DNA from: an uncultured Colwellia sp.
GTDB taxonomy: Bacteria; Pseudomonadota; Gammaproteobacteria; Enterobacterales; Alteromonadaceae
Length of the DNA stretch: 64,000 nt
Direction: 5' to 3'
NCBI GenBank assembly: GCA_913058145.1
Contig: CAJXQM010000001.1
Location: 62,001 to 126,000, forward strand
The notes under the pieces are model-generated. The model saw only the letters and a list, made by a program, of their open reading frames with translations. It did not search any database and was not told the DNA's origin. Shown piece by piece: positions 1 through 64,000 of this stretch. The translations under genes were made by a program, and so were the position numbers. The first letter of the stretch is position 1. Every line of letters starts with the position of its first letter.

Positions 1-49
1 CAGCTGATTTCAGAATAATGGCCTCAAAAATGTCGGCTGTTTTTAGCAT
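1..49 (-). CDS. Possible N-terminus of a TRAP transporter small permease (DctQ), partial
   Basis: On the minus strand an ATG at 49-47 opens a frame reading MLKTADIFEAIILKSA that runs off the left edge of the window. A short N-terminal segment of this kind followed by a hydrophobic stretch is typical of DctQ subunits, and the gene lies directly downstream of a dctP-type binding protein, the usual P-Q-M order. The same frame is open upstream to about 121, and a good GGAG-type ribosome site sits at about 110-115, too far from this ATG, so the real start is uncertain. Only 16 codons are visible, so the call rests mainly on context. Confidence 0.35.
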   Translation of the reverse strand, partial: MLKTADIFEAIILKSA

Positions 50-121
50 TAATCGTGCTATAGAGCTAGTAGGACTGGTAGGGTTGGAAAATGAATCAGT
101 GATATGATTCTCCTCATTCAA

Positions 122-150
122 TAAAAAACCTAGAACCTGAAGGTTCTAGG
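122..150 (-). terminator. Rho-independent terminator after the TRAP binding-protein gene
   Basis: A perfect 9-bp stem (129-137 with 142-150, core CCTAGAACC) has a 4-base loop and is followed on the minus strand by a run of six T. It lies between the dctP-like gene and the presumed dctQ. It would end most transcripts after the binding protein, a common way to make more binding protein than permease. Confidence 0.85.
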
Positions 151-194
151 CTGTGCTAATAATGGGAGTTACCGCACATAAGTAAGCGTTTAAT

Positions 195-1259
195 TTAAAG
201 GCTAGGTTTTGGGCGAGGTAAGAAAGCGTTTGATTCCCATAAATCGTAAGTTTTACGGAACTTAGCTAAGTCATCATGTATTTTCTTAAACGCTGGATCT
301 GCTGCCGATTGCTCAACAACCACTTCATCCCATTTAGTCTTAAAAGTAGTCAGCATCTCAGGCGACCAATATTTATTGATTACACCATCTTCAACATTCT
401 GCTTCATTACGGGGGCTTGAACTGCTTCACCCAGTGCAATAGATTCTAACGTTGCGGATTTACATAAGTGTTCAATAACCGACTGTTGACGTTCACTCAT
501 TTTCTTCCATGTATCTTTGTTGATAATCAGTTCCATTATCGTGGCTTGTTGATGCCAACCAGGGAAGTAATTATATTTAAGCAGTTTCTTTAAACCAATA
601 CGCTGATCAACTACCGGCATTGAAAATTCAGTCGCATCAATAACACCTTTCTCTATCGCTGGGAATATTTCGCCACCGGGTAAACCGACGGTACTAACGC
701 CAAGCTTTTCCATGACAAGAGCACCTAAGCCAAAGAAACGCATTTTCAGACCGTCTAAATCTTTAGGACTGTTAATTTCATCTTTAAACCAGCCTGACGT
801 TTCAGGCGCTAAAACACCACACACTTGCACTTTCACATTGAGGTTGTTGTCATCATATAGTTCTTGATGTAGTTTATTGCCGTTGCCATGATAGAACCAA
901 GCTAAATATTCAGATGCTTCAGGACCAAAAGGGACCGCTGAAAATAGACGGGCAGCGGGAATTTTCCCCCCCCAGTTACCAGCTGTTGCATAGCCAGCTT
1001 GTACCTTGCCAGTTGATACCGCATCAAGTATTTCTTTTGGACTAACTAATTTTTTTGGCTCATAAATTTTCATTTTTAAGCTGTTGCCACTTAATATTTG
1101 TATATTGTCAGATACATATTTAATGGTTGAACCTAAGCTTGGTAATACTGAGTTATAATAAATTGGCGTCTTTAGAAGCATCTTCTTTTCAGCCATGGCA
1201 GCACCTGAGAAACTGCCTGCGATTAAAGTACTTAATAATAACAAAGGAAATTTTTTCAT
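195..1259 (-). CDS. TRAP transporter substrate-binding protein, DctP family
   Basis: Periplasmic solute receptor of a tripartite ATP-independent transporter, which captures an organic acid and passes it to the DctQM permease. The 354-residue protein starts with a clear signal peptide (residues 1-23, ending AMA) and has the usual DctP length. The segment around residues 170-215, with the motif LPGGEIFPAIEKGVIDATE, is the family signature; the arginine in KMRFFG is the likely carboxylate-binding residue. The ATG at 1259 is preceded by a GGAG site. It lies in a run with a porin and lutABC on the same strand, so the substrate may be lactate or another 2-hydroxy or oxo acid. That substrate guess is from context only. 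Confidence 0.9.
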   Translation of the reverse strand: MKKFPLLLLSTLIAGSFSGAAMAEKKMLLKTPIYYNSVLPSLGSTIKYVSDNIQILSGNSLKMKIYEPKKLVSPKEILDAVSTGKVQAGYATAGNWGGKIPAARLFSAVPFGPEASEYLAWFYHGNGNKLHQELYDDNNLNVKVQVCGVLAPETSGWFKDEINSPKDLDGLKMRFFGLGALVMEKLGVSTVGLPGGEIFPAIEKGVIDATEFSMPVVDQRIGLKKLLKYNYFPGWHQQATIMELIINKDTWKKMSERQQSVIEHLCKSATLESIALGEAVQAPVMKQNVEDGVINKYWSPEMLTTFKTKWDEVVVEQSAADPAFKKIHDDLAKFRKTYDLWESNAFLPRPKPSL

Positions 1260-1289
1260 TGTCTTTCTCCAGTAGTGTTTAGTGAAAAG

Positions 1290-2360
1290 TTAAAGAACGT
1301 ATTTAGCTGATAATTGTACGTAGCTTGAATCAGCATCTGATTTATCCATTTCAAAATTACCTATTTCAACACCAAAAGATAATTTCTCGGTGTAATTTTT
1401 GAAAACGTTAACGCCCCAATGAGTGTTATCAATATCAGATTCCTCAGTTGTGGTATTACCATAAAAAACAGTACTGCGAGTATCATCTGTCCAGAAGTGG
1501 CGATAAGCTACTGACACTGATGTAGACTCTTCTACTTTTCCATTAGTTATATCATTTGCTGCAGCTACAGCAACATAACGGCCTGTTTCACCGCTGTGTA
1601 ACTGAAAGCGAAAATCATCTTTACCGACTGCTTTAATACGACCAGCAATACCGTAACCAAACGCTGATTCTTCACCGGATGAAACAGAGTTTAATTTACG
1701 GGCCACACCTGCTACTGAGACATTACCCCAATCGCCTTTTAGAGTATATTTAGCAATAACGTCAGGTCTAGAGTCATCGCCAGTAATAGCATCATTAACA
1801 CCGCCATTACGAGAACGAGTTTCAGGGTTTTCTAAAGAAAGTTGTAATCCGCCGTTAGTGTAACGAAATTGATATTGACGAACGAATGCAGAAGCAACTA
1901 AAGGTCCACCAAAATCAGCCGCTTCAGCAATGGCACTAGTATTCATAAAAGTGGTCCAAGTTTGACCAACTAAGATGTTTTTATATTTGATAAAGGCATG
2001 ACGTAAACGTGGATTAGAAGAGTTTGAAAAATCTTCGGTACCACCACCCGTAGTGGCTTTACCGAAAAAATCCATTTCAATAAAACCAGTAACATCACCA
2101 TGCACATACTTGGCATTGAAACGAGTTTCATTAAGAGAACCTTGAAAGTGTGATATATCTTTACCGTCTGCAGTAGGTCCAGCAGTACCAATCCAGTATT
2201 CTCTTGCTGCAATGTTACCATCAGTGTAGCGAAGGTCTGCTTTAATATAACCGCCGAAAGTAATTTTATCTTCATCATTAATATCAACGGTATACCCTGC
2301 AAAAGAGGGGGCAGATACCATCGCTGCTAATATTAAACCGGATTTAATTGTGTTTCTCAT
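1290..2360 (-). CDS. DcaP-like trimeric outer-membrane porin
   Basis: Outer-membrane beta-barrel expected to let small organic acids through. The 356-residue protein has a signal peptide (residues 1-21, ending SFA) and alternating polar/hydrophobic strands up to a C-terminal strand ending in a hydrophobic residue (YVQLSAKYVL). The opening motif KITFGGYIKADLRY and the segment GFIEMDFFG resemble the DcaP family of dicarboxylate-type porins. The gene is 30 bases upstream of the TRAP binding-protein gene on the same strand, so the two are probably co-transcribed and supply the same substrate. An AAGG ribosome site precedes the ATG. Family assignment is by motif; the substrate is inferred. Confidence 0.85.
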   Translation of the reverse strand: MRNTIKSGLILAAMVSAPSFAGYTVDINDEDKITFGGYIKADLRYTDGNIAAREYWIGTAGPTADGKDISHFQGSLNETRFNAKYVHGDVTGFIEMDFFGKATTGGGTEDFSNSSNPRLRHAFIKYKNILVGQTWTTFMNTSAIAEAADFGGPLVASAFVRQYQFRYTNGGLQLSLENPETRSRNGGVNDAITGDDSRPDVIAKYTLKGDWGNVSVAGVARKLNSVSSGEESAFGYGIAGRIKAVGKDDFRFQLHSGETGRYVAVAAANDITNGKVEESTSVSVAYRHFWTDDTRSTVFYGNTTTEESDIDNTHWGVNVFKNYTEKLSFGVEIGNFEMDKSDADSSYVQLSAKYVL

Positions 2361-2853
2361 TATTTTATTACCTTTATGTTGAGAGTTAGATGACTTAGTG
2401 TTTCAAAATAATCATCTTGCTTATTGCCTTAACTAAGATATTAAAATTGTGTCATAGGCGAAATCGGCGAATACACGTATTTTCTCTACGTGTTTGCACT
2501 TAGTCTTTGTCATTAAAAAATTAATTAGATTTATATTAAGGGGTTAAAAAGGAGTGATATGAACTAATTGATTTAAATGAGAGTAAATAAAGTGTTAGAC
2601 AGTGGTCTTTAATTAGGCCTATAAATAGGATTTGAATTTAAAATTACCAGGAGGGTGTTTGTAGTAACTTAATTTTTCAATATTTGGTTGATAATCATCC
2701 CAGAGAAGGAAGAGTAATAGGATGGTTTGCGTACTGAACATTAATGATATAGCGTATAAATAAAACAGAGAGACAGTGCTTTAAAGTAATAACACAGCAG
2801 TAAAATATGAGCTGATGTATCAAGCTTTACTGCTGCTATGTCTTAGATTGCTT
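2361..2853. promoter_or_regulatory. 493-base regulatory gap upstream of the porin/TRAP genes
   Basis: No gene is seen. The gap holds a perfect 7-bp inverted repeat, ACACGTA at 2473-2479 and TACGTGT at 2487-2493, about 115-135 bases upstream of the porin start, which could be an operator. It also holds a 10-bp inverted repeat at 2795-2804 and 2826-2835 just after the lutC-like gene. That one could be a weak or Rho-assisted terminator for the lut genes, since it has no T run on the minus strand. Confidence 0.45.
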
Positions 2854-3537
2854 TTACTGATCCTCGACAATAATAATATGCAAAATTTCAGGCCCATGAG
2901 CACCCTGAACTAACACGCCTTCAATATCGGTTGTGCCACTAACACCTGATATTAGACACATATTTCGTGGCGTCTCACCCTTTTTAGCAATCTTATTTGC
3001 TATAAGAGCATAGTCATCCATATAGTGAAGTATTTTCGATTTCGGAATAACCGCAATAAGATACAATGGTAAAAAGTTGAGTAAAATCGGCATTTTTGGA
3101 CTCGAATGCACAACAAACGATCCCGTTTCTGCAACACCGTATTCTGCCCAGCATAAGCCAACCGTGTTATCTTTTTCAATATCACTATCCGTAGCGATAC
3201 CTTCCCAATTCAGCTTCTCTAATTTATCGATACTCTGTACTTTAATCTCTTGAGGTAAAGCATGCTTGCTAAAAAATTGCTTCACCAAGTGCGGTAACTC
3301 ATCCAACGTAGAAATTTTTTCACAGGTAGTGCCGATAACCAATCCTGCTTCAATTCGAAGGACTAAGGCCTGCGTTGCATCCTCAGATAATAATTTAGGA
3401 CGTGCAAATTCACTTTCTTTTAATATGTCAAGGGCCTCTTCCTCAATGGTCTTTACATCCATGGTGACAGTAGGATTAGCGGCTTTAATTGCACTAAATA
3501 TCTTGGCTCTACTGAGTTCACTATTTTGTTTATTCAT
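2854..3537 (-). CDS. lutC: LutC/YkgG-type LUD-domain protein, lactate utilization
   Basis: Third subunit of the LutABC (LldEFG) iron-sulfur lactate oxidation complex of the cytoplasm. The 227-residue protein is one LUD domain; the segment around residues 127-143 (GLCWAEYGVAETGSFVV) is the conserved core, and the end with SGVSGTTDIEG...GAHGPE is also typical. The ATG at 3537 lies 3 bases after the stop of the lutB gene, so it is the last gene of a lutA-lutB-lutC operon. The N-terminal 60 residues, before the LUD core, are less conserved, as usual. Confidence 0.9.
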   Translation of the reverse strand: MNKQNSELSRAKIFSAIKAANPTVTMDVKTIEEEALDILKESEFARPKLLSEDATQALVLRIEAGLVIGTTCEKISTLDELPHLVKQFFSKHALPQEIKVQSIDKLEKLNWEGIATDSDIEKDNTVGLCWAEYGVAETGSFVVHSSPKMPILLNFLPLYLIAVIPKSKILHYMDDYALIANKIAKKGETPRNMCLISGVSGTTDIEGVLVQGAHGPEILHIIIVEDQ

Positions 3538-3540
3538 TAT

Positions 3541-4980
3541 TTACGCTCCATCACTTTTGGCTTTTTTCATTTTTTCATTCTTTATTTTTTTATACTGATG
3601 CATAAAGGTGGTAGATTCTGGTTCAATCAAATCACGGTTACGCGTCCAGCCCGAGGTAAATGGCATAGTTTTAATCCACCCTTTACGGCTAAACACTTTC
3701 ATGAAGATAACCCCACAAGAAGAAAGCAATTGAAACAACCTAGGCCTTTTGGCCATCATGGCGAAAGACTGGACAACAAAACGGTTTGTTAACGGTTCAT
3801 ATTTTTTTTGCCAAGACTGTGCACGCAGTGATCGCAATAAGGTAGGCAGTGGAATATTAACCGGACAAACTTCTTCACAGCGACCATTCATCGTACAAGC
3901 ATGGGTCTGTTTGTTTGCCACTTTAAGGCTGTTTAAATGAGGTGTTAAAACAGAGCCCATTGGCCCAGGATAAACCGAGCCATAAGCATGACCACCAATA
4001 TGTTTATAGACCACACAATGATTCATACAGGCGCCACAGCGGATACAGCGCAACATTTCTTCCATTCCCTCAGCCAACATTTTTGTACGGCCATTATCCA
4101 CCAAAACAATATGGCATTCTTGGGGCCCGTCAGCATCATTCGCTCTTTTAGGACCGTTATGAAAGGTGTTGTATTGCGTTATTTCTGCCCCGGTTGCCGA
4201 GCGAGTCAACAGTCGCAGCAAAGGGACTGCGTGGGCCATTGACGGCACTAGCTTTTCAATGCCCGCTGTCACTATATGAACTTTTGGTGGCGTTATCGTA
4301 AGCTCAGCGTTACCTTCATTGGTTACGGTACAAGAAGAGCCACTATCAGCCAGTAAGAAGTTAGAGCCACTAATACCGATATCTGATGTTAAAAATTTAC
4401 TACGAAGGTCACGACGGGCACTCCTCACAAGATCGGTAATTTCTTCAGAATAAGTTGGATCGGCATGAAACTCTCGAAAAAGTTTGACCACATCTTCTCT
4501 ACTGCGGTGCATAGCAGGCCAAACAATATGAGACGGAGGATCACCAGCAAGCTGAATAATATGTTCGGCCAGATCCGTTTCAATTCGTTCTATTTCTGAA
4601 TTATCAAACGCATGGGTTAAGCCAATTTCTTCACCCAACATAGACTTACTTCGAGTGACTTTTTTAGCCTTGTGCTGACGACATATATCTAACACAATCT
4701 TTGACGCTTCTTCGCCGGTACTTGCCCAGTGAACAATAGTGCCTTGAGCCAAAGCATTCTTCTCGAACTCGGCCAAATAATGATCCATATACTTAATGGT
4801 ATGATCTTTGACTTTTTGTCCTTGCTTACGTGCATTTTCAAAATCAGGAAAATTAGCAACCGCTTCGGCACGCTTAGTTTCGGCTTTATCCGTGGTGCGC
4901 CGAATAATCATTTTCAAATCAGGCTGCGCTAACGCCTTGCTAACGTTTTTATTGAAATCTTCAGGTCTATTAACGTGCAT
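3541..4980 (-). CDS. lutB: LutB/LldF-type iron-sulfur lactate oxidation subunit
   Basis: Electron-transferring subunit of the LutABC complex, which oxidizes lactate to pyruvate. The 479-residue protein has an N-terminal LUD domain (about residues 70-300). A ferredoxin-like region follows with two cluster motifs: CIRCGACMNHC at 312-322, and Cys362, Cys368 and Cys372 in CTMNGRCEEVCPVNIP. Length and order match the family. Its ATG lies inside the end of lutA (11-base overlap) and lutC starts 3 bases after it, so translation is likely coupled across the operon. No defect is seen. Confidence 0.93.
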   Translation of the reverse strand: MHVNRPEDFNKNVSKALAQPDLKMIIRRTTDKAETKRAEAVANFPDFENARKQGQKVKDHTIKYMDHYLAEFEKNALAQGTIVHWASTGEEASKIVLDICRQHKAKKVTRSKSMLGEEIGLTHAFDNSEIERIETDLAEHIIQLAGDPPSHIVWPAMHRSREDVVKLFREFHADPTYSEEITDLVRSARRDLRSKFLTSDIGISGSNFLLADSGSSCTVTNEGNAELTITPPKVHIVTAGIEKLVPSMAHAVPLLRLLTRSATGAEITQYNTFHNGPKRANDADGPQECHIVLVDNGRTKMLAEGMEEMLRCIRCGACMNHCVVYKHIGGHAYGSVYPGPMGSVLTPHLNSLKVANKQTHACTMNGRCEEVCPVNIPLPTLLRSLRAQSWQKKYEPLTNRFVVQSFAMMAKRPRLFQLLSSCGVIFMKVFSRKGWIKTMPFTSGWTRNRDLIEPESTTFMHQYKKIKNEKMKKAKSDGA

Positions 4981-5794
4981 CTTTGCCTCCTAAAATCTGC
5001 GGTGCTAAACCAGCAAGCACCTCAGCGGTATGCAATGCTTTTATCTCTTTGTGACCTTCTCGATTGAGCTTACCTGCAATATTCATTAAGCAGCCCATAT
5101 CACCACCGAGCAGATAATCGGCTTCAGTCGCTAACACATTGTCAACTTTTTCAGCGACGATCTCATTTGAAATATTTGAGTATTTCACACAAAAGGTGCC
5201 ACCAAAACCGCAGCATTCAGAATGACTATTAAGCGGGGTATGGTCTAAGCCTTTCACCTTTGACAGCATCTTTCGGGGCTGTTCATAAATATTAAGGTAA
5301 CGATATCCGGTACAACTATCGTGATAAGTAAATGAACCATCAAGTTCAACACCTTGAGGTTCGAAGTGACAAACATCAACTAAAAATGACAGGAGCTCAT
5401 GGGTTATATTGGCTAAATGCTTTGCTCTTGCAAGCCATTCAGGCTGATCTTTAAAGACTTCGATAAAATTCTTTTTGATCATTCCTGCACATGATCCTGA
5501 AGGAACAACAACATAATCAAAATTTTCAAATTGCTTAATTGTTTGATAGGCAATTTGACGAGTGCCTTCATCATCGCCTGAATTGAATGCAGGTTGTCCG
5601 CAACAAGACTGGAGATCAGGAACCTCAACAGTACACCCGGCCTGCTCAAGTAGCGTTATTGAAGCAAAGCCTATAGAAGGGCGCATGGTATTGACCAAGC
5701 AGGTGACAAACAGACCTACTTTTTTTTCAGAGATATTTAGACACTCAATGGTATTAGAGTGAGTTCCACCATCATTAGTAATACTTTTAGACAT
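4970..5794 (-). CDS. lutA: LutA/LldE-type heterodisulfide-reductase-like subunit
   Basis: First gene of the lactate oxidation operon. The protein has the two CCG domains of this family: Cys64-Cys65-Gly in CCGQPAFNSG, and Cys197-Cys198-Gly in ECCGFGGTFCVKYSN. Both are expected to bind an iron-sulfur cluster. The core starting KKVGLFVTCLVNTMRPSIGFAS matches LldE, but the protein has about 24 extra N-terminal residues before it. No ATG lies close to the usual start, so I keep the ATG at 5794. It overlaps lutB by 11 bases and faces a LysR gene across a 190-base promoter region. Confidence 0.92.
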   Translation of the reverse strand: MSKSITNDGGTHSNTIECLNISEKKVGLFVTCLVNTMRPSIGFASITLLEQAGCTVEVPDLQSCCGQPAFNSGDDEGTRQIAYQTIKQFENFDYVVVPSGSCAGMIKKNFIEVFKDQPEWLARAKHLANITHELLSFLVDVCHFEPQGVELDGSFTYHDSCTGYRYLNIYEQPRKMLSKVKGLDHTPLNSHSECCGFGGTFCVKYSNISNEIVAEKVDNVLATEADYLLGGDMGCLMNIAGKLNREGHKEIKALHTAEVLAGLAPQILGGKDAR

Positions 5795-5883
5795 TTGTTC
5801 GCCCTTATAACCGAGGTGATTTTTTTAGTATATAAAATAAATCACCCACATGATCTTTTTAATAATAATTTTTACAAGATAAC

Positions 5884-5902
5884 TAACATACAGCGTATGT
5901 TA
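5884..5902. promoter_or_regulatory. 8-bp inverted repeat between lutA and the LysR gene
   Basis: TAACATAC and GTATGTTA are separated by AGC. This perfect dyad sits about 90 bases upstream of lutA and 83 bases upstream of the divergent LysR gene, where a LysR-type activator normally binds. Use by this regulator is inferred from position. Confidence 0.5.
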
Positions 5903-5984
5903 TTGTTAATATATACGTCATTTATTAATTTATTGTTTCTAAAAACGTTGTAATGAGTTTTTATTGTCAGCTCAGGGGAAAAAT

Positions 5985-6887
5985 ATGGTGGGTGTTAATG
6001 AATTATTTTTATTTGTGCTAGTGGTTGAAGCCGGCTCTTTTAATAAAGCGGCAGGCATTGCTGGTATATCGACACCCGCATTAAGTAAAAAAATATCTAA
6101 ATTAGAAAAAGATCTATCGGTGCAGCTGTTGTACCGTACTACTCGTAAGTTAAATTTAAGTGAAGCCGGTGAAACTCTTTATCAACATGCAAAAAATATT
6201 AATCAACAAGTAAATGAAGCCATTGGCGCTGTAAGTAATTTCAGTGAAACCATTTCAGGTGAAATAAAACTCAGTGTGCCTACTATATCAGGGGAGTTAT
6301 TATTAGCTGAAATCGTGGCTGATTTTTGCCATCAGCACCCTGATATTAGTGTGAATATACGCCTTGAAAATGAATTTGCTGATTTGGTTAAAGAAGGATT
6401 AGATCTTGCTATTAGAACTGGAAATTTGGAAAACTCTACGTTAATTGCCAAGCCGCTCATTGTTTCTCATTGGGTGGTTTGTTGTTCACCAGAATATATT
6501 GAGCAGTACGGTAAACCAAATAATATTGACGACTTATTAAGTTATAATTGTCTTGCTTATACGGGTCAAGCAAAAGGTTCCCACGATTGGCGTTTTGAGC
6601 TAGAAGGAGAAGAGAAAAGTATTCGTATTTCAGGTAACTTTGCCACAAATAATGCGCAAGCACTTAGAAAAGCAGCACTAGCAGGGTATGGAATAGCTTA
6701 CGTGCCACGATGTGGTGTTTATGAAGATCTACAAAAGGGAACGTTAATTGCGCTTTTAACTGATTATAAACCCCGATATTTAGGTGTTTATGCGGTGTAT
6801 TCTTACACACGACATCTACCAGCAAAAATTCGTTTATTGATTGAGCATATTAAACAAGGCTATCAAAATAAGGCTGAATATTTCTAA
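5985..6887 (+). CDS. LysR-family transcriptional regulator
   Basis: DNA-binding regulator, probably of the divergent lutABC operon and perhaps of the porin/TRAP genes. The 300-residue protein has the N-terminal winged helix-turn-helix (GSFNKAAGIAGISTPALSKKISKLE, about residues 17-41) and the periplasmic-binding-like effector domain (about 88-290). I chose the ATG at 5985 because AGGGGA lies 7 bases before it. A TTG at 5964 in the same frame would add seven residues with no ribosome site. The sequence resembles the large CrgA/DmlR-like subgroup; the effector is unknown. Confidence 0.9.
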   Translation: MVGVNELFLFVLVVEAGSFNKAAGIAGISTPALSKKISKLEKDLSVQLLYRTTRKLNLSEAGETLYQHAKNINQQVNEAIGAVSNFSETISGEIKLSVPTISGELLLAEIVADFCHQHPDISVNIRLENEFADLVKEGLDLAIRTGNLENSTLIAKPLIVSHWVVCCSPEYIEQYGKPNNIDDLLSYNCLAYTGQAKGSHDWRFELEGEEKSIRISGNFATNNAQALRKAALAGYGIAYVPRCGVYEDLQKGTLIALLTDYKPRYLGVYAVYSYTRHLPAKIRLLIEHIKQGYQNKAEYF

Positions 6888-7108
6888 TCGTTATGTAAAA
6901 AGCTAGTTAACATGAGGGCATATAGTTACCTTGAATTACTACTTAATCATGGCGTGCGACAATCACATTTAGGATCACTTTACGCTTGCGTTTAGTCGCA
7001 ACATCATCTTGTTTTATTTAGTTTTTTTTATAATAAAAGAATTGATAATGAGATTAAAAGTAACCAATCATTACTTAGCCTGATATTTGAGCGTTGGTGC
7101 TTCGAGTC

Positions 7109-7378
7109 TTAAAATACCTCGTTATGCGTGCCAATTCTAGCAAGTTGTAAATAGGTATCATGTATACGGTAAATTAAAACCAAATCAGGTTTTATGTGGC
7201 AATCTCTGAACCCATGCCAATTTCCCACTAGGGCATGATCAACATAGTTAGACTCTAGAATTAAGCCTTTTTGAAGTGTTGATATAACATTACCAACTTC
7301 AATTATTTTAGGTATTGGTAATTTGGTTATTTTTTTAAAGTCTTTTTTGAATTGTGATGAATAACTAAGAATTAGCAT
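7109..7378 (-). CDS. YafQ/RelE-type toxin of a type II toxin-antitoxin pair
   Basis: Small ribosome-dependent mRNA endonuclease of the YafQ branch of the RelE superfamily. The 89-residue protein opens with YSSQFKKDFKKITK and carries the typical middle (DHALVGNWHGFRDCHIKPDLVLIYR) and end (LQLARIGTHNEVF). The conserved histidines and the C-terminal H-N-x-x-F, with the final Phe, are present, so the toxin is probably active. The start overlaps the antitoxin gene by 14 bases, which gives coupled expression. In YafQ pairs the antitoxin represses the operon. Confidence 0.9.
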   Translation of the reverse strand: MLILSYSSQFKKDFKKITKLPIPKIIEVGNVISTLQKGLILESNYVDHALVGNWHGFRDCHIKPDLVLIYRIHDTYLQLARIGTHNEVF

Positions 7379-7649
7379 TTACCACTTTACCTTCAGTTAA
7401 ATCTGAAATCAGGCTGGTAACACTTTCAGCCTTTTCCCCTAACCCTTGTGAAAGTTCTTGAATAGCTGTTACTGTCATTATATTCGGCTGTTTTGCTTTT
7501 AATTCAAAAGGGATCCCACCATAATTTATTACAGCACGAGCAAAAAGCTTAAGAGCTTGAGAAGGACTTAAACCAATTTCATCACAAATATGGGTAAAAG
7601 CTAATTTTGTATCATGATCAATACGAGTAGTGAGCATTTCAGTTTTCAT
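7365..7649 (-). CDS. DinJ/RelB-type antitoxin
   Basis: Antitoxin partner of the downstream YafQ-like toxin. The 94-residue protein has the N-terminal ribbon-helix-helix (MLTTRIDHDTKLAFTHICDEIGLSPSQALKLFARAVIN), which binds operator DNA and dimerizes. A C-terminal tail of about 40 residues would wrap the toxin; it is somewhat longer than in E. coli DinJ. It is first in the two-gene operon. Such pairs are common cargo of mobile DNA, and here the pair sits next to a broken Fic gene and a metal-resistance island. Confidence 0.9.
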   Translation of the reverse strand: MKTEMLTTRIDHDTKLAFTHICDEIGLSPSQALKLFARAVINYGGIPFELKAKQPNIMTVTAIQELSQGLGEKAESVTSLISDLTEGKVVNANS

Positions 7650-8000
7650 TTTTTAATTTCCCATTTAGCACTGTTTGTATCACATTGTAGATCAAACGTT
7701 AGCAAAAGAAAAACAAGTTGTTAATGCAGACAGATAATATTTGGCTTTGCACGTTTCTCGCTAATTTTAGCCACTAGTTTATATTTTCTATGCCGCAACG
7801 GGGGCGTTAGCGCCATAGATTTTATAGTCTAAAAAACTTTTACCCAGTAAATTTATATCGGGGTACATTACCCCTAATAACATGCACAAATAATTAATAT
7901 ACGTGTTTATGTTATTGCCATATGCACAACAAAATTTAAATATGTGTGCATATAAAATAAACGTGCACAAAAAGCAGGTTTTATATTAGGGTATACAACA
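7650..8000. other. 351-base gap with no recognizable gene
   Basis: AT-rich DNA between the divergently placed antitoxin gene and the Fic remnant. It should hold the antitoxin promoter. The only structure I see is a short GGCG/CGCC dyad at about 7803-7816. The open frames here have no family features. Confidence 0.5.
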
Positions 8001-8348
8001 TTGAATTGTGATTATAAATTTGTCCCGTTAGAACAACTGGGTGACATAGAAAGTAAAGCTGTGTTAAAAGCCACGGCTAGAGCACACCAAGCATTAGGTG
8101 AACTGAAGGGCCTTGCGGTCACTATGCCTAACCAATACCTTTTATTGGCTACTCTTTCCTTGCAAGAAGCAAAAGAAAGCTCTGAAATTGAAAACATTAT
8201 TACCACGCAAGATGACTTATACCGTAGTAATTATCAATCTCAGCAATTTCTTTCTACTAGTGCAAAAGAAGTGCATAACTACGCGCAAGCATTACAAGCG
8301 GGTTTTAATACCATTAATAGAACGGGCTTGCTTACCAATTTATTTTAA
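8001..8348 (+). pseudogene. Truncated Fic-family protein (N-terminal domain only)
   Basis: The 115-residue frame matches the N-terminal Fic_N domain that precedes the catalytic Fic domain in large AMP-transferases. The signatures IESKAVLKATARAHQALGEL and LQEAKESSEIENIITTQDDL are clear. The frame stops after KEVHNYAQALQAGFNTINRTGLLTN, just before the catalytic domain with its HPFxxGNGR motif, which is not found downstream. The start would be TTG at 8001 with no good ribosome site. I read this as a 3'-truncated gene, cut at about the left end of the copper-resistance island. Confidence 0.75.
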
Positions 8349-8390
8349 AGAAAACTGTCGCTACTTTTCCATTGAATAAAAACATGAGTT

Positions 8391-8837
8391 ATGACATCAT
8401 TGGATTTAAGTATAATATTTTGTTGGTTACTTGTGACTTTTAAATTCTCTAATACATTAATGGTATTGCTAGTATGTATGGCCTTTGTAGGTCAGACAAT
8501 GGCGTCTACTATTATGCCTTATCAGATGATAAGCATGACGGGAATGAACGGAAAAGCGCAATCGCAAAATATGAAAATGATGGATCACAGTAACCATAAT
8601 ATGGTCAGTGAGACTTCTGGCTCTTCTGATACTGATGAAAACTCAGAAGAATCGACGGAAGATTGTTGTACTCAAACATGTAGCTGCTTTATTGGTGGTT
8701 GCTCAAATGTTGCTGTATTCATGAAGGGCGCAGGTAATGCCCCAATCGTTGGTTTATCATCTAAAATACTTTCCTACTCTAATTTGGCCTTAAGCCAAAT
8801 ACCTACATCATTATATCGTCCCCCAATATTAAGCTAA
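8391..8837 (+). CDS. Exported Met/His/Cys-rich protein at the head of the copper cluster
   Basis: I do not recognize a named family. The frame gives 148 residues: a hydrophobic N-terminus ending GQTMAS, then a Met/His stretch (SMTGMNGKAQ, MKMMDHSNHNMVS), an acidic Ser-rich spacer, and a cysteine cluster with five Cys in CCTQTCSCFIGGC. These are metal-ligand residues, and the protein comes just before the DUF411-cusCBA genes, so periplasmic copper or silver binding is likely. A later ATG at about 8460 gives a more normal signal peptide (MVLLVCMAFVGQTMAS), and a TATAAT box at 8411-8416 would fit that shorter form. The start is therefore uncertain. Confidence 0.6.
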   Translation: MTSLDLSIIFCWLLVTFKFSNTLMVLLVCMAFVGQTMASTIMPYQMISMTGMNGKAQSQNMKMMDHSNHNMVSETSGSSDTDENSEESTEDCCTQTCSCFIGGCSNVAVFMKGAGNAPIVGLSSKILSYSNLALSQIPTSLYRPPILS

Positions 8838-9005
8838 ATACAGCCTAAATGTGTCTAAAATTTGGTTCATTTAGCTAACTAATATCTGTATTAGGCTTTT
8901 TTGATCTCGTATTTGTATAAATACTTTCTAACCTCATCAAAAATAACCTAATTAATTTATACCTAATGAAATAAAATATTAATTGATATCCCTATTGGGG
9001 GGGTT

Positions 9006-9530
9006 ATGTTTTCAAATAAATTTACGTTAAAACTTATAACTACTTTTGTTGTAGTCATTTCACTTGCTAGTTGCTCTGATGACGCAAAAGTTATCAGTGT
9101 GGCTCACCCACAAAATGCTAAGTCACAATCTATTGTTCTAGATGTATATAAAAGCCCAACCTGTGGTTGTTGTAAAAAGTGGATCAGTCACATTAATGAG
9201 AATGGCTTTGAATCGAAGGTTCATAGTTCTCAAAACTTTTCAGTCATTAAAGATAAAAAAGGAATAGCGCCTAGATATCGCTCCTGTCATACCGCTATTT
9301 CAACAGAGGGCTATGTTTTTGAAGGACATGTGCCTGCTAAATTCATTAAACAATTCATGAAAGAGACACAGCCTGAAGGCGTTATCGGTTTGTCAGTTCC
9401 AGCGATGCCTGTAGGGACACCGGGAATGGAAGTTGGTGATAAGTTTCAACCCTACAGGGTTTTACTTTTAAAGTCGGATGGCACATATGACATCTTTGCC
9501 ACTGTTCAATCCTATGAGGAACAATTTTAA
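9006..9530 (+). CDS. DUF411 metal-binding lipoprotein
   Basis: Periplasmic DUF411 protein, often encoded with copper and silver efflux genes. The 174-residue protein has a lipobox (ISLASC, Cys23), so it should be lipid-anchored. A thioredoxin-like metal site follows, CGCC at residues 53-56 in KSPTCGCCKKWISH. The usual DUF411 ending is present, with SCHTA, GHVPA, GLSVPAMPVGTPGMEVG and a C-terminal DIFATV. It ends with TAATG, overlapping the first base of the cusC-like gene, so it is translated as part of that operon. The metal specificity is inferred from the neighbours. Confidence 0.88.
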   Translation: MFSNKFTLKLITTFVVVISLASCSDDAKVISVAHPQNAKSQSIVLDVYKSPTCGCCKKWISHINENGFESKVHSSQNFSVIKDKKGIAPRYRSCHTAISTEGYVFEGHVPAKFIKQFMKETQPEGVIGLSVPAMPVGTPGMEVGDKFQPYRVLLLKSDGTYDIFATVQSYEEQF

Positions 9531-11026
9531 TGAATAAGTTAAATGATAGTAACAAGTTTCGCATGAAATGCGGTGCAGGAATTATAGCTATTACTATTTT
9601 TACTGCGAGTGCTGCTAATAATGCCGCAGAATCACCAGAAATGAAGGTTAACGAACCCTTATCATTTGAAAAAGCAGTCAGGGCAGCTCAAAAAAATGAC
9701 CCTTGGTTAACGGGGAATGTTCATAAACAAAGATCCATCGAATCAATGAGTACTGCGGTAAATACATTACCTACTCCGAAAATGTCAATTGGTCTTGCAA
9801 ACTTACCGACGAATGGCTTTGATTTTGGTCAAGAAGGAATGACACAGGCTAAAGTAGGTATTTCACAAATGTTTCCTCGCGGAGATACCTTAGAGTTTAA
9901 GAGCCAACAACTAAAAATTCAAAGTGAAGCATATCCTTATCAAAGAAAAGACAGGGAATCAAAAGTCGCCGTTACCGTGGGAAGTTTGTGGCTTGATGCC
10001 TATCGAGTTCAGCAAAGTATCGCTTTAATTGAAAAAAATAGGTCGCTTTTCGAACAATTAGCCGATGTAGCACAAGCAAGCTATTCATCAGCGTTAGGTA
10101 AAACTCGTCAACAAGATATCGTGCGAGCACAACTAGAGTTAACACGTTTGGAAGATCGGTTAGATAAATTAGCGCAACAGAAAAATCACTATGAAGGAAA
10201 GCTTTCACAATGGTTAACTACATTTTCGACTGCCAAACTTTCTAAGATAAGTAACTCAATAGATGGGGCGTCATTAGTTGCTGACTTAACTTTATATAAC
10301 GCTTTACATAATATAAAGCTAAGTCAGCAACTACCTCAAATCAACTTATTAAATCCTAGTTTTGTCTACACAGAAAGTTGGCTTAAGGTAGGGGAATTGG
10401 TTCCGTATTTATCAAATCATCCTTCGGTTATTGCGGTAGAAAAGAAAATAAATGCCACTAGAACAGGGGTTAAATTAGCGAAGCAAAAGTACAAACCTGA
10501 ATGGGGTGTAAATGCAAGCTATGGATATCGCGGGGATGACCCAATGGGCAGAAGTAGAGCTGATTTATTCTCAGTTGGTGTGACGTTCGATCTGCCAATT
10601 TTTACTGAAAATCGACAAGATAATGAGGTTCAATCCGCTATTTCTAAAACTGAGGCGATGAAAACTGAAAAGCTACTATTACTTAGACAATTGCTAGGCG
10701 CTTATTCAAGCGCAAAAGGCAGGTTATTACGTTTAATAGACAGACAAGATCTATATAAGAAGAAATTATTACCGCAAATACATGATCAAGCAGAAGCGTC
10801 TTTGACCGCTTACACCAATGATGACGGCGATTTTTCAGAAGTTGTTCGTTCACGTATTGCTGTGCTAAATGCAGAAATAGATCATCTAACACTAAACGTA
10901 GAAGAACAGAAAATACTGCTAGAGCTTAATTACCTTCTTATCGGCAATATTAATTCTGCAATGACACAAAAAAAAACAAATTTAGCAAATAGCAACCAAT
11001 ATGCTGCTATTGCGGGAGAAAAATAA
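9530..11026 (+). CDS. cusC: TolC-family outer-membrane channel of a Cus-type efflux system
   Basis: Outer-membrane exit duct of a tripartite copper/silver RND pump. The 498-residue protein has an N-terminal signal-like segment (about residues 14-30, ending SAANNA) and two TolC-type repeats with long helices, first about 50-240 and then about 285-475. The motif GVTFDLPIFTENRQDNEV in the second half is typical of heavy-metal TolC proteins. It overlaps its two neighbours by one base each (TAATG junctions), which makes DUF411-cusC-cusB-cusA one translational unit. The cusC name refers to role; sequence identity to E. coli CusC is probably low. Confidence 0.88.
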   Translation: MNKLNDSNKFRMKCGAGIIAITIFTASAANNAAESPEMKVNEPLSFEKAVRAAQKNDPWLTGNVHKQRSIESMSTAVNTLPTPKMSIGLANLPTNGFDFGQEGMTQAKVGISQMFPRGDTLEFKSQQLKIQSEAYPYQRKDRESKVAVTVGSLWLDAYRVQQSIALIEKNRSLFEQLADVAQASYSSALGKTRQQDIVRAQLELTRLEDRLDKLAQQKNHYEGKLSQWLTTFSTAKLSKISNSIDGASLVADLTLYNALHNIKLSQQLPQINLLNPSFVYTESWLKVGELVPYLSNHPSVIAVEKKINATRTGVKLAKQKYKPEWGVNASYGYRGDDPMGRSRADLFSVGVTFDLPIFTENRQDNEVQSAISKTEAMKTEKLLLLRQLLGAYSSAKGRLLRLIDRQDLYKKKLLPQIHDQAEASLTAYTNDDGDFSEVVRSRIAVLNAEIDHLTLNVEEQKILLELNYLLIGNINSAMTQKKTNLANSNQYAAIAGEK

Positions 11027-12642
11027 TGAGCGCTAACACCAACACTTTAGGAAATAAGATTAAACCAATAATTGTCGGCATGATCATAGGCGGTATTCTT
11101 ACTTTTGGGGCAACTAACTTTATAACTCCCTCTGGAAATGACCAAGTAACTAGCGCTAAATCTGACGAGAAACAACCGCTATATTGGGTAGCGCCAATGG
11201 ATGCAAATTATAAAAGAGATAAGCCGGGTAAATCACCGATGGGGATGGATTTAGTGCCTGTTTATGATGATGGAGGCAAAGGACCCGATGAAGGTCCTGG
11301 AACAATCCGCATTTCACCAGATGTTGTGAACAACCTCGGTGTACGTACCATAGCAGCAAACTATAAAGCATTACATACTGAAATAAATACTGTGGGTTAT
11401 GTTACTTATAATGAAGATAAACTTGTTCATATTCACCCGCGTGTTCAAGGTTGGATTGAGAAGTTATATGTTAAGTCTATTGGTGATTATGTTAAAAAAA
11501 ATCAGCCACTATACGATATATATTCGCCAGCGTTGGTTAATGCGCAAGAAGAATTATTGTTGGCATTAGCTCGTAAAAATAGTCGATTAATTACTGCTGC
11601 ACAAAATAGATTATCAGCATTACAGTTACCTCAATCAGCCATTAAAAAACTGAAAAAGACAAAGAAAGTTCAGCAGACAATTACTTTCTATTCTCCGCAG
11701 AATGGTGTTGTTGAAAACCTTAAAATACGTGAAGGGTTCTTCGTAAAACCTGGTTCAACGTTGATGTCAATTGGTGATTTATCAGAAGTATGGGTTGAGG
11801 CTGAAGTTTTTGAAAGACAGGCAGGTCAAGTTAAAACGGGTACACCCGTCACTATGACACTTGATTATTTACCCGGTAAAACGTGGAAGGGTCAAGTGGA
11901 TTTTATCTACCCAACCCTTGATGCTAAAACACGTACGGTGAAAGTACGTTTGCGTTTCAATAATGAAAACGGTGAATTTAAACCTAATATGTTTGCACAA
12001 ATTGCAATTCATACCACGGGTGATGAACAAGCATTACTTATTCCCAAAGAAGCCCTCATTAGAACGGGTAACCAAGATAGAGTTGTGCTTGCCTTAGGTG
12101 AAGGTAGCTTCAAATCTGTTGAGGTTTCTGTGGGGCGTTATGACAGTGAAAGCGTCGAAATACTTAAGGGGCTTAGCGAGGGTGAGAAGGTTGTCAGTTC
12201 AGCTCAATTCTTACTTGATTCAGAATCAAGTAAATCATCTGATTTTAAGCGTATGCATTATGAATCTGACCAAGAGGAATCTACCGAAGATGAGTCAACA
12301 GAGGTGGATATGAGTGATAACAGTGACAGCGTTTCCTCTGCCACCGTCTCTTCTGCCAGAGTGAATGGTACAGTCGTTTCGGCAATGGTTGAGCATAGAA
12401 TGGTCACCATTGACCGAGAAGCTATTGTAGAGTGGGGACGTGAAGCAGATAGGGTTGATTTTATTGTTGATGAAAATGTAGATATGGGCTTATTTTCAAA
12501 CAATGCTTATGTGATGTTCACCTTTGAAGTGAGAGAAGGTGATTTTCTTATTGTCAGTGCGATGACAATGTCTACACCTAAACTTCAATCTGACTCTGCG
12601 CTGTCTGCACGAAAAGATGTTACTAACGACGAAGGAGAATAA
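11026..12642 (+). CDS. cusB: CusB-type periplasmic adaptor with metal-binding N-terminus and CusF-like C-terminus
   Basis: Membrane-fusion protein linking CusA to CusC. The 538-residue protein has an N-terminal membrane anchor (about 15-32) and a heavy-metal-binding domain (residues 53-80, YWVAPMDANYKRDKPGKSPM onward). The barrel-sandwich hybrid and beta-barrel adaptor follow (about 120-400). After an acidic Ser/Glu linker (about 405-440) comes a C-terminal domain (about 445-525) that resembles CusF, the periplasmic copper chaperone. CusF is a separate gene in E. coli, so the chaperone appears fused to the adaptor here. One-base overlap with both neighbours. Confidence 0.9.
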   Translation: MSANTNTLGNKIKPIIVGMIIGGILTFGATNFITPSGNDQVTSAKSDEKQPLYWVAPMDANYKRDKPGKSPMGMDLVPVYDDGGKGPDEGPGTIRISPDVVNNLGVRTIAANYKALHTEINTVGYVTYNEDKLVHIHPRVQGWIEKLYVKSIGDYVKKNQPLYDIYSPALVNAQEELLLALARKNSRLITAAQNRLSALQLPQSAIKKLKKTKKVQQTITFYSPQNGVVENLKIREGFFVKPGSTLMSIGDLSEVWVEAEVFERQAGQVKTGTPVTMTLDYLPGKTWKGQVDFIYPTLDAKTRTVKVRLRFNNENGEFKPNMFAQIAIHTTGDEQALLIPKEALIRTGNQDRVVLALGEGSFKSVEVSVGRYDSESVEILKGLSEGEKVVSSAQFLLDSESSKSSDFKRMHYESDQEESTEDESTEVDMSDNSDSVSSATVSSARVNGTVVSAMVEHRMVTIDREAIVEWGREADRVDFIVDENVDMGLFSNNAYVMFTFEVREGDFLIVSAMTMSTPKLQSDSALSARKDVTNDEGE

Positions 12643-15600
12643 TGATGATAACGTCCATTATTCGTTGGTCTGTTAGTAATCGATTTTTCGTATTACTAGC
12701 GACATTTTTACTTGTTGGCGCCGGATTATATTCCGTCAACAAAACACCTATTGATGCACTGCCTGATTTATCAGACGTGCAAGTGATAATAAAAACAAGC
12801 TACCCAGGACAAGCACCACAAGTCGTCGAAGATCAGGTAACTTACCCAATGACTACAGCCATGCTGTCAGTTCCGGGTGCCGTTACAGTGCGAGGTTATT
12901 CATTTTTTGGTGACTCCTACGTTTACGTTATTTTCGATGAAGATACAGATCTTTACTGGGCACGTTCAAGGGTACTTGAGTATTTAAGTCAAGTTGCCCC
13001 CAATTTACCGAGTGCTGCTCGTCCTCAACTAGGTCCTGATGCAACAGGCGTTGGTTGGGTATATTTGTATGCACTTACCGATAAAACAGGCCAACATGAT
13101 TTAAGTCAATTACGAAGTATACAAGACTGGTTTTTAAAGTTTGAGTTACAAACTGTTCCCGGCGTGTCAGAAGTTTCTGCGCTCGGCGGAATGGTTAAGC
13201 AATATCAAGTGAAAATAGATCCTGATAAGTTACGTGCTTTTGATATTCCACTTTCTCATATTCAAATGGCCATTAAACAGGGTAATCAGGAAATAGGGGC
13301 ATCAGTTGTTGAGATGGCCGAAGCTGAGTATATGGTCAGAACGACAGGTTACATCAAAAGTGTAGATGACTTAGAAAATATTCCGCTGGGGGTAAACAAT
13401 AATGGTACACCATTACTGTTAAAGGATGTGGCAGATATTGGCACTGGGCCACAAATGCGTCGAGGTGTGGCTGAGCTTAATGGCGAAGGTGAAACCGTTG
13501 GTGGCATAGTCGTGATGCGTTTTGGTGAAAATGCTCAGCAAGTGATAAAAAGTGTAAAAGAAAAGCTTGAACAACTTAAGAAAGGACTGCCTGAAGGCGT
13601 TGAAATAGTGCCTGTATATGACCGCTCTGCATTGATTGAACGAGCAGTCGATAATTTGGGGTATAAGCTGCTTGAAGAATTTGGCGTAGTCGCATTAGTT
13701 TGCGTAATTTTCCTATTCCATGTTCGCTCTTCTTTAGTGGCGATTGTTAGTCTACCTGTAGGTATTTTAACCGCATTTATTATTATGCATATCCAAGGTC
13801 TTAACGCAAACATCATGTCACTTGGGGGGATCGCAATTGCTATTGGTGCGATGATTGATGGTGCTATTGTCATGATTGAAAATATGCATAAGCATATGGA
13901 GAAAACGCCTTTAACTAATGAAAACCGTTGGCAAATTGTGACAGAATCAGCCAGCGAAGTAGGTCCTGCACTATTCTTTAGTTTGTTGATTATTACGGTT
14001 AGTTTTGTTCCCGTGTTTACCTTAGAAGCGCAAGAAGGACGGATGTTTGCCCCACTAGCATTTACAAAAACTTATGCTATGGCTGCCTCTGCTGCACTGG
14101 CCATTACGTTAGTACCCGTACTAATGGGATATTTTATCCGAGGTAAAGTACTACCTGAGCATAAAAACCCGGTAAATAGATTTTTGACCTTTATCTATAT
14201 GCCAGCGTTGAAAACTGTTTTACGTTTTCCAAAAATGACTTTAGTTGCTGCATTAGCTGTTCTTGCGATTGGCATATATCCACTTGATAAAATCGGTAGC
14301 GAATTTATTCCGCCTCTTGATGAAGGTGATCTGATGTATATGCCAACGACCTATCCTGGTATTTCGATAGGCCAGGCACGTCAATTGCTACAGCAAACAG
14401 ATAAGTTGATTAAAACTGTTCCAGAAGTAAAAACAGTATTCGGTAAAGTAGGTCGTGCTGAAACAGCAACAGATCCAGCACCGCTCACAATGATTGAAAC
14501 CTTTATCCAGTTAAAGCCACATGATGAATGGCGAGAAGGGGTAACAACTGAAAGCTTGAAAAAAGAACTAGATGCTTTAGTTAAGCTACCAGGGGTAACT
14601 AACGCTTGGGTTATGCCAATTAAGACGCGTATTGATATGTTAGCAACAGGTATTAAAACACCTGTAGGCATAAAGATTGCGGGTCCTAAACTGGAAGTTA
14701 TTCAAGAAATAGGGAAGGAAATAGAAGTCATTTTAGCCGATGTACCGGGTACTGCGTCAGTGTATTCAGAGCGTGTTGCGGGAGGTCGATATATAAAAGT
14801 TGATATTCAGCGAGCAAAAGCAGCTCGCTATGGTTTAAATATTGCTGAAATTCAACAAGTGGTGGCAACGGCTATCGGTGGAATGAATGTCACTAAAACG
14901 GTTGAAGGTTTAGAGCGTTATCCGGTAAATCTGCGTTATCCTCAGGACTATCGTGATTCCCCTGAACAATTATCCTTGCTGCCTATTGTCACCCCTAATG
15001 GACAACGTATTTCATTGGGAGATGTCGCTAATATCATTGTAGAAGATGGACCTCCGGGTATTAAATCTGAAAATGCCCGTTTAAATGGCTGGGCCTTTGT
15101 TGATATCGAGGGTGTTGATGTTGGAACCTATGTAGTTGCTGCTCAGAAAGTCGTGGCAGATAAGCTCAAACTTCCTGCTGGTTACTCTATCGCTTGGGCG
15201 GGGCAATATGAATACATGCAACGTGCTAAAGCCAAGTTAGCTTATGTTGTGCCATTAACTTTATTTATTATTATCATTCTTCTGTATCTAAATTTTAGAA
15301 ATGTGATTGAAGTGGCTATGATTATGGGCACGTTACCGCTAGCGATGGTTGGTAGCATATGGTTGATGTATTTAGAGGGCTATAACTTCTCTGTGGCTGT
15401 TGGTGTCGGTTTTATCGCGCTAGCGGGTGTTGCTGTTGAAATTGGCGTCATCATGTTGGTGTATTTAAATCAAGCTTACCAAAAAATGCTTAGTGAACAT
15501 CGTTTAAAGGATATTTCCACTACAAAAGAAGATGTATTACAGGCGGTTTTACATGGCGCGGGTATGCGTGTTCGTCCAGTTATGATGACGGCAGCGGCTA

Positions 15601-15782
15601 TTATTGTTGGCTTACTACCCATTTTGTACGGAACGGGTACTGGCTCTGAGGTCATGAGTCGTATTGCTGCACCAATGGTTGGCGGCATGATGAGTGCGGT
15701 CATCTTAACGTTGCTTGTGTTACCTGCATTATTTTATTTGTGGCGCTCGTCATCGATAAAAAGCACAGAGTCAAAAGTATAG
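12642..15782 (+). CDS. cusA: CusA-type heavy-metal RND efflux pump
   Basis: Proton-driven inner-membrane pump for Cu(I)/Ag(I). The length of 1046 residues is right for the HME-RND family. It starts MMITSIIRWSVSNRFFVLL, has the porter-domain motifs (PIDALPDLSDVQVIIKT, GVWEVS-like VPGVSEVSALGG), the TM4 proton-relay motif GAMIDGAIVMIENMHK (about residue 400), and ends in TM12 (MMSAVILTLLVLPALFYLW). Two adjacent ATG codons exist at 12642 and 12645; GGAGAA precedes them. Methionine-rich positions in the porter domain fit monovalent metal. It is followed by a hairpin that could end the operon. Confidence 0.95.
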   Translation: MMITSIIRWSVSNRFFVLLATFLLVGAGLYSVNKTPIDALPDLSDVQVIIKTSYPGQAPQVVEDQVTYPMTTAMLSVPGAVTVRGYSFFGDSYVYVIFDEDTDLYWARSRVLEYLSQVAPNLPSAARPQLGPDATGVGWVYLYALTDKTGQHDLSQLRSIQDWFLKFELQTVPGVSEVSALGGMVKQYQVKIDPDKLRAFDIPLSHIQMAIKQGNQEIGASVVEMAEAEYMVRTTGYIKSVDDLENIPLGVNNNGTPLLLKDVADIGTGPQMRRGVAELNGEGETVGGIVVMRFGENAQQVIKSVKEKLEQLKKGLPEGVEIVPVYDRSALIERAVDNLGYKLLEEFGVVALVCVIFLFHVRSSLVAIVSLPVGILTAFIIMHIQGLNANIMSLGGIAIAIGAMIDGAIVMIENMHKHMEKTPLTNENRWQIVTESASEVGPALFFSLLIITVSFVPVFTLEAQEGRMFAPLAFTKTYAMAASAALAITLVPVLMGYFIRGKVLPEHKNPVNRFLTFIYMPALKTVLRFPKMTLVAALAVLAIGIYPLDKIGSEFIPPLDEGDLMYMPTTYPGISIGQARQLLQQTDKLIKTVPEVKTVFGKVGRAETATDPAPLTMIETFIQLKPHDEWREGVTTESLKKELDALVKLPGVTNAWVMPIKTRIDMLATGIKTPVGIKIAGPKLEVIQEIGKEIEVILADVPGTASVYSERVAGGRYIKVDIQRAKAARYGLNIAEIQQVVATAIGGMNVTKTVEGLERYPVNLRYPQDYRDSPEQLSLLPIVTPNGQRISLGDVANIIVEDGPPGIKSENARLNGWAFVDIEGVDVGTYVVAAQKVVADKLKLPAGYSIAWAGQYEYMQRAKAKLAYVVPLTLFIIIILLYLNFRNVIEVAMIMGTLPLAMVGSIWLMYLEGYNFSVAVGVGFIALAGVAVEIGVIMLVYLNQAYQKMLSEHRLKDISTTKEDVLQAVLHGAGMRVRPVMMTAAAIIVGLLPILYGTGTGSEVMSRIAAPMVGGMMSAVILTLLVLPALFYLWRSSSIKSTESKV

Positions 15783-15808
15783 AGACATTAATTTATAAAA
15801 ACTAATAT

Positions 15809-15836
15809 CGTCAATGCAAATTGTATTGCATTGACG
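15809..15836 (+). terminator. Hairpin after cusA
   Basis: A perfect 11-bp stem (CGTCAATGCAA with TTGCATTGACG) and a 6-base loop lie 27 bases after the cusA stop. The following bases are AATTTAA, not a strong T run. It may be a weak terminator or an mRNA-stabilizing hairpin before the next gene. Confidence 0.5.
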
Positions 15837-15878
15837 AATTTAACCAAAAAACATTAATTATGAACGTAGGAGTAAACT

Positions 15879-16208
15879 ATGAAAACAGTATTAATTAAAA
15901 CCTTAACTAAAAAAGTCACTAAAATCGCTTTGGTATTAATACCAGCACTTACTTTATCGATGACAGCGACAGCACATGACCCTAGCATGCATGTAAAAAA
16001 GGCTGAAAAAGCTGATTGTAGCAAAATGGATCACAGTAAGATGGATATGAAAGATCCTGTTGCTATGGCTATGATGAAAAAGTGCATGAAACAAGCTGAA
16101 AAATCCAAAGGGCAAATGGATCATAGTAAAATGGATAAAAATATGGACCACAGCACAATGAAAAAAATTGATGATAAAATAAGTGAGAATGAACAACATA
16201 ATCATTAA
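15879..16208 (+). CDS. Periplasmic Met/His-rich putative copper-binding protein
   Basis: A 109-residue protein with a signal peptide (about residues 1-31, ending ATA) and a mature part built of repeated MDHSKM-type units: DCSKMDHSKMDMKDP, GQMDHSKMDKNMDHSTM. It has only two cysteines. Repeated M-D-H-S-x-M motifs are seen in copper-binding resistance proteins such as PcoE/SilE-like or CopB-like tails, where Met and His bind Cu(I)/Ag(I). It is preceded by AGGAG and lies between cusA and a cytochrome c gene. No named family is certain. The likely role is a periplasmic metal sponge. Confidence 0.75.
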   Translation: MKTVLIKTLTKKVTKIALVLIPALTLSMTATAHDPSMHVKKAEKADCSKMDHSKMDMKDPVAMAMMKKCMKQAEKSKGQMDHSKMDKNMDHSTMKKIDDKISENEQHNH

Positions 16209-16224
16209 TTTAACTTGAGAAAAT

Positions 16225-16260
16225 ACTTAGTACAAAAATTTGCACTAAGTGTTTTTATTT
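16225..16260 (+). terminator. Terminator or attenuator after the Met/His-rich gene
   Basis: ACTTAGT (16225-16231) pairs with ACTAAGT (16244-16250), with an inner CAAA/TTTG pairing, and is followed by GTTTTTATTT. It ends 15 bases before the start of the cytochrome c gene, so read-through would be needed for that gene unless it has its own promoter. Confidence 0.75.
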
Positions 16261-16274
16261 AGGAAGGAAGGGCT

Positions 16275-16808
16275 ATGAGAATACTTAAATTACTACTGTT
16301 AGTTGTAGTGTTAGGAACAGGAACAGCAACGACCATTATGTATTCAGGAATAGTCAATGTGGCAGCCGATGAACCGCACAGTGATTTTGTTTATTGGCTA
16401 CTAGAAGAAACCAGAGAAAGCTCAATAAAAAAGGCAGCTCAAAATATTAAAGTACCAGACTTAGAAGATCCTGAAATGCTATTGATGGGGGGAACTGATT
16501 ATGAATTTATGTGTTCTAGCTGTCATTTAAAGCCGGGACAAAGTGAGAGTGATATGAGCATAGGGTTATACCCAGCACCTCCTAATTTGACTCTTTCTAA
16601 TGAAGAGCATGTTGGTCATGAGCACGAAAATGATGAACAGGCTTCTCGTAAAAGCTTTTGGGTGATAAAACATGGTATTAAAGCTTCTGCAATGCCTGCT
16701 TGGGGTAAAACACATGATGATGAACGTATTTGGGCAATGGTGGCATTTATAAAAAGGTTACCCACGTTGACACAAGAGCAATATCAAATACTTACAGCAG
16801 TAGAATGA
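16275..16808 (+). CDS. Membrane-anchored or secreted cytochrome c of the copper cluster
   Basis: Single-heme c-type cytochrome domain. The 177-residue protein has an N-terminal hydrophobic segment (about 1-24), a heme-attachment motif CSSCH at residues 80-84, and a likely axial methionine at 140 in SAMPAWGK. A His-rich loop (EEHVGHEHENDEQ) lies in between. GGAAGG precedes the ATG. Cytochromes of this kind are common in proteobacterial cus/cop islands, but their role is not settled; electron transfer in copper oxidation is one possibility. It lies just after a terminator and 290 bases before the MerR gene. Confidence 0.88.
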   Translation: MRILKLLLLVVVLGTGTATTIMYSGIVNVAADEPHSDFVYWLLEETRESSIKKAAQNIKVPDLEDPEMLLMGGTDYEFMCSSCHLKPGQSESDMSIGLYPAPPNLTLSNEEHVGHEHENDEQASRKSFWVIKHGIKASAMPAWGKTHDDERIWAMVAFIKRLPTLTQEQYQILTAVE

Positions 16809-17008
16809 TCATAAACACAACATTTTAATAGAAAAATATGAAAGGTTCCCGCTCTATTAATACTGATGTATTAGAGCAGCAAGTGAAGGTATGGCAAGTA
16901 TTGTTCTGTTAAATAAAGAGGAAAAATAGCCCATATCCATTGGTCACATTAACTCTGATACGATCAACTTCTTTGCTTAACAATTTTCTAAAAATCACCA
17001 CTTTCTAT

Positions 17009-17039
17009 TTGACCTGTGCCTTAGACACAGGTGTAAGCT
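17009..17039 (+). promoter_or_regulatory. MerR-type promoter/operator for the merR-copA operon
   Basis: TTGACC at 17009-17014 and TAAGCT at 17034-17039 are separated by 19 bases, the overlong spacer that MerR-family activators correct by untwisting the DNA. Within it lies a perfect dyad, ACCTGTG (17012-17018) and CACAGGT (17026-17032). It is 58 bases upstream of the regulator start and should drive regulator, CopA and the genes after it. Confidence 0.9.
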
Positions 17040-17097
17040 ACTCATACGGTATTAAATAAAACACGTTATTTGAATGTTCTGACAGAGGATTTTTGTG

Positions 17098-17520
17098 ATG
17101 AGAGTAACAGAGTTAGCGAATGCCCTAAATACAACGCCAGATACGGTGCGTTACTACACCAAAATTGGGCTTATTACTCCCATTAAAAGCCCAAGTAATG
17201 GGTATAAGACCTATGGTGAAAAAGTGCAGCAGAGACTTAAATTTATTTTGAGTGCTCGACAATTAGATTTCTCAGTAGAAGAGATTAAAAATATTTTAAT
17301 TGAATCTGATAAGGGGCATACCGCTTGCCCATTGGTGCGAGAAATTGTTGAACGCCATCTTGCTGAAACAGAAAAGCAGTTTCAAGCAACATTATTATTA
17401 AGAGAAAAGCTAAGAAATGCCATCGATGATTGGCAGAGTAAACCGAATAAAGCCCCCACAGGGCACATGATTTGTCACCTTATTGAAGGTGATGAGTGCG
17501 AAGGAGATAATAATGAATAA
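17098..17520 (+). CDS. MerR-family metal-responsive regulator
   Basis: Metal sensor that should activate the promoter just upstream and so the copA gene. The 140-residue protein has the MerR winged helix (residues 1-70, [26 protein letters not shown]) and a dimerization helix. Its metal loop has Cys126 and Cys134 in CHLIEGDEC, the C-x7-C spacing of CueR and ZntR. It also has Cys77 in GHTACPLV; CueR has Ser at that place and divalent-metal sensors have Cys. I chose the ATG at 17098, because AGAGGA lies upstream of it; a GTG one codon earlier is possible. It overlaps copA by 8 bases. Confidence 0.9.
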
Positions 17521-19777
17521 ATTAACGGGCAGCACTGCTGGCATTAACACTCAAGAGTTGATTATTGAAGGAGCTGGATGTGCAAGTTGCGTGGGTAAAA
17601 TTGAAATTGCATTAAACACGCTTGATGGTGTAGAGAGTGCGGAAATGAATTTTGCACTTCGAACAGTTTCTGTAAGCGGAGACGTTGGCGCTGATGTGCT
17701 TATCAAGGCTATTGAAACGATAGGCTACAACGCGAGAAGCACAAAGGATACGAGTGACGATGCATTATTGGATGAAAAAGAAGTTGCTGATGAAAAATAT
17801 TATTCGGGTTTAATGAGACAAATGTGGCTTGCCCTAGGTCTTGGTATCCCATTGATGATTTATAGCCTTTTGGGCGGTCCTATGACCGTTGACACATCGC
17901 TAGAACAGGGTGTTTGGTTATTTATCGGCATTTTATGTGCAGCTATTATGTATTTTGCAGGTAAACATTTTTACATTGGTGCTTGGAAATCATTTGTAAA
18001 TCATACCGCTAATATGGATACCTTAATTGCGCTAGGAACGGGTACTGCTTGGATTTATTCAATGGTAGTTGTGTTCTTTCCTATGGCATTGCCAGAGATG
18101 GCACGTCATGTCTATTTTGAAGCAACGGCAATGATTATCGGGTTAATCAATCTAGGATTAGCACTTGAAGTGAAAGCCAGAGGAAGAACGAGTGAAGCAA
18201 TAAAACGCTTAATTGGTTTGCAGGCTAAAACGGCGCGTGTTGTGCGTGATCAGAAAGAAATTGATATCGCTATCGAGCAGGTTTTACTCAATGACATTGT
18301 ACGGGTAAGACCAGGAGAAAAAATTCCAGTAGATGGTGTTGTCACACAAGGGCACACGTCAATAGATGAGTCGATGTTAACGGGTGAGCCAATGCCTGTC
18401 GAGAAAGGTGAGCATGATGAAATCGTTGCAGGGTCGTTAAATAAATCTGGTTCAATTCTCTTTAAAGCTACGAGGGTCGGTAAAGATACCGCATTAGCAC
18501 AAATTATTAATATGGTTAAAAGAGCACAGAACTCTAAACCGCCAATTGGTCGTTTAGCTGACATCATATCAGCGTATTTTGTGCCTGTGGTCATGATCAT
18601 CTCAATTGTTAGTGCCTTAGTGTGGCTTAACTTTGGTCCAGCACCCGCTTTAGCTTATGCCGTTGTATCGGCAACAACCGTTTTGATTATCGCTTGTCCT
18701 TGTGCGCTTGGGTTGGCGACGCCTATGTCTGTGATGGTTGGCGTTGGTAAAGCTGCTGAAGCAGGCGTCTTGATACGTAATGGTGAAGCATTGCAAACGG
18801 CTTCAAAAATTACCGCCATGATATTAGATAAAACAGGGACTATTACCGAGGGTGCTCCCAAAGTCACTGATATCCTTATTGCGGATAAAAGCTATACAGA
18901 AAAGTATATTTTAACCGTTGCCGCCAGTATAGAGAGTGGTTCTGAACATCCCCTAGCACAAGCCGTCGTTGATTCCGCAATTGAACAAGAAATTATTCCA
19001 GAAGAGATTAGCGACTTTCAGGCTATTGCAGGACATGGTGTAGAAGGTCAGCTCAATGGTCATCAATTACTTTTTGGGAATCAAAAGTGGATGATAAAAA
19101 ATAACATACACCTGAGTGAATTTGTTGTTAAAGCCCAACAGCTTGCCGATGAAGCTAAAACGCCTATGTATTTGGCTATTGATAATAAGCTCGCTGCAAT
19201 CATCGCGGTATCCGATCCTATTAAGACAGACTCAATTGACGCTATAAAAAGGCTTCAGGCTAATGGTATCCGTGTGGTTATGTTAACAGGGGATAATAGA
19301 GCGACTGCCAATGCGGTTGCAAAAAAGGTAGGTATTACCGAAGTTTTTGCCGAAGTACTACCTGAAGAGAAATCAAATAAGGTTGCAGAGCTTCAAGCGC
19401 AAGGGGAAATTGTTGGCATGACCGGAGATGGTATTAATGATGCCCCCGCATTAGCCTTAGCCAATGTTGGATTTGCCATTGGTACAGGAACTGATGTTGC
19501 CATTGAAAGTGCTGATATTACCTTGATGAGAGGTTCATTACATGGGCTTGCAGATGCAATAGCGGTTAGTAAAGCGACGCTTCGCAATATCAAACAAAAT
19601 CTTTTCGGTGCCTTTATTTACAATGTTGCAGGAGTTCCTTTTGCGGCGGGATTACTTTATCCGATTTTCGGATTGATGTTAAACCCAGTAATAGCGGGAG
19701 CTGCAATGGCATTCTCTTCGTTGACTGTTGTGAGTAATGCGAATCGATTGAGGCTCTTTAAGCCTCAAGAACATTAA
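17513..19777 (+). CDS. copA: Copper-exporting P1B-type ATPase
   Basis: Pumps Cu(I), possibly Ag(I), from cytoplasm to periplasm. The 754-residue protein has one N-terminal HMA domain with GAGCASC (Cys23, Cys26), the membrane metal site CPC at 395-397, the phosphorylated Asp439 in DKTGT, the SEHPLAQA motif of the P1B nucleotide domain, and the hinge GDGINDAP starting at about 638. The C-terminal membrane helices have the copper-type N and MxxSS pattern ([24 protein letters not shown]). The ATG at 17513 has AAGGAG 6 bases before it and lies inside the end of the merR gene; an upstream in-frame start would add ten unsupported residues. Confidence 0.95.
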
Positions 19778-19825
19778 CCTTAAATAAAGCGTTGAGAAAT
19801 ACATTGAGATAAAGGAATAAATGAA

Positions 19826-20194
19826 ATGATGATAATTAATTTGTTGGGGTTAGTGCTAATAGGACTCATTATTTGGTGGTTTTGGTTATATAAACCCGCT
19901 AAAGCGGTTGATACAAGGTCAGAAAATATCACAATAATTGTGAATGACGGTATTTATCAACCCTCAAGAATAAAGGTTGAGGCGGGAAAGAAAACAGCCC
20001 TTCAATTTCTGCGTAAAGATGCTAGCCCTTGTGCAGCAACAGTACTGTTTCCTGAATTTGAAATAAGTGAAGAGCTGCCTTTGGATGTAAATAGAACGAT
20101 TGATTTGCCCTCTATGCCACCGGGTGAATATCAGTTTCATTGTCCAATGAAGATGTATAGCGGCACGTTGGTTGTTGAGTCGGTTGTTGAATAG
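19826..20194 (+). CDS. Membrane-anchored cupredoxin-domain protein
   Basis: A 122-residue protein with one N-terminal membrane helix (about residues 3-22) and a cupredoxin-like domain (about 33-120). Likely copper ligands are Cys69 in ASPCAATVLFPEF, and His105, Cys106, Met108 and Met110 in FHCPMKMYSG. This EfeO/CopA-associated cupredoxin type is commonly found next to copper ATPases. It starts 48 bases after copA and ends 15 bases before the PII-like gene. Expected role: periplasm-facing copper binding beside CopA. The domain is clear; the function is inferred from context. Confidence 0.85.
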   Translation: MMIINLLGLVLIGLIIWWFWLYKPAKAVDTRSENITIIVNDGIYQPSRIKVEAGKKTALQFLRKDASPCAATVLFPEFEISEELPLDVNRTIDLPSMPPGEYQFHCPMKMYSGTLVVESVVE

Positions 20195-20209
20195 GTATAG
20201 GTGAACGTT

Positions 20210-20476
20210 ATGAATATTAAAAAAGTAACAGCGATTATAAATGAAATGCAATTAGATAATGTGGCAAACGCACTCTGCGAACATGGGGTAAAAGGTTTTA
20301 CCATTCATCCGGTGAGTGGTAGAGGCAGTTATTGCAATACCTATTCTAAAGATGGCCTCGTGACACATAAACAAATAGAAGTTTATACCCATGAAATATA
20401 TTCTCAGCAAGCTTTGGGACAGCCATTAACTGCTTCCATAACGGGGGGTACTAAAAATGAATATCTTTATACATAA
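20210..20476 (+). CDS. PII-like protein linked to metal efflux, C-terminus probably frameshifted
   Basis: An 88-residue GlnB-superfamily protein. Residues 1-60 match PII-like proteins that accompany CusA-type pumps (KKVTAIINEM..LDNVANALCEHGVKGFTIHPVSGRG, then THKQIEVYTHE), with a shortened T-loop containing Cys. After about residue 64 the family pattern is lost. Yet the next reading frame at about 20416-20446 encodes GTAINCFHNG, which fits the expected A-I-x4-H-x-G, so a one-base indel is likely, followed by a run of six G. I chose the ATG at 20210, because AGGTGA precedes it. The end overlaps the convergent neighbour by 10 bases. The protein may be non-functional. Confidence 0.7.
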   Translation: MNIKKVTAIINEMQLDNVANALCEHGVKGFTIHPVSGRGSYCNTYSKDGLVTHKQIEVYTHEIYSQQALGQPLTASITGGTKNEYLYT

Positions 20477-21228
20477 TGTATATCACAGAGTAATTTAGCA
20501 TAACGCTCCATCGGAATATTCATTTTATCTTGCAACCATTTACCTTTAGTCAATAGTTCTTCTCTTTCTATCAAGGGAATATCATTTTTGAATGCAAGTA
20601 CGATCGTGTTTCCACTGTCAACTTCGAAACGGAGTAATCGGTTTTCAAATTCGAACTCGAGTAGTCCATCTAACTCTTCTCGTAATTTACGTGACGTATG
20701 GCAGATATTAAGCACGAGGACACCTTGCTTGTTCAGTGCATTTTTACAATCGTGTAAATAAGATGATTGTACTTGTTTGGGTTCCATGCCTTGCGAATTG
20801 TAGAGATCTGAAAAGATTATATCGCTTTTTATTTTAGTATTTTTCATATAATTCACCGCATCGTCTATATGAATGATGAGGCGTTCAGTTTCGGGTAAGT
20901 AAAAATATTTTTTTGCGATCCTCGCCACGGCTTCACGGTATTCAATCGCGTGTACGTTCAATTTGGAGAAATTACTGATCAGGTTCTTTGCCATTGAACC
21001 TGCACCTAGCCCCATGATAGTGGCTGTTTTTACTCTGGGGATAAAAAACAAACTAGTCATCATGGCCTGAGTGTAACTGAGATTTAATCCATTAATATCA
21101 TTTAGTTTCATGCAACTTTGATAGATTTTTCCGTCAAAACTGAGAATCCGGCTAGTTCGTGTTTGGTAAACAAAAATTGGGCCGTGTTCATCTGCTGTTG
21201 ATGAGATACAGGATCCATTGATATCCAT
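20467..21228 (-). CDS. Spermidine-synthase-like methyltransferase-fold protein
   Basis: The 253-residue protein has the Rossmann fold of spermidine synthases: glycine motif IMGLGAGSMAKNL (about 90-102), acidic HAIEYREAVARIAKKYF (about 113-129), IHIDDAVNYM and the DIIFSDLYNSQGM motif (about 155-167). Key aspartates of true spermidine synthases are only partly kept, so it may be one of the many orphan spermine/spermidine-synthase-domain proteins rather than SpeE. No speD-type partner is nearby. It is convergent with the PII-like gene and overlaps it by 10 bases. Function not assignable beyond the fold. Confidence 0.75.
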   Translation of the reverse strand: MDINGSCISSTADEHGPIFVYQTRTSRILSFDGKIYQSCMKLNDINGLNLSYTQAMMTSLFFIPRVKTATIMGLGAGSMAKNLISNFSKLNVHAIEYREAVARIAKKYFYLPETERLIIHIDDAVNYMKNTKIKSDIIFSDLYNSQGMEPKQVQSSYLHDCKNALNKQGVLVLNICHTSRKLREELDGLLEFEFENRLLRFEVDSGNTIVLAFKNDIPLIEREELLTKGKWLQDKMNIPMERYAKLLCDIHYV

Positions 21229-21596
21229 GGTATTTTAATCTGTGTATATAGCGGGTGGGTCACTATAACTGATAACAAGTCAGCAGAAAATTATTATGGT
21301 CAACTGATTGAACTGCAAACACTCAACACATGTTTCCCTCTCCTTTTTACTGTATTAATAATAGACTCGCTATTGATGGTTTCGTCTCGCCTATTTTGAC
21401 TGTTTTTTGAGATGAGGGTATTGTGTTTCTTTGCAATAATTTAGAAATTCATGTCATATTAAACGTGCTAAACGCTGGAGAAATAGTAAACATTGTTAAC
21501 TCAAAAATAATCAATTTTTGATGTTTTAATACGCTTGGCGATACTCTCATTTTAAATGATTATCGACCTTAGGCAGTGGATCAATAAAATACGTTA

Positions 21597-21634
21597 TTAA
21601 TTGCAATAGACGTCTAAGAGTCTATTGCAATTAA
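21597..21634. repeat. Perfect 15-bp inverted repeat upstream of the lysine riboswitch
   Basis: TTAATTGCAATAGAC (21597-21611) and GTCTATTGCAATTAA (21620-21634) surround an 8-base spacer. It lies between the divergent spermidine-synthase-like gene and lysC, 62 bases before the riboswitch. There is no adjacent T run, so a terminator is less likely than an operator or a stable leader hairpin. Confidence 0.7.
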
Positions 21635-21695
21635 CCACTAAATCGGGTTTAATACGAAGATTATTTGCATGTGCAGTTGCTGTTATTGCAAAACA

Positions 21696-21895
21696 CCAGA
21701 AGAGGAGCGATAACTAGGTAGATAGCGTTTGGAATCACACTCCAGTAAATGTTATTGAGGGAGATTATCGCCGAGGGGATTAATAGGGTGAATATTAATG
21801 CTCGGTCACTAAGGCTGAATCCTTAGGGCTGTCACCGGTAGCGCTTACTTTTCCACTGTTTAAAGTAAGCCTCAAATAAGGTGGAGAGCTTCTGG
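21696..21895 (+). ncRNA. Lysine riboswitch (L box) of lysC
   Basis: The closing helix P1 is a perfect pair, CCAGAAG (21696-21702) with CTTCTGG (21889-21895). Between them are the conserved L-box pieces in order: GAGGAGCGATAACTAGGTAG, TTGAGGGAGATTATCGCCGAGG, a CTAAGGCTGAATCCTTAG hairpin, GCTGTCACCGG and GGTGGAGAGCTTCTGG. It is about 135 bases upstream of lysC. Binding of lysine is expected to lower lysC expression. No clear terminator follows, so control of translation or Rho action is more likely than a classic attenuator. Confidence 0.9.
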
Positions 21896-22030
21896 CTGAA
21901 AAAGTTAACATTGCCCGCATCAACGTCATTATGCGTCAGCTTAAAAACTTCTCAGTCATGCTCTTCCTGTATTAAATCGCGAATGATTTGCCTTCAATTT
22001 ATAAATCATCGCACTTAGGAAGAATTAACC

Positions 22031-23428
22031 ATGCTTCAAAATGAATCATCTCAGCAAGTCTCTACACAAAATATACCGCTTACTGTAGCTAAATTTGGCG
22101 GCACCAGTGTTGCCGATTATCAAGCAATGTTACGTTGTGCACAGATTATTAAAAATGATACCAGTAACCGTTTAGTGGTTGTTTCTGCTAGTGCTGGCGT
22201 AACTAATTATTTAGTGCGCTTGAGCCAAGAAAGCGTGCCATGTGATGAGCAAGTAGCACTTATTGCTAACATTCGCGCTATCCAAGTCAATATCACTCAG
22301 CATTTAGCTAAGGACGTAGAGCAACAGTTAAACGGGGAAATAGAGTCTTTACTTATTCAACTTGCGGAACAGGCATTAAACCAGTCTTTACATCATAGTA
22401 GTAAACAATCAGATGCGATTTTATCGTTTGGTGAGCAGTTAAGTTCACGAATTTTTGCCCAAGTTTTACAATCTGTTGGTATTGATAGTGCGTACTTTAA
22501 TGTTCAACAAGTAATGAAAACGAATAGTTTATATGGCAAAGCTGTGGTTGATATTGAGCAATTAAAAACCGCTTGTAATGAGTTGTTAGCCATAAAATTA
22601 CCACAACAAGTATTAGTAACCCAAGGATTTATCGGACAAGACGGTTTAGGTGAAACAACCACTCTAGGACGAGGTGGCTCAGATTACAGTGCGGCATTAC
22701 TTGCTGAAGCCTTAAATGCCAGTAATTTATCTATCTGGACTGATGTAGTGGGTATTTTCACAACCGACCCTCGTATAACCGAACAAGCACGAGCCATTAA
22801 AGAAATAAGTTTTGGTGAAGCAGCTGAAATGGCTACCTTTGGTGCGAAAATATTACACCCAGCAACACTGATACCTGCTATGCGTAAGAACATCCCCGTG
22901 TTTGTTGGCTCAAGTAAAGAGCCTGAAAAAGGCGGAACAAAAATAAAACAAAAAGTGGATTCTAACCCCACTTATCGCTCAATTGCCCTTAGACGAGAGC
23001 AAACCTTAGTCACTGTAAAAAGCCCCGCAATGTTACATGCCAGTGGCTTTTTAGTGCAAGTATTTAGTATTTTAGCTAAACATGAACTCAGTGTTGACTT
23101 AATCACCACCAGTGAAATAAGTGTTGCACTAACGTTTGATAACCCAAGTGGCTCAACACAAGCATTAATTACCTCTGCTGTGGTGGAAGAATTAGAGCAA
23201 ATTTGTGAAGTAACGGTAGAACACGGTTTATCATTAGTCGCGGTTATTGGAAACGGTTTTAATGGTGCAAAGGGTATAGGGCAAAGTATTTTTCAGGCAA
23301 TTAACGACATTAACATACGCTTAATTTGCCACGGCGCTAGCACCAATAACTTATGCTTTTTAGTCAATGAAAAAGATGCTAATTATGTGGTGGAAAAACT
23401 GCATAATGAATTATTTTCTTTTGACTAA
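22031..23428 (+). CDS. lysC: Lysine-sensitive aspartate kinase III
   Basis: Phosphorylates aspartate, the first step to lysine, diaminopimelate, threonine and methionine. The 465-residue length fits the monofunctional LysC. The N-terminal KFGGTSVADYQAM (about residues 21-33), the catalytic TLGRGGSDYSAALLAEAL (about 213-230) and the regulatory core IWTDVVGIFTTDPRI are present, followed by two ACT domains (about 310-465) with the segment SVDLITTSEISVALT. AGGAAG precedes the ATG. The lysine riboswitch upstream shows that lysine controls the gene at RNA level as well as the enzyme. Confidence 0.95.
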   Translation: MLQNESSQQVSTQNIPLTVAKFGGTSVADYQAMLRCAQIIKNDTSNRLVVVSASAGVTNYLVRLSQESVPCDEQVALIANIRAIQVNITQHLAKDVEQQLNGEIESLLIQLAEQALNQSLHHSSKQSDAILSFGEQLSSRIFAQVLQSVGIDSAYFNVQQVMKTNSLYGKAVVDIEQLKTACNELLAIKLPQQVLVTQGFIGQDGLGETTTLGRGGSDYSAALLAEALNASNLSIWTDVVGIFTTDPRITEQARAIKEISFGEAAEMATFGAKILHPATLIPAMRKNIPVFVGSSKEPEKGGTKIKQKVDSNPTYRSIALRREQTLVTVKSPAMLHASGFLVQVFSILAKHELSVDLITTSEISVALTFDNPSGSTQALITSAVVEELEQICEVTVEHGLSLVAVIGNGFNGAKGIGQSIFQAINDINIRLICHGASTNNLCFLVNEKDANYVVEKLHNELFSFD

Positions 23429-23463
23429 TTGAGAGTTTAATCCTTCTATCCTTCGACAAGCTT

Positions 23464-23644
23464 CCTTCGACAAGCTCAGGATGAATGGGGATAAGTGGCC
23501 GTTCGCCCAGAGCACCTCCATTTGTCCTGAGCCTGTCGAAGGATTTCTGTTTATCCCTTAGACTCAAGATAAACGGCTCAGGATGAACGGGGGTAAGTGG
23601 CCGTTCGCCCAGAGCACCTCCATTTGTCCTGAGCCTGTCGAAGG
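23464..23644. repeat. Two tandem copies of a dispersed palindromic repeat
   Basis: Copy one (23464-23542) begins CCTTCGACAAGCTCAGGATG and ends TCCTGAGCCTGTCGAAGG, so its ends are near-perfect inverted repeats. Copy two (about 23575-23644) repeats the core with few changes at an offset of 102 bases; its left end is shorter. A third partial end, CCTTCGACAAG, lies at 23450-23460. This TTCGACAGGCTCAGGAC type of element is found scattered in many bacterial genomes. It sits between the convergent lysC and glutathione peroxidase genes, where hairpins could end transcripts from both sides. Confidence 0.85.
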
Positions 23645-23695
23645 GTCAACGATTACGTTATTAATAAATTCCTGAGTAACGTACATAGGCAAAAA

Positions 23696-24178
23696 TTATA
23701 ATAGCTTTTTTATATCCACTTCAATATCTTCAGGTTTTGTAGAGGGAGCATAGCGTTTAATCACTTCACCTTCACGATTAACAAGGAACTTGGTAAAATT
23801 CCATTTTATGCCTTTAGAACCTAATAACCCAGGTGCTTGTGTTTTCAAATAAGTGAACAAAGGATGAGCCTTGTCGCCATTAACGTCAATTTTGCTAAAA
23901 AGTGGGAATTTAATGTTAAAGCGTAAATCGCAAAACTGTTTTATCTCTTCATCACTGCCACTTTCTTGTTGTTTAAATTGATTACAAGGAAAGGCTAAAA
24001 CTTCTAATCCTTCTGCTTGATGCGCTTGATAAAGTGTTTGTAAGCCTTGGTATTGCGGCGTAAAACCACAATCGCTCGCTGTATTAACAATTAACATCAC
24101 TTTACCTTGATAGTTTGCTAATTCAACAGACTCTCCCTGGTTACTGTTAGCCGAAAACTGATAAATGTTGTTATTCAT
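23696..24178 (-). CDS. Glutathione-peroxidase family thiol peroxidase
   Basis: Reduces hydroperoxides in the cytoplasm, probably with thioredoxin or glutathione. The 160-residue protein has the active-site motif NTASDCGFTPQY with Cys37, the Gln in LAFPCNQFKQQESG and the Trp-Asn pair in IKWNFTKFLVNREG. These form the usual tetrad, with Cys in place of selenocysteine. I chose the ATG at 24178 because AGGAGA stands 6 bases before it. The frame is open for 16 further codons upstream, but those have no homology features and no ribosome site. Confidence 0.93.
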   Translation of the reverse strand: MNNNIYQFSANSNQGESVELANYQGKVMLIVNTASDCGFTPQYQGLQTLYQAHQAEGLEVLAFPCNQFKQQESGSDEEIKQFCDLRFNIKFPLFSKIDVNGDKAHPLFTYLKTQAPGLLGSKGIKWNFTKFLVNREGEVIKRYAPSTKPEDIEVDIKKLL

Positions 24179-24351
24179 GATATCTCCTACCGTAATTTTG
24201 GTTGTGCGCAATTTGATTTTATTCAATCTAACGTTATTTTTACGGTAAATGCAAAAATAACCTCATAAAACTTTACCAATAGTCCCTTTCATAACAAAGC
24301 TAATTTGATTAAAATAGGTCGCAATAAAAATAACAAATCGGAAATAACGTA

Positions 24352-24609
24352 ATGAACCCAATTATTCAGATGTTAAAAGAATTCAATGTAAGCGAAGAAA
24401 AAATTAATGAACTGTTTCAAGCGTTAACTGAGAACCCGTTAATGGCCATGACGGTTATTCAGCAGTTAGGTATTCCAAGTGAAAAATTACAAGAAATTAT
24501 GATCATTGTAATGACCCAACCTAACTTAATCGAAGAAGCAGTAGAAGAGTTAGGCTTAGACTTTTCTAAAGTTGAAGCAGCAAAAGCACAATTAAAAGCA
24601 GGGGTATAG
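24352..24609 (+). CDS. DUF2999 family protein
   Basis: An 85-residue, mostly helical acidic protein without signal or membrane segment (MNPIIQMLKEFNVSEEKINELFQALTENP onward). It matches the DUF2999 family of vibrios and Alteromonadales; no function is known. It starts 125 bases from the divergent glutathione peroxidase gene and ends 6 bases before the HopJ-like gene, so these two probably form an operon. Confidence 0.8.
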   Translation: MNPIIQMLKEFNVSEEKINELFQALTENPLMAMTVIQQLGIPSEKLQEIMIIVMTQPNLIEEAVEELGLDFSKVEAAKAQLKAGV

Positions 24610-24615
24610 CACGCC

Positions 24616-24981
24616 ATGAATAATACTAATACCTACACCTTAGCGGATTTTCTTGTTCAAATTAAGCAACAAGAGCCCAGCGTAGAGTTTGAGCAAGTCA
24701 TGCAGGTGATTACGGATAATTATCAATATCAGCCAACACTTTTTACCAATGGTGAAGTAGTGAATGATATGGGGACTAACGAAGGCTCTTGTAAAATATT
24801 TTACTTTGCCCAGTTAAATAAATTAAACCCACAACAAACACTTGCTTGTTTTGGTCGTTATTACCGCGAGGATGTTTTAGCTAATCCCAGTGGTAATGAT
24901 CACGCAAATATTAGAAGTTTTATGCAGACCGGTTGGCAGGGTATTTCATTTAAATCAGTTGCTTTACACCCTGTAGCATAA
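24616..24981 (+). CDS. HopJ-type family protein
   Basis: The 121-residue protein matches the HopJ family (motifs YTLADFLVQI, YQPTLFTNGEVVND, NEGSCKIFYFAQLN, TLACFGRYYREDVL, DHANIRSFMQTGW). The family is named after a Pseudomonas syringae effector but is widespread in free-living marine bacteria with no type III secretion, where it is likely a cytoplasmic housekeeping protein. There is no secretion machinery in the window. It follows DUF2999 by 6 bases. Confidence 0.88.
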   Translation: MNNTNTYTLADFLVQIKQQEPSVEFEQVMQVITDNYQYQPTLFTNGEVVNDMGTNEGSCKIFYFAQLNKLNPQQTLACFGRYYREDVLANPSGNDHANIRSFMQTGWQGISFKSVALHPVA

Positions 24982-25051
24982 GTCAATTTAGCGCAAGGTA
25001 TAGTCAACTGGCTTCACATATATATCATGTATTTACATAAGGATTAGGACA

Positions 25052-25933
25052 ATGAAAGTAGCATTTATTGGTTTAGGCGTAATGGGCTACCCAATGGCGG
25101 GGCATTTACAAAAAGCCGGTCATGACGTTTGTGTTTATAATCGTAATCCAGCAAAAGCTGAAAAATGGCAGGCTGAGTTTTCTGGCCATACGGCTAAAAC
25201 GCCAGCTCTTGCGGCTAAAGAATGTGAAATAGTTTTTTGTTGTGTAGGTAATGATGATGATGTTCGTCAAGTGGTATTAGGTGAACAAGGTATCTTAGCG
25301 GGTATGTCTAAGGGCAGTATTTTAGTTGATCACACAACAGCCTCAGCTAATATTGCCCGTGAGTTAGCTGAGATCGCGGCAAAGCAAGAACAACATTTTC
25401 TTGATGCGCCAGTATCGGGCGGACAAGCTGGCGCAGAAAATGGTTTGTTAACGGTAATGGTTGGCGGTAGTGAAGACGTGTTTGCTAAAGTACAGCCTGT
25501 TATGGATGCGTATGCACGCTTTAGTCAGCTAATGGGTGATGTTGGTAGTGGTCAAATAGCTAAAATGGTAAATCAAATTTGTTTTGTTAATACCGTACAA
25601 GGATTAGCCGAAGGATTAAACTTTGCACAAAAAGCCGGATTAGATACGGATAAATTACTTGATACTATTGGTAAAGGGGCTGCAGGCTCGTGGCAAATGG
25701 ATAACCGCGGTAAAACGATGTGCGCACGTGAATTTGACTTTGGTTTTGCTGTTGATTGGGTAAGAAAAGATCTTGCTATTGCGTTTGAAGAAGCTGAAAA
25801 ATTAGGTGCAGACTTAACTGTGACGAAACAACTCGATGGTTTTTATCAAGAGATTCAACAAAATGGTGGTAACCGTTGGGATACTTCAAGCTTAATTAGT
25901 CGATTTAAGGATCCAAAGTTTACCAACTCATAA
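25052..25933 (+). CDS. NAD(P)-dependent beta-hydroxyacid dehydrogenase (3-hydroxyisobutyrate dehydrogenase family)
   Basis: The 293-residue enzyme has the N-terminal Rossmann motif GLGVMGYPMAGHL (residues 7-19), the substrate-binding DAPVSGGQAGAENG (about 121-134), and the catalytic Lys in GSGQIAKMVNQ (about 168-178). These are signatures of the MmsB/GarR/GlxR family, which also includes succinic semialdehyde and tartronate semialdehyde reductases. The exact substrate cannot be told from sequence alone. AAGGATTAGGAC precedes the ATG. A bidirectional terminator follows it. Confidence 0.9.
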   Translation: MKVAFIGLGVMGYPMAGHLQKAGHDVCVYNRNPAKAEKWQAEFSGHTAKTPALAAKECEIVFCCVGNDDDVRQVVLGEQGILAGMSKGSILVDHTTASANIARELAEIAAKQEQHFLDAPVSGGQAGAENGLLTVMVGGSEDVFAKVQPVMDAYARFSQLMGDVGSGQIAKMVNQICFVNTVQGLAEGLNFAQKAGLDTDKLLDTIGKGAAGSWQMDNRGKTMCAREFDFGFAVDWVRKDLAIAFEEAEKLGADLTVTKQLDGFYQEIQQNGGNRWDTSSLISRFKDPKFTNS

Positions 25934-25987
25934 TGTTATAATCTTCGTGTACTCTTTGCTTTAACACGTTGAAATTATAACGCGTTC

Positions 25988-26024
25988 AAAAAGCCGACTA
26001 ATGTTAATTAGTCGGCTTTTTTGC
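25988..26024. terminator. Bidirectional Rho-independent terminator
   Basis: GCCGACTAAT (25993-26002) pairs with ATTAGTCGGC (26007-26016) with a GTTA loop. It is flanked by A residues on the left and TTTTTT on the right, so it works for the dehydrogenase on the plus strand and for the YitT gene on the minus strand. Confidence 0.95.
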
Positions 26025-26047
26025 TTATTTACCGTCTCACTAATCGA

Positions 26048-26887
26048 TTACGTTGTTGCGTGTGCAGTTGAACCAATCATTTCTGAGGCATCCATAACCA
26101 GTACAACCGCGTTTTTATCGCGACTTAGCACAATTGCTTGCAATTTAGGAATTTGACGTGCACCGACTACGGCCAAAAGAACTTTTTGTTCGTTTTGTTC
26201 AATTAAGTTTTCACCCGTTAAAATAGTGCCATCTCGGCCTAATTCTGCTGAAATGGCTAGCCCAATACGGTCAGTTTGGTTTGAAATTACATGGACTACC
26301 TTTTCTGCCACCGCACCCGTTAGAACTTTATCGATCACTTTTGTTGTGACATAAATACCAATTAAACTCCATAATGCTAATTCCATATCGTTAAATACAA
26401 TACCCACAGCAATAATGATAATCATATCGAAAAACATAATGACCTGCGCGGATCTAAATGATGAATAACGGGCAACAATTTGCGCAACGATTGTAGTACC
26501 GCCTGCTGATGCTTGTCCTTTCATCACAATGGATATTCCGGCACCAATACACACACCGCCATAAATGGTCGATAGCAATATACTATCAATGGGCGGGAAA
26601 GAAATAATTTTTGGTAATAGATCAACAAAGGTAGCGGTTAAAATAATCGCAACAAGAGTGCGGGCGGCGAACATAAAATCAATAAACTTAAGACCGGCAA
26701 GAACTAATGGAATGTTGATTAACACCATGGCTAGTGAGGTTGGTATACCGGTTAAATAATGCAAAATAATTGACATGCCGGGAGTACCGCCTGTGGCGAT
26801 ATTGACAGGTATCAGAAAAAAGGTCACACCAAAGGCTAGTAAATAAGAACCAAGTGAAATTAATAGTAGATTTTTTAGCTCTTTCAT
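26048..26887 (-). CDS. YitT family membrane protein
   Basis: The 279-residue protein has five to six N-terminal membrane helices (about residues 5-185), with the family motif NIATGGTPGMSIIL near residue 30 and GVCIGAGISIVMKGQASAGGT near 115. A C-terminal soluble DUF2179 domain follows (about 200-275, VVHVISNQTDRIGLAI). Transport is suspected for this family but the substrate is not established. The gene has its own terminator at its end, and about 180 bases separate it from the exonuclease I gene behind it on the same strand. Confidence 0.9.
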   Translation of the reverse strand: MKELKNLLLISLGSYLLAFGVTFFLIPVNIATGGTPGMSIILHYLTGIPTSLAMVLINIPLVLAGLKFIDFMFAARTLVAIILTATFVDLLPKIISFPPIDSILLSTIYGGVCIGAGISIVMKGQASAGGTTIVAQIVARYSSFRSAQVIMFFDMIIIIAVGIVFNDMELALWSLIGIYVTTKVIDKVLTGAVAEKVVHVISNQTDRIGLAISAELGRDGTILTGENLIEQNEQKVLLAVVGARQIPKLQAIVLSRDKNAVVLVMDASEMIGSTAHATT

Positions 26888-27070
26888 ATTGAATCGTTTT
26901 TACGTCTATTTACATTACAGGTTAACGATATGGTATCACGAACAATTAAAAGTCGTGAGTATATCGTTTGGGGAGTTTAGGGAGTTTGAGGCGTTGGTGG
27001 TATTGAGGAGTAAAAGGGTATGAATATATTCATACCCTTTATAAAAATCAGTCAAGCAGATATTTATTTA

Positions 27071-28546
27071 TCAACCTTGAACATATTCATATAGCGCTTT
27101 TAATACTGACATTTTACTTTTGTTTTCTTCATGCTCATGAGCTAAGTTTTCAATTTTTATCATAAATTCATCCAAACTTAGAATGCCTTTACCACCATAT
27201 TGTAATTTGTTTTGGCAATGCGCTTGCCAATGCTGTTGCTCTTGCGTAGTTAAGGTGTGAGGGTAGTTACGTGCTCGGTATCTAGTTAACAGTACAGGTA
27301 ACCGTTCATCTTGAAATGTGAACGGATGATTGGCAAGTTGCTCAGGAGATAAGCCACGTAAAATATCCATTTGTGCTTTATCACTGTGACTAAAAAAATT
27401 GCCACCGTATAAAGCTTGCTCGGCGTCAACATGGCTATTATCAAAATCATCAACTGCAAATACATCACTCAGTTTATCTCTTAACTCAGCATGCTGTTTT
27501 AATAAGGCCAAATTCTCTAAACAATAATCACGTGGAATGGCTAAACGCTCAGCATTTTCGGGTAATAATGTTTTTGCTGGGGCAATAACAGGGCACTTAT
27601 TAATATGAATTAATTTAACCGGTATCGGTTTTTCATCGGGGGCTAAATCATCGTGACGAGTATATAAACGCGCTTTGATTTCGTCGCTGCTTAGCGTTAA
27701 TAAGGGGGTAATGTCTTGTGCCAAATCGATACAGATCACGGCATTTTTATTCACCGGGTGATAACTAATAGGGGCAAACCAACTGGTACAGCCGTGCACT
27801 GATGATACTTTACTTGAGGTGTGAACAACCGGTGTCATGTCTGCCACGTTCAGTAACTCAGCAACGTTTTTTTTACTTCTTAAATTGAAAATAAACTCAT
27901 AAAGTTTTGGCTGTATTTCTTTGACCAGTTTTGCCATCGCAATAGTGGCATATACATCAGACATCGCATCATGTGCTGATTCATGGTTGATATCATTCGC
28001 TTTAGTAAGTAATTCTAAACGAAAACTCACTACCTGTTCACCATTACGCTCAACAGTAGGCCAATTTATGCCTTCAGGACGAAGTGCATAACAGGCACGC
28101 ACCATATCAATAATATCCCAACGACTATTGCCATTTTGCCATTCACGGGCATAAGGGTCGAAAAAATTACGATAAAAAAGATAGCGCGATACTTCATCAT
28201 CAAAGCGAATATTGTTATAACCGGCAACACACGTATTAGGCACACTAAATAATGCGTTAATTCGATTAGCAAACTCTGCTTCAGTTAACCCTTCACGCTG
28301 TGCTTTTTGCGGCGTAATACCTGTAACTAAGCACGCCTCTGGCTGAGGCAAGCAATCTTGCGGTGGTTGGCAATAAAACATTTCAGGCTCACCAATAATG
28401 TTGAGATCTAAATCTGTTCTGATCCCCGCAAACTGAGAAGGCTTATCAACTTTGGGTGATATACCCCAAGTCTCATAATCGTGCCAGAAAATAGTGGGTT
28501 GTTTTATAGTGTTTTGAGAAGACGAGTTAGGTTTCATTTTATCCAT
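27071..28546 (-). CDS. sbcB: Exodeoxyribonuclease I
   Basis: Single-strand 3'-5' DNA exonuclease used in recombination and mismatch repair. The protein has the DEDD exonuclease motifs: WHDYETWG near the N-terminus (Asp, Glu), GYNNIRFDDEVSRY, and HDAMSDVYATIAMAKL. An SH3-like and C-terminal region follows, ending YGGKGILSLDEFMIKI. The length of about 491 residues suits the family. The frame is open from a TTG at 28555. I prefer the ATG at 28546; an ATG three codons later at 28537 is also possible, and no site has a strong Shine-Dalgarno sequence. Confidence 0.92.
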   Translation of the reverse strand: MDKMKPNSSSQNTIKQPTIFWHDYETWGISPKVDKPSQFAGIRTDLDLNIIGEPEMFYCQPPQDCLPQPEACLVTGITPQKAQREGLTEAEFANRINALFSVPNTCVAGYNNIRFDDEVSRYLFYRNFFDPYAREWQNGNSRWDIIDMVRACYALRPEGINWPTVERNGEQVVSFRLELLTKANDINHESAHDAMSDVYATIAMAKLVKEIQPKLYEFIFNLRSKKNVAELLNVADMTPVVHTSSKVSSVHGCTSWFAPISYHPVNKNAVICIDLAQDITPLLTLSSDEIKARLYTRHDDLAPDEKPIPVKLIHINKCPVIAPAKTLLPENAERLAIPRDYCLENLALLKQHAELRDKLSDVFAVDDFDNSHVDAEQALYGGNFFSHSDKAQMDILRGLSPEQLANHPFTFQDERLPVLLTRYRARNYPHTLTTQEQQHWQAHCQNKLQYGGKGILSLDEFMIKIENLAHEHEENKSKMSVLKALYEYVQG

Positions 28547-28678
28547 GTAAAACAATTTCTTAGTTTTATTTTTGTTAGCTAATATATCTTTTAATAGTCT
28601 ATTGTTAGCTGCTTTTTTATCTTGTTTGTTTCACACAAACAGACACTATTTTCGTTCAATATTATTACAGAATTCAAG

Positions 28679-28882
28679 CTATTTGTAAGCGGTTAACGCG
28701 AGCTCACTTTCCTGATCTGACTCTAGCACAGGCCAGAGATAAAATCCCACAATTACGGCAGTTGAGACAGTTCCCATTGTAGAGCTAAAGATAATAGCCA
28801 TACCAACAGGTATCGCTTTAATAATGTTTTCTTTAGTAGAAAATAAATGCTTAGGGCTTTTCCTAGTGATTAAATAACATAA
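28679..28882 (-). pseudogene. Possible C-terminal remnant of a membrane protein
   Basis: The gap between the exonuclease I gene and the macA-like gene holds an open frame on the minus strand with protein-like content. It reads IIKAIPVGMAIIFSSTMG, then a hydrophobic TAVIVGFYLWPVL and a charged tail ending in TAYK before TAG. There is no ATG, GTG or TTG at a useful place, and a stop lies at 28885-28883. It looks like the last 60 residues of a membrane protein whose front is gone. I cannot name the family. The rest of the 480-base gap has no gene that I can see, only the promoter space of the macA-like gene. Confidence 0.35.
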
Positions 28883-29037
28883 CTATGCGGCTAACTCAGG
28901 TTGTGTGATGAATAGACTTTAAAACATAAAAAAACTGATTGAAGTCAGAGATAACCCAAAATAATAAGGTTAAATTATCGCCAGTCTCAGACTTTTGTGT
29001 TACTCCACGTCTGTTGGAAAATAGGGTGTAAATAATT

Positions 29038-30342
29038 ATGGTTACAACCAAAAGTAAATTCGTACAATCAGTTGACGTTGATGATATTAACAAAACCTTG
29101 GGTGTCGACCCCACTTCAAAACGTCGTGGTCACCTAATCAAGTGGGCTATTTTAATCGTCATAATGGTGGTTACTACTGGCCTTGCATTATCCTGGTTTG
29201 GTAGCAGTCATTCCCAAACTATCCAGTATAAAACTGATGAGGTGGAACGTGGTGATTTGATCGTGACTGTGACCGCCACAGGTACACTTGAGCCGGTCAA
29301 TCAGGTTGATGTTGGCTCTGAAATTTCAGGCACAGTTAAATTTGTCGCGGTAGATTTTAATGACCGTGTCAAAGAAGGACAGGTGTTGACAATACTCGAT
29401 ACTGAACAATTGCAGGCCTTAGTTAATCAATCTCGCGCTGTGCTACAAGTGACACAGGCGCAAGTCAAACAAGCTGAGGCTACAGTTATTGAAACACAAA
29501 GAAAGTTAAGGCGGGCAAGAGAGCTGGCCAAATCAGGCATGTGTTCAGAAGATGATTGTGATACCGCACAAGCCGCCTACGATCGTGCCGAAGCAAACCT
29601 TTTAAGCACTAAGGCGAAGGTCGCTCAATCGCAGGCGTCCCTCAACGCTGAACAAATCAGGTTATCAAAGGCCACTATTCATTCTCCAATTAATGGTATT
29701 GTGCTTGAACGAAATGTAGAGCCTGGTCAGACCGTCGCCGCCTCGTTACAAACGCCGGTGTTGTTCACCCTAGCTGAAGACCTGACACAGATGGAGCTAC
29801 ATGTGGATGTGGATGAGGCCGATGTAGGACAAGTTTTGGTCGGCCAGCAGGCGCTATTTACTGTGGATGCTTATCCCGATAACAGTTTTATGGCTGAGAT
29901 CACCGAAGTACATTTCTCTTCCCAAACCGTTGAGGGCGTTGTGACTTACGAAACCATATTGCGGGTCGATAATTCGGCATTACTGTTACGACCAGGCATG
30001 ACCGCTACCGCTGATATAACGGTCAATAAGATTAATAACGCACTATTGATTACCAATGCCGCGCTGCGCTTTACGCCGCCAGTTGCCACAGTAGAGACAT
30101 CGTCGCGTAGCGGTAGCCTGGTGAATCAACTAATACCGCGCCCACCTCGTTCGGGCTCTAAATCAGCCGAAGAGGTGAATCGCGATAACAAACAGCGGCT
30201 CGTTTGGGTATTACGAGACGGGCAGCTTGTGGCAATACCTGTCAGCACTAATGCCACGGATGGCATAAAAACAGAGGTGTTAAAGGGAGAACTGGAGCCC
30301 GGCATGGCGCTAGTCGTTGAAACAATGAGTCAGGGCCAGTGA
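29038..30342 (+). CDS. MacA-like periplasmic adaptor of a tripartite efflux system
   Basis: Membrane-fusion protein. The 434-residue protein has one N-terminal membrane helix (about 37-58), a biotinyl-lipoyl half (TLEPVNQVDVGSEISGTVKFV), a long coiled-coil hairpin (about 130-215) and the returning SPINGIVLERNVEPGQTVAAS. A beta-barrel and C-terminal region follow. A cysteine pair in GMCSEDDCD lies in the hairpin turn, as in many MacA proteins. It opens a three-gene operon with ATPase and permease genes overlapping in turn. The base composition becomes clearly richer in G+C within this gene. The substrate is unknown: macrolide, lipid or peptide. Confidence 0.9.
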   Translation: MVTTKSKFVQSVDVDDINKTLGVDPTSKRRGHLIKWAILIVIMVVTTGLALSWFGSSHSQTIQYKTDEVERGDLIVTVTATGTLEPVNQVDVGSEISGTVKFVAVDFNDRVKEGQVLTILDTEQLQALVNQSRAVLQVTQAQVKQAEATVIETQRKLRRARELAKSGMCSEDDCDTAQAAYDRAEANLLSTKAKVAQSQASLNAEQIRLSKATIHSPINGIVLERNVEPGQTVAASLQTPVLFTLAEDLTQMELHVDVDEADVGQVLVGQQALFTVDAYPDNSFMAEITEVHFSSQTVEGVVTYETILRVDNSALLLRPGMTATADITVNKINNALLITNAALRFTPPVATVETSSRSGSLVNQLIPRPPRSGSKSAEEVNRDNKQRLVWVLRDGQLVAIPVSTNATDGIKTEVLKGELEPGMALVVETMSQGQ

Positions 30343-30344
30343 TC

Positions 30345-31064
30345 ATGGTGACCAACGAGCACACACAACCTCCTCTAATAGAATTGCAAAGTGTAATCAA
30401 AGTGTACGGCACGGGCGGGGCGGCAATGCAGGCACTACGCGGAGCTGATCTGAGGATAGATAAAGGCGACTTCGTAGCGGTAATGGGGCCGAGCGGTTCG
30501 GGTAAGTCGACTTGCCTGAATATCCTTGGCTGTCTCGACACGCCCACATCGGGCACTTATCACTTTCGTGGCATCGAGGTCGGCAAGCTCTCACGTGATC
30601 AACGTGCTCGCTTGCGTCGGCATTATCTCGGCTTCGTGTTTCAGGGATACAACCTGTTGGGTCGTACCTCGGCACTGGAAAACGTTGAACTACCGATGAT
30701 CTACCGTGGCACACCCGCTATCGAGCGCCGTCGAAGTGCGCTACAAGCCTTACATGCTGTGGGACTCAAAGGGTGGGAACACCATAGTCCTAGTGAGTTG
30801 TCTGGTGGTCAGCAGCAACGAGTAGCCATTGCCAGGGCCATTGTCACTCGTCCCGACGTATTATTAGCCGATGAACCAACAGGCAATCTTGATACCACAC
30901 GCAGTCGCGAGATTATGGAACTATTAACTGCTTTTAACCGAGAATATGGTATTACTATTGTCATGGTTACTCACGAAATTAATATGGCGGCCTACGCTAA
31001 ACGCATTGTGTATTTCGTTGATGGCATGGTGGAGTCTGACCAACTAAACGGGGAGTCTGCTTAA
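30345..31064 (+). CDS. MacB-like ABC transporter ATP-binding protein
   Basis: ATPase of the LolD/MacB family. It has Walker A GPSGSGKST (about residues 48-56), signature ELSGGQQQRVAIARA, Walker B VLLADEPTGNLD and the switch His in MVTHE. The length of about 239 residues is normal. An upstream GTG at 30339 overlaps the macA stop (GTGA); I use the ATG at 30345, which has better spacing from AGGG. ATPase and permease are separate genes here, unlike E. coli MacB where they are fused. The line 30421-30480 has 34 G+C in 60, far above the neighbours. Confidence 0.92.
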   Translation: MVTNEHTQPPLIELQSVIKVYGTGGAAMQALRGADLRIDKGDFVAVMGPSGSGKSTCLNILGCLDTPTSGTYHFRGIEVGKLSRDQRARLRRHYLGFVFQGYNLLGRTSALENVELPMIYRGTPAIERRRSALQALHAVGLKGWEHHSPSELSGGQQQRVAIARAIVTRPDVLLADEPTGNLDTTRSREIMELLTAFNREYGITIVMVTHEINMAAYAKRIVYFVDGMVESDQLNGESA

Positions 31065-32275
31065 TGCTTATGTTATGGAATGCACTGGTGCTGGCCTTAC
31101 GCGAGATTCGTCGTAATGTTATGCGCTCTTTCCTCACCATGTTGGGTATCGTCATTGGTGTTGCAGCGGTGATTATTATGGTCACCATTGGTGGGGGGGC
31201 TACTGTGCAAGTCACCCAGCAGATCGCCAGTCTGGGCAGTAATTTGTTAATGGTAACTCCAGGTCAACGCATGGGCATGGGTCAACGTTCCGCTGCGGCA
31301 GCTTTTGACGCCGATGATGCCAAGGCCATTATTAGAGATATCAGTTCAATCGCTGCTGTGGCACCGTCCTCATCCCAAGGAGTGACAGCGGTATTCGGTA
31401 ATGAAAATTGGTCGACCTCCGTCTCCGGATCTGACAACCAATATTTTAAGGCAGGTAACTGGACCATTGCGGTGGGGCGAAAATTTACCGATAACGAGCT
31501 GCGCGGAGGCAAGGCCGTCTGTATTCTTGGTGAAACAGTGCGCCAAGAACTGCTTGGCGGTCAAGAGCCATTGGGCAGCAAAATCCGTTTAAAAAAACTA
31601 TCATGCCAAGTAATTGGTGTGTTGGAGGCTAAGGGCCAGTCCACCATGGGGTCAGATCAGGATGATCGCATTATTATCCCGTTACGTACATTTCAACGGC
31701 GTATTGCGGGAAATCAAAATGTAAGCCTGATTCAGGTCTCGGTACAAAATGGTGCTTCCACGGAGAAGGTCGAGCGAGAGATCACATGGCTGTTGCGCGA
31801 GCGCCGTCATATATCAACCAGTGAGGACGATGATTTCTCAGTGATGGACATGAAAGAGATCGCCAAGATGTTAACGGGTACCACCAAAATACTGACTATG
31901 TTACTGGGTGCGGTGGCCGCTGTTAGTCTGCTAGTGGGCGGTATAGGTATCATGAATATTATGTTGGTCTCGGTGACCGAACGCACTCGCGAAATTGGTA
32001 TCCGGTTGGCCATTGGTGCGTTGGAGCGAGAGGTGTTACTACAGTTTTTAGTCGAAGCAGTGGTAATCTCTTCACTTAGCGGTATCATTGGTATCGTACT
32101 GGCACTTGTGGGTTCAGTGGTGCTTGCCAATTTGATGCACGTGCCTTTTGTTTTCAATCCGGGCATTGTGGCCACCGCATTTTTATTTTCTGCAGCAGTC
32201 GGCGTTATCTTTGGCTACTTCCCTGCAAGACGAGCGGCACAGCTAGATCCCATTGAGGCGCTAAGGCATGAGTAG
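31064..32275 (+). CDS. MacB/FtsX-type ABC transporter permease
   Basis: The 403-residue permease has the MacB-type plan: first membrane helix (FLTMLGIVIGVAAVIIMVTIG, about 22-42), a large periplasmic domain (about 45-270), and three C-terminal helices (about 280-390) with the conserved GIGIMNIMLVSVTERTREIG. It ends FGYFPARRAAQLDPIEALRHE, as the family does. It starts in a TAATG overlap with the ATPase gene. The gene ends just before an IS3-type transposase remnant, which suggests that the operon arrived with, or was trimmed by, mobile DNA. Confidence 0.92.
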   Translation: MLMLWNALVLALREIRRNVMRSFLTMLGIVIGVAAVIIMVTIGGGATVQVTQQIASLGSNLLMVTPGQRMGMGQRSAAAAFDADDAKAIIRDISSIAAVAPSSSQGVTAVFGNENWSTSVSGSDNQYFKAGNWTIAVGRKFTDNELRGGKAVCILGETVRQELLGGQEPLGSKIRLKKLSCQVIGVLEAKGQSTMGSDQDDRIIIPLRTFQRRIAGNQNVSLIQVSVQNGASTEKVEREITWLLRERRHISTSEDDDFSVMDMKEIAKMLTGTTKILTMLLGAVAAVSLLVGGIGIMNIMLVSVTERTREIGIRLAIGALEREVLLQFLVEAVVISSLSGIIGIVLALVGSVVLANLMHVPFVFNPGIVATAFLFSAAVGVIFGYFPARRAAQLDPIEALRHE

Positions 32276-32289
32276 ACGTTAAAATGGAG

Positions 32290-32584
32290 CGAAGCGTTAT
32301 ATACCCCAAACTTGAATGCCTGCGTTTGTAATTATAAAACCTGATATAACTTTCAACTTCATCAACCATTGAGACGTGATTTATAAAAGTGATATTGTTA
32401 AGTCTTTCCGTCTTCAAGCTTCTAAATAACCTCTCCATTACTGCATTATTCCAACAATTCCCTGTACGGTTTATGCTTTGCGTAATATTGAGTAATGCTA
32501 ATTTATCTCTAAATATTTTGGCTGAGTATTGAACGCCTTGATCTGAGTGAAACATTAATTCAGGCGGTGTGTTACGTTTGGCAT
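32290..32584 (-). mobile_element. Remnant of an IS3-family transposase (OrfB C-terminal part)
   Basis: The minus strand encodes RNTPPELMFHSDQGVQYSAK, then NRTGNCWNNAVMERLFRSLK and YIRFYNYKRRHSSLGYI, the second half of the DDE integrase core of IS3-family OrfB: Asp in HSDQG and Glu in MERLFRSLKTE. The first catalytic Asp and all of OrfA are missing; a stop lies just upstream of the homologous part. At the other end the frame runs into macB antisense sequence without homology. It is thus a fragment of about 95 codons, not mobile by itself. Confidence 0.85.
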
Positions 32585-32731
32585 GTTATATAAAGATAAA
32601 TAGCTGGAAAGCCCCTAGGCTAAAGTTGTTCAGCGGTATTCATTAAACCTCACTATTTAGTAGTAATTAAAATGGCTGGTGATTCAAGTTTAGCAGTTGT
32701 GGTATTATCTCTGAACTTGTAAACTGCGCCA

Positions 32732-32755
32732 AAATCAAATCAAATCAAATCAAAT
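32732..32755. repeat. Pentanucleotide tandem repeat AAATC, nearly five copies
   Basis: AAATC is repeated 4.8 times directly upstream (27 bases) of the azlC-like start. Repeat-number changes here would alter the space between any promoter and the gene. Confidence 0.8.
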
Positions 32756-32781
32756 TACTTTCTAAATGGATTTACAAACAT

Positions 32782-33483
32782 ATGATATATGCTGAAGCAG
32801 GCAATAAATTTAGCAAGTTAGCAATTAAAGATGCCAGCCCAATCGTCGCGGGATACTTTGCCGTGTCATTTGTGTTTGGTTTGATGTGTATCAATCAAGG
32901 CTTGCCTGTTTGGTTACCAACGTTAATCTCATTAGTGGTATATGCAGGAGCGGCTCAATTTTCTTTTTTAGCACTTGTTTCTGCTGAAGCGGGTGTTCTT
33001 ACCGTTATTACTACCACGCTATTAATAAACTTGAGACATATGCTGATGTCGGTATATATGTCAGAACATTTTGAAAAAAGAGGCTTTAGTAACAAGTTTA
33101 AATGGCTGTATGGGTATGGGCTTACTGATGAATCTTTTGCCTATCATAGCGTAGGTATCAATAACGATAATATCGATCAGCATTACTTAACCACTTTTAA
33201 TCTGTCTTGCCATTTGTCTTGGGTAATGGGTTCTTTATTTGGCACCTTAACCGCGTTATATCTAAATGAAGTGATTTCTTTTGATCTCAGTTATGCACTA
33301 GTCGCCATGATGATTTTTGTTTTAGTGTCATTAGCCAATACGTTTGAAAAAGTATTAGTTGCGCTATCTTCAATAGTGGTAACGGTGATTTTGATGTTAC
33401 TTTTTAGTTCTTATATGAACATTTTTATAGCTACGTTTATAGGCTGCGGGGTTGGTATATGCTTGAAGAAAAAACGCTCTTAA
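32782..33483 (+). CDS. azlC: AzlC family branched-chain amino acid exporter, large subunit
   Basis: The 233-residue membrane protein matches AzlC: DASPIVAGYFAVSFVFGLM near residue 20, the conserved VYAGAAQFSFLAL (about 54-66), INLRHMLMSVYMSEHF and the GLTDESFAYH motif. With the small partner AzlD it exports branched-chain amino acids or analogues such as azaleucine. It overlaps azlD by 25 bases. A pentanucleotide repeat stands just before the gene, and no strong Shine-Dalgarno sequence is seen. Confidence 0.92.
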   Translation: MIYAEAGNKFSKLAIKDASPIVAGYFAVSFVFGLMCINQGLPVWLPTLISLVVYAGAAQFSFLALVSAEAGVLTVITTTLLINLRHMLMSVYMSEHFEKRGFSNKFKWLYGYGLTDESFAYHSVGINNDNIDQHYLTTFNLSCHLSWVMGSLFGTLTALYLNEVISFDLSYALVAMMIFVLVSLANTFEKVLVALSSIVVTVILMLLFSSYMNIFIATFIGCGVGICLKKKRS

Positions 33484-33782
33484 TCATGATAGTGGGTATG
33501 GCGGTGGTTACTTATTTACCGCGAGTATTACCCTTACATATTTCGTCTAAGCATTGGCCAAATTGGTTAAAAAACTGTATTGAATATTTACCTGTAGCCC
33601 TTATTGCAGCAATAACAATACCAACCCTTTTTGTAAAAGAGCAAGATATTAACTTTTATAACCCGGAGTTTATTGCCTTCATACCAACAATTATCGTGGC
33701 ATATTTTACTCGTAATTTAATTGCGACCGTTGTAACGGGCGTTATTAGTTTTATTGGTGTGTCTATATTTCTGTTTGGTTAA
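33459..33782 (+). CDS. azlD: AzlD family branched-chain amino acid exporter, small subunit
   Basis: The 107-residue protein has about four membrane helices and the AzlD signature (MAVVTYLPRVLPLH, LKNCIEYLPVALIAAITIPTLF, RNLIATVVTGV). The start lies inside the end of azlC, so the two are translationally coupled. I see no terminator in the 207 bases after it. Confidence 0.92.
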   Translation: MLEEKTLLIMIVGMAVVTYLPRVLPLHISSKHWPNWLKNCIEYLPVALIAAITIPTLFVKEQDINFYNPEFIAFIPTIIVAYFTRNLIATVVTGVISFIGVSIFLFG

Positions 33783-33989
33783 TGTCACTCGCAACAAATT
33801 AATCACTTATATAAATATTCGTTGACAATTTCTCATGCCTGAAGCAATCTTTGTGTATCATAATATATAGTTAAGTGTGGTTCGTTCCCTTTTTAATATT
33901 ATCTTAAACTCTCGCTGTAAATACCAGGGAGACTGCATTTAACAACACTAAAGTAGAATAGTTAACATGCCTAACGAATCAATTTTATT

Positions 33990-35336
33990 ATGACAAAAAA
34001 ACACAACGAGCGGAAAGTACCGTCCGGAAGAATTGCTCGCTTCGCTAAGCTTGGTGGTTTGGCCTCAGCTGTTGCTGGCAATATTGTTAAAGGCGCTACA
34101 AAACAAATTCTCAGTGGTCAGCGTCCATCATTAACTCAGTCCTTAATGAATGTTGATAACGCTATATCTATCACTAAGCGTCTAGCACATATGCGCGGCG
34201 CTGCAATGAAACTAGGTCAACTACTCTCCATGGATGCAGGTGAATTACTGCCTGTAGAATGGGAACCCATTCTCTCACGACTGCGCCAAGAAGCTGACCC
34301 AATGCCTAAGGCGCAACTACTTAAAACCTTAGAATCGTCTTGGTCGAAAGACTGGCATCAACAATTTAGTTATTTTTCATATGCTCCCATCGCGTCGGCA
34401 AGTATCGGTCAGGTTCATAGAGCAACACTAAAAGATGGTCGTCAGCTAGTTATTAAAGTCCAATACCCGGGTGTAAGAAAAAGCATTGACAGTGATATTG
34501 ATAATGTCATGAGTTTACTAAAATTGAGTGGTTTATTACCTAAACATATTGATTTGACTAGCTTGCTCGCTGAAGCAAAAGCACAACTTAAAAACGAAGC
34601 TAATTATTTACAGGAGGCGAATTTTCTTAACGCTTATCGTGCAAATCTGCGCAATGACCCTCGCTTTATTGTGCCTTTTGTTGTTGACGAGCTAACTGAC
34701 GAAAATGTACTCACGATGGAATACATTGAAGGCTCTCCTATCACCGACATTAGTACCATGAGTACTAGCGTTGTGGATCTAGTCTGTACCCAATTAATGC
34801 ATTTAACTTACCAAGAGCTTTTTACCCATAAACTCATGCAAAGTGACCCGAATTTTGCCAATTTCTTATATCAGAGCGATACGAAAAAAATAGTGTTACT
34901 CGATTTTGGAGCCTGCCGGAAAATTTCTCAGCATACCTCAATGCATTATCTCGCTATGGCTGATGCTATGCAGCGCCAAGATACTAACGACATGCGTTCA
35001 GCTTTGTATTCGCTCGGTTTAGTTGACAATTACATGAGTGCTGAGACCATAGAAACGGTGCTCAAGGCGTGTTTTGAAGCTAGCGATTGTTTACAAAGTG
35101 ACACTGGCTACAACTTAAAACAACAACAACTCATTAAACGAATTCAAGAGATTAGTATGCCATTAGTTACTGATAAAACAGCTGCAGTATCTCCTATATT
35201 TGAGGTTGCATTAGTCAATCGTAAAATTACAGGCATAATATTGCTAGCTAATAAGTTAGGTGCAACACTGGATTTTAAAATTATACTTGCTCCTTACTTA
35301 ATGCAAAGCGCAAAGCAACCGAACGATGGAACATGA
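33990..35336 (+). CDS. ABC1/ADCK-family atypical kinase (UbiB-like)
   Basis: The 448-residue protein has the ABC1 family marks: KxGQ motif in MRGAAMKLGQLLSMD (about residues 69-83), the Ala-rich nucleotide loop APIASASIGQVHRATL, Lys in LVIKVQYPGV, catalytic SDPNFANFLY (about 289-298) and metal-binding LLDFGACRKI. Such proteins support quinone synthesis or lipid handling, probably as ATPases. The true ubiB normally sits with ubiE and ubiJ, and this one does not, so it is a second, orphan ABC1 protein. No membrane helices are evident. Confidence 0.9.
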   Translation: MTKKHNERKVPSGRIARFAKLGGLASAVAGNIVKGATKQILSGQRPSLTQSLMNVDNAISITKRLAHMRGAAMKLGQLLSMDAGELLPVEWEPILSRLRQEADPMPKAQLLKTLESSWSKDWHQQFSYFSYAPIASASIGQVHRATLKDGRQLVIKVQYPGVRKSIDSDIDNVMSLLKLSGLLPKHIDLTSLLAEAKAQLKNEANYLQEANFLNAYRANLRNDPRFIVPFVVDELTDENVLTMEYIEGSPITDISTMSTSVVDLVCTQLMHLTYQELFTHKLMQSDPNFANFLYQSDTKKIVLLDFGACRKISQHTSMHYLAMADAMQRQDTNDMRSALYSLGLVDNYMSAETIETVLKACFEASDCLQSDTGYNLKQQQLIKRIQEISMPLVTDKTAAVSPIFEVALVNRKITGIILLANKLGATLDFKIILAPYLMQSAKQPNDGT

Positions 35337-35759
35337 CACCATGTTAGCGGGTTAAAACATAAGTTGATACTGAGAGTGTTTTTGGTATTTTTTACTGTTC
35401 TTAGAGGGGACAAATTAAAATGTAATTGGCTAGCTGAGTTAAATGCAATTAATAACTATGCTTAAATTACTTGCCTTGTCTAAAGTTATTTATGCCCACT
35501 GAAATAATGTTCTGTTCTGTTCTGTTCTGTTCTGTAAATGGCAATGGGTATAGATAGCCAATTCTTGTAGGGAGTCAACACAATGATTAAATGTGTAGAG
35601 ACTAACAATTTACTGATAGATATTTACCTAAAGCGGATAGTACTATGCAGATATACTTTACCATTGTGATAATTCAGTGATTCAATATAGATAGGGATGA
35701 TTTATTATTGAGGTAAAGTTTAACAGACCAATCTCACTTTAACGTTGAATCAGGATTGA
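35337..35759. other. 423-base gap with a pentanucleotide repeat
   Basis: No gene is seen. The gap holds five tandem copies of TCTGT at 35511-35535, about 225 bases upstream of the Msr gene. Otherwise it is AT-rich promoter space. Confidence 0.6.
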
Positions 35760-37133
35760 ATGATGAAAACAATATCGCTAATCACAGCAATCGCATTAGT
35801 CTCAGTACTTGCGTTTTATACTCTGACACCAAAATCCACAGAGTATTCAGCTGCCGGCTCAACGGTAACTCAAACTGAAATTCAAAATAATATCGAAAAA
35901 ATGATACCTAAATCATCAAAGTCAACGGAGAAAATGTCTGCGACCGCTCATTTAGATAGCATTGTATTAGGTGCGGGTTGTTTTTGGGGGGCTGAAAAAA
36001 GATATCAGGCTATTCCAGGTGTTGTTGATGCTATCTCAGGTTATGCCGATGGTAAAAATGTGAGTGCTACTTATCGAGAGATTACTCAGAGAAAAAACAA
36101 ATTTAATGAAAACAATCATGCAGAAGTAGTTAAAATTATTTTTAACCGCTCAATGGTCAGCTTGGAAACAATTTTACAGCATTACTATGAAGGGCATGAT
36201 CCCACTCAGCTTAATCGACAAGGTAATGATGTTGGAACACAATATCGTTCAACTATATTGACGAGTAATAAACAACAAAATGAAACAGCACTAAAAGTAA
36301 CGGCGCAGTATCAAAAATTATTAACTGACTCTGGTTATGGACAAATTGAAACAAAAACAAGTTCACTTACTGAGTTTTTTGAAGCCGAACAATACCACCA
36401 AGATTATTTAGTCAAAAATCCAAATGGTTACTGTCCAGATCACTCCACTGGTATTAAGTTTAATTCACATGCCAATAAAGCGACACTAGCTAACCAAATA
36501 ATTGATAATTCGGCCTTGTTAAAAGGCAAACATATTGTGGTTATCGAATCAGAAAATTATTGCCCTTATTGTGAGAAGTTCAAAGAGAATGTAGTGAATG
36601 ATTATAAAGGTTCAATTGCCATAAACTTTCGTCTAGCAAATCAGCTTGAAGGATTAACTATAAAAAGTGAGACATGGGCAACACCTACTATTATATTTAT
36701 TCAAGACGGTGAAGAGGTATTTGGAAGACAAGGATACATGGGGCCTGAGAACTTTTACAAAGCGTTAGGTGTGTTTAAATTAGGACAAAGTGAGGCATTT
36801 AATGTCGCTTTTGATGAAGGAACGGATGGTCGCTTTTGTAAAGAATATGAACTATTTAAGAACACACCTGATGGCGTTTTTATTGATAAGCTAAGTGGCG
36901 TACCTTTATTTGATACTCAAGACCGTTTTAATTCAGATTCTGGTTGGTTATCTTTTACTAAAGCTGTTGAGGGGTCGGTCATTGAAAAGCCCGATAATCG
37001 TTACGGTATGACACGAACAGAAATTCGTTCTAAAACATCAGGCATTCATTTGGGTCACGTATTTTCAGATGGTCCCAATGGACAACCAAGGTTTTGTATT
37101 AACGCGACCGTATTAGATTTTAGAGCCAGATAA
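35760..37133 (+). CDS. msrAB: Exported methionine sulfoxide reductase MsrA-thioredoxin-MsrB fusion
   Basis: Repairs both S- and R-sulfoxides of methionine in envelope proteins. The 457-residue protein has an N-terminal signal or anchor (about 5-22). The MsrA domain has catalytic Cys74 in GAGCFWGAE. A thioredoxin-like middle domain has CPYC at 268-271 in ENYCPYCEKF, and the C-terminal MsrB domain has catalytic Cys446 in RFCINATVLDF. The zinc-binding CxxC pairs of many MsrB proteins are absent. The order MsrA-Trx-MsrB differs from Neisseria PilB, where the thioredoxin-like domain is first. The start has two adjacent ATG codons; the second may be used. Confidence 0.92.
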   Translation: MMKTISLITAIALVSVLAFYTLTPKSTEYSAAGSTVTQTEIQNNIEKMIPKSSKSTEKMSATAHLDSIVLGAGCFWGAEKRYQAIPGVVDAISGYADGKNVSATYREITQRKNKFNENNHAEVVKIIFNRSMVSLETILQHYYEGHDPTQLNRQGNDVGTQYRSTILTSNKQQNETALKVTAQYQKLLTDSGYGQIETKTSSLTEFFEAEQYHQDYLVKNPNGYCPDHSTGIKFNSHANKATLANQIIDNSALLKGKHIVVIESENYCPYCEKFKENVVNDYKGSIAINFRLANQLEGLTIKSETWATPTIIFIQDGEEVFGRQGYMGPENFYKALGVFKLGQSEAFNVAFDEGTDGRFCKEYELFKNTPDGVFIDKLSGVPLFDTQDRFNSDSGWLSFTKAVEGSVIEKPDNRYGMTRTEIRSKTSGIHLGHVFSDGPNGQPRFCINATVLDFRAR

Positions 37134-37308
37134 TGGGCTTAACAGGCCCTGCAAAATAAACTTCTATTAAAAGTCTCAGAGAATATGAAAATTCAAACGT
37201 ATTATCGGATGAGTTTTGTGCATCAAAATCATGCTTTTGTAGCATTAATAAATAGAGTGAATAAAAATTAGGGGCTAATTGAGTGATTTCCCTAGCCATC
37301 AATAGTGC

Positions 37309-38280
37309 ATGTCGTATACCTTAGTACTGTTTATATATTCATGGAAAATAATATTGCAGCCAATTATTCAAATCACAAATGTTAACAAGGTTTATACGAG
37401 TGGTTTTAAAGCACTTGATACTATCAACTTGGCGATAAAACCTGCTGAAATTTTTGCCTTATTAGGGCCTAATGGTGCGGGTAAAACGACACTTATTAGT
37501 ACTATTTGTGGCATTATTGATGCTACTTCTGGTCAAATTACTGTTGATGGTAAAGATATTGTCTCAGATTTCCGACATACGCGTGGCCTTATTGGTTTAG
37601 TGCCACAAGAGTTAGCCACAGATGCCTTTGAAACGGTATGGACAACTGTTTCATTTAGTCGCGGATTATTTGGCAAAAAGCCTAATCCTGCTTTTATTGA
37701 AAAAACGCTTAAGTCCTTGTCACTTTGGGATAAAAAAGATAATAAATTAATAGAGTTATCTGGCGGTATGAAACGCCGAGTAATGATTGCTAAAGCACTT
37801 TCTCATCAACCAACCATTTTATTTTTAGATGAGCCTACTGCTGGCGTTGATGTAGAGCTTCGCAAAGACATGTGGCAATTGGTAAGACAATTACGTGACG
37901 ACGGCGTGACTATTATTTTAACCACACATTATATTGAAGAAGCTGAAGAAATAGCAGACCGTATTGGTGTTATTAAAAATGGTCAACTTATTTTAGTTGA
38001 AGATAAAGTAGCATTAATGAATCAATTAGGTAAAAAGCAATTGATCCTCGATTTAAAAGAACCATTAACTGAAATACCTTCAAGTATGGCAGATTTTAAT
38101 TTGCAGATTAAAAATGATGGGCTGCAATTAATTTATAGCTATGACACAACTAATGAGCACACAGGAATTTCTGTTTTACTTCAGCATTTGTCAGCATCCT
38201 CTATTGCGTTTAAAGATATCAAAACAGATCAAAGCTCGTTGGAAGATATATTTGTCTCACTAGTAAGGGAAACAACATGA
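37309..38280 (+). CDS. ABC-2 type exporter, ATP-binding protein
   Basis: The ATPase has Walker [11 protein letters not shown]-loop [15 protein letters not shown], signature [15 protein letters not shown], Walker [14 protein letters not shown] and the switch His in [10 protein letters not shown], as in YadG-like multidrug/polysaccharide exporters. The first 15 residues ([12 protein letters not shown]) do not belong to the family. Homologous sequence begins at [17 protein letters not shown], where a TTG at 37354 could be the true start. The gene overlaps the permease gene by four bases (ATGA). The 175 bases before it hold no gene. Confidence 0.9.
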
Positions 38281-39038
38281 ATCGTTACGCAGTGGCGGCT
38301 ATTTATAAATTTGAAATGGCCCGCACTAAACGCACCATTTTTCAAAGTATCATCTCTCCTGTTATTTCAACATCTATGTATTTTATTGTGTTTGGCTCTG
38401 CGATTGGTTCTCGTATTACTGAAATTGGTGGTGTCAGCTATGGTGCTTTTATTGTGCCGGGCTTGATTATGTTATCGCTATTAACACAAAGTATTTCTAA
38501 TGCGTCATTTGGTATATATTTACCTAAATTCACCGGAACTATTTATGAATTACTTTCAGCACCGGTATCTTCTTTTGAAGTGTTGCTAGGTTATGTGGGC
38601 GCGGCAGCGACTAAATCAATTTTGTTAGCGCTAATTATTTTAGCAACGGCACATTTTTTTGTTCCTCTTGAAATTGCACATCCATTTTGGGTGTTATTAT
38701 TTTTAGTGATGACCGCCATAACCTTTAGTTTATTTGGGTTTATTATCGGTATATGGGCAGACAACTTTGAGCAGCTACAAGTGATCCCACTCATTATTAT
38801 TACTCCACTTGTTTTCCTAGGTGGCACTTTCTACTCTGTTAGTATGTTGCCACCATTTTGGCAAACGGTAACGCAATTTAATCCCGTATTTTATTTAATT
38901 AGTGGCTTTAGATGGAGTTTTTATGAAGTGGCTGATGTAAGTTTAATAACAAGCCTTTGTGTGATGAGTGGATTTTTAGCTGTTTGTTTATTAGCGGTTG
39001 CTTGGATATTTAAAAGTGGTTATCAGATAAAGCAGTAA
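38277..39038 (+). CDS. ABC-2 type exporter, permease
   Basis: The 253-residue membrane protein has six helices and the ABC-2 pattern of the YadH family ([76 protein letters not shown]). It forms the transporter with the ATPase encoded just upstream and coupled by an ATGA overlap. The substrate is unknown. Confidence 0.92.
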
Positions 39039-39206
39039 TATAGACAATGTCAATCTTACGTGTACTCAAACTGAATACAAGGTTTTCGTTAATATAACGG
39101 ATATTAATGCGAGTACCTGTTTTTTTGCCATCGCTAAAAGTAATAAATCAACGGGGAGTGTCTAGTCTTTAGGTTGTTACTATTGATAAAGCAACTTACC
39201 CACTTA

Positions 39207-39233
39207 CCAAAATAACCAAAATAACCAAAACAC
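39207..39233. repeat. 9-base tandem repeat CCAAAATAA, about three copies
   Basis: Two exact copies and one changed copy lie directly upstream (about 25 bases) of the iron-dependent alcohol dehydrogenase gene. Confidence 0.65.
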
Positions 39234-39256
39234 CAAAAAAAGATAAAGGAATTAAT

Positions 39257-40417
39257 ATGTCTACTCAAGTTATTCTACCGCGCATTATGCAGGTAGGTGA
39301 AGATGCTGCATTGGAATTACCCAACATATTAGTTAGCCTTGGCTGCAACCGTCCCTTGATTATTACCGACAAGATGATGGTGGAGCTGGGGTATGCCGAT
39401 CGTATTCAAATAAATTTAGGCACGCAAAATATTTGTGCCCATGTCTTTGACAATACGGTGCCAGAGCCAACGGTAAAATCTATTCAAGCGGGTGTTGAAA
39501 AGGCAAGAGAGGGTAATTACGACTGTATTATTGCCCTCGGCGGCGGAAGTCCCATTGATAGTGCCAAAGCCATTGCTATTTTGGCCAAACATGGCGGCGT
39601 GATGCAAGATTACCGTTTTCCACGCATGGTCATAGAACAAGGCTTACCTGTTATTGCCATACCGACTACTGCGGGCACCGGCTCTGAAGTCACAAGGTTT
39701 ACCATTATAACGGACGAAACAAGTGATGAGAAAATGCTGTGTGTTGGCATTGGGTTTATGCCTGTTGCGGCCTTGGTTGATTATAAATTAACAATGAGCC
39801 TACCGCCTAGAACAACAGCTGATACCGGCATTGATGCCTTAACCCATGCAATGGAAGCCTATGTTAGTAAGAAAGCCAATGCATATAGCGATTGCCAAGC
39901 GATTGCCGCAATGAAGTTAATAGGGCCAAACTTACGAAAAGTCTATAACAATGGTAGTGATGAAAAAGCGCGTGAAGCGATGATGCTTGGTTCAACCCTA
40001 GCGGGTATTGCATTCTCTAGCGCATCAGTAGCATTAGTGCATGGCATGAGCCGTCCTATAGGCGCATTTTTTCATGTACCTCATGGCCTTTCAAATGCAA
40101 TGCTACTGCCAAGTGTTACGGCTTATTCTATTGCCGCTGAGCCAGCACGCTATGCCGATTGTGCACGAGCGATGGGTATCGCAACTGAGCAAGACAGCAA
40201 TGAAGTTGCTAACCAGAAACTATTAATTGAACTTCGTGCATTAAACGATGAATTAGCGGTGCCAACCCCACAAGAGTTTGGTATTAAGCGTGATGAGTTC
40301 TTCGATGTTTGTCAAACCATGGCAGAGCAAGCATTAGCTTCAGGCTCTCCAGCTAATAACCCGATTGAACCGTCTATCAGCGATATGGTCGCTATCTACC
40401 AAGGGCTGTGGGATTAA
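39257..40417 (+). CDS. Iron-containing alcohol dehydrogenase
   Basis: The 386-residue enzyme is of the group III (Fe-dependent) alcohol dehydrogenase family. The NAD-binding GGGSPIDSAKAIA lies near residue 95 and GTGSEVTRFTIIT near 140. The metal-binding histidines are in DALTHAMEAYVS (about 195) and in the HGMSRPIGAFFHVPHG segment (about 260-275). It may act on butanol, 1,3-propanediol, lactaldehyde or similar; the sequence does not decide. AAAGGA precedes the ATG. Confidence 0.92.
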   Translation: MSTQVILPRIMQVGEDAALELPNILVSLGCNRPLIITDKMMVELGYADRIQINLGTQNICAHVFDNTVPEPTVKSIQAGVEKAREGNYDCIIALGGGSPIDSAKAIAILAKHGGVMQDYRFPRMVIEQGLPVIAIPTTAGTGSEVTRFTIITDETSDEKMLCVGIGFMPVAALVDYKLTMSLPPRTTADTGIDALTHAMEAYVSKKANAYSDCQAIAAMKLIGPNLRKVYNNGSDEKAREAMMLGSTLAGIAFSSASVALVHGMSRPIGAFFHVPHGLSNAMLLPSVTAYSIAAEPARYADCARAMGIATEQDSNEVANQKLLIELRALNDELAVPTPQEFGIKRDEFFDVCQTMAEQALASGSPANNPIEPSISDMVAIYQGLWD

Positions 40418-40722
40418 CCTCTGCACTTACATTACTTTTTATAACGTTAGGAATTATTTATGAATACTATGAGGGCGTTGAAAAAGTTTGGCATAACTTT
40501 ACGGATAAAGCGGCTGTTGAGTAGCATAAAGCGCAGTTGAGAGAAGCTCTACAAGATCCCAACATTAATGTAGAAGATTTTGAAAAATATAAAATTAAAG
40601 CAGCCATTCGTATCGTTTTTATTTTATTTGCTGAAATTATCATTATCGCGTTAACAAAAGGATGGTTTGGCGCGTTAGCGGGCAAAAGGCCAAGAGTAGA
40701 GACAGACTTACGCTCCCACTAA
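40408..40722 (+). pseudogene. Small two-helix membrane protein interrupted by an in-frame TAG
   Basis: One reading frame carries protein-like sequence on both sides of a TAG at 40522-40524. Before it lie LTSALTLLFITLGIIYEYYEG (a membrane helix) and VEKVWHNFTDKAAVE. After it come HKAQLREALQDPNINVEDFEKYKIKAAIRIVFILFAEIIIIALTKGWFG, with a second helix. The whole would be about 104 residues. The start may be a GTG at 40408 overlapping the dehydrogenase stop. Without read-through only pieces are made; a TTG at 40537 could start the second part. I do not know the family. Confidence 0.6.
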
Positions 40723-40860
40723 ACTATTTACGGCTTTAACACGTATATGATTAGGTAAAGGGTTAGGCAACCTACTATTAAAAGGTTAATTAGCCCGATA
40801 ATTAGCTAAAACAAGATAAATTAACAATACTCATATTCTCTTCTTTAAAAGGTAATTCTG

Positions 40861-41397
40861 ATGAAAAAAACATTCACAATCGCTTGGACTCTATTCGCCG
40901 CACTTACCAGCTTTAGCGTGTTGGCAACTGACTTAACCGTGGGTGAGCAAGCCCCCAACTTTAGATTACAAGCTACCACGGGGGATTATTATCAACTGAG
41001 TGATTACCAAGGTAAACAAGCTGTGGTGTTAGCTTGGTACCCCATGGCTAATACGCGAGGGTGTACTATTGAATGTAAATCATTGGTAGAGCAGGGGCAT
41101 TTAATTAGGGAGTATAATGTTAGCTATTTTATGGCCAGTGTTGACCCATTAGATGACAACAGAGACTTTGCAAAAAAAACGGGGGCTGATTTTCCTATGC
41201 TCAGTGATCCGTCTAAAGAAACCGCTAAGGCCTATGATGTACTTAATATTATGCAGTTTGCTAGCCGAGTGACTTTTTATGTATCTAAAGAAGGTAAAAT
41301 ATTGAAAATAGATGAGGATATCAATCCAAGAACCGCTGCTGAAGATATAGCGACACAGTTAAAAGCACTAAATATAGAGCTTGCTCAGGCTAAGTAA
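40861..41397 (+). CDS. Periplasmic peroxiredoxin (AhpC/TSA, BCP-like)
   Basis: The 178-residue protein has a signal peptide (residues 1-22, ending VLA), so it should act in the periplasm. The peroxidatic Cys68 lies in PMANTRGCTIEC with a second Cys72 four residues on, as in BCP/PrxQ enzymes; the conserved P-x3-T-x2-C is kept. It removes hydrogen peroxide and organic peroxides using thioredoxin-like donors. Together with the exported Msr fusion nearby it points to protection of the envelope from oxidation. AAGG precedes the ATG. Confidence 0.9.
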   Translation: MKKTFTIAWTLFAALTSFSVLATDLTVGEQAPNFRLQATTGDYYQLSDYQGKQAVVLAWYPMANTRGCTIECKSLVEQGHLIREYNVSYFMASVDPLDDNRDFAKKTGADFPMLSDPSKETAKAYDVLNIMQFASRVTFYVSKEGKILKIDEDINPRTAAEDIATQLKALNIELAQAK

Positions 41398-41460
41398 AAA
41401 CACCTTTAGGTACACTCACTTAATACAAGGCTCACTTATTTGATGTTTTTATGACTAAGT

Positions 41461-41495
41461 GAGCACTGGTCAGCACTGGTCAGCACAGGTTAGCA
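41461..41495. repeat. 10-base tandem repeat CAGCACTGGT
   Basis: About three imperfect copies plus a partial one lie in the gap between the peroxiredoxin and helicase genes. Beside them a 9-bp inverted repeat (GCTCACTTA 41430-41438, TAAGTGAGC 41456-41464) could be a weak terminator of the peroxiredoxin gene. Confidence 0.6.
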
Positions 41496-41666
41496 AGGGT
41501 AACACAGTTAACGGGTGACTAAATGAGCGATTAATCCCTTAATAAATAAAATTTTTTTACTATCTCATTACTTCATTTTTACCTGAACACCAGACTAATG
41601 ATAGAATAATCATTTTTGATTTTCCTCTCTAATGGGGCTTTTTTTCATCTTTGGGTTTTGTTGTAA

Positions 41667-44600
41667 ATGAAATGTATCTCTTCAAGTTTTTTTTGCCGAT
41701 TTATTGGTATTCCAACTGTCATAAAAATTAGTGACAGTGGTGTGACCATTGACGTTGAAAATCGTTTAATCACTCTTCAATGGGAAGCACTGATTGTTCC
41801 CCCCTTATTTCATCTCAGTTTTTTCGGGCAAATTCTTACCTTTAAAACCGCAAACCGTAATTATGTTTTTACCATGTTGGCTTATAACGCTAAGCGAGAA
41901 CATAAAAAAACGTGTGAACAGCTTTGGGCATTAGCTAACATTAAGCGTGTTGACACGTTATTAACAACCATAGATAAAATCACGTCTGATCGGTATTTAC
42001 GCCAATCGACTATTGAACGTATTCAATTAGCCGTAAATCAAGAAGGTAAGCGTTGGTTTATGTGGCTTAAGCTGAGTAGACTGAATAGGCTGAGTAAGTT
42101 AAGTAAAGCAAGCAAATCAGGTAAAGCATCTCAATCAAGTAATGTATGGCCAAGCGTGGCTAAAAAACTGCAACGGTTATCGCATTACCAACGTTTTAAA
42201 ATACAGGATATAGCCGATTGTCGTGAACGCTATATCACTAAAGCGCTTCTAGCGCATAAAGCCTTTTTTGATCAGGTTGAGTCTAACCCGTTAACACTTC
42301 ATCAGCGCAGGGCCTGTATTATCGATAATGACAATAATTTGTTGTTGGCGGGTGCTGGAACAGGAAAAACCAGTGTGATGGTTGGACGTACCGGTTATTT
42401 ACTCAATAGCGGGCAGGCTAAGCACGAGCAAATATTATTGTTAGCTTATGGCCGTAAAGCGGCTAATGAAATGGATGAAAGAATACAAGATAAGTTATCA
42501 ACTACTAACATTAGCGCAACGACTTTTCATGGTTTAGGATTGAGTATTATCGCCCAGGTTGAAGGGAAAAAACCGACATTGTCAGTATTGGCTGAAGATG
42601 AAAAAGTAAAGTGGGTATGGGTTTAGCGCTATTTTGAACAACTGATGAATGAGTCAATTCAATATCGTGAGCTAGTGCTTGAGTATTTCAGCAAATACTA
42701 TTACGTTGAGCGAAGTGCGTTTGATTTTACAAGCCGGGGTGATTGTTACCAGTACTTTACTGATAATGATATACGCACTTTTAAAGGCGAGCAGGTCAAC
42801 AGCTTTGGTGAGCTTTATATTGCCAATGCGTTATTTACCCACGGGATAGAATATCGGTATCGTGCTAAATACGCTTTTGAGGTACAAACAAGTGAGCGTA
42901 AACAATATCAGCCTGACTTTTTTCTGCCTGAGTTAGCTATTTATATTGAATATGATGAGATCGACAAGCACGGAGATACCGCGCCTTACCTCGATAAAGA
43001 CGCCTACCTTGAGGGTATTAAAACCAAGCGTGCCATTCATCACACATGTCAGACTCACTGTCTTGAATTAACCTATGCTCAGCATCAAGAAGGTCAGTTA
43101 GTTAGCACTTTAATGTCATCATTGAATGCGCGACAAACGCAATTGGGTTTATTATCAGCCGATCGGCTATCGCCCCAGTTATTACCTACCGAGGTAATAC
43201 TCGCAACCCTCAATGAAAGTGGCAAAACAACAGCGCTTGCTAAAACACTTACTCAGCTAGTGGGGCTATATAAAGCGGCCTGTGCTAACCACTCTGTAGA
43301 CGGTACTGTCGAGATTACGTTCAAAGATAAGGTCATTGCTAACTCTGTCGAACCTAGGCAAACAGCCAAAGCATTAGCTTTGCTTAAGCCCATTTTAATT
43401 GCGTATGAACAACATTTAATTGGTCGCGGTGAAATTGATTTTGACGATATGATTAATAAAGCGTTGGCGTATGTTCAAACCGGCAAGTTTCAGTCACCAT
43501 GGCGTTATATTATGGTGGATGAATTCCAAGATATCTCAGAGCCTCGTGCACGTTTAGTCAAGGCGTTACGCGATAATCATAAAGACTGTTCGGTATTTGC
43601 AGTGGGGGATGATTGGCAGGCGATTTACCGGTTTAGCGGTGCTGATTTCACCTTAACGACTAAATTCTCAGATTATTTTGGCGCAACAACGCAATCAGTA
43701 TTAGATCTAACTTTTCGATTTAATAATCATATTGGTAAGGTCGCAACAGACTTTATTAGTAAAAATCCGGCACAAATTAAAAAAACGATAAAATCGTTGA
43801 AGCATGTTAATGCACCTGCGGTGTCTTTGCTGAAACGAGATAGCAGTCAAGTGAATTCACCCAACACTACACTAATTGATGAAATGGCAAATGGGGCCAT
43901 TGATGAGGTGTTAGCCGCTATTTCAGCGAAAGTGTGTAAGCCAGTTAAGGTTTACTTATTAGCGCGTTTTTGGTTTCTTTTACCTAGTAAGCAAGATCTT
44001 AAACGCATGAGTCATCAATATCCATTACTAACGATTGAGCCTCAATCTTTTCATGCATCAAAAGGTAAAGAGGCTGACTATGTCATTATTGTTGGACTGA
44101 AAAAAGGTGCTCATGGTTTTCCTTCTGAAAAAGCAACACCACCATTACTTGATGCCTTACTTGCAAAAAAAGAGAACTTTGAACACGCGGAAGAACGTCG
44201 CTTATTTTATGTTGCGTTAACAAGAGCGAAAGACCGAGTTTATCTTATTGCTGATATGGCAGAATCAAATCACTTTGTTAATGAATTGGTGAACGAACAT
44301 CAAATTGAACTGAATGAGTTTAACAGCACAGCAAGTCAGTTATTGGTAGAAGAGTTAACCTGTTTGATTTGTGAAACCGGCATCTTAAAAAAACGAACCG
44401 GTCGCTTTGGTGCTTTTTATGCTTGTTCACACTTTCCTCGCTGTGAACATATACAAAAGCCTTGTGCTCAATGCGAAAGCCCTATGACGAGCAAACGCTA
44501 TTCTGGTTTTAAGGTTTGTTTAAATTCAGCCTGTAACAGTTTGATACCGACTTGTGAACGCTGCAATGCAGACATGGTTTTACGCTCAAGTAATAAAGGC

Positions 44601-44699
44601 AAGTTCTGGGGGTGTCAAAATTATAAAGGTAACGAGTCCATGAGTTGTAAAAACAGTGTAGAGCAGTCAACAATACACTGGCCAAAAATGGCGTGCTAA
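41667..44699 (+). pseudogene. helD: Helicase IV-like UvrD-family helicase interrupted by an in-frame TAG
   Basis: Before the TAG at 42624-42626 are the HelD N-terminal domain, a Ser/Lys-rich linker, Walker A GAGTGKTS (about residue 229) and ILLLAYGRKAANEMDERI. After it, in the same frame, come a PD-(D/E)XK-like insert (FGELYIANALF, QPDFFLPELAIYIEYDE), DEFQDISE (about 618), GDDWQAIYRFSG, HASKGKEADYVI and VALTRAKDR, so all helicase motifs are present. The C-terminus adds topoisomerase-type zinc fingers with several Cys pairs. The total is 1010 codons. Without read-through the front half lacks motifs III-VI and the back half, from ATG 42645, lacks Walker A. Either it is a recent null mutation or UAG is read through. 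Confidence 0.88.
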
Positions 44700-44817
44700 A
44701 TTATAGGGTAAAGCTTTAGGTCGTTTGGCTTATCTTGTGTTACCAAGGTAAGTAGTGAACAACTCCACGACTAAATATCACTGGGTTTTTACGATACTAT
44801 TTGATAAATAGGAAGAC

Positions 44818-45003
44818 ATGAAAAATATAAGTTTTGGAGATAATAATGTTAAGTTTGTCATTGATACTAAAAACAGGCTGATTGTTTGTCCCTATTTTGA
44901 TTATCGGCAACTGAGTAATCGTAAAATAGCGCGTTTAGCCGACTTATTATTAAGCTTAAATACACTGTTGACGAAAAAACCATCACTTTATTGTAAAGAT
45001 TAG
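44818..45003 (+). CDS. Small hypothetical protein
   Basis: A 61-codon frame (MKNISFGDNNVKFVIDTKNRLIVCPYFDYRQ onward) with AGGA four bases before the ATG. It has no signal, membrane helix or family that I recognize. Its size and the ribosome site make it plausible, but it could be chance. Confidence 0.35.
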   Translation: MKNISFGDNNVKFVIDTKNRLIVCPYFDYRQLSNRKIARLADLLLSLNTLLTKKPSLYCKD

Positions 45004-45004
45004 A

Positions 45005-45033
45005 TGTTGTTTACAGTACTCTTGCTGTATAAT
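45005..45033 (+). promoter_or_regulatory. Promoter candidate for ybiT
   Basis: A consensus TATAAT lies at 45028-45033; the element 17 bases upstream (TGTTGT) is poor. It is 128 bases before the ybiT start. Confidence 0.4.
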
Positions 45034-45160
45034 GCGCGACCTTATTATTTTGAGTATTTATTGTTATTTTTTGGCTTATTTACCTGCTTAGTTAAAGGGT
45101 AATCAGCGCTATTTAATAATGAACCATTCAGTATTTGTTAGCAAAATTTAGGAATACCTT

Positions 45161-46765
45161 TTGATCACTACATCGAACATTACAATGCAATTTGGCGCTG
45201 AGCCTTTATTTGAAAACATATCTGCTAAATTTGGCAACGGTCACCGCTATGGTTTAATTGGCGCAAATGGCTGTGGTAAGTCTACATTTATGAAGATACT
45301 CAGCGGCGACCTAGTACCAAGCTCAGGCAATGTATCGGTTAGTACGGGCAACAAGGTAAGTACCTTAGGCCAAGATCAGTTCGCCTTTGAAGAATACAAT
45401 GTTATTGATACTGTGGTCATGGGTGACATGGCGTTATGGAAAGTAAAACAAGAACGTGACGCTATTTATGCACAAGCGGAAATGAGTGAAGCCGATGGTA
45501 TGCGTGTTGGCGACTTAGAAAGCGAATTTGCTGAAATGGATGGATACACGGCTGAAAGTCGTGCCGGTGAAATTTTATTGGAAGCGGGCATTGATGAATC
45601 ATTTCATTATGGTTCAATGCAACAAGTTGCACCCGGTTGGAAATTACGTGTTCTTCTTGCCCAAGCACTTTTTGCTAACCCTGATATTTTATTACTTGAT
45701 GAGCCAACCAATAACTTGGATATTCATACCATTAGTTGGTTAGAAGGTGAGTTGAACAAACGTAAATGCACCATGATTATCATTTCCCATGATAGACATT
45801 TCCTTAACTCTGTTTGTACCCATATGGCAGATATTGATTACGGTGAATTACGTGTTTACCCAGGTAATTACGAATTTTTCTTAGAACAGTCAGGTTTATT
45901 ACGTGAACAGTTATTATCAGGTAACGTTAAAAAAGCGGAAGAAATTGCCGAGTTACAAGACTTTGTAAACCGTTTTGGCGCCAATGCTTCTAAAGCAAAA
46001 CAAGCCAGTTCTCGTGCTAAAAAAATGGACAAAATAAAACTCGATGATGTGAAATCATCAAGCCGTATTACGCCTAAAATTGCTTTTGCTCCTGGTAAAA
46101 AAATGCATCGTCAAGCGTTAGAGCTTGAAAAACTTAGTCATGGTTTTGATGGCAGAGTATTATTTGAAAAAGGTGATTTATTACTTGAAGCGGGTGCTAA
46201 ACTTGCCATTATTGGCGAAAACGGCGTGGGTAAAACCACGTTATTACGCTGTTTAATGAATGAGTTATCACACACTGAAGGTGTTGTTAAATGGTCTGAA
46301 AATGCTGCTGTTGGGTATTGCCCACAAGATAGCGGTTCATTTTTTGATAATGACTTAACACTGATGGACTGGATGTCACAATGGCGTAGACCGTGTCATA
46401 ATGATTTAAGTGTTCGTGGTATGTTAGGACGTTTATTGTTTACTGACGACGATGCGAATAAAAAAGCACGTAACTGTTCAGGTGGAGAGAAAAACCGTTT
46501 ATTATTTGGTATGTTAATGATGGCAGATATTAATGTGTTGATTATGGATGAACCAACTAACCACATGGATATTGAAGCGATTGATGCCTTAAATAATGCA
46601 TTAAAAGACTTTGAAGGTACGCTGATTTTTGTGAGCCATGATCGTGCTTTTGTTTCAAGTTTAGCAACCCGTATTATTGATATTAAAGATAAACAGTTAG
46701 TAAACTTCCAAGGGTCATTAGATGAATACCTTGCCAGTCAAATAAGTACGAAAAAAGTTGCTTAA
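45161..46765 (+). CDS. ybiT: ABC-F family ATPase YbiT
   Basis: Soluble ribosome-associated ATPase with two nucleotide-binding domains and no membrane part. The 534-residue protein follows E. coli YbiT closely from the start ([17 protein letters not shown]). Walker [10 protein letters not shown] (about 34-42) and GENGVGKTT (about 355), Walker [14 protein letters not shown] and [12 protein letters not shown], and the ABC-F linker rich in Lys/Ala (about 250-310) are seen. The start is TTG at 45161, in line with the homologue, with TAGGAA 7 bases upstream. ABC-F proteins act on stalled or antibiotic-bound ribosomes. Confidence 0.94.
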
Positions 46766-46837
46766 CTTTTTTAATCCATTGAAAAAATAGAGAACTTATA
46801 ATTTTGTCATTTACCAATATTACAGTATAACGTTGTT

Positions 46838-47698
46838 ATGAAAACACCAAAACGTATCCAACCTCTCATAGATGACGGCCTAGTTGACGAAGTGATTAGT
46901 CAATTAATGAGTGGTAAAGAAGCCACTGTTTTTATGGTTCGCTGTGGCAGTGAAATTCGCTGTGCTAAAGTATATAAAGAGGCGAATAAGCGCAGCTTTA
47001 AAAAAGCGGCTCAGTACCAGGAAGGCAGGAAAAGTCGGAACAGCCGACGTGCCAGAGCCATGGAAAAAGGCTCTAAGTATGGTCGTAACCAACAAGAAGA
47101 AGCATGGCAAAATGCTGAAGTGGATGCCCTGTATACAGTAGCAGAAGCCGGTGTTCGAGTGCCTCATCCTTTTGGTTGTTTTGAGGGGGTGTTGTTAATG
47201 GAGCTGATCACCGACGAAGCCGGTGATGTTGCGCCACGATTAAATGACGTGGTTATGTCAAAAGAACAAGCCATCGAAGATCACGAACAAGTCATTGACT
47301 ATATTGTACGTATGTTATGTGTGGGTATTGTTCATGGCGATTTATCTGAGTTTAATGTACTTGTTGATGAATATGGCCCTGTTATTATTGATTTACCTCA
47401 AGCTGTTGATGCCTCAGCCAATAATAATGCTAAAGCGATGCTAATGCGTGATGTAGCTAACATAACTAATTACTATGGGCAGTTTGCACCAGCGTTATTA
47501 TCAAGTAAGTATGGCCTAGAAATGTGGGCCTTGTATGAAAGTGGCGAATTAACGTTTGAAACTAAACTGACTGGGTTATTCAACGAAAGTACAATTTCTG
47601 CTGATGTTGATAACGTGATCGAAGAAATAAAAGCCGCATTTATGGAAGAACAAGATCGGATACAACGCATAGCCGAAGCAAATGAGATAGATGAATAA
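46838..47698 (+). CDS. RIO1-like serine protein kinase
   Basis: The 286-residue protein is of the bacterial RIO1-like group typified by Pseudomonas PA4780. It has the nucleotide-binding LMSGKEATVFMVRCGSEIRCAKVYKE with the catalytic Lys, the loop IVHGDLSEFNVLVDEYGPVIIDLPQAVD with HGD and the metal-binding Asp, and a Lys/Arg-rich insert (RKSRNSRRARAMEKGSKYG). Targets are unknown. A strong terminator follows. It is 72 bases after ybiT and may be transcribed with it. Confidence 0.92.
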   Translation: MKTPKRIQPLIDDGLVDEVISQLMSGKEATVFMVRCGSEIRCAKVYKEANKRSFKKAAQYQEGRKSRNSRRARAMEKGSKYGRNQQEEAWQNAEVDALYTVAEAGVRVPHPFGCFEGVLLMELITDEAGDVAPRLNDVVMSKEQAIEDHEQVIDYIVRMLCVGIVHGDLSEFNVLVDEYGPVIIDLPQAVDASANNNAKAMLMRDVANITNYYGQFAPALLSSKYGLEMWALYESGELTFETKLTGLFNESTISADVDNVIEEIKAAFMEEQDRIQRIAEANEIDE

Positions 47699-47736
47699 AC
47701 ACGTTTAACTTGTTAGCTAGCAGTCATGTTTTATTT

Positions 47737-47766
47737 AAGGCGGATCAGAAATGATTCGCCTTTTTT
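47737..47766 (+). terminator. Rho-independent terminator after the RIO1-like kinase
   Basis: AAGGCGGATCA pairs with TGATTCGCCTT (one G-T pair), loop GAAA, followed by six T. Confidence 0.93.
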
Positions 47767-47925
47767 ATTACGTCATATACATTACTTATTGTATTTTCAT
47801 AGATTTTGAAACGATTTTTCGCAATACTAGCACTCATATTAAGACGCTTGCGACTAACGACTAATAATAAACCATTAATGATCAATACTGATCAATGATT
47901 ACCAATTTAACAATGCGGAGTTTTC

Positions 47926-48738
47926 ATGCCAGTAAACGATACTAATAATGTCTCTTCACCATTGAGTGCCTATGCATTACGACAGCTGATCCGAATACAA
48001 GACTTTACCGGTAATACCTCGGGTTTTGCCCAAGGCTGCGTGCAAGGTAATATTGTTATTTTACCTAAAGAGTGGGCAGGTGATTTTTTACAATTTTGTT
48101 TATTTAATCCAAAACCTTGTCCGTTAATTGGTATGTCAACCAATGCGGGGGATTTTCTATTACCTGAGCTTGGTCAAGATATTGATATTCGCACTGATGT
48201 ACCCGGTTATCGCTTGTTTGAGAATGGCCTGCTAACACAAGAGTTAACCCATATTAAAGACCTGTGGCGTGATGATTTAGTGACGTTCGTTTTAGGGTGT
48301 TCTTTTTCGTTTGAGGAAGCACTGATTGCTGATGGACTTGAAATTCGCAATATTAGCGAAGGTAAAAATGTGCCTATGTACCGAACTAATATAGCCTGTA
48401 AATCAGCTGGGCGTTTTAGTAGTGAAACAGTGGTGAGCATGCGGCCTATGTTGGCAAAAAATGCTATACGTGCAATACAAATTTGTAGTCGTTTTCCCTC
48501 AGTACATGGTGCGCCAATACATTTTGGTGATCCTAAACTGATTGGCATTGATGATATTAATACCCCTGACTATGGTGATGCCGTAACGATTAACGAACAT
48601 GAAGTACCTGTTTTTTGGGCTTGTGGTGTTACTCCTCAACTTGCATTAGAACAAACCAAACCGCCATTTTGCATTACCCATAGCCCCGGAAAAATGTTGG
48701 TTACTGATATAATAAACTCCACATTAGCGGTACTGTAA
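47926..48738 (+). CDS. DUF1445/YcsI family protein (putative hydro-lyase; N-terminal half of D-glutamate cyclase)
   Basis: The 270-residue protein has the family motifs: [25 protein letters not shown] (about 38-62), [18 protein letters not shown] (about 125-142), [28 protein letters not shown] and [13 protein letters not shown]. The family is annotated as hydro-lyase. In vertebrate DGLUCY this domain is fused to DUF4392, and the whole acts on D-glutamate. Here it is the first gene of an operon with pxpABC and a DUF4392 gene, so a joint role in D-glutamate or 5-oxoproline conversion is likely. CGGAG precedes the ATG; a terminator separates it from the gene before. Confidence 0.88.
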
Positions 48739-48762
48739 GGCTATTATTAATAGGAAAAAAAG

Positions 48763-49488
48763 ATGAAATTAAATTGTGATTTAGGTGAAAGCTTTGGTAG
48801 TTGGTCTATGGGCTTAGATGAACAGGTCATGCCCCATATAGATCAAGCCAATATTGCTTGTGGCTTTCATGCTGGCGATCCTTTAGTGATGCAAAAAACT
48901 CTTGAATTAGCGAAAGCGCACAATGTTATTGTTGGTGCGCATCCGGGGTATCCTGATCTGGGTGGTTTTGGTCGCCGTTCTATGAATTGCTCTACCGATG
49001 AGATTATTGCGCTAGTGACTTATCAAGTAGCCGCTATTGACGGTGTGGCTAAATCGCTAGGACTTGATCTTGACTATGTTAAACCTCATGGTGCTTTGTA
49101 CAATGATATGATGGTACAAGAAAATGTGCGTGAGGCGATACTGATGGCACTATCTAACTATCACAAACCGCTTAAGTTAATGTTACAAGCAACACCACAA
49201 ATTGATCAACATAGAACAGAGGCTAAAGCCTTTGGTATTGACGTGTTAAGTGAAGCCTTTGCCGACCGTTGTTATGCTGATGATGGCAAGTTATTAGCAC
49301 GCAGCAAAGTCGGTGCAGTGCACAATAAAGAAAAAATGCTTGCCCAAGTTAAGCAGTTAAAAGAGCACGGGTGTGTTACAACGGTTAGTGGTCATGTTTT
49401 AGCATTAAACGCCGATAGCTTATGTGTCCATGGTGATAATATTGAAGGGGTACTGGCTATTGAGGCAATTAGGGATCTAATAGGTTAA
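48763..49488 (+). CDS. pxpA: 5-oxoprolinase subunit A (LamB/YcsF family)
   Basis: Part of the bacterial ATP-dependent 5-oxoprolinase PxpABC, which opens 5-oxoproline to glutamate. The 241-residue protein has the family motifs DLGESFGSW (residues 5-13), HIDQANIACGFHAGDP (about 25-40), GAHPGYPDLGGFGRRSM and VKPHGALYNDM. It lies 24 bases after the DUF1445 gene and overlaps pxpB by one base (TAATG). AGGAAAAAAAG precedes the ATG. Nothing is missing. Confidence 0.94.
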   Translation: MKLNCDLGESFGSWSMGLDEQVMPHIDQANIACGFHAGDPLVMQKTLELAKAHNVIVGAHPGYPDLGGFGRRSMNCSTDEIIALVTYQVAAIDGVAKSLGLDLDYVKPHGALYNDMMVQENVREAILMALSNYHKPLKLMLQATPQIDQHRTEAKAFGIDVLSEAFADRCYADDGKLLARSKVGAVHNKEKMLAQVKQLKEHGCVTTVSGHVLALNADSLCVHGDNIEGVLAIEAIRDLIG

Positions 49489-50231
49489 TGCTCGAGAATC
49501 TTAATATTCATATCGCTGGTGAGAACGCGTTAATTATCTATTTTGGTGAGCAAGATGGTAGCCAAGTTAGTGCTAATATTTCGGCTAAAGTTCAGCAAGC
49601 AGAGCAACTTATACGTAAAGCTATGGCGCAATCGTTAGCACCAGATATAATTGATTTAGTGCCATCATATGCGTCCTTGATGGTGATGTTTAATATGATG
49701 ACCACAGATTATCATCAAATACGAAACCAACTACGTACCTTATTACAATCTATTGATCATCATTTGAAAGAGCAAGTTAATCACGATGAAGCTAACATCG
49801 TTGAACTGCCTGTTTATTATAGCAATGAGTCGGGCCCCGATTTATCGGTTATTGCGCAACGTGCTCAATTAACGGTTGAACAAGTGATTGAACTTCATCA
49901 AGCACAAGAATATCGTGTTTATGCCATTGGCTTTGCTCCTGGTTTTGCTTACTTAGGTGAGGTAGACGAACGAATTTCTGCGCCAAGGTTGGGCACCCCT
50001 AGAATGAAAGTACCTAAAGGGGCTGTTGCTATTGCGGATAGACAAACAGCTATTTACCCTCGTGTTTCCCCCGGTGGTTGGAATATTATTGGTCTTTGTC
50101 CCATTGATATGTTTAACGCGAAAGCCACTCCTACTATGCCGGTCAACGTGGGTGATAGAGTGAAGTTTATCGCTATTTCTAAAGACGAATTTTTTACCTT
50201 AGGCGGAACGCTAGAGGTGAGTTATGAGTAA
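49488..50231 (+). CDS. pxpB: 5-oxoprolinase subunit B (KipI/allophanate hydrolase subunit 1 family)
   Basis: The 247-residue PxpB has an N-terminal domain with NIHIAGENALIIYFGE and the C-terminal cyclophilin-like domain with VYAIGFAPGFAYLGEVDERI (about 142-161), GTPRMKVPKGAVAIADRQTAIYP and SPGGWNIIGLCP. It forms a complex with PxpC for ATP-dependent activation of 5-oxoproline. It starts in a one-base overlap with pxpA and its end overlaps pxpC by 8 bases. Confidence 0.94.
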   Translation: MLENLNIHIAGENALIIYFGEQDGSQVSANISAKVQQAEQLIRKAMAQSLAPDIIDLVPSYASLMVMFNMMTTDYHQIRNQLRTLLQSIDHHLKEQVNHDEANIVELPVYYSNESGPDLSVIAQRAQLTVEQVIELHQAQEYRVYAIGFAPGFAYLGEVDERISAPRLGTPRMKVPKGAVAIADRQTAIYPRVSPGGWNIIGLCPIDMFNAKATPTMPVNVGDRVKFIAISKDEFFTLGGTLEVSYE

Positions 50232-51210
50232 TTCCTCATTAGCACAGGGCTTTTTAGTTAAGCAAGCCGGTATGCTAAGTCTTATTCAAGATGCCGGTCG
50301 TTTTGGTGCGTTTAATCTAGGTTTAACCAATGGGGGGCCTGTCGATTTACTCGCCTTTCAATGGGCTAATCGTCTATGTCGCAACACGTTAAACGCCACC
50401 GCGATTGAAATTAGTGTAGGGGGTTTAATATTAATTGCACAAGTTGATACCACCCTAGCCATTACGGGTGCTAACATGCCGCTAACCATTAATGGGCAAA
50501 CAAAAGGGTTATGGCGGAGTTATCACGTAAAAGCGGGTGATGAGATTGCTTTAGGTTTTGCCACTCAAGGTGTTCGTTGTTATTTAGCGGTTGCCGATGG
50601 TTTTAATATTACGCCCAGTTTTGGAAGCACAGCCACGGTTTGTCGTGAAGGGATTGGTGGTTTAAGGGGAGAGAAATTATTGGCAGGCGATATGTTAGCT
50701 TGTACTTGCCGCGACAGCCATCAAAACACCCATAACAACAGTCATAAAAATAAAAACTTGATATTAATCGAAAAATTAAGACCTGCCTATACGGATGAAA
50801 TAATATTACATACCGTACCAAGCTATCAACAACGGCATTTTACTTCATACCAACAACGCTTGTTTTTTTCTACTGAATATACGGTGAGCAAAAGCTTTGA
50901 TCGTATGGGATATAGATTAGAAGGTCAGGCAATTACGTGTGATGTTGAGGGTATTTTATCGGAAGGGATTTGTCATGGTGCCGTACAAATCCCCGCTGAT
51001 GGTCAACCCATTGTTTTACTCAATGATAGGCAAACCATTGGCGGCTATCCTAAAATTGGTGCTGTTTCGTCGGTAGATACGGCTAAATTAGGGCAATTAA
51101 ACCAAGGGGGTAAAGTACATTTTGAACCCATTAGTATGGAACAGGCACACAATATATTTCATTTAAATTTAAGCGGTTTTAATCGTACAGAGTTAGTGAC
51201 TTGTGATTGA
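50224..51210 (+). CDS. pxpC: 5-oxoprolinase subunit C (KipA/allophanate hydrolase subunit 2 family)
   Basis: The 328-residue PxpC has the usual motifs: SLIQDAGRFGAFNLGLTNGGPVD (about 19-41), TLAITGANMPLTING, CYLAVADGFNITPSFGSTAT, then SKSFDRMGYRLEG and VQIPADGQPIVLLNDRQTIGGYPKIG near the C-terminus. A short His/Asn/Lys-rich insert (DSHQNTHNNSHKNKN, about 160-175) is a local expansion. It overlaps pxpB by 8 bases and the DUF4392 gene follows after 30 bases. Confidence 0.94.
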   Translation: MSNSSLAQGFLVKQAGMLSLIQDAGRFGAFNLGLTNGGPVDLLAFQWANRLCRNTLNATAIEISVGGLILIAQVDTTLAITGANMPLTINGQTKGLWRSYHVKAGDEIALGFATQGVRCYLAVADGFNITPSFGSTATVCREGIGGLRGEKLLAGDMLACTCRDSHQNTHNNSHKNKNLILIEKLRPAYTDEIILHTVPSYQQRHFTSYQQRLFFSTEYTVSKSFDRMGYRLEGQAITCDVEGILSEGICHGAVQIPADGQPIVLLNDRQTIGGYPKIGAVSSVDTAKLGQLNQGGKVHFEPISMEQAHNIFHLNLSGFNRTELVTCD

Positions 51211-51240
51211 TATTGTAAAAATAAAGAGGGACTAGCGTTA

Positions 51241-52089
51241 ATGACTCAATTAGCTTCACATGAACAAGCGCTTAGTGAACAAATAGAAAGCATGCTTGTT
51301 GAGCGTAATTTACGAGGCATGAAAGGCTTACAAACGCAGCTTAGTGCCGGTTACTGCTTACGTGCGGCTAAAGTAATGCGTGATATTAAAGGCACTATAT
51401 TTATTGGTACGGGCTTTCCTGTCGAAGATACGTTTGAAACGGATGGGCCGGTGGGTGCCTTGATTTTATATCGTGCGCTGGAAATTTTGGGCGCAAATCC
51501 GGTTCTGGTTTGTGGCACACCGATGGCAACCGCTTTTCAACAAGACTATCGAACCTGTGTGATCAGTGTAGGTAAAAAAGAGATGGGTTTGGTGGAAGCA
51601 AAGCGCGCTTTAGCCCATTATAAACCTGAGGTTATCATCTCAATAGAGCACCCTGGTTTAGCTGAAAATGGTTGTTATCATAATATGCTCGGTGAAGATA
51701 TTAGTGCACGGGCTGCTTGTTTTGATTTTTTTATGGATGAAGCAAATTGTCCTACTATTGCTATTGGTGATGGAGGTAATGAAATTGGTATGGGTAATGT
51801 AAAGGCATTTTTAGTAGAGCTAAACATTATTCCTGCGGTAACTGAATGTGATGAATTGATTATTAGTGATGTCTCAAATTGGGGCGTTTATGGTATTTTA
51901 GCGTTCTTAAGTATTTGGTCTAAGCAGGATTTATTAAATCAGACTTGCCCAGAACAGATCTTAAAATATATATCAAATTTAGGGAGCGTCGATGGCGTTA
52001 CCCGTAAAAACGAATTAACAGAAGATAGTCTACCGGCATCGGAAGGTATTGCTTTGATTGCCCGAATTAGAGCCTTAATTGGTTATTAA
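51241..52089 (+). CDS. DUF4392 protein, D-glutamate cyclase-like
   Basis: The 282-residue protein matches DUF4392, the C-terminal domain of the eukaryotic D-glutamate cyclase. Motifs are IFIGTGFPVEDTFETDGPVGA (about 54-74), ISIEHPGLAENGCYHNMLGEDIS and TIAIGDGGNEIGMGNVK (about 175-191). The reaction in the eukaryotic enzyme is D-glutamate to 5-oxo-D-proline. It lies 30 bases after pxpC and 29 bases before the aminotransferase gene. A weak ribosome site (GAGGGA) stands somewhat far from the ATG; the start may be imprecise. Domain clear, activity inferred. Confidence 0.85.
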   Translation: MTQLASHEQALSEQIESMLVERNLRGMKGLQTQLSAGYCLRAAKVMRDIKGTIFIGTGFPVEDTFETDGPVGALILYRALEILGANPVLVCGTPMATAFQQDYRTCVISVGKKEMGLVEAKRALAHYKPEVIISIEHPGLAENGCYHNMLGEDISARAACFDFFMDEANCPTIAIGDGGNEIGMGNVKAFLVELNIIPAVTECDELIISDVSNWGVYGILAFLSIWSKQDLLNQTCPEQILKYISNLGSVDGVTRKNELTEDSLPASEGIALIARIRALIGY

Positions 52090-52118
52090 GATACGTAGTA
52101 GAATGATAGGAAAATAAA

Positions 52119-52979
52119 ATGAACACAGTATTTTTAAATGGCGATTATATGCCTATTGAAGAAGCTAAAATTTCTCCCCTAGATCGTGGCTTTTTATTTG
52201 GCGACGGCATATATGAAGTGATACCGTCTTACTTTGGTGAAATGGTGGGCTTTAAAGGCCATATTAATCGTCTGAACGATGGACTTAATGAGATTGGTAT
52301 TGAGCTAAATTGGAATGATGCACAATGGCAAACATTGTGTGACACCTTAATTGAAAAAAATGGTGCTGGCCCGTTAGGCCTTTATTTACATGTGAGTCGC
52401 GGTACCGATACTAAGCGTTTTCATGCGTTTCCAGTTAATGTAACACCAACAGTATTTGCTATGGCTTTTGAAATTCCCGTAGCTAAAACACCGGATTTAG
52501 TTACTGTAGGCAAAGGTTATGCCTTGAGTAGCAGCGAAGATCTACGCTGGCAACGTTGTCAAATAAAGTCTACATCGTTACTTGGCAATGTTTTACATTT
52601 TCAAGAAGGGTATGAAGCCGGTAGCCAAGAAACCTTACTCTATAATAGTAATAATGAATTAACTGAAGCGAGTTCATCTAATATTTTTATTGTTAAAGAC
52701 GGTGTTATTGCTACGCCCATTCAAGATAATCAAATTTTACCAGGTATTACCCGCCGGCTACTAATTGATATATTGGCTAAAGAGGGTTCTATACCGCTTG
52801 AAGAGCGAATCATTACCCTTGAAGAAGTTAATGCGGCTGATGAAATTTGGATAACGAGTTCAACAAAAGAAATTGTCCCCGTTACGCAGCTAGACAGTAA
52901 AAAGGTTGGCGATGGTAACGTTGGAACCGTTTGGTTAAAAGCAGCGACGTTATATGCGATAAATAAATTTTCTTATTAA
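52119..52979 (+). CDS. D-amino acid aminotransferase (class IV PLP enzyme)
   Basis: The 286-residue enzyme fits D-alanine aminotransferase: PLDRGFLFGDGIYEVIPSY (residues 20-38), the PLP lysine in WQRCQIKSTSLLGNVL (about 146-161), the Glu in NNELTEASSSNIFIVKDG and the phosphate-binding LPGITRRLL. It moves the amino group between D-amino acids and 2-oxo acids, typically D-alanine + 2-oxoglutarate giving pyruvate + D-glutamate. As last gene of this operon it would supply D-glutamate to the cyclase. A branched-chain or ADC-lyase role is less likely from the motifs. Confidence 0.88.
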   Translation: MNTVFLNGDYMPIEEAKISPLDRGFLFGDGIYEVIPSYFGEMVGFKGHINRLNDGLNEIGIELNWNDAQWQTLCDTLIEKNGAGPLGLYLHVSRGTDTKRFHAFPVNVTPTVFAMAFEIPVAKTPDLVTVGKGYALSSSEDLRWQRCQIKSTSLLGNVLHFQEGYEAGSQETLLYNSNNELTEASSSNIFIVKDGVIATPIQDNQILPGITRRLLIDILAKEGSIPLEERIITLEEVNAADEIWITSSTKEIVPVTQLDSKKVGDGNVGTVWLKAATLYAINKFSY

Positions 52980-53102
52980 TAAACTCCTGACTAAAATGCA
53001 TAGGCAAGTTAATAAAAACATTAGCCCAGAACATACTCCACTCAAGCGTTATGAAGCTCGGCTATTGAAGTGGCTTGGGTATATGCGATATACCTGATAA
53101 AA

Positions 53103-53147
53103 TAGACTCTATACTTTTTATTTTCCTTTTTTGAGTAATAGAGTCTA
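53103..53147 (+). promoter_or_regulatory. 10-bp inverted repeat right before the hrpA start
   Basis: TAGACTCTAT (53103-53112) and ATAGAGTCTA (53138-53147) surround a 25-base pyrimidine-rich spacer and end 2 bases before the TTG start. In RNA this hairpin would hide the only Shine-Dalgarno-like bases. Confidence 0.55.
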
Positions 53148-53149
53148 GT

Positions 53150-56100
53150 TTGCTTTCTGATAATACCCCGGTTAAAACCCCCAATGTTCAAGCTTTATTT
53201 GATCTGTTAACGCAAGTTAAACAATCAGATTTACCACGCTTTAAAAAGCAATTATTACATCATAAAAGAATTATTAGCCAGTTAAAACCGTCTGATACTT
53301 CTGCTGTGACTAAGCTTGAGCAACAAGCAAAGCACCTTAGCAGAACGGCAAAAGCTATTGAACAATCTATTAATGAGAAGCAACAAAAGTTGCACAATGT
53401 CCCTAAAATAAGTTACCCAGATGGCTTACCTATTAGTGAGAATGCTGAACTGATTTCTCAGACCATTAGTGATAATCAAGTAGTGATTATTGCCGGTGAG
53501 ACTGGCTCAGGTAAAACAACGCAAATTCCAAAGATTTGTCTTGCGTTAGGCCGTGGTGTTGATGGTCTTATTGGTCATACTCAGCCGCGTAGAATTGCCG
53601 CTAGAACTGTCGCAAACCGTATTGCCGATGAGCTTAACACCAAGCTAGGTGAGCAGGTTGGTTATAAAGTTCGTTTTAACGATCAAGTCACAAGCCAAAG
53701 TTATATAAAATTAATGACCGACGGTATTTTATTGGCTGAAATGCAAAAAGATCGATTACTTCGCCAATATGACACCATTATTATTGATGAGGCGCATGAG
53801 CGTAGTTTAAACATTGATTTTATTTTAGGTTATTTACGACAGATTTTACCCAAACGTCCTGATTTAAAAGTTATTGTGACGTCAGCCACTATTGACCCCC
53901 AACGTTTTGCCAATCACTTTGCTGATAAATCAGGTAAACCTGCACCTGTTATTGAAGTGTCAGGACGAACCTTTCCAGTTGAAATGCGTTATCGCCCCTT
54001 AAATGAAAGTGCTGAACAAGGTGACAGCGATGAGAATCCGTTTTCATCAACGCAGGGCTCTTATGAAGGCAAAGATATTATTAGCGGTATTCTCGATGCG
54101 GTTGATGAGTTATCTGAACATCCTAATAGCAGTCAGGGCCAAGGGGATATTCTTATTTTCCTCAATGGTGAACGAGAAATTCGCGATACGGCGCTAGCAT
54201 TAACGAAAGCTAATTTACCGCATACACACATTCTTCCGCTGTATGCTCGGTTGACCATTAGTGAGCAAAATAGAATTTTTAAACCCCATACCGGGCGTAA
54301 TATAGTACTGGCGACAAACGTTGCTGAAACGTCTTTAACAGTGCCCGGAATTAAATATGTTATTGATCCGGGCACTGCCCGTATTTCTCGCTACAGTTAT
54401 CGTACTAAGGTGCAGCGCTTACCCATAGAAGCTATTTCACAAGCCAGTGCTAATCAAAGAGCAGGGCGTTGTGGTCGTGTGTCGTCTGGTATATGTATAC
54501 GTTTGTTCAGTGAAGATGACTTTCTTAATAGGCCAGAGTTTACTGATCCTGAAATTTTACGTACTAATTTAGCCACCGTTATATTGCAAATGTTGGCATT
54601 AGATTTAGGTGAAATAGGTAACTTCCCTTTTGTTGAGCCACCAGATAATAGAAATATTAACGACGGTGTTAAATTATTAGAAGAGCTGGCTGCGGTAGAC
54701 AACACTGTTAATAGTAATAACAGTCATACTCAATTAACAACATCAGGACGATTATTATCTAAGTTTGCGATAGATCCTCGTTTAGCCAAAATGGTGTTAA
54801 CCGCGATTGACTTAGGTTGTGTCGAACAAGTATTGATTATTGTTAGTGCCCTGAGTATTCAAGATCCTCGTGAAAGGCCACACGAAAAGCAGCAAGCGGC
54901 GGATGAAAAACATAATCGTTTTAAAGATAAACAATCAGATTTCATTAGTATTCTTAATTTATGGCAATACGTTAACGCTCAACAGAAAAATTTATCGCAA
55001 AATCACTTTAGAAAACTGTGTCAGCGAGAGTTTTTATCTTATGTCCGTTTACGTGAATGGCAAGATATTATTAGCCAACTTAAATTAACGTTAAAAGAGC
55101 AAAAAATAACGCTTACGTCGGTTGATTATCAGTTCTCTGTAGCGGAGCTAGCTAATGATAATAATGAGAAAAAACAAGAGGCGACTATTCCTGATAGTTT
55201 AGTATCGGTGCATCAGGCATTGCTTTCTGGTTTATTAAGTCATTTAGGACAGCAAGACGAAAATAGAGAGTTTAAAGGGGCTCGCGGGAGTAAGTTCTTT
55301 ATTTTCCCAGGATCAGCGCTCGCTAAAAAACCACCAAAGTGGTTAATGTCAGCTGAATTAGTTGAAACTAGCCGTTTATTTGCCCGAATGAATGCTCGTA
55401 TTGATCCCCTGTGGATAGAGCCTCTAGCCGAACATTTGTTAAAGCGTAGTTATAGCGAACCTCATTGGGAGAAAAAGCAAGGGGCTGTAATGGCCTTTGA
55501 GCAAGTCAGCCTTTATGGGTTGAGCATAGTGACTAAACGAAAAATAAACTTCAATACCATTGAACCACACACCTGTAGAGAGCTGTTTATTCGCGAAGCA
55601 CTGGTGAATGGTGATTGCGCTATTAAAGAAGGTTTTTTAGCACAAAATCAATCGTTAGTTGCCAGTATTGAAGCACTAGAACAAAAAGCGCGTCGTAAAG
55701 ACTTCCTTATCGAAGAACAACAACTAGTTGATTTTTATGCGGATAAATTACCTGAAACAATTATTTGTCAACGTAGTTTTTTAGCTTGGTGGAAAAAGTC
55801 GAAACAAAAAAATAGTGAATTACTTAATTTTACTAAAGAGTTTTTACTCAACGAATCATCAAACGAATTATCAAGTAAAGAATACCCTGATACTTGGCAG
55901 CAACATAATTTAACGCTTCCTTTAGCGTATCATTTTAGCCCAGGTGATATGGATGATGGCATTAGCGTTATTATTCCTATTACCCTGTTAAATCAGTGCC
56001 AAGATGAGGGTTTTGACTGGTTAATCCCAGCGCTTCGTTATGATTTAGTGGTGGCGTTAATTAAGGTTTTACCTAAAGCATTACGACGTAATTTTGTGCC

Positions 56101-57259
56101 AGCACCTAATTATGCAGAAGCCTGTTTAGCCAATATGAATGAAGCTCAAGGAAACTTAGTTGATGCCTTAGCAAAACAGTTATTACGAATGACTGGGGTT
56201 AGGTTGCCTGAGGATGCTTGGCATGATGTTCAGTTACCATTGCATTTAACAATGAATTTTCAAATTGTTAATGAAAAAGGTCAATTATTAAAGCAAGGTC
56301 GAGATCTTAATTTACTAAAATCTGAGCTACAAGGAAAAGTAAAAGCGTCAATTAAACAAGTGGCAGAGAAGGGCATTGAAAAAAGCAAATTAATTCAATG
56401 GGATTTTGGTAACTTAGCGCAAAGTTATGAGAAAAAAGTCGCTAATATAACTATTAAGGCGTTTCCTGCCTTAGTGGATCATAACAGTAGTGTTGCCATT
56501 GAACTGTTTGAACAACAAGAGCATGCTGAGCAAGCTATGTTGACGGGTATCAGTCGTTTAATTTTATTAAATATTCCATCACCACTGAAATACTTACAAG
56601 AAAAACTGCCAAATAAAGCGAAGCTAGGTTTGTATTTTAACCCTTTTGGCTCCATTGCTGATTTGTTGCAAGATTGTATTCAAGCTGCTTGCGTTTATTT
56701 AGTTAAACAGTATTTACAAAAAAATGGGTTAGCGCACTTACCACGTACAGAGTCTAATTTTGTGTTAATGCGAGACTATGTCCGAGCAGAAATTTCAGAT
56801 TGCGTGTTAAGCGCCGCAATTAAGGTAGAGCAAGCCTTGAGCTTACGACACGATGTGGCTAAAAAATTAAAAGGTAGTGTCCCGCTAAATGTTATTCAAT
56901 CGCATGGTGATGTAAAGCAACAAAGTGAACAGTTAGTATTTAAGGGCTTTGTCAGTGCGTCTGGTATCGAAAAACTAGATGATATTATTCGCTATTTAAA
57001 AGGAATATTACGTCGTTTAGAAAAATTACCCATAGACCCTAACCAAGATAGATTAAAGCTCATTGAAGTAAATAAAGCGGTAGACAAGTATACCAGTGTG
57101 TTGTCAGCTCAGCGAAAGGATAAGCCTGTAGCGCAAGATATTTTAATGACTAAGTGGATGATCGAAGAATTACGTATTTCGTTATTCGCTCAAAACTTAG
57201 GTACAGCGCAACCGATATCATTGAAACGGATTATTAATCACTTAAAAAGCTTTGCATAG
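53150..57259 (+). CDS. hrpA: ATP-dependent RNA helicase HrpA
   Basis: DEAH-box RNA helicase, in E. coli linked to mRNA processing and rescue of stalled ribosomes. At 1369 residues it is slightly longer than E. coli HrpA. It has Walker A GETGSGKTT (116-124), DEAH at 213-216, SATIDPQRF, VLATNVAETSLTVPGIKYVID, ANQRAGRCGRV, the OB/HA2 region and the long C-terminal extension with SPLKYLQEKLPNKAKLGLYFNPFG. The only plausible start is TTG at 53150: an in-frame stop lies 16 bases upstream, and no in-frame ATG follows near the N-terminus. The ribosome site is weak. Confidence 0.94.
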   Translation: MLSDNTPVKTPNVQALFDLLTQVKQSDLPRFKKQLLHHKRIISQLKPSDTSAVTKLEQQAKHLSRTAKAIEQSINEKQQKLHNVPKISYPDGLPISENAELISQTISDNQVVIIAGETGSGKTTQIPKICLALGRGVDGLIGHTQPRRIAARTVANRIADELNTKLGEQVGYKVRFNDQVTSQSYIKLMTDGILLAEMQKDRLLRQYDTIIIDEAHERSLNIDFILGYLRQILPKRPDLKVIVTSATIDPQRFANHFADKSGKPAPVIEVSGRTFPVEMRYRPLNESAEQGDSDENPFSSTQGSYEGKDIISGILDAVDELSEHPNSSQGQGDILIFLNGEREIRDTALALTKANLPHTHILPLYARLTISEQNRIFKPHTGRNIVLATNVAETSLTVPGIKYVIDPGTARISRYSYRTKVQRLPIEAISQASANQRAGRCGRVSSGICIRLFSEDDFLNRPEFTDPEILRTNLATVILQMLALDLGEIGNFPFVEPPDNRNINDGVKLLEELAAVDNTVNSNNSHTQLTTSGRLLSKFAIDPRLAKMVLTAIDLGCVEQVLIIVSALSIQDPRERPHEKQQAADEKHNRFKDKQSDFISILNLWQYVNAQQKNLSQNHFRKLCQREFLSYVRLREWQDIISQLKLTLKEQKITLTSVDYQFSVAELANDNNEKKQEATIPDSLVSVHQALLSGLLSHLGQQDENREFKGARGSKFFIFPGSALAKKPPKWLMSAELVETSRLFARMNARIDPLWIEPLAEHLLKRSYSEPHWEKKQGAVMAFEQVSLYGLSIVTKRKINFNTIEPHTCRELFIREALVNGDCAIKEGFLAQNQSLVASIEALEQKARRKDFLIEEQQLVDFYADKLPETIICQRSFLAWWKKSKQKNSELLNFTKEFLLNESSNELSSKEYPDTWQQHNLTLPLAYHFSPGDMDDGISVIIPITLLNQCQDEGFDWLIPALRYDLVVALIKVLPKALRRNFVPAPNYAEACLANMNEAQGNLVDALAKQLLRMTGVRLPEDAWHDVQLPLHLTMNFQIVNEKGQLLKQGRDLNLLKSELQGKVKASIKQVAEKGIEKSKLIQWDFGNLAQSYEKKVANITIKAFPALVDHNSSVAIELFEQQEHAEQAMLTGISRLILLNIPSPLKYLQEKLPNKAKLGLYFNPFGSIADLLQDCIQAACVYLVKQYLQKNGLAHLPRTESNFVLMRDYVRAEISDCVLSAAIKVEQALSLRHDVAKKLKGSVPLNVIQSHGDVKQQSEQLVFKGFVSASGIEKLDDIIRYLKGILRRLEKLPIDPNQDRLKLIEVNKAVDKYTSVLSAQRKDKPVAQDILMTKWMIEELRISLFAQNLGTAQPISLKRIINHLKSFA

Positions 57260-57263
57260 ATAT

Positions 57264-57461
57264 TTGACACAGGGGGATAGACTTAAGTTACGTATAAATA
57301 ATGACACTGTTTTTGATTTTGTTATTTTATATTGGAGTACGGATGATAAACTTGCTCCACCATCAGGCTAAGTACGTCCGCTAGATATACGGGGTAAAGT
57401 TGTGCGGATAGATAAAGAATATGAAGGGTGCTATTTAATTGGAATTTATATAGAAGAATAA
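57264..57461 (+). pseudogene. Remnant of a PilZ-like domain protein
   Basis: In the gap between hrpA and pyk one plus-strand frame reads LTQGDRLKLRINNDTVFDF, then VILYWSTDDKLAPPSG, a TAA at 57369-57371, and after it VRPLDIRGKVVRIDKEYEGCYLIGIYIEE and TAA. The ending GKVVRI..EGCYLIGIYIEE has the look of a PilZ C-terminal half (cyclic-di-GMP receptor fold). The RxxxR/DxSxxG binding motifs are not seen. The front is missing and the frame is broken, so this is a dead gene fragment. The family call is tentative. Confidence 0.45.
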
Positions 57462-57556
57462 AAGGGACTTGTTGATAAGGGATGAATGACGAGTAACGAA
57501 CGTCTATTTCTCGACATTCGCTACTCGTTTATTAACTTAAACTAGCTTAAATGCAA

Positions 57557-59008
57557 CTAACTTAAATGCTTTTTAGTAATAATTAATACTTTTAGCGTAT
57601 TTGATGCACCCACAGTTTCCATTAAGTCACCATGAGTCACAATCACTTTATCACCTACTTTTAAATCAGCTTCTTTACATACTGATTTGAGTATATCGCT
57701 GTCTAAGCTTTCATTATTACTTTGTTTTGAATCAAAGGCGACAGGGTATACACCACGGTAAATAGCGCTTTTATTCAATGTTTTAGGATGACGAGACAAA
57801 GAATAAATAGGTAATCCTGATGTGACGCGAGACATTAATTTACTGGTTTGGCCTGACTCAGTTAAGGCTATAATCGCTTTAACACCCTCTAAATGGTTGG
57901 CGGCATACATGGCTGATAAGGCAATCGTTTCAGATACTTCAGTAAATGTTGAATCCATTCTGTGATTCGAAATATTGACTGATCGATGTTTTTCAGCACC
58001 AACACAAACGCTAGCCATTGCTAATACTGTTTCAACAGGATATTTACCTGCAGCGGTTTCAGCGCTGAGCATTACCGCATCAGTACCATCTAATACTGCG
58101 TTTGCTACATCCATAACCTCGGCACGTGTTGGCATAGGTTGTTCAATCATGGTTTCCATCATTTGTGTGGCAGTAATAACAACACGGTTTAGTTGGCGTG
58201 AACGAGCAATGATATGTTTTTGCTTGCCTACAAGTTCAGCATCGCCAATTTCTACACCTAAATCACCACGAGCAACCATTACAACATCAGAAGCAAGGAT
58301 AATTCCATCTAATACTTTATCATCATTAACAGCTTCAGCCCGCTCAATTTTAGAGACTAATCGAGCATCACAACCGGCTTCATGAGCAAGTAATCGTGCT
58401 TCACGCATATCTGCTGCATCACGTGGGAATGAAACGGCTAGAAAGTCAACTTCGATTTTAGCTGCTAACTTGATATCTTCTTTATCTTTAATCGTCAATG
58501 CTGGGGCTGTTAGTCCACCACCTTGACGGTTAATACCTTTATTGTTTGATAATGGTCCACCTACCGTTACAACGGTAAATACAGAGTTATTCGAAGTGGA
58601 TAATACTCTTAATTGTACGCGACCGTCATCAAGTAATAAGATATCTTCTGCATTAACATCTTGTACTAGTTTTTTATAATCAATCCCAACTTTTTCCTGG
58701 CAACCTTCACCTTTGCCTAAGGTAGCATCAAGTTCAAATTTATCACCAATAGCTAATTTTATTGGACCCTCTTTGAAGGTGGAAATACGAATTTTAGGTC
58801 CTTGTAAATCGCCTAAAATACCAACATAAATACCTAATTCTTTGGCAACTTCGCGAACATTATTAGCTCTGTCGATATGATCTTGAGGAATTCCGTGAGA
58901 AAAATTAAGTCTCACTACGTTTACACCTGCAGCAAGTACTGATTTTAATATTGCTTTATCATCGGTTGCCGGGCCAAGGGTGGCAACAATTTTTGTTCTT
59001 CTAGGCAT
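57557..59008 (-). CDS. pyk: Pyruvate kinase
   Basis: Makes pyruvate and ATP from phosphoenolpyruvate at the end of glycolysis and the Entner-Doudoroff path. The 483-residue enzyme has the N-terminal [15 protein letters not shown], the PKIRIS segment, the catalytic ARGDLGVEI (about 245-253), [48 protein letters not shown] and a C-terminal allosteric domain. This is the PykA-like type II pattern. It is transcribed in the same direction as hexR, 87 bases downstream of it, which fits control by HexR. An imperfect 16-bp hairpin at 57489-57528 follows the gene. Confidence 0.95.
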
Positions 59009-59095
59009 GTTAATCCTTCTCTATGTCTTTAAATGGTTTTTGCGTTAGGGTCTGTTGATCTTTTGCACTTAAATTTTCTTTGTGAAAATTATAAC

Positions 59096-59944
59096 TTAAT
59101 CTTTTCTATCAAAGCGAGAGCTTCGTAAACTGTCTTTTACTTTTTTCAAATTATCTCTAAATTTACTTCCTCTGCGTAACGTAAAGCCGGTAGCTAATAC
59201 ATCTATTAGTGCTAATTGAGCAATTCTAGAAGCCATTGGCATATAAAGGTCGGTATCCTCGCTTACATCAACCGATAAAACGATGCTACATTCTTTAGCC
59301 AATGGTGTATCTTTTGTGGTAATGCCAATAACGGTTGCATCATTTTCTTTAGCTAAGGTTGCTACTTCAACCAGTGATTTTGTTCTGCCCGTATGAGAAA
59401 TGACAACAACAACATCACCTTGGCGACTATTTATAGCACTCATACGTTGCATTAATATGTCATCGAAACAAATAACAGGCACATTGAAGCGAAAAAATTT
59501 ATTCTGTGCATCGCGGGCAACAATGGCAGAAGCGCCTAGACCAAAAAATGAAAGTTTATTAGCTTGGGTTAACACATCTACAGAGCGGTTTATTGACGTT
59601 GGATCTAAACTTTTACGCGCCAATTCAAGATTAGCCATAGTTGATTCAAAAATTTTAGACGTATATTCTTCTGCGGTATCATTCTCATCTACGTGGCGGT
59701 TAACATAGGGAGTACCGTTAGCTAAACTTTGCGCTAAATGAAGTTTGAAATCGGGATAGCCTTTTGTATCTAAACGTCGACAAAAGCGGTTCACGGTAGG
59801 TTCGCTTATATTAGCTTGCTTAGCTAGTGCAGCGATACTCGAGTGTATAACGGTATTAGGTGAAGATAATATCACTTCAGCTACTTTACGTTCTGATTTA
59901 CTGAATGTCTCTAGTTCGTTTGTTATCTTTTCTAATATATTCAT
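59096..59944 (-). CDS. hexR: HexR, RpiR/MurR-family regulator of central carbon metabolism
   Basis: Transcriptional regulator that responds to 2-keto-3-deoxy-6-phosphogluconate. The 282-residue protein has an N-terminal RpiR helix-turn-helix (about 1-75, SIAALAKQANISEPTVNRFCRRLDTKGYPDFK) and a SIS sugar-phosphate domain (about 115-260, FFGLGASAIVARDAQNKFFR, VVVISHTGRTKSLVEVA). It sits between pyk and zwf, divergent to zwf-pgl-edd, the normal arrangement in Alteromonadales. Two HexR-like boxes lie in the gap to zwf. Confidence 0.94.
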   Translation of the reverse strand: MNILEKITNELETFSKSERKVAEVILSSPNTVIHSSIAALAKQANISEPTVNRFCRRLDTKGYPDFKLHLAQSLANGTPYVNRHVDENDTAEEYTSKIFESTMANLELARKSLDPTSINRSVDVLTQANKLSFFGLGASAIVARDAQNKFFRFNVPVICFDDILMQRMSAINSRQGDVVVVISHTGRTKSLVEVATLAKENDATVIGITTKDTPLAKECSIVLSVDVSEDTDLYMPMASRIAQLALIDVLATGFTLRRGSKFRDNLKKVKDSLRSSRFDRKD

Positions 59945-60018
59945 TATCTTGTGATCCTAGATCTACTTATATTAGCCAACAATTTTCTATTTTGTGGCAA
60001 GATAAAGTTTAAATTTAT

Positions 60019-60035
60019 TAGTCAATACTTGACTA
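60019..60035. promoter_or_regulatory. 7-bp inverted repeat in the hexR-zwf gap
   Basis: TAGTCAA and TTGACTA with a TAC spacer, 75 bases upstream of hexR. It differs from HexR boxes and may serve another regulator. Its TTGACT half could also be a -35 element. Confidence 0.35.
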
Positions 60036-60079
60036 TTACTTCTTACTGTAATTTATTTTCTTCTTAAGTAACAGAAAAA

Positions 60080-60094
60080 TGAAATTTTATTTCA
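60080..60094. promoter_or_regulatory. HexR box candidate, hexR side
   Basis: TGAAATTTTATTTCA is a perfect palindrome close to the HexR consensus TGTAATTAAATTACA known from gammaproteobacteria. It lies 136 bases upstream of hexR and could give self-control. Confidence 0.6.
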
Positions 60095-60266
60095 TAATTA
60101 TGGTTAATGTAATATAAAACACCTCTAGTTTGCAAGTGTTTAATTAATAAACAACGGGTGTTCAGCGTATACTTTTAAAGATATGTGTTCTGAAATTTAG
60201 CTAAGATGTAAGTTGAATAGGTTTATCAGCTGATTTAATCATTTCTTAATCATTCATCAAAAAAGA

Positions 60267-60281
60267 CGTAATAAAATTACA
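60267..60281. promoter_or_regulatory. HexR box candidate, zwf side
   Basis: CGTAATAAAATTACA, near-palindromic, fits the HexR consensus TGTAATTAAATTACA at 12 of 15 positions. It lies 190 bases upstream of zwf. Confidence 0.65.
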
Positions 60282-60470
60282 GAAAGTTCTTTACTGATTA
60301 ACATTTAGACGTTAAATTATAGCTATATGTAGTTTAGTTACAATACTGCGTTTTGATGTGATTAGGGGGTACTAGCATTTTATGCGATGATTTTAGCATA
60401 ATATGCCGCCATTAATGAAATTAACCTATCCATCAATTCCCTAGATATAAAATTAAGGTGAGCAAGTTTT

Positions 60471-61940
60471 ATGAAAGAGTTAGATTGTCAGTCAGCCAGT
60501 GAAATTGTTATTTTTGGTGCTTTAGGTGACTTATCACGCCGTAAGTTGTTGCCTGCTTTATACCAATTAGAAGTGTGTGGTTTAATTAATGAAAAAAGCC
60601 GTATTGTCGGTGTAGCTCGCCCAGAACACAGTATTGAAGAATTTATAAGTATTGTGTTAGAAAACATTAATAACTTTGTTAAAGAAACATTAGATGAAGA
60701 GGTATTGGCACGTTTTACTGCGCGTTTAGTATATCAACAGCTTGATATGAAAGATGTTCCTGCTTATAACAATTTAGCGGATACCTTATCAGGTGGAAAT
60801 AGCACACGCGTATATTATTTCTCTACAGCACCTGTTCTCTACGGCGATATATGCGATGGTCTTAATAATGCTAACCTTATATCTGCTGATGATCGCGTTG
60901 TAATGGAAAAGCCTATTGGACATTGTTTAGAATCATCTAAAGTGATTAATGACCAAGTAGCGCGTTTCTTTAACGAAAATCAAATTTATCGTATTGACCA
61001 TTATCTAGGTAAAGAAACCGTATTAAACCTTTTAGTGTTGCGTTTTGCTAACTCACTTTTTACCACAAACTGGGACCGAAACAGCATAGATCATGTTCAA
61101 ATCACGGTTGCTGAAAGTGTTGGTATAGAAGGTCGCTGGGGCTTTTATGATGAAGCTGGCCAAATGCGAGACATGATTCAAAACCATTTACTACAAATTT
61201 TATCCTTACTTGCAATGGAGCCGCCGGCTGATTTAAGTGCGGAAAGTATTCGTGCGGAAAAATTAAAAGCCATTAAAGCACTTTCTCCTATTAATCGTAC
61301 TAATGTTAAAGAAAAAACCGTTCGTGGCCAATATGCGGATGGTTATTTAAATGGTGTTGCAGTACCGGGTTACTTGAACGAAGAAGGTGCTAACACTAAT
61401 AGTAAAACAGAGACATTTGTAGCCATTAAAGCTGAGATAGATAATTGGCGTTGGTCTGGTGTGCCTTTCTATTTACGTACAGGTAAGCGTATGCCCGTTA
61501 AGCACAGTGAAATTGTCGTGCACTTTAAAGAGCAACCACACAATATTTTTAAAGACAGCTATAGTGAATTACCGTCAAATAAATTAACCATTCGTTTGCA
61601 ACCTGATGAAGGGGTTGAATTACAAATGATGAATAAAATTCCTGGTATTTCATCACAAATGAATATTCAAGAAAACACATTGGATTTGAGTTTCAATGAT
61701 ACGTATCAAGATCAACGAGTCATTGATGCTTATGAACGTTTAATGCTAGAAGTATTAAATGGTAATCAATCATTATTTGTTAGCCGTGACGAAGTAGAAG
61801 CGGCATGGACATGGGCTGATAGCATTATCGATGCATGGCAAGCGACAAATGAAGCACCTAAGCCATATGCTGCCGGCTCATGGGGGCCAGTATCATCTAT
61901 TTCATTAATCGCGCGTGATGATCGCCAGTGGGTAGAATAA
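60471..61940 (+). CDS. zwf: Glucose-6-phosphate 1-dehydrogenase
   Basis: Oxidizes glucose 6-phosphate to 6-phosphogluconolactone with NADP, the entry to the pentose phosphate and Entner-Doudoroff paths. The 489-residue enzyme has the nucleotide motif IFGALGDLSRRKLLPALY (about 14-31), VVMEKPIGHCLESS, the active-site RIDHYLGKE (about 174-182) and VPFYLRTGKRMP. AAGGTGAGC precedes the ATG. pgl starts 2 bases after the stop and edd follows, a zwf-pgl-edd operon with a 526-base upstream region holding HexR boxes. Confidence 0.96.
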   Translation: MKELDCQSASEIVIFGALGDLSRRKLLPALYQLEVCGLINEKSRIVGVARPEHSIEEFISIVLENINNFVKETLDEEVLARFTARLVYQQLDMKDVPAYNNLADTLSGGNSTRVYYFSTAPVLYGDICDGLNNANLISADDRVVMEKPIGHCLESSKVINDQVARFFNENQIYRIDHYLGKETVLNLLVLRFANSLFTTNWDRNSIDHVQITVAESVGIEGRWGFYDEAGQMRDMIQNHLLQILSLLAMEPPADLSAESIRAEKLKAIKALSPINRTNVKEKTVRGQYADGYLNGVAVPGYLNEEGANTNSKTETFVAIKAEIDNWRWSGVPFYLRTGKRMPVKHSEIVVHFKEQPHNIFKDSYSELPSNKLTIRLQPDEGVELQMMNKIPGISSQMNIQENTLDLSFNDTYQDQRVIDAYERLMLEVLNGNQSLFVSRDEVEAAWTWADSIIDAWQATNEAPKPYAAGSWGPVSSISLIARDDRQWVE

Positions 61941-61942
61941 CC

Positions 61943-62638
61943 ATGTTTGAGCAAAATAATTTCGACACCCGTGAACAATTAGACCTAGCGTTAGCAGATA
62001 AAGTGAGTGAGATACTTCAACAAGCTATTTCACTAAAAGGCAAAGCCAGTATTGCCGTTTCAGGTGGATCGACGCCGAAAGGTTTTTTTAAGGTGTTATC
62101 GAATAAAGATATCGATTGGACAAAGGTCACTATTACGTTAGTGGATGAGCGTTGGGTTGATATTCATTCAGATGACAGTAATACCCGTTTAGTCCATGAA
62201 AATTTATTACAAAATAAAGCCTGCACAGCCAAGTTTTTTCACCTGAAGCAGGGCGAAGACCTTTGTGATGAAACATTAGCTGACCTTAATGTTGCGGCTA
62301 ACAATATATTATTACCTTTAGATGTCCTTATTTTAGGTATGGGTGAAGACGGCCACACCGCTTCACTATTTCCGTGCAGTGCGCAAATTAAGCAGGGACT
62401 AGATATAAATAATAAAAATGCTTTAATGAAAGTTGAGCCAACCACTGCGCCATATCAACGAATTACGTTTAGTTTTGCCTCATTAAGTCAAAGCAAAAAT
62501 ATCTTTTTACATTTATGTGGCGAGAATAAAAAGCAAGTATTCGTTAAAGCATTAAACGGTGATGATGTATTTGACATGCCAATCCGGAAATTTATACAAA
62601 CCGAGCATATTGATACTCAAGTGTATTGGGCAGTATAG
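61943..62638 (+). CDS. pgl: 6-phosphogluconolactonase
   Basis: Hydrolyses 6-phosphogluconolactone, DevB/NagB-like type. The 231-residue protein has AVSGGSTPKGFFKVL (about 37-51), VTITLVDERWVD, DSNTRLVHENLL and LILGMGEDGHTASLFP (about 130-145), all diagnostic. I chose the ATG at 61943, two bases after the zwf stop; an in-frame GTG at 61928 would overlap zwf. It is 56 bases before edd. Confidence 0.94.
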   Translation: MFEQNNFDTREQLDLALADKVSEILQQAISLKGKASIAVSGGSTPKGFFKVLSNKDIDWTKVTITLVDERWVDIHSDDSNTRLVHENLLQNKACTAKFFHLKQGEDLCDETLADLNVAANNILLPLDVLILGMGEDGHTASLFPCSAQIKQGLDINNKNALMKVEPTTAPYQRITFSFASLSQSKNIFLHLCGENKKQVFVKALNGDDVFDMPIRKFIQTEHIDTQVYWAV

Positions 62639-62694
62639 ATAGAAATTCATGAAAATTTAACATAAGTCATTACATAAATTTTGAGAAGTAAAAT

Positions 62695-64000
62695 ATGAAA
62701 CAAGAAATTGTAGACATTACAGAGCGAATTATTGCTCGCAGTGCTGCCACTAGAGCTAAATATTTAGCTAAAATAGAGGCAGAAAAATCAGATACAGTGC
62801 ATCGAGCAAGCTTATCGTGTGGTAATTTAGCACACGGCTTTGCTGCCTGTGGTAAGGATGATAAGTCATCTTTACGCGGCATACATCATTCAGATATTGC
62901 TATTGTTTCTGCTTACAACGATATGTTGAGTGCTCACCAGCCATACCAGACATATCCAGATATTATTAAAGCGGCAGTTAAAGACGCCGGTGGTGTTGCA
63001 CAATTTGCTGCGGGCGTTCCTGCCATGTGTGATGGTGTTACACAAGGCCAACCAGGTATGGATTTAAGCCTGATGAGCCGAGATGTTATTGCTATGTCAA
63101 CGGCTGTTGGCTTATCTCATAACATGTTCGATGGCGCATTAATGTTAGGCATCTGTGATAAAATCGTACCGGGTTTGTTGATCGCGAGTATGACCTTTGG
63201 GCATCTACCAACAGTATTTATTCCTGCAGGTCCAATGCCATCAGGTCTTCCAAACAAAGAAAAAGCACGTGTGCGTCAACAACATGCTAAAGGTGAAGTA
63301 GATGAAGAAGCCTTGCTTGAGGCAGAATCTGCATCATATCATTCTGCTGGTACTTGTACTTTCTTTGGCACAGCAAACTCCAACCAGTTAGTGGTTGAAG
63401 TGATGGGATTACATTTACCCGGTGCATCTTTTATTGCCCCTAATACAGAACTTCGCGAAGCATTAACAAAAGCGGCTGCTCGTCAAGCGACACGCCTAAC
63501 GCAACAGTCGGGTAATTATATGCCAATTGGTGTAATGGTTGATGAACGCTCAGTTGTTAATGCGATTGTTGCGTTACTTGCAACAGGTGGTTCAACTAAC
63601 CTAACAATGCATATAATTGCTTTTGCAAAAGCCGCAGGCATTATTATTAACTTCCAAGACTTCAATGATCTTTCTGAAGCGGTTCCACTCTTAACACGCA
63701 TATACCCTAACGGTCACGCAGATATAAACCAATTCCAAGAAGCGGGTGGTATGGCATTATTATTTCGTGAACTTATTGAAGGAGGTTTAGTGTTTGAAGA
63801 TGTTGAAACTATTTGTGGCCGCGGTTTAACTCGATACACTAAAAAGCCAGTTTTAGATAACGGTGAGCTTAAGTGGATTGACTGTGTTGAAAAATCACTT
63901 GATGACGCAATTATTGCAACGGTGGCTAAGCCATTTAGCGCTCATGGTGGTTTACGCGTTATGAAAGGTAACCTGGGGGTTTCTGTTATCAAAACGTCAT
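62695..64000 (+). CDS. edd: Phosphogluconate dehydratase, partial
   Basis: First special enzyme of the Entner-Doudoroff path, turning 6-phosphogluconate to 2-keto-3-deoxy-6-phosphogluconate. The frame begins MKQEIVDITERIIARSAATR and runs off the right edge after 435 codons of about 600. IlvD/Edd marks are VSAYNDMLSAHQPYQTYP, GVPAMCDGVTQGQPGM with the first cluster Cys, SAGTCTFFGTANSNQ with the second, and ALLATGGSTNLTMHI. GAGAAG lies 7-12 bases before the ATG. The intact part has no defect. Control by HexR through zwf is expected. Confidence 0.95.
   Translation, partial: MKQEIVDITERIIARSAATRAKYLAKIEAEKSDTVHRASLSCGNLAHGFAACGKDDKSSLRGIHHSDIAIVSAYNDMLSAHQPYQTYPDIIKAAVKDAGGVAQFAAGVPAMCDGVTQGQPGMDLSLMSRDVIAMSTAVGLSHNMFDGALMLGICDKIVPGLLIASMTFGHLPTVFIPAGPMPSGLPNKEKARVRQQHAKGEVDEEALLEAESASYHSAGTCTFFGTANSNQLVVEVMGLHLPGASFIAPNTELREALTKAAARQATRLTQQSGNYMPIGVMVDERSVVNAIVALLATGGSTNLTMHIIAFAKAAGIIINFQDFNDLSEAVPLLTRIYPNGHADINQFQEAGGMALLFRELIEGGLVFEDVETICGRGLTRYTKKPVLDNGELKWIDCVEKSLDDAIIATVAKPFSAHGGLRVMKGNLGVSVIKTS

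Follow-up and report, generated by a model that had tools for sequence, protein, structure and literature searches.

We found that six genes in the genome of an uncultured Colwellia sp. belong to a conserved unit that, in relatives of this bacterium, lies close to genes for peptidoglycan breakdown, a link that is new here. The operon is likely to be the D-glutamate branch of peptidoglycan utilisation, a reading based on gene co-occurrence, closeness to the exo-muramidase NamZ, avoidance of the D-glutamate gene DgcN, conserved metal ligands, the activity of a mammalian homologue and a tree of PxpC. The window, which is the whole stretch of 64,000 nucleotides analysed here, carries the six open reading frames at 47926–52979 on the + strand, in the order DUF1445-pxpA-pxpB-pxpC-DUF4392-DAAT (D-amino-acid aminotransferase):

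47737..47762, + strand: intrinsic terminator, probably belonging to the gene upstream; 11-pair stem, then a T-rich tail
47926..48738, + strand: DUF1445, PF07286 ('D-glutamate cyclase', 'putative hydro-lyase'), 270 aa; PF07286 224 bits (cut-off 25)
48763..49488, + strand: pxpA, 5-oxoprolinase subunit A, 241 aa; PF03746 297 bits, NF003816 337.5 bits (cut-off 213)
49488..50231, + strand: pxpB, 5-oxoprolinase subunit B, 247 aa; PF02682 222 bits, TIGR00370 167 bits (cut-off 146)
50224..51210, + strand: pxpC, 5-oxoprolinase subunit C, 328 aa; PF02626 272 bits, TIGR00724 243.5 bits (cut-off 230)
51241..52089, + strand: DUF4392, PF14336, putative Mn2+-dependent D-glutamate cyclase, 282 aa; 215 bits (cut-off 27.9)
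52119..52979, + strand: class IV aminotransferase, D-amino-acid type, 286 aa; PF01063 166 bits

In gene order, the junctions are a gap of 24 bases, overlaps of 1 and 8 bases and gaps of 30 and 29 bases. Coordinates and family profiles agree, confirming the run of six genes with overlaps or gaps of 30 bases or less that had been noted in a preliminary description. That description also placed a strong terminator before the operon; the 11-pair stem is present, about 160 bases from the operon start, but the terminator scan of the window gave 8 sites resembling terminators where shuffled sequences would give 6.1, and by itself proves little. DUF1445 scored 400 bits against NCBIfam NF003969 (cut-off 324), and profile searches found one copy each of PF14336 and PF02626 in the window's genome.

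The unit is widely kept among relatives, with its gene order preserved far beyond chance. DUF1445 is present in 57 of 61 relatives with complete flanks, each pxp gene in 60 and DAAT in 54. A check on the co-occurrence of DUF1445, DUF4392 and pxpABC, suggested at the outset and run here on the family, bore it out: among 196 family genomes, DUF1445 occurs in 39 of the 40 with DUF4392 and in 3 of the 156 without it, and because the sampled genomes are related and p-values are not independent, the figures for one genome per genus (12/12 versus 0/40) are safer. In the sole DUF4392 genome without DUF1445 (G337), the locus stops at a contig edge within pxpA. DUF4392 is not a general gammaproteobacterial gene, as PF14336 was found in 1 of 229 genomes of a class sample compared with 40 of 196 in the family; none of 14 control genomes, including Bacillus subtilis and Corynebacterium glutamicum, had DUF4392. 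A viral origin was rejected after a DUF4392 query found no match in viral contigs, a single-sequence query that reaches close relatives only.

DUF4392 matched the structure of TON_0340 (4dwz; E = 1.5e-29). The six acidic metal ligands of TON_0340 align with E66, D68, E136, D177, E181 and D251 of DUF4392 and are invariant in 29 aligned sequences. TON_0340, assayed alone, was called a Mn2+-dependent phosphatase, with activity lost in the D157L and E59Q mutants, although its authors left the natural substrate open. On this evidence DUF4392 might be a phosphatase or act on another D-amino acid, with the D-Glu link borrowed from the mammalian name, and genes for serine/threonine dehydratase, alanine racemase or Asp/Glu racemase adjoin its distant homologues. 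Nor does the family behave uniformly: six alpha- or betaproteobacterial plasmid loci encode DUF4392 proteins with 30–34% identity and have no DUF1445 or pxp gene within 7 kb. We nevertheless consider such a function very improbable for the operon protein, whose recurrent gammaproteobacterial partners are DAAT and 5-oxoprolinase; of the partners of the distant homologues, alanine racemase was the one searched for there. It stands near DUF4392 in 3 of 40 family loci and near DUF4392-free pxpC in 15 of 57 loci, which were hand-picked (52 from 142 DUF4392-free PF02626 genomes plus 5 additional copies from DUF4392 genomes). This relative rarity beside DUF4392 also counts against our own reading of the operon as a D-glutamate branch.

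The link to peptidoglycan came from NamZ, which occurs in 36 of the 40 DUF4392 genomes compared with 54 of the 156 others. NamZ lies within 40 kb of DUF4392, a limit chosen after the distances had been seen, in 20 of the 36 genomes having both (20 of 22 where both are on one contig). The control distance, from NamZ to pxpC in 31 DUF4392-free NamZ genomes whose pxpC stood among the listed matches, was within this limit in 2 (2 of 11 on one contig). The theme of cell-wall D-amino acids in the preliminary description thereby gained support. At 5.5 kb from DUF4392 the link is weak (GH3 in 4, NagX-like in 4, NamZ in 1 and MurK/Q in none of 40 loci), and it is clear only at 40 kb.

We read NamZ stretches in 10 hand-chosen genomes of these 20, naming genes by likeness to a few scanned proteins and not each by family. 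A MurQ/MurK-type gene stands by NamZ in all 10 stretches, 8 of which hold a gene resembling FAD/Fe-S hydroxyacid oxidases and 8 an SSF transporter. Among the scanned proteins, the MurQ etherase name was confirmed twice (414 and 420 bits; cut-off 302) and alanine racemase once (361 bits; cut-off 168). The GH3 protein is NagZ-like, yet both copies scanned were below the hexosaminidase cut-off (183 and 181 versus 207 bits). The NagX-like proteins and the MurR-like RpiR/SIS regulator were also under their cut-offs, as was 'MurK', a kinase of the BadF type that in NCBIfam matches NagK best. The FAD/Fe-S oxidase, under all cut-offs, may, judging by the product of MurQ, be a D-lactate oxidase. In the window's genome, NamZ, MurQ-like and alanine-racemase-like genes stand together on a contig other than that of the operon. 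Among known systems, the NamZ-MurK-MurQ-NagZ recycling clusters lie near the operon in the 20 genomes. To our knowledge, no description of these clusters includes D-glutamate cyclase or 5-oxoprolinase genes, and a literature search, not aimed at NamZ or MurQ, found no such account.

DUF4392 and DgcN tend to exclude each other. Strong DgcN was counted in 51 genomes, leaving out five sub-cut-off genomes as well as G231, which passes the cut-off only together with its neighbours; the DgcN names were matched in 2 of the 51, each above one of two cut-offs. It occurs in 3 of the 40 DUF4392 genomes versus 48 of the 156 others and, within NamZ genomes, in 3 of 36 with DUF4392 versus 21 of 54 without; a search of the window's genome for DgcN (PF07755) gave no match. 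DgcN shows no link with NamZ (24 of 90 NamZ genomes versus 27 of 106 others). In 15 of these 90, DUF4392, strong DgcN and MurI are all missing, so peptidoglycan use does not depend on having one of the three. In the DgcN/DgcA route, D-Glu is acetylated before racemisation, and the N-acylated form is racemised without a cofactor. This route of marine bacteria is like the one proposed here in turning D-Glu into L-Glu at an energy cost, with an N-acylated intermediate, but it uses other proteins, mostly in other genomes than DUF4392. Pseudoalteromonas sp. CF6-2 carries GH3-DUF1445-pxpA-DUF4392-DAAT, and a 2023 study in ISME J reportedly found DgcN/DgcA crucial for D-Glu use by this strain; the cyclase genes are therefore no replacement there.

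The aminotransferase is expected to catalyse D-Ala + 2-oxoglutarate = pyruvate + D-Glu. Its structure matches were PDB 4pbc and 1daa, and it did not reach the DAAT equivalog TIGR01121 (228 bits; cut-off 277). Five of the six places of the canonical DAAT motif (F26, Y31, [VA]33, [KRPT]35, xYxQ and RxH; PMC10003956, Table 2) agree, as F27, Y32, V34, P36 and R100-x-H102, and the xYxQ place reads LYLH. DAAT was defined by score on our own alignment, with 84 genomes scoring at least 330 bits (strong) and a second band at 236–307. Strong DAAT is present in 38 of the 40 DUF4392 genomes compared with 46 of the 156 others, and DAAT of either band in all 40 compared with 61 of 156. The glutamate racemase MurI, counted above the TIGR00067 cut-off, was not found in the window's genome. 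Across the 196 genomes, strong DAAT and MurI tend not to occur together (both 26, DAAT only 58, MurI only 92, neither 20; one genome per genus: 8, 17, 24 and 3, respectively). Because DAAT tends to replace MurI, it may also make D-Glu here, and where MurI was not found it probably does so for the cell's own wall.

This avoidance would also suit an operon shared for regulation, in which DAAT is biosynthetic, pxpABC repairs stray 5-oxo-L-proline and DUF1445 and DUF4392 have another job. DAAT indeed stands beside pxpABC without DUF1445 or DUF4392 in 17 of the 57 pxpC loci, an adjacency that, if our own reading of the operon holds, suggests that 5-oxoprolinase is an enzyme of D-amino-acid metabolism in part of these gammaproteobacteria. 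We think that shared regulation is an unlikely explanation, as it accounts neither for the link between DUF4392 and NamZ nor for the avoidance of DgcN, and 17 of the 40 DUF4392 genomes have MurI above the cut-off. The earlier view, in which DAAT feeds a catabolic route, is not supported as it was drawn, as DAAT may also supply wall D-Glu.

All three pxp genes are present and contiguous in the window, and the substrate of record of PxpABC is 5-oxo-L-proline. PxpC scored 203 bits against its NCBIfam equivalog NF045499 (cut-off 500), below that level though above the broader TIGR00724. In a quick tree of 93 PxpC rows, with SH-aLRT support only, the window's row groups with family genomes without DUF1445, DUF4392 or strong DAAT (support 92, not starred), six of which are of the same genus. 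The 36 cluster rows need 11 changes, at least 5 of them forced by starred branches. No separate clade tracks the cyclase genes in this tree, and a special D-form PxpABC is rejected on it; the window's PxpC looks like an ordinary one, and PxpABC carries no mark of a D-form enzyme, although the preliminary description had raised this possibility. Ring opening by hydrolysis keeps the configuration of the alpha centre, so that 5-oxo-D-proline would give D-Glu, not L-Glu. With an ordinary PxpABC and configuration retained, inversion of the alpha centre must fall to another agent. The route as first drawn, from D-Glu through 5-oxo-D-proline to glutamate, is therefore not supported as it stands, since on general chemistry hydrolysis alone should not yield L-glutamate: the conserved unit, the gene pairing and the cell-wall theme stand, and the hole is at the inversion step.

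Mammalian DGLUCY (9030617O03Rik, C14orf159) has DUF1445 followed by DUF4392, but as one fused protein, whereas the operon has two genes, usually with pxpABC between them, plus DAAT. According to PMC5339696, the assayed fusion converts D-Glu to 5-oxo-D-proline and yields no L-Glu, and humans excrete more 5-oxo-D-proline than 5-oxo-L-proline, which counts against an epimerase in the mammalian protein. In 4 of the 40 loci, DUF1445 and DUF4392 are directly adjacent without pxpABC, in the order of the vertebrate fusion. Together with the near-perfect pairing and the cyclase activity of the fusion, this would fit two subunits of one D-glutamate cyclase whose 5-oxo-D-proline is opened by PxpABC, and a partner role in the cyclase step is proposed as the alternative for DUF1445. 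We give this arrangement a low chance because opening 5-oxo-D-proline to D-Glu would waste ATP in a futile cycle if no other enzyme inverted the centre, and because the window's PxpC groups with genomes lacking both genes. Moreover, DUF4392 occurs without a nearby DUF1445 (in the plasmid loci and, according to a 2016 paper, in archaea), and DUF1445 without DUF4392 adjoins pxpA in three family genomes and is also found on two plasmids examined. Nor is DUF1445 always with pxpA: in three of three other genomes of the class sample it adjoins TRAP transporter genes. DctP is its neighbour every time, DctM was confirmed in L274 and L275 and DctQ in L274, and the 18 kb read held no pxp gene, no DUF4392 and no DAAT. 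The notion of two cyclase halves thus draws strength from pairing and adjacency, but 'half of a cyclase' is not the general meaning of DUF1445.

Under the D-glutamate-branch reading, DUF1445 is the most likely enzyme to invert the alpha centre. It matches PDB 2pif and 3db9, and its AF2 model (pLDDT 91.3) aligned with 2pif_B by Foldseek (TM 0.85/0.91); the next fold listed is 3nek, MJ0159. A known racemase fold was considered and rejected, none being among the best 50 Foldseek matches listed, and DUF1445 is filed under no racemase family. Single copies from Klebsiella and Lactiplantibacillus retain Cys65, Cys125 and Cys233; these conserved cysteines would be compatible with an epimerase but prove nothing. 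Taken alone, the putative epimerase step is a tentative assignment. The operon pxpA-ycsG-ycsI-pxpB-pxpC of B. subtilis has the PxpA, PxpB and PxpC families and ycsI, which we take to be DUF1445, and pxpTABC of C. glutamicum has the same three Pxp families; unlike the Colwellia operon, neither control genome has DUF4392. The paper on C. glutamicum pxpTABC contains none of six terms for the D-form or DUF1445.

We infer the substrates and the direction of flux in Colwellia as follows. Peptidoglycan breakdown would deliver D-Ala and D-Glu, which DAAT would interconvert, and the alanine racemase next to DAAT in many relatives would tie D-Ala to L-Ala. DUF4392, as a Mn2+ enzyme, would cyclise D-Glu to 5-oxo-D-proline, DUF1445 may invert the alpha centre of 5-oxoproline between cyclisation and opening, and ATP-driven PxpABC would return 5-oxoproline to glutamate. 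The net reaction would turn D-Glu and ATP into L-Glu by closing, epimerising and reopening the ring, a logic like that of DgcN/DgcA. In strains where MurI was not found, the cyclase route would drain surplus D-Glu.

It is conceivable, though we hold it only tentatively, that DUF1445 represents the first epimerase of 5-oxoproline and that the operon offers a third way from D-Glu to L-Glu besides MurI and DgcN/DgcA, one that would be irreversible through its ATP step and would feed cell-wall D-Glu into metabolism. If so, a lone DUF1445 beside PxpA or a TRAP transporter would serve to salvage 5-oxo-D-proline that other processes make or import, and the question of what DUF1445 does would reduce to alpha-proton exchange and inversion of 5-oxoproline. 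A third D-glutamate route would then be named for marine bacteria, and two DUF-numbered families, common to a human mitochondrial protein, would gain a physiological setting in bacteria.

The preliminary description placed six open reading frames in one run, and ORF coordinates and Pfam both bear this out:

47926-52979, + strand: six-ORF operon, in order DUF1445 (PF07286), pxpA (PF03746), pxpB (PF02682), pxpC (PF02626), DUF4392 (PF14336) and a D-amino-acid aminotransferase (DAAT; PF01063)

All six scored well over the Pfam cut-offs. NCBIfam supported DUF1445, PxpA and PxpB; PxpC and the aminotransferase missed its narrow equivalog cut-offs, and the DUF4392 protein had no match in the NCBIfam search. 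The window's genome holds a single PF14336 gene and a single PF02626 gene.

The operon is real and conserved. A wider scan yielded at least 524 relatives, and among the best 80 that were kept every title naming a group below Proteobacteria named Gammaproteobacteria, the exceptions being one "Proteobacteria" only and one "Osedax symbiont" only. Same-strand genes within 6.5 kb were counted in the 61 of these 80 with enough flank: DUF1445 was present in 57, pxpA, pxpB and pxpC each in 60, and DAAT in 54; alanine-racemase-like and LysR-like genes were rarer, at 24 and 9. In the class sample of 229 genomes only the window's own had PF14336; in the family sample 40 of 196 genomes had it (17 of 52 genera). 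The stretches fetched around all 40 family genes contained pxpC (36), DUF1445 (36), pxpA (35) and DAAT (28). At four loci (L059, L066, L067 and L071) DUF1445 immediately precedes DUF4392 without pxpABC, and pxpC is present at another site in the genome; in genomes G393, G244 and G290, DUF1445 and DUF4392 lie 27 to 62 kb apart.

PF07286 was over the cut-off in 42 of the 196 family genomes. DUF1445 and DUF4392 occurred together in 39, DUF4392 only in 1, DUF1445 only in 3 and neither in 153 (12, 0, 0 and 40 with one genome per genus). Because pxpABC is near-universal (PF02626 in 182/196), DUF1445 and DUF4392 are the genes gained or lost jointly. Within the family sample DUF4392 was not found without DUF1445, the sole exception being G337, where the contig ends inside pxpA; in the three DUF1445-only genomes, a GH3 gene, DUF1445 and pxpA are consecutive (L240–L242). 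These three genomes belong to genus g213, with pxpA beside DUF1445 downstream of the GH3 gene, and in this genus pxpBC stands without adjoining pxpA (L196–L199). Pseudoalteromonas sp. CF6-2 (L253) has the same DUF1445–pxpA pair behind a GH3 gene. PF07286 was also detected in the B. subtilis control genome; according to PMC10448178, ycsI lies inside the pxpABC operon of that species.

The DUF4392 protein matches TON_0340, described in PMC5132392 as a phosphatase with six acidic residues binding two Mn2+ and its natural substrate left open. The six aligned DUF4392 residues are invariant in 29 sequences. The mammalian fusion protein converts D-glutamate to 5-oxo-D-proline, as stated in PMC5339696. 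Six distant DUF4392 homologues on alpha- and betaproteobacterial plasmids (L247–L252) lie near dehydratase, racemase or transporter genes (serine/threonine dehydratase in L247 and L248, alanine racemase in L250 and L251, Asp/Glu racemase in L252), with no DUF1445 or pxp gene within 7 kb, and a different D-amino-acid substrate is possible for them. The L247 gene is a few genes away from beta-hydroxyaspartate (bhc) genes.

The established substrate of PxpABC is the L-form of 5-oxoproline, and hydrolysis of 5-oxo-D-proline keeps the alpha centre, giving D-glutamate. A tree was built by a quick method from 93 PxpC sequences, 36 of them from clusters with DUF1445/DUF4392 genes. These 36 formed no single clade: 11 changes were required, and starred branches forced at least five of them. 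The window's PxpC fell in a starred group of 13, nine of them without the cluster, and among seven rows (support 92, not starred) whose other six members, three from the same genus, lack it. The starred group includes six same-genus rows without the cluster; profile searches of these six genomes found MurI over the cut-off and no PF14336, PF07286 or strong DAAT (330 bits or more). Since the window's PxpC sits among cluster-free rows, we infer from sequence that its PxpABC is an ordinary 5-oxo-L-prolinase. The route first proposed, from D-amino acids through D-glutamate and 5-oxo-D-proline to glutamate, is correct in outline and incomplete by one step, presumably the inversion.

DUF1445 is the operon's one remaining protein without an assigned job. 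Its predicted model (pLDDT 91.3) is similar to 2pif and 3db9 and weakly to 3nek (MJ0159, a nitrogen-repressor-like protein). Cys65, Cys125 and Cys233 are conserved across the copies compared, which is compatible with cofactor-free racemase chemistry without being evidence for it. That DUF1445 is a 5-oxoproline epimerase is a bold and somewhat doubtful reading; a literature search under several names covering the enzyme and its substrate found no paper.

DUF1445 also occurs in other settings. Four of the 229 class-sample genomes carry it, the window's included, and in the other three (L274–L276) it adjoins genes for TRAP transporters (DctP among them), and the 18 kb read there hold no pxp, DUF4392 or DAAT gene. 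The transported carboxylate could be its substrate there. A general or fixed partnership of DUF1445 with PxpA is ruled out by these three loci. Among 240 matching plasmid records, the two DUF1445 loci opened, from Klebsiella (L254) and Lactiplantibacillus (L255), have DUF1445 and pxpA alongside an NRAMP transporter gene and genes of the biotin-carboxylase type. Both form a single run of NRAMP, PxpA, DUF1445, carboxyltransferase and biotin carboxylase genes, and L254 resembles in gene order the A. baumannii mumTLUHC operon, as described in PMC5050338, with a presumed gene-by-gene match. On these plasmids DUF1445 may serve a biotin-dependent enzyme. DUF1445 can thus stand alone near carboxylate transport, or with PxpA, while DUF4392 in the family sample keeps DUF1445 as its companion; this asymmetry fits DUF1445 as a free-standing enzyme acting on the product of DUF4392. 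The general tie to PxpA was lost and TRAP transporters were gained, leaving the epimerase reading neither more nor less probable.

DgcN and DgcA provide another route for D-glutamate. Strong DgcN (PF07755) was found in 51 family genomes: 3/40 with DUF4392 against 48/156 others, 0/12 against 12/40 with one genome per genus, and 3/36 against 21/54 among genomes with NamZ, an exo-beta-N-acetylmuramidase. At two loci checked with NCBIfam, DgcN scored 490.8 (cut-off 480) and 457.7, just under, and the DgcA-like gene beside each scored 352 and 400.8 (cut-off 400). DgcN and DgcA were reportedly discovered in Pseudoalteromonas sp. CF6-2, where both are said to be crucial for D-glutamate use. This strain also carries DUF1445–pxpA–DUF4392–DAAT, which counts against DUF4392 and DgcN excluding each other. 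PMC10232697 cites a CF6-2 paper; PMC10003956 and PMC12363236 were further sources. The nearest published note of a split DGLUCY found was in PMC11580864, which tabulates human GLUCM with counts and covers full-length and split gut homologues. PMC13274462 had no mention of D-form or DUF1445 terms. Our literature searches, which reached only a minority of subscription journals, found no description of this operon, and one may exist.

In the 196 family genomes, strong DAAT and MurI, the glutamate racemase, avoided each other: 26 genomes had both, 58 had DAAT without MurI, 92 had MurI without DAAT, and 20 had neither (8, 17, 24 and 3 with one genome per genus). This avoidance suggests that DAAT replaces the racemase in many genomes. 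MurI was over the cut-off in 17/40 DUF4392 genomes against 101/156 others, and in 12 of the 32 genomes behind 32 of the 80 named loci; the MurI search of the window's genome (97% complete) gave no match. Some DAAT was present in all 40 DUF4392 genomes, including the 23 with MurI not over the cut-off. From this distribution, many of these bacteria probably draw on DAAT for the D-glutamate used in wall synthesis. Fifteen of the 196 genomes had neither MurI over the cut-off nor any DAAT band, 14 of them from two genera, g201 and g244 (G233, G277, G282, G312, G317, G340, G345, G365, G369, G385, G389, G402, G404, G408 and G420). Of the 57 pxpC loci fetched, 17 have DAAT next to pxpABC with no DUF4392 beside them; alanine racemase was found at 15 of the 57, against 3 of the 40 family DUF4392 loci.

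NamZ was present in 36/40 DUF4392 genomes against 54/156 others (10/12 against 12/40 with one genome per genus). In 20 of these 36 it was no more than 40 kb from DUF4392 (20/22 where both share a contig; 7/10 with one genome per genus). In DUF4392-free control genomes, NamZ was within 40 kb of pxpC in 2/31 (2/11 on one contig), and DAAT within 40 kb of NamZ in 3/26. One of those two genomes, G384, keeps a DUF1445 fragment there: a short sub-cut-off remnant (G384:C37:66126-66200), with pxpC 1.6 kb and NamZ 11 kb away, that looks like a decayed cluster. We read 10 of the 20 near-NamZ stretches, with families scanned only for parts of L261 and L263–L265. A MurK/MurQ-type gene adjoined NamZ in all 10, and an FAD/Fe-S hydroxyacid-oxidase-like gene and an SSF transporter occurred in 8 each; L264 has an N-acetylmuramoyl-alanine amidase gene and L265 an NlpC/P60 gene. 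At L053, a MurK–MurQ fusion, NamZ and an RpiR/SIS gene (opposite strand) are followed by DUF1445, pxpABC, DUF4392 and DAAT. An amino-sugar or peptidoglycan gene lay within 8 kb of 12/40 DUF4392 loci. The window's own genome groups NamZ with a MurQ-like and an alanine-racemase-like gene on contig C9, away from the operon. At L273 (G241), pxpABC lies within a run of NagZ-like, SSF, MurK/MurQ-type, NamZ and FAD/Fe-S oxidase genes with no DUF1445 or DUF4392. Fifteen of the 90 genomes with NamZ lack DUF4392, strong DgcN and MurI alike, which counts against a strict need for one of the three. Overall, the operon's partners point towards D-amino acids and the breakdown of the cell wall.
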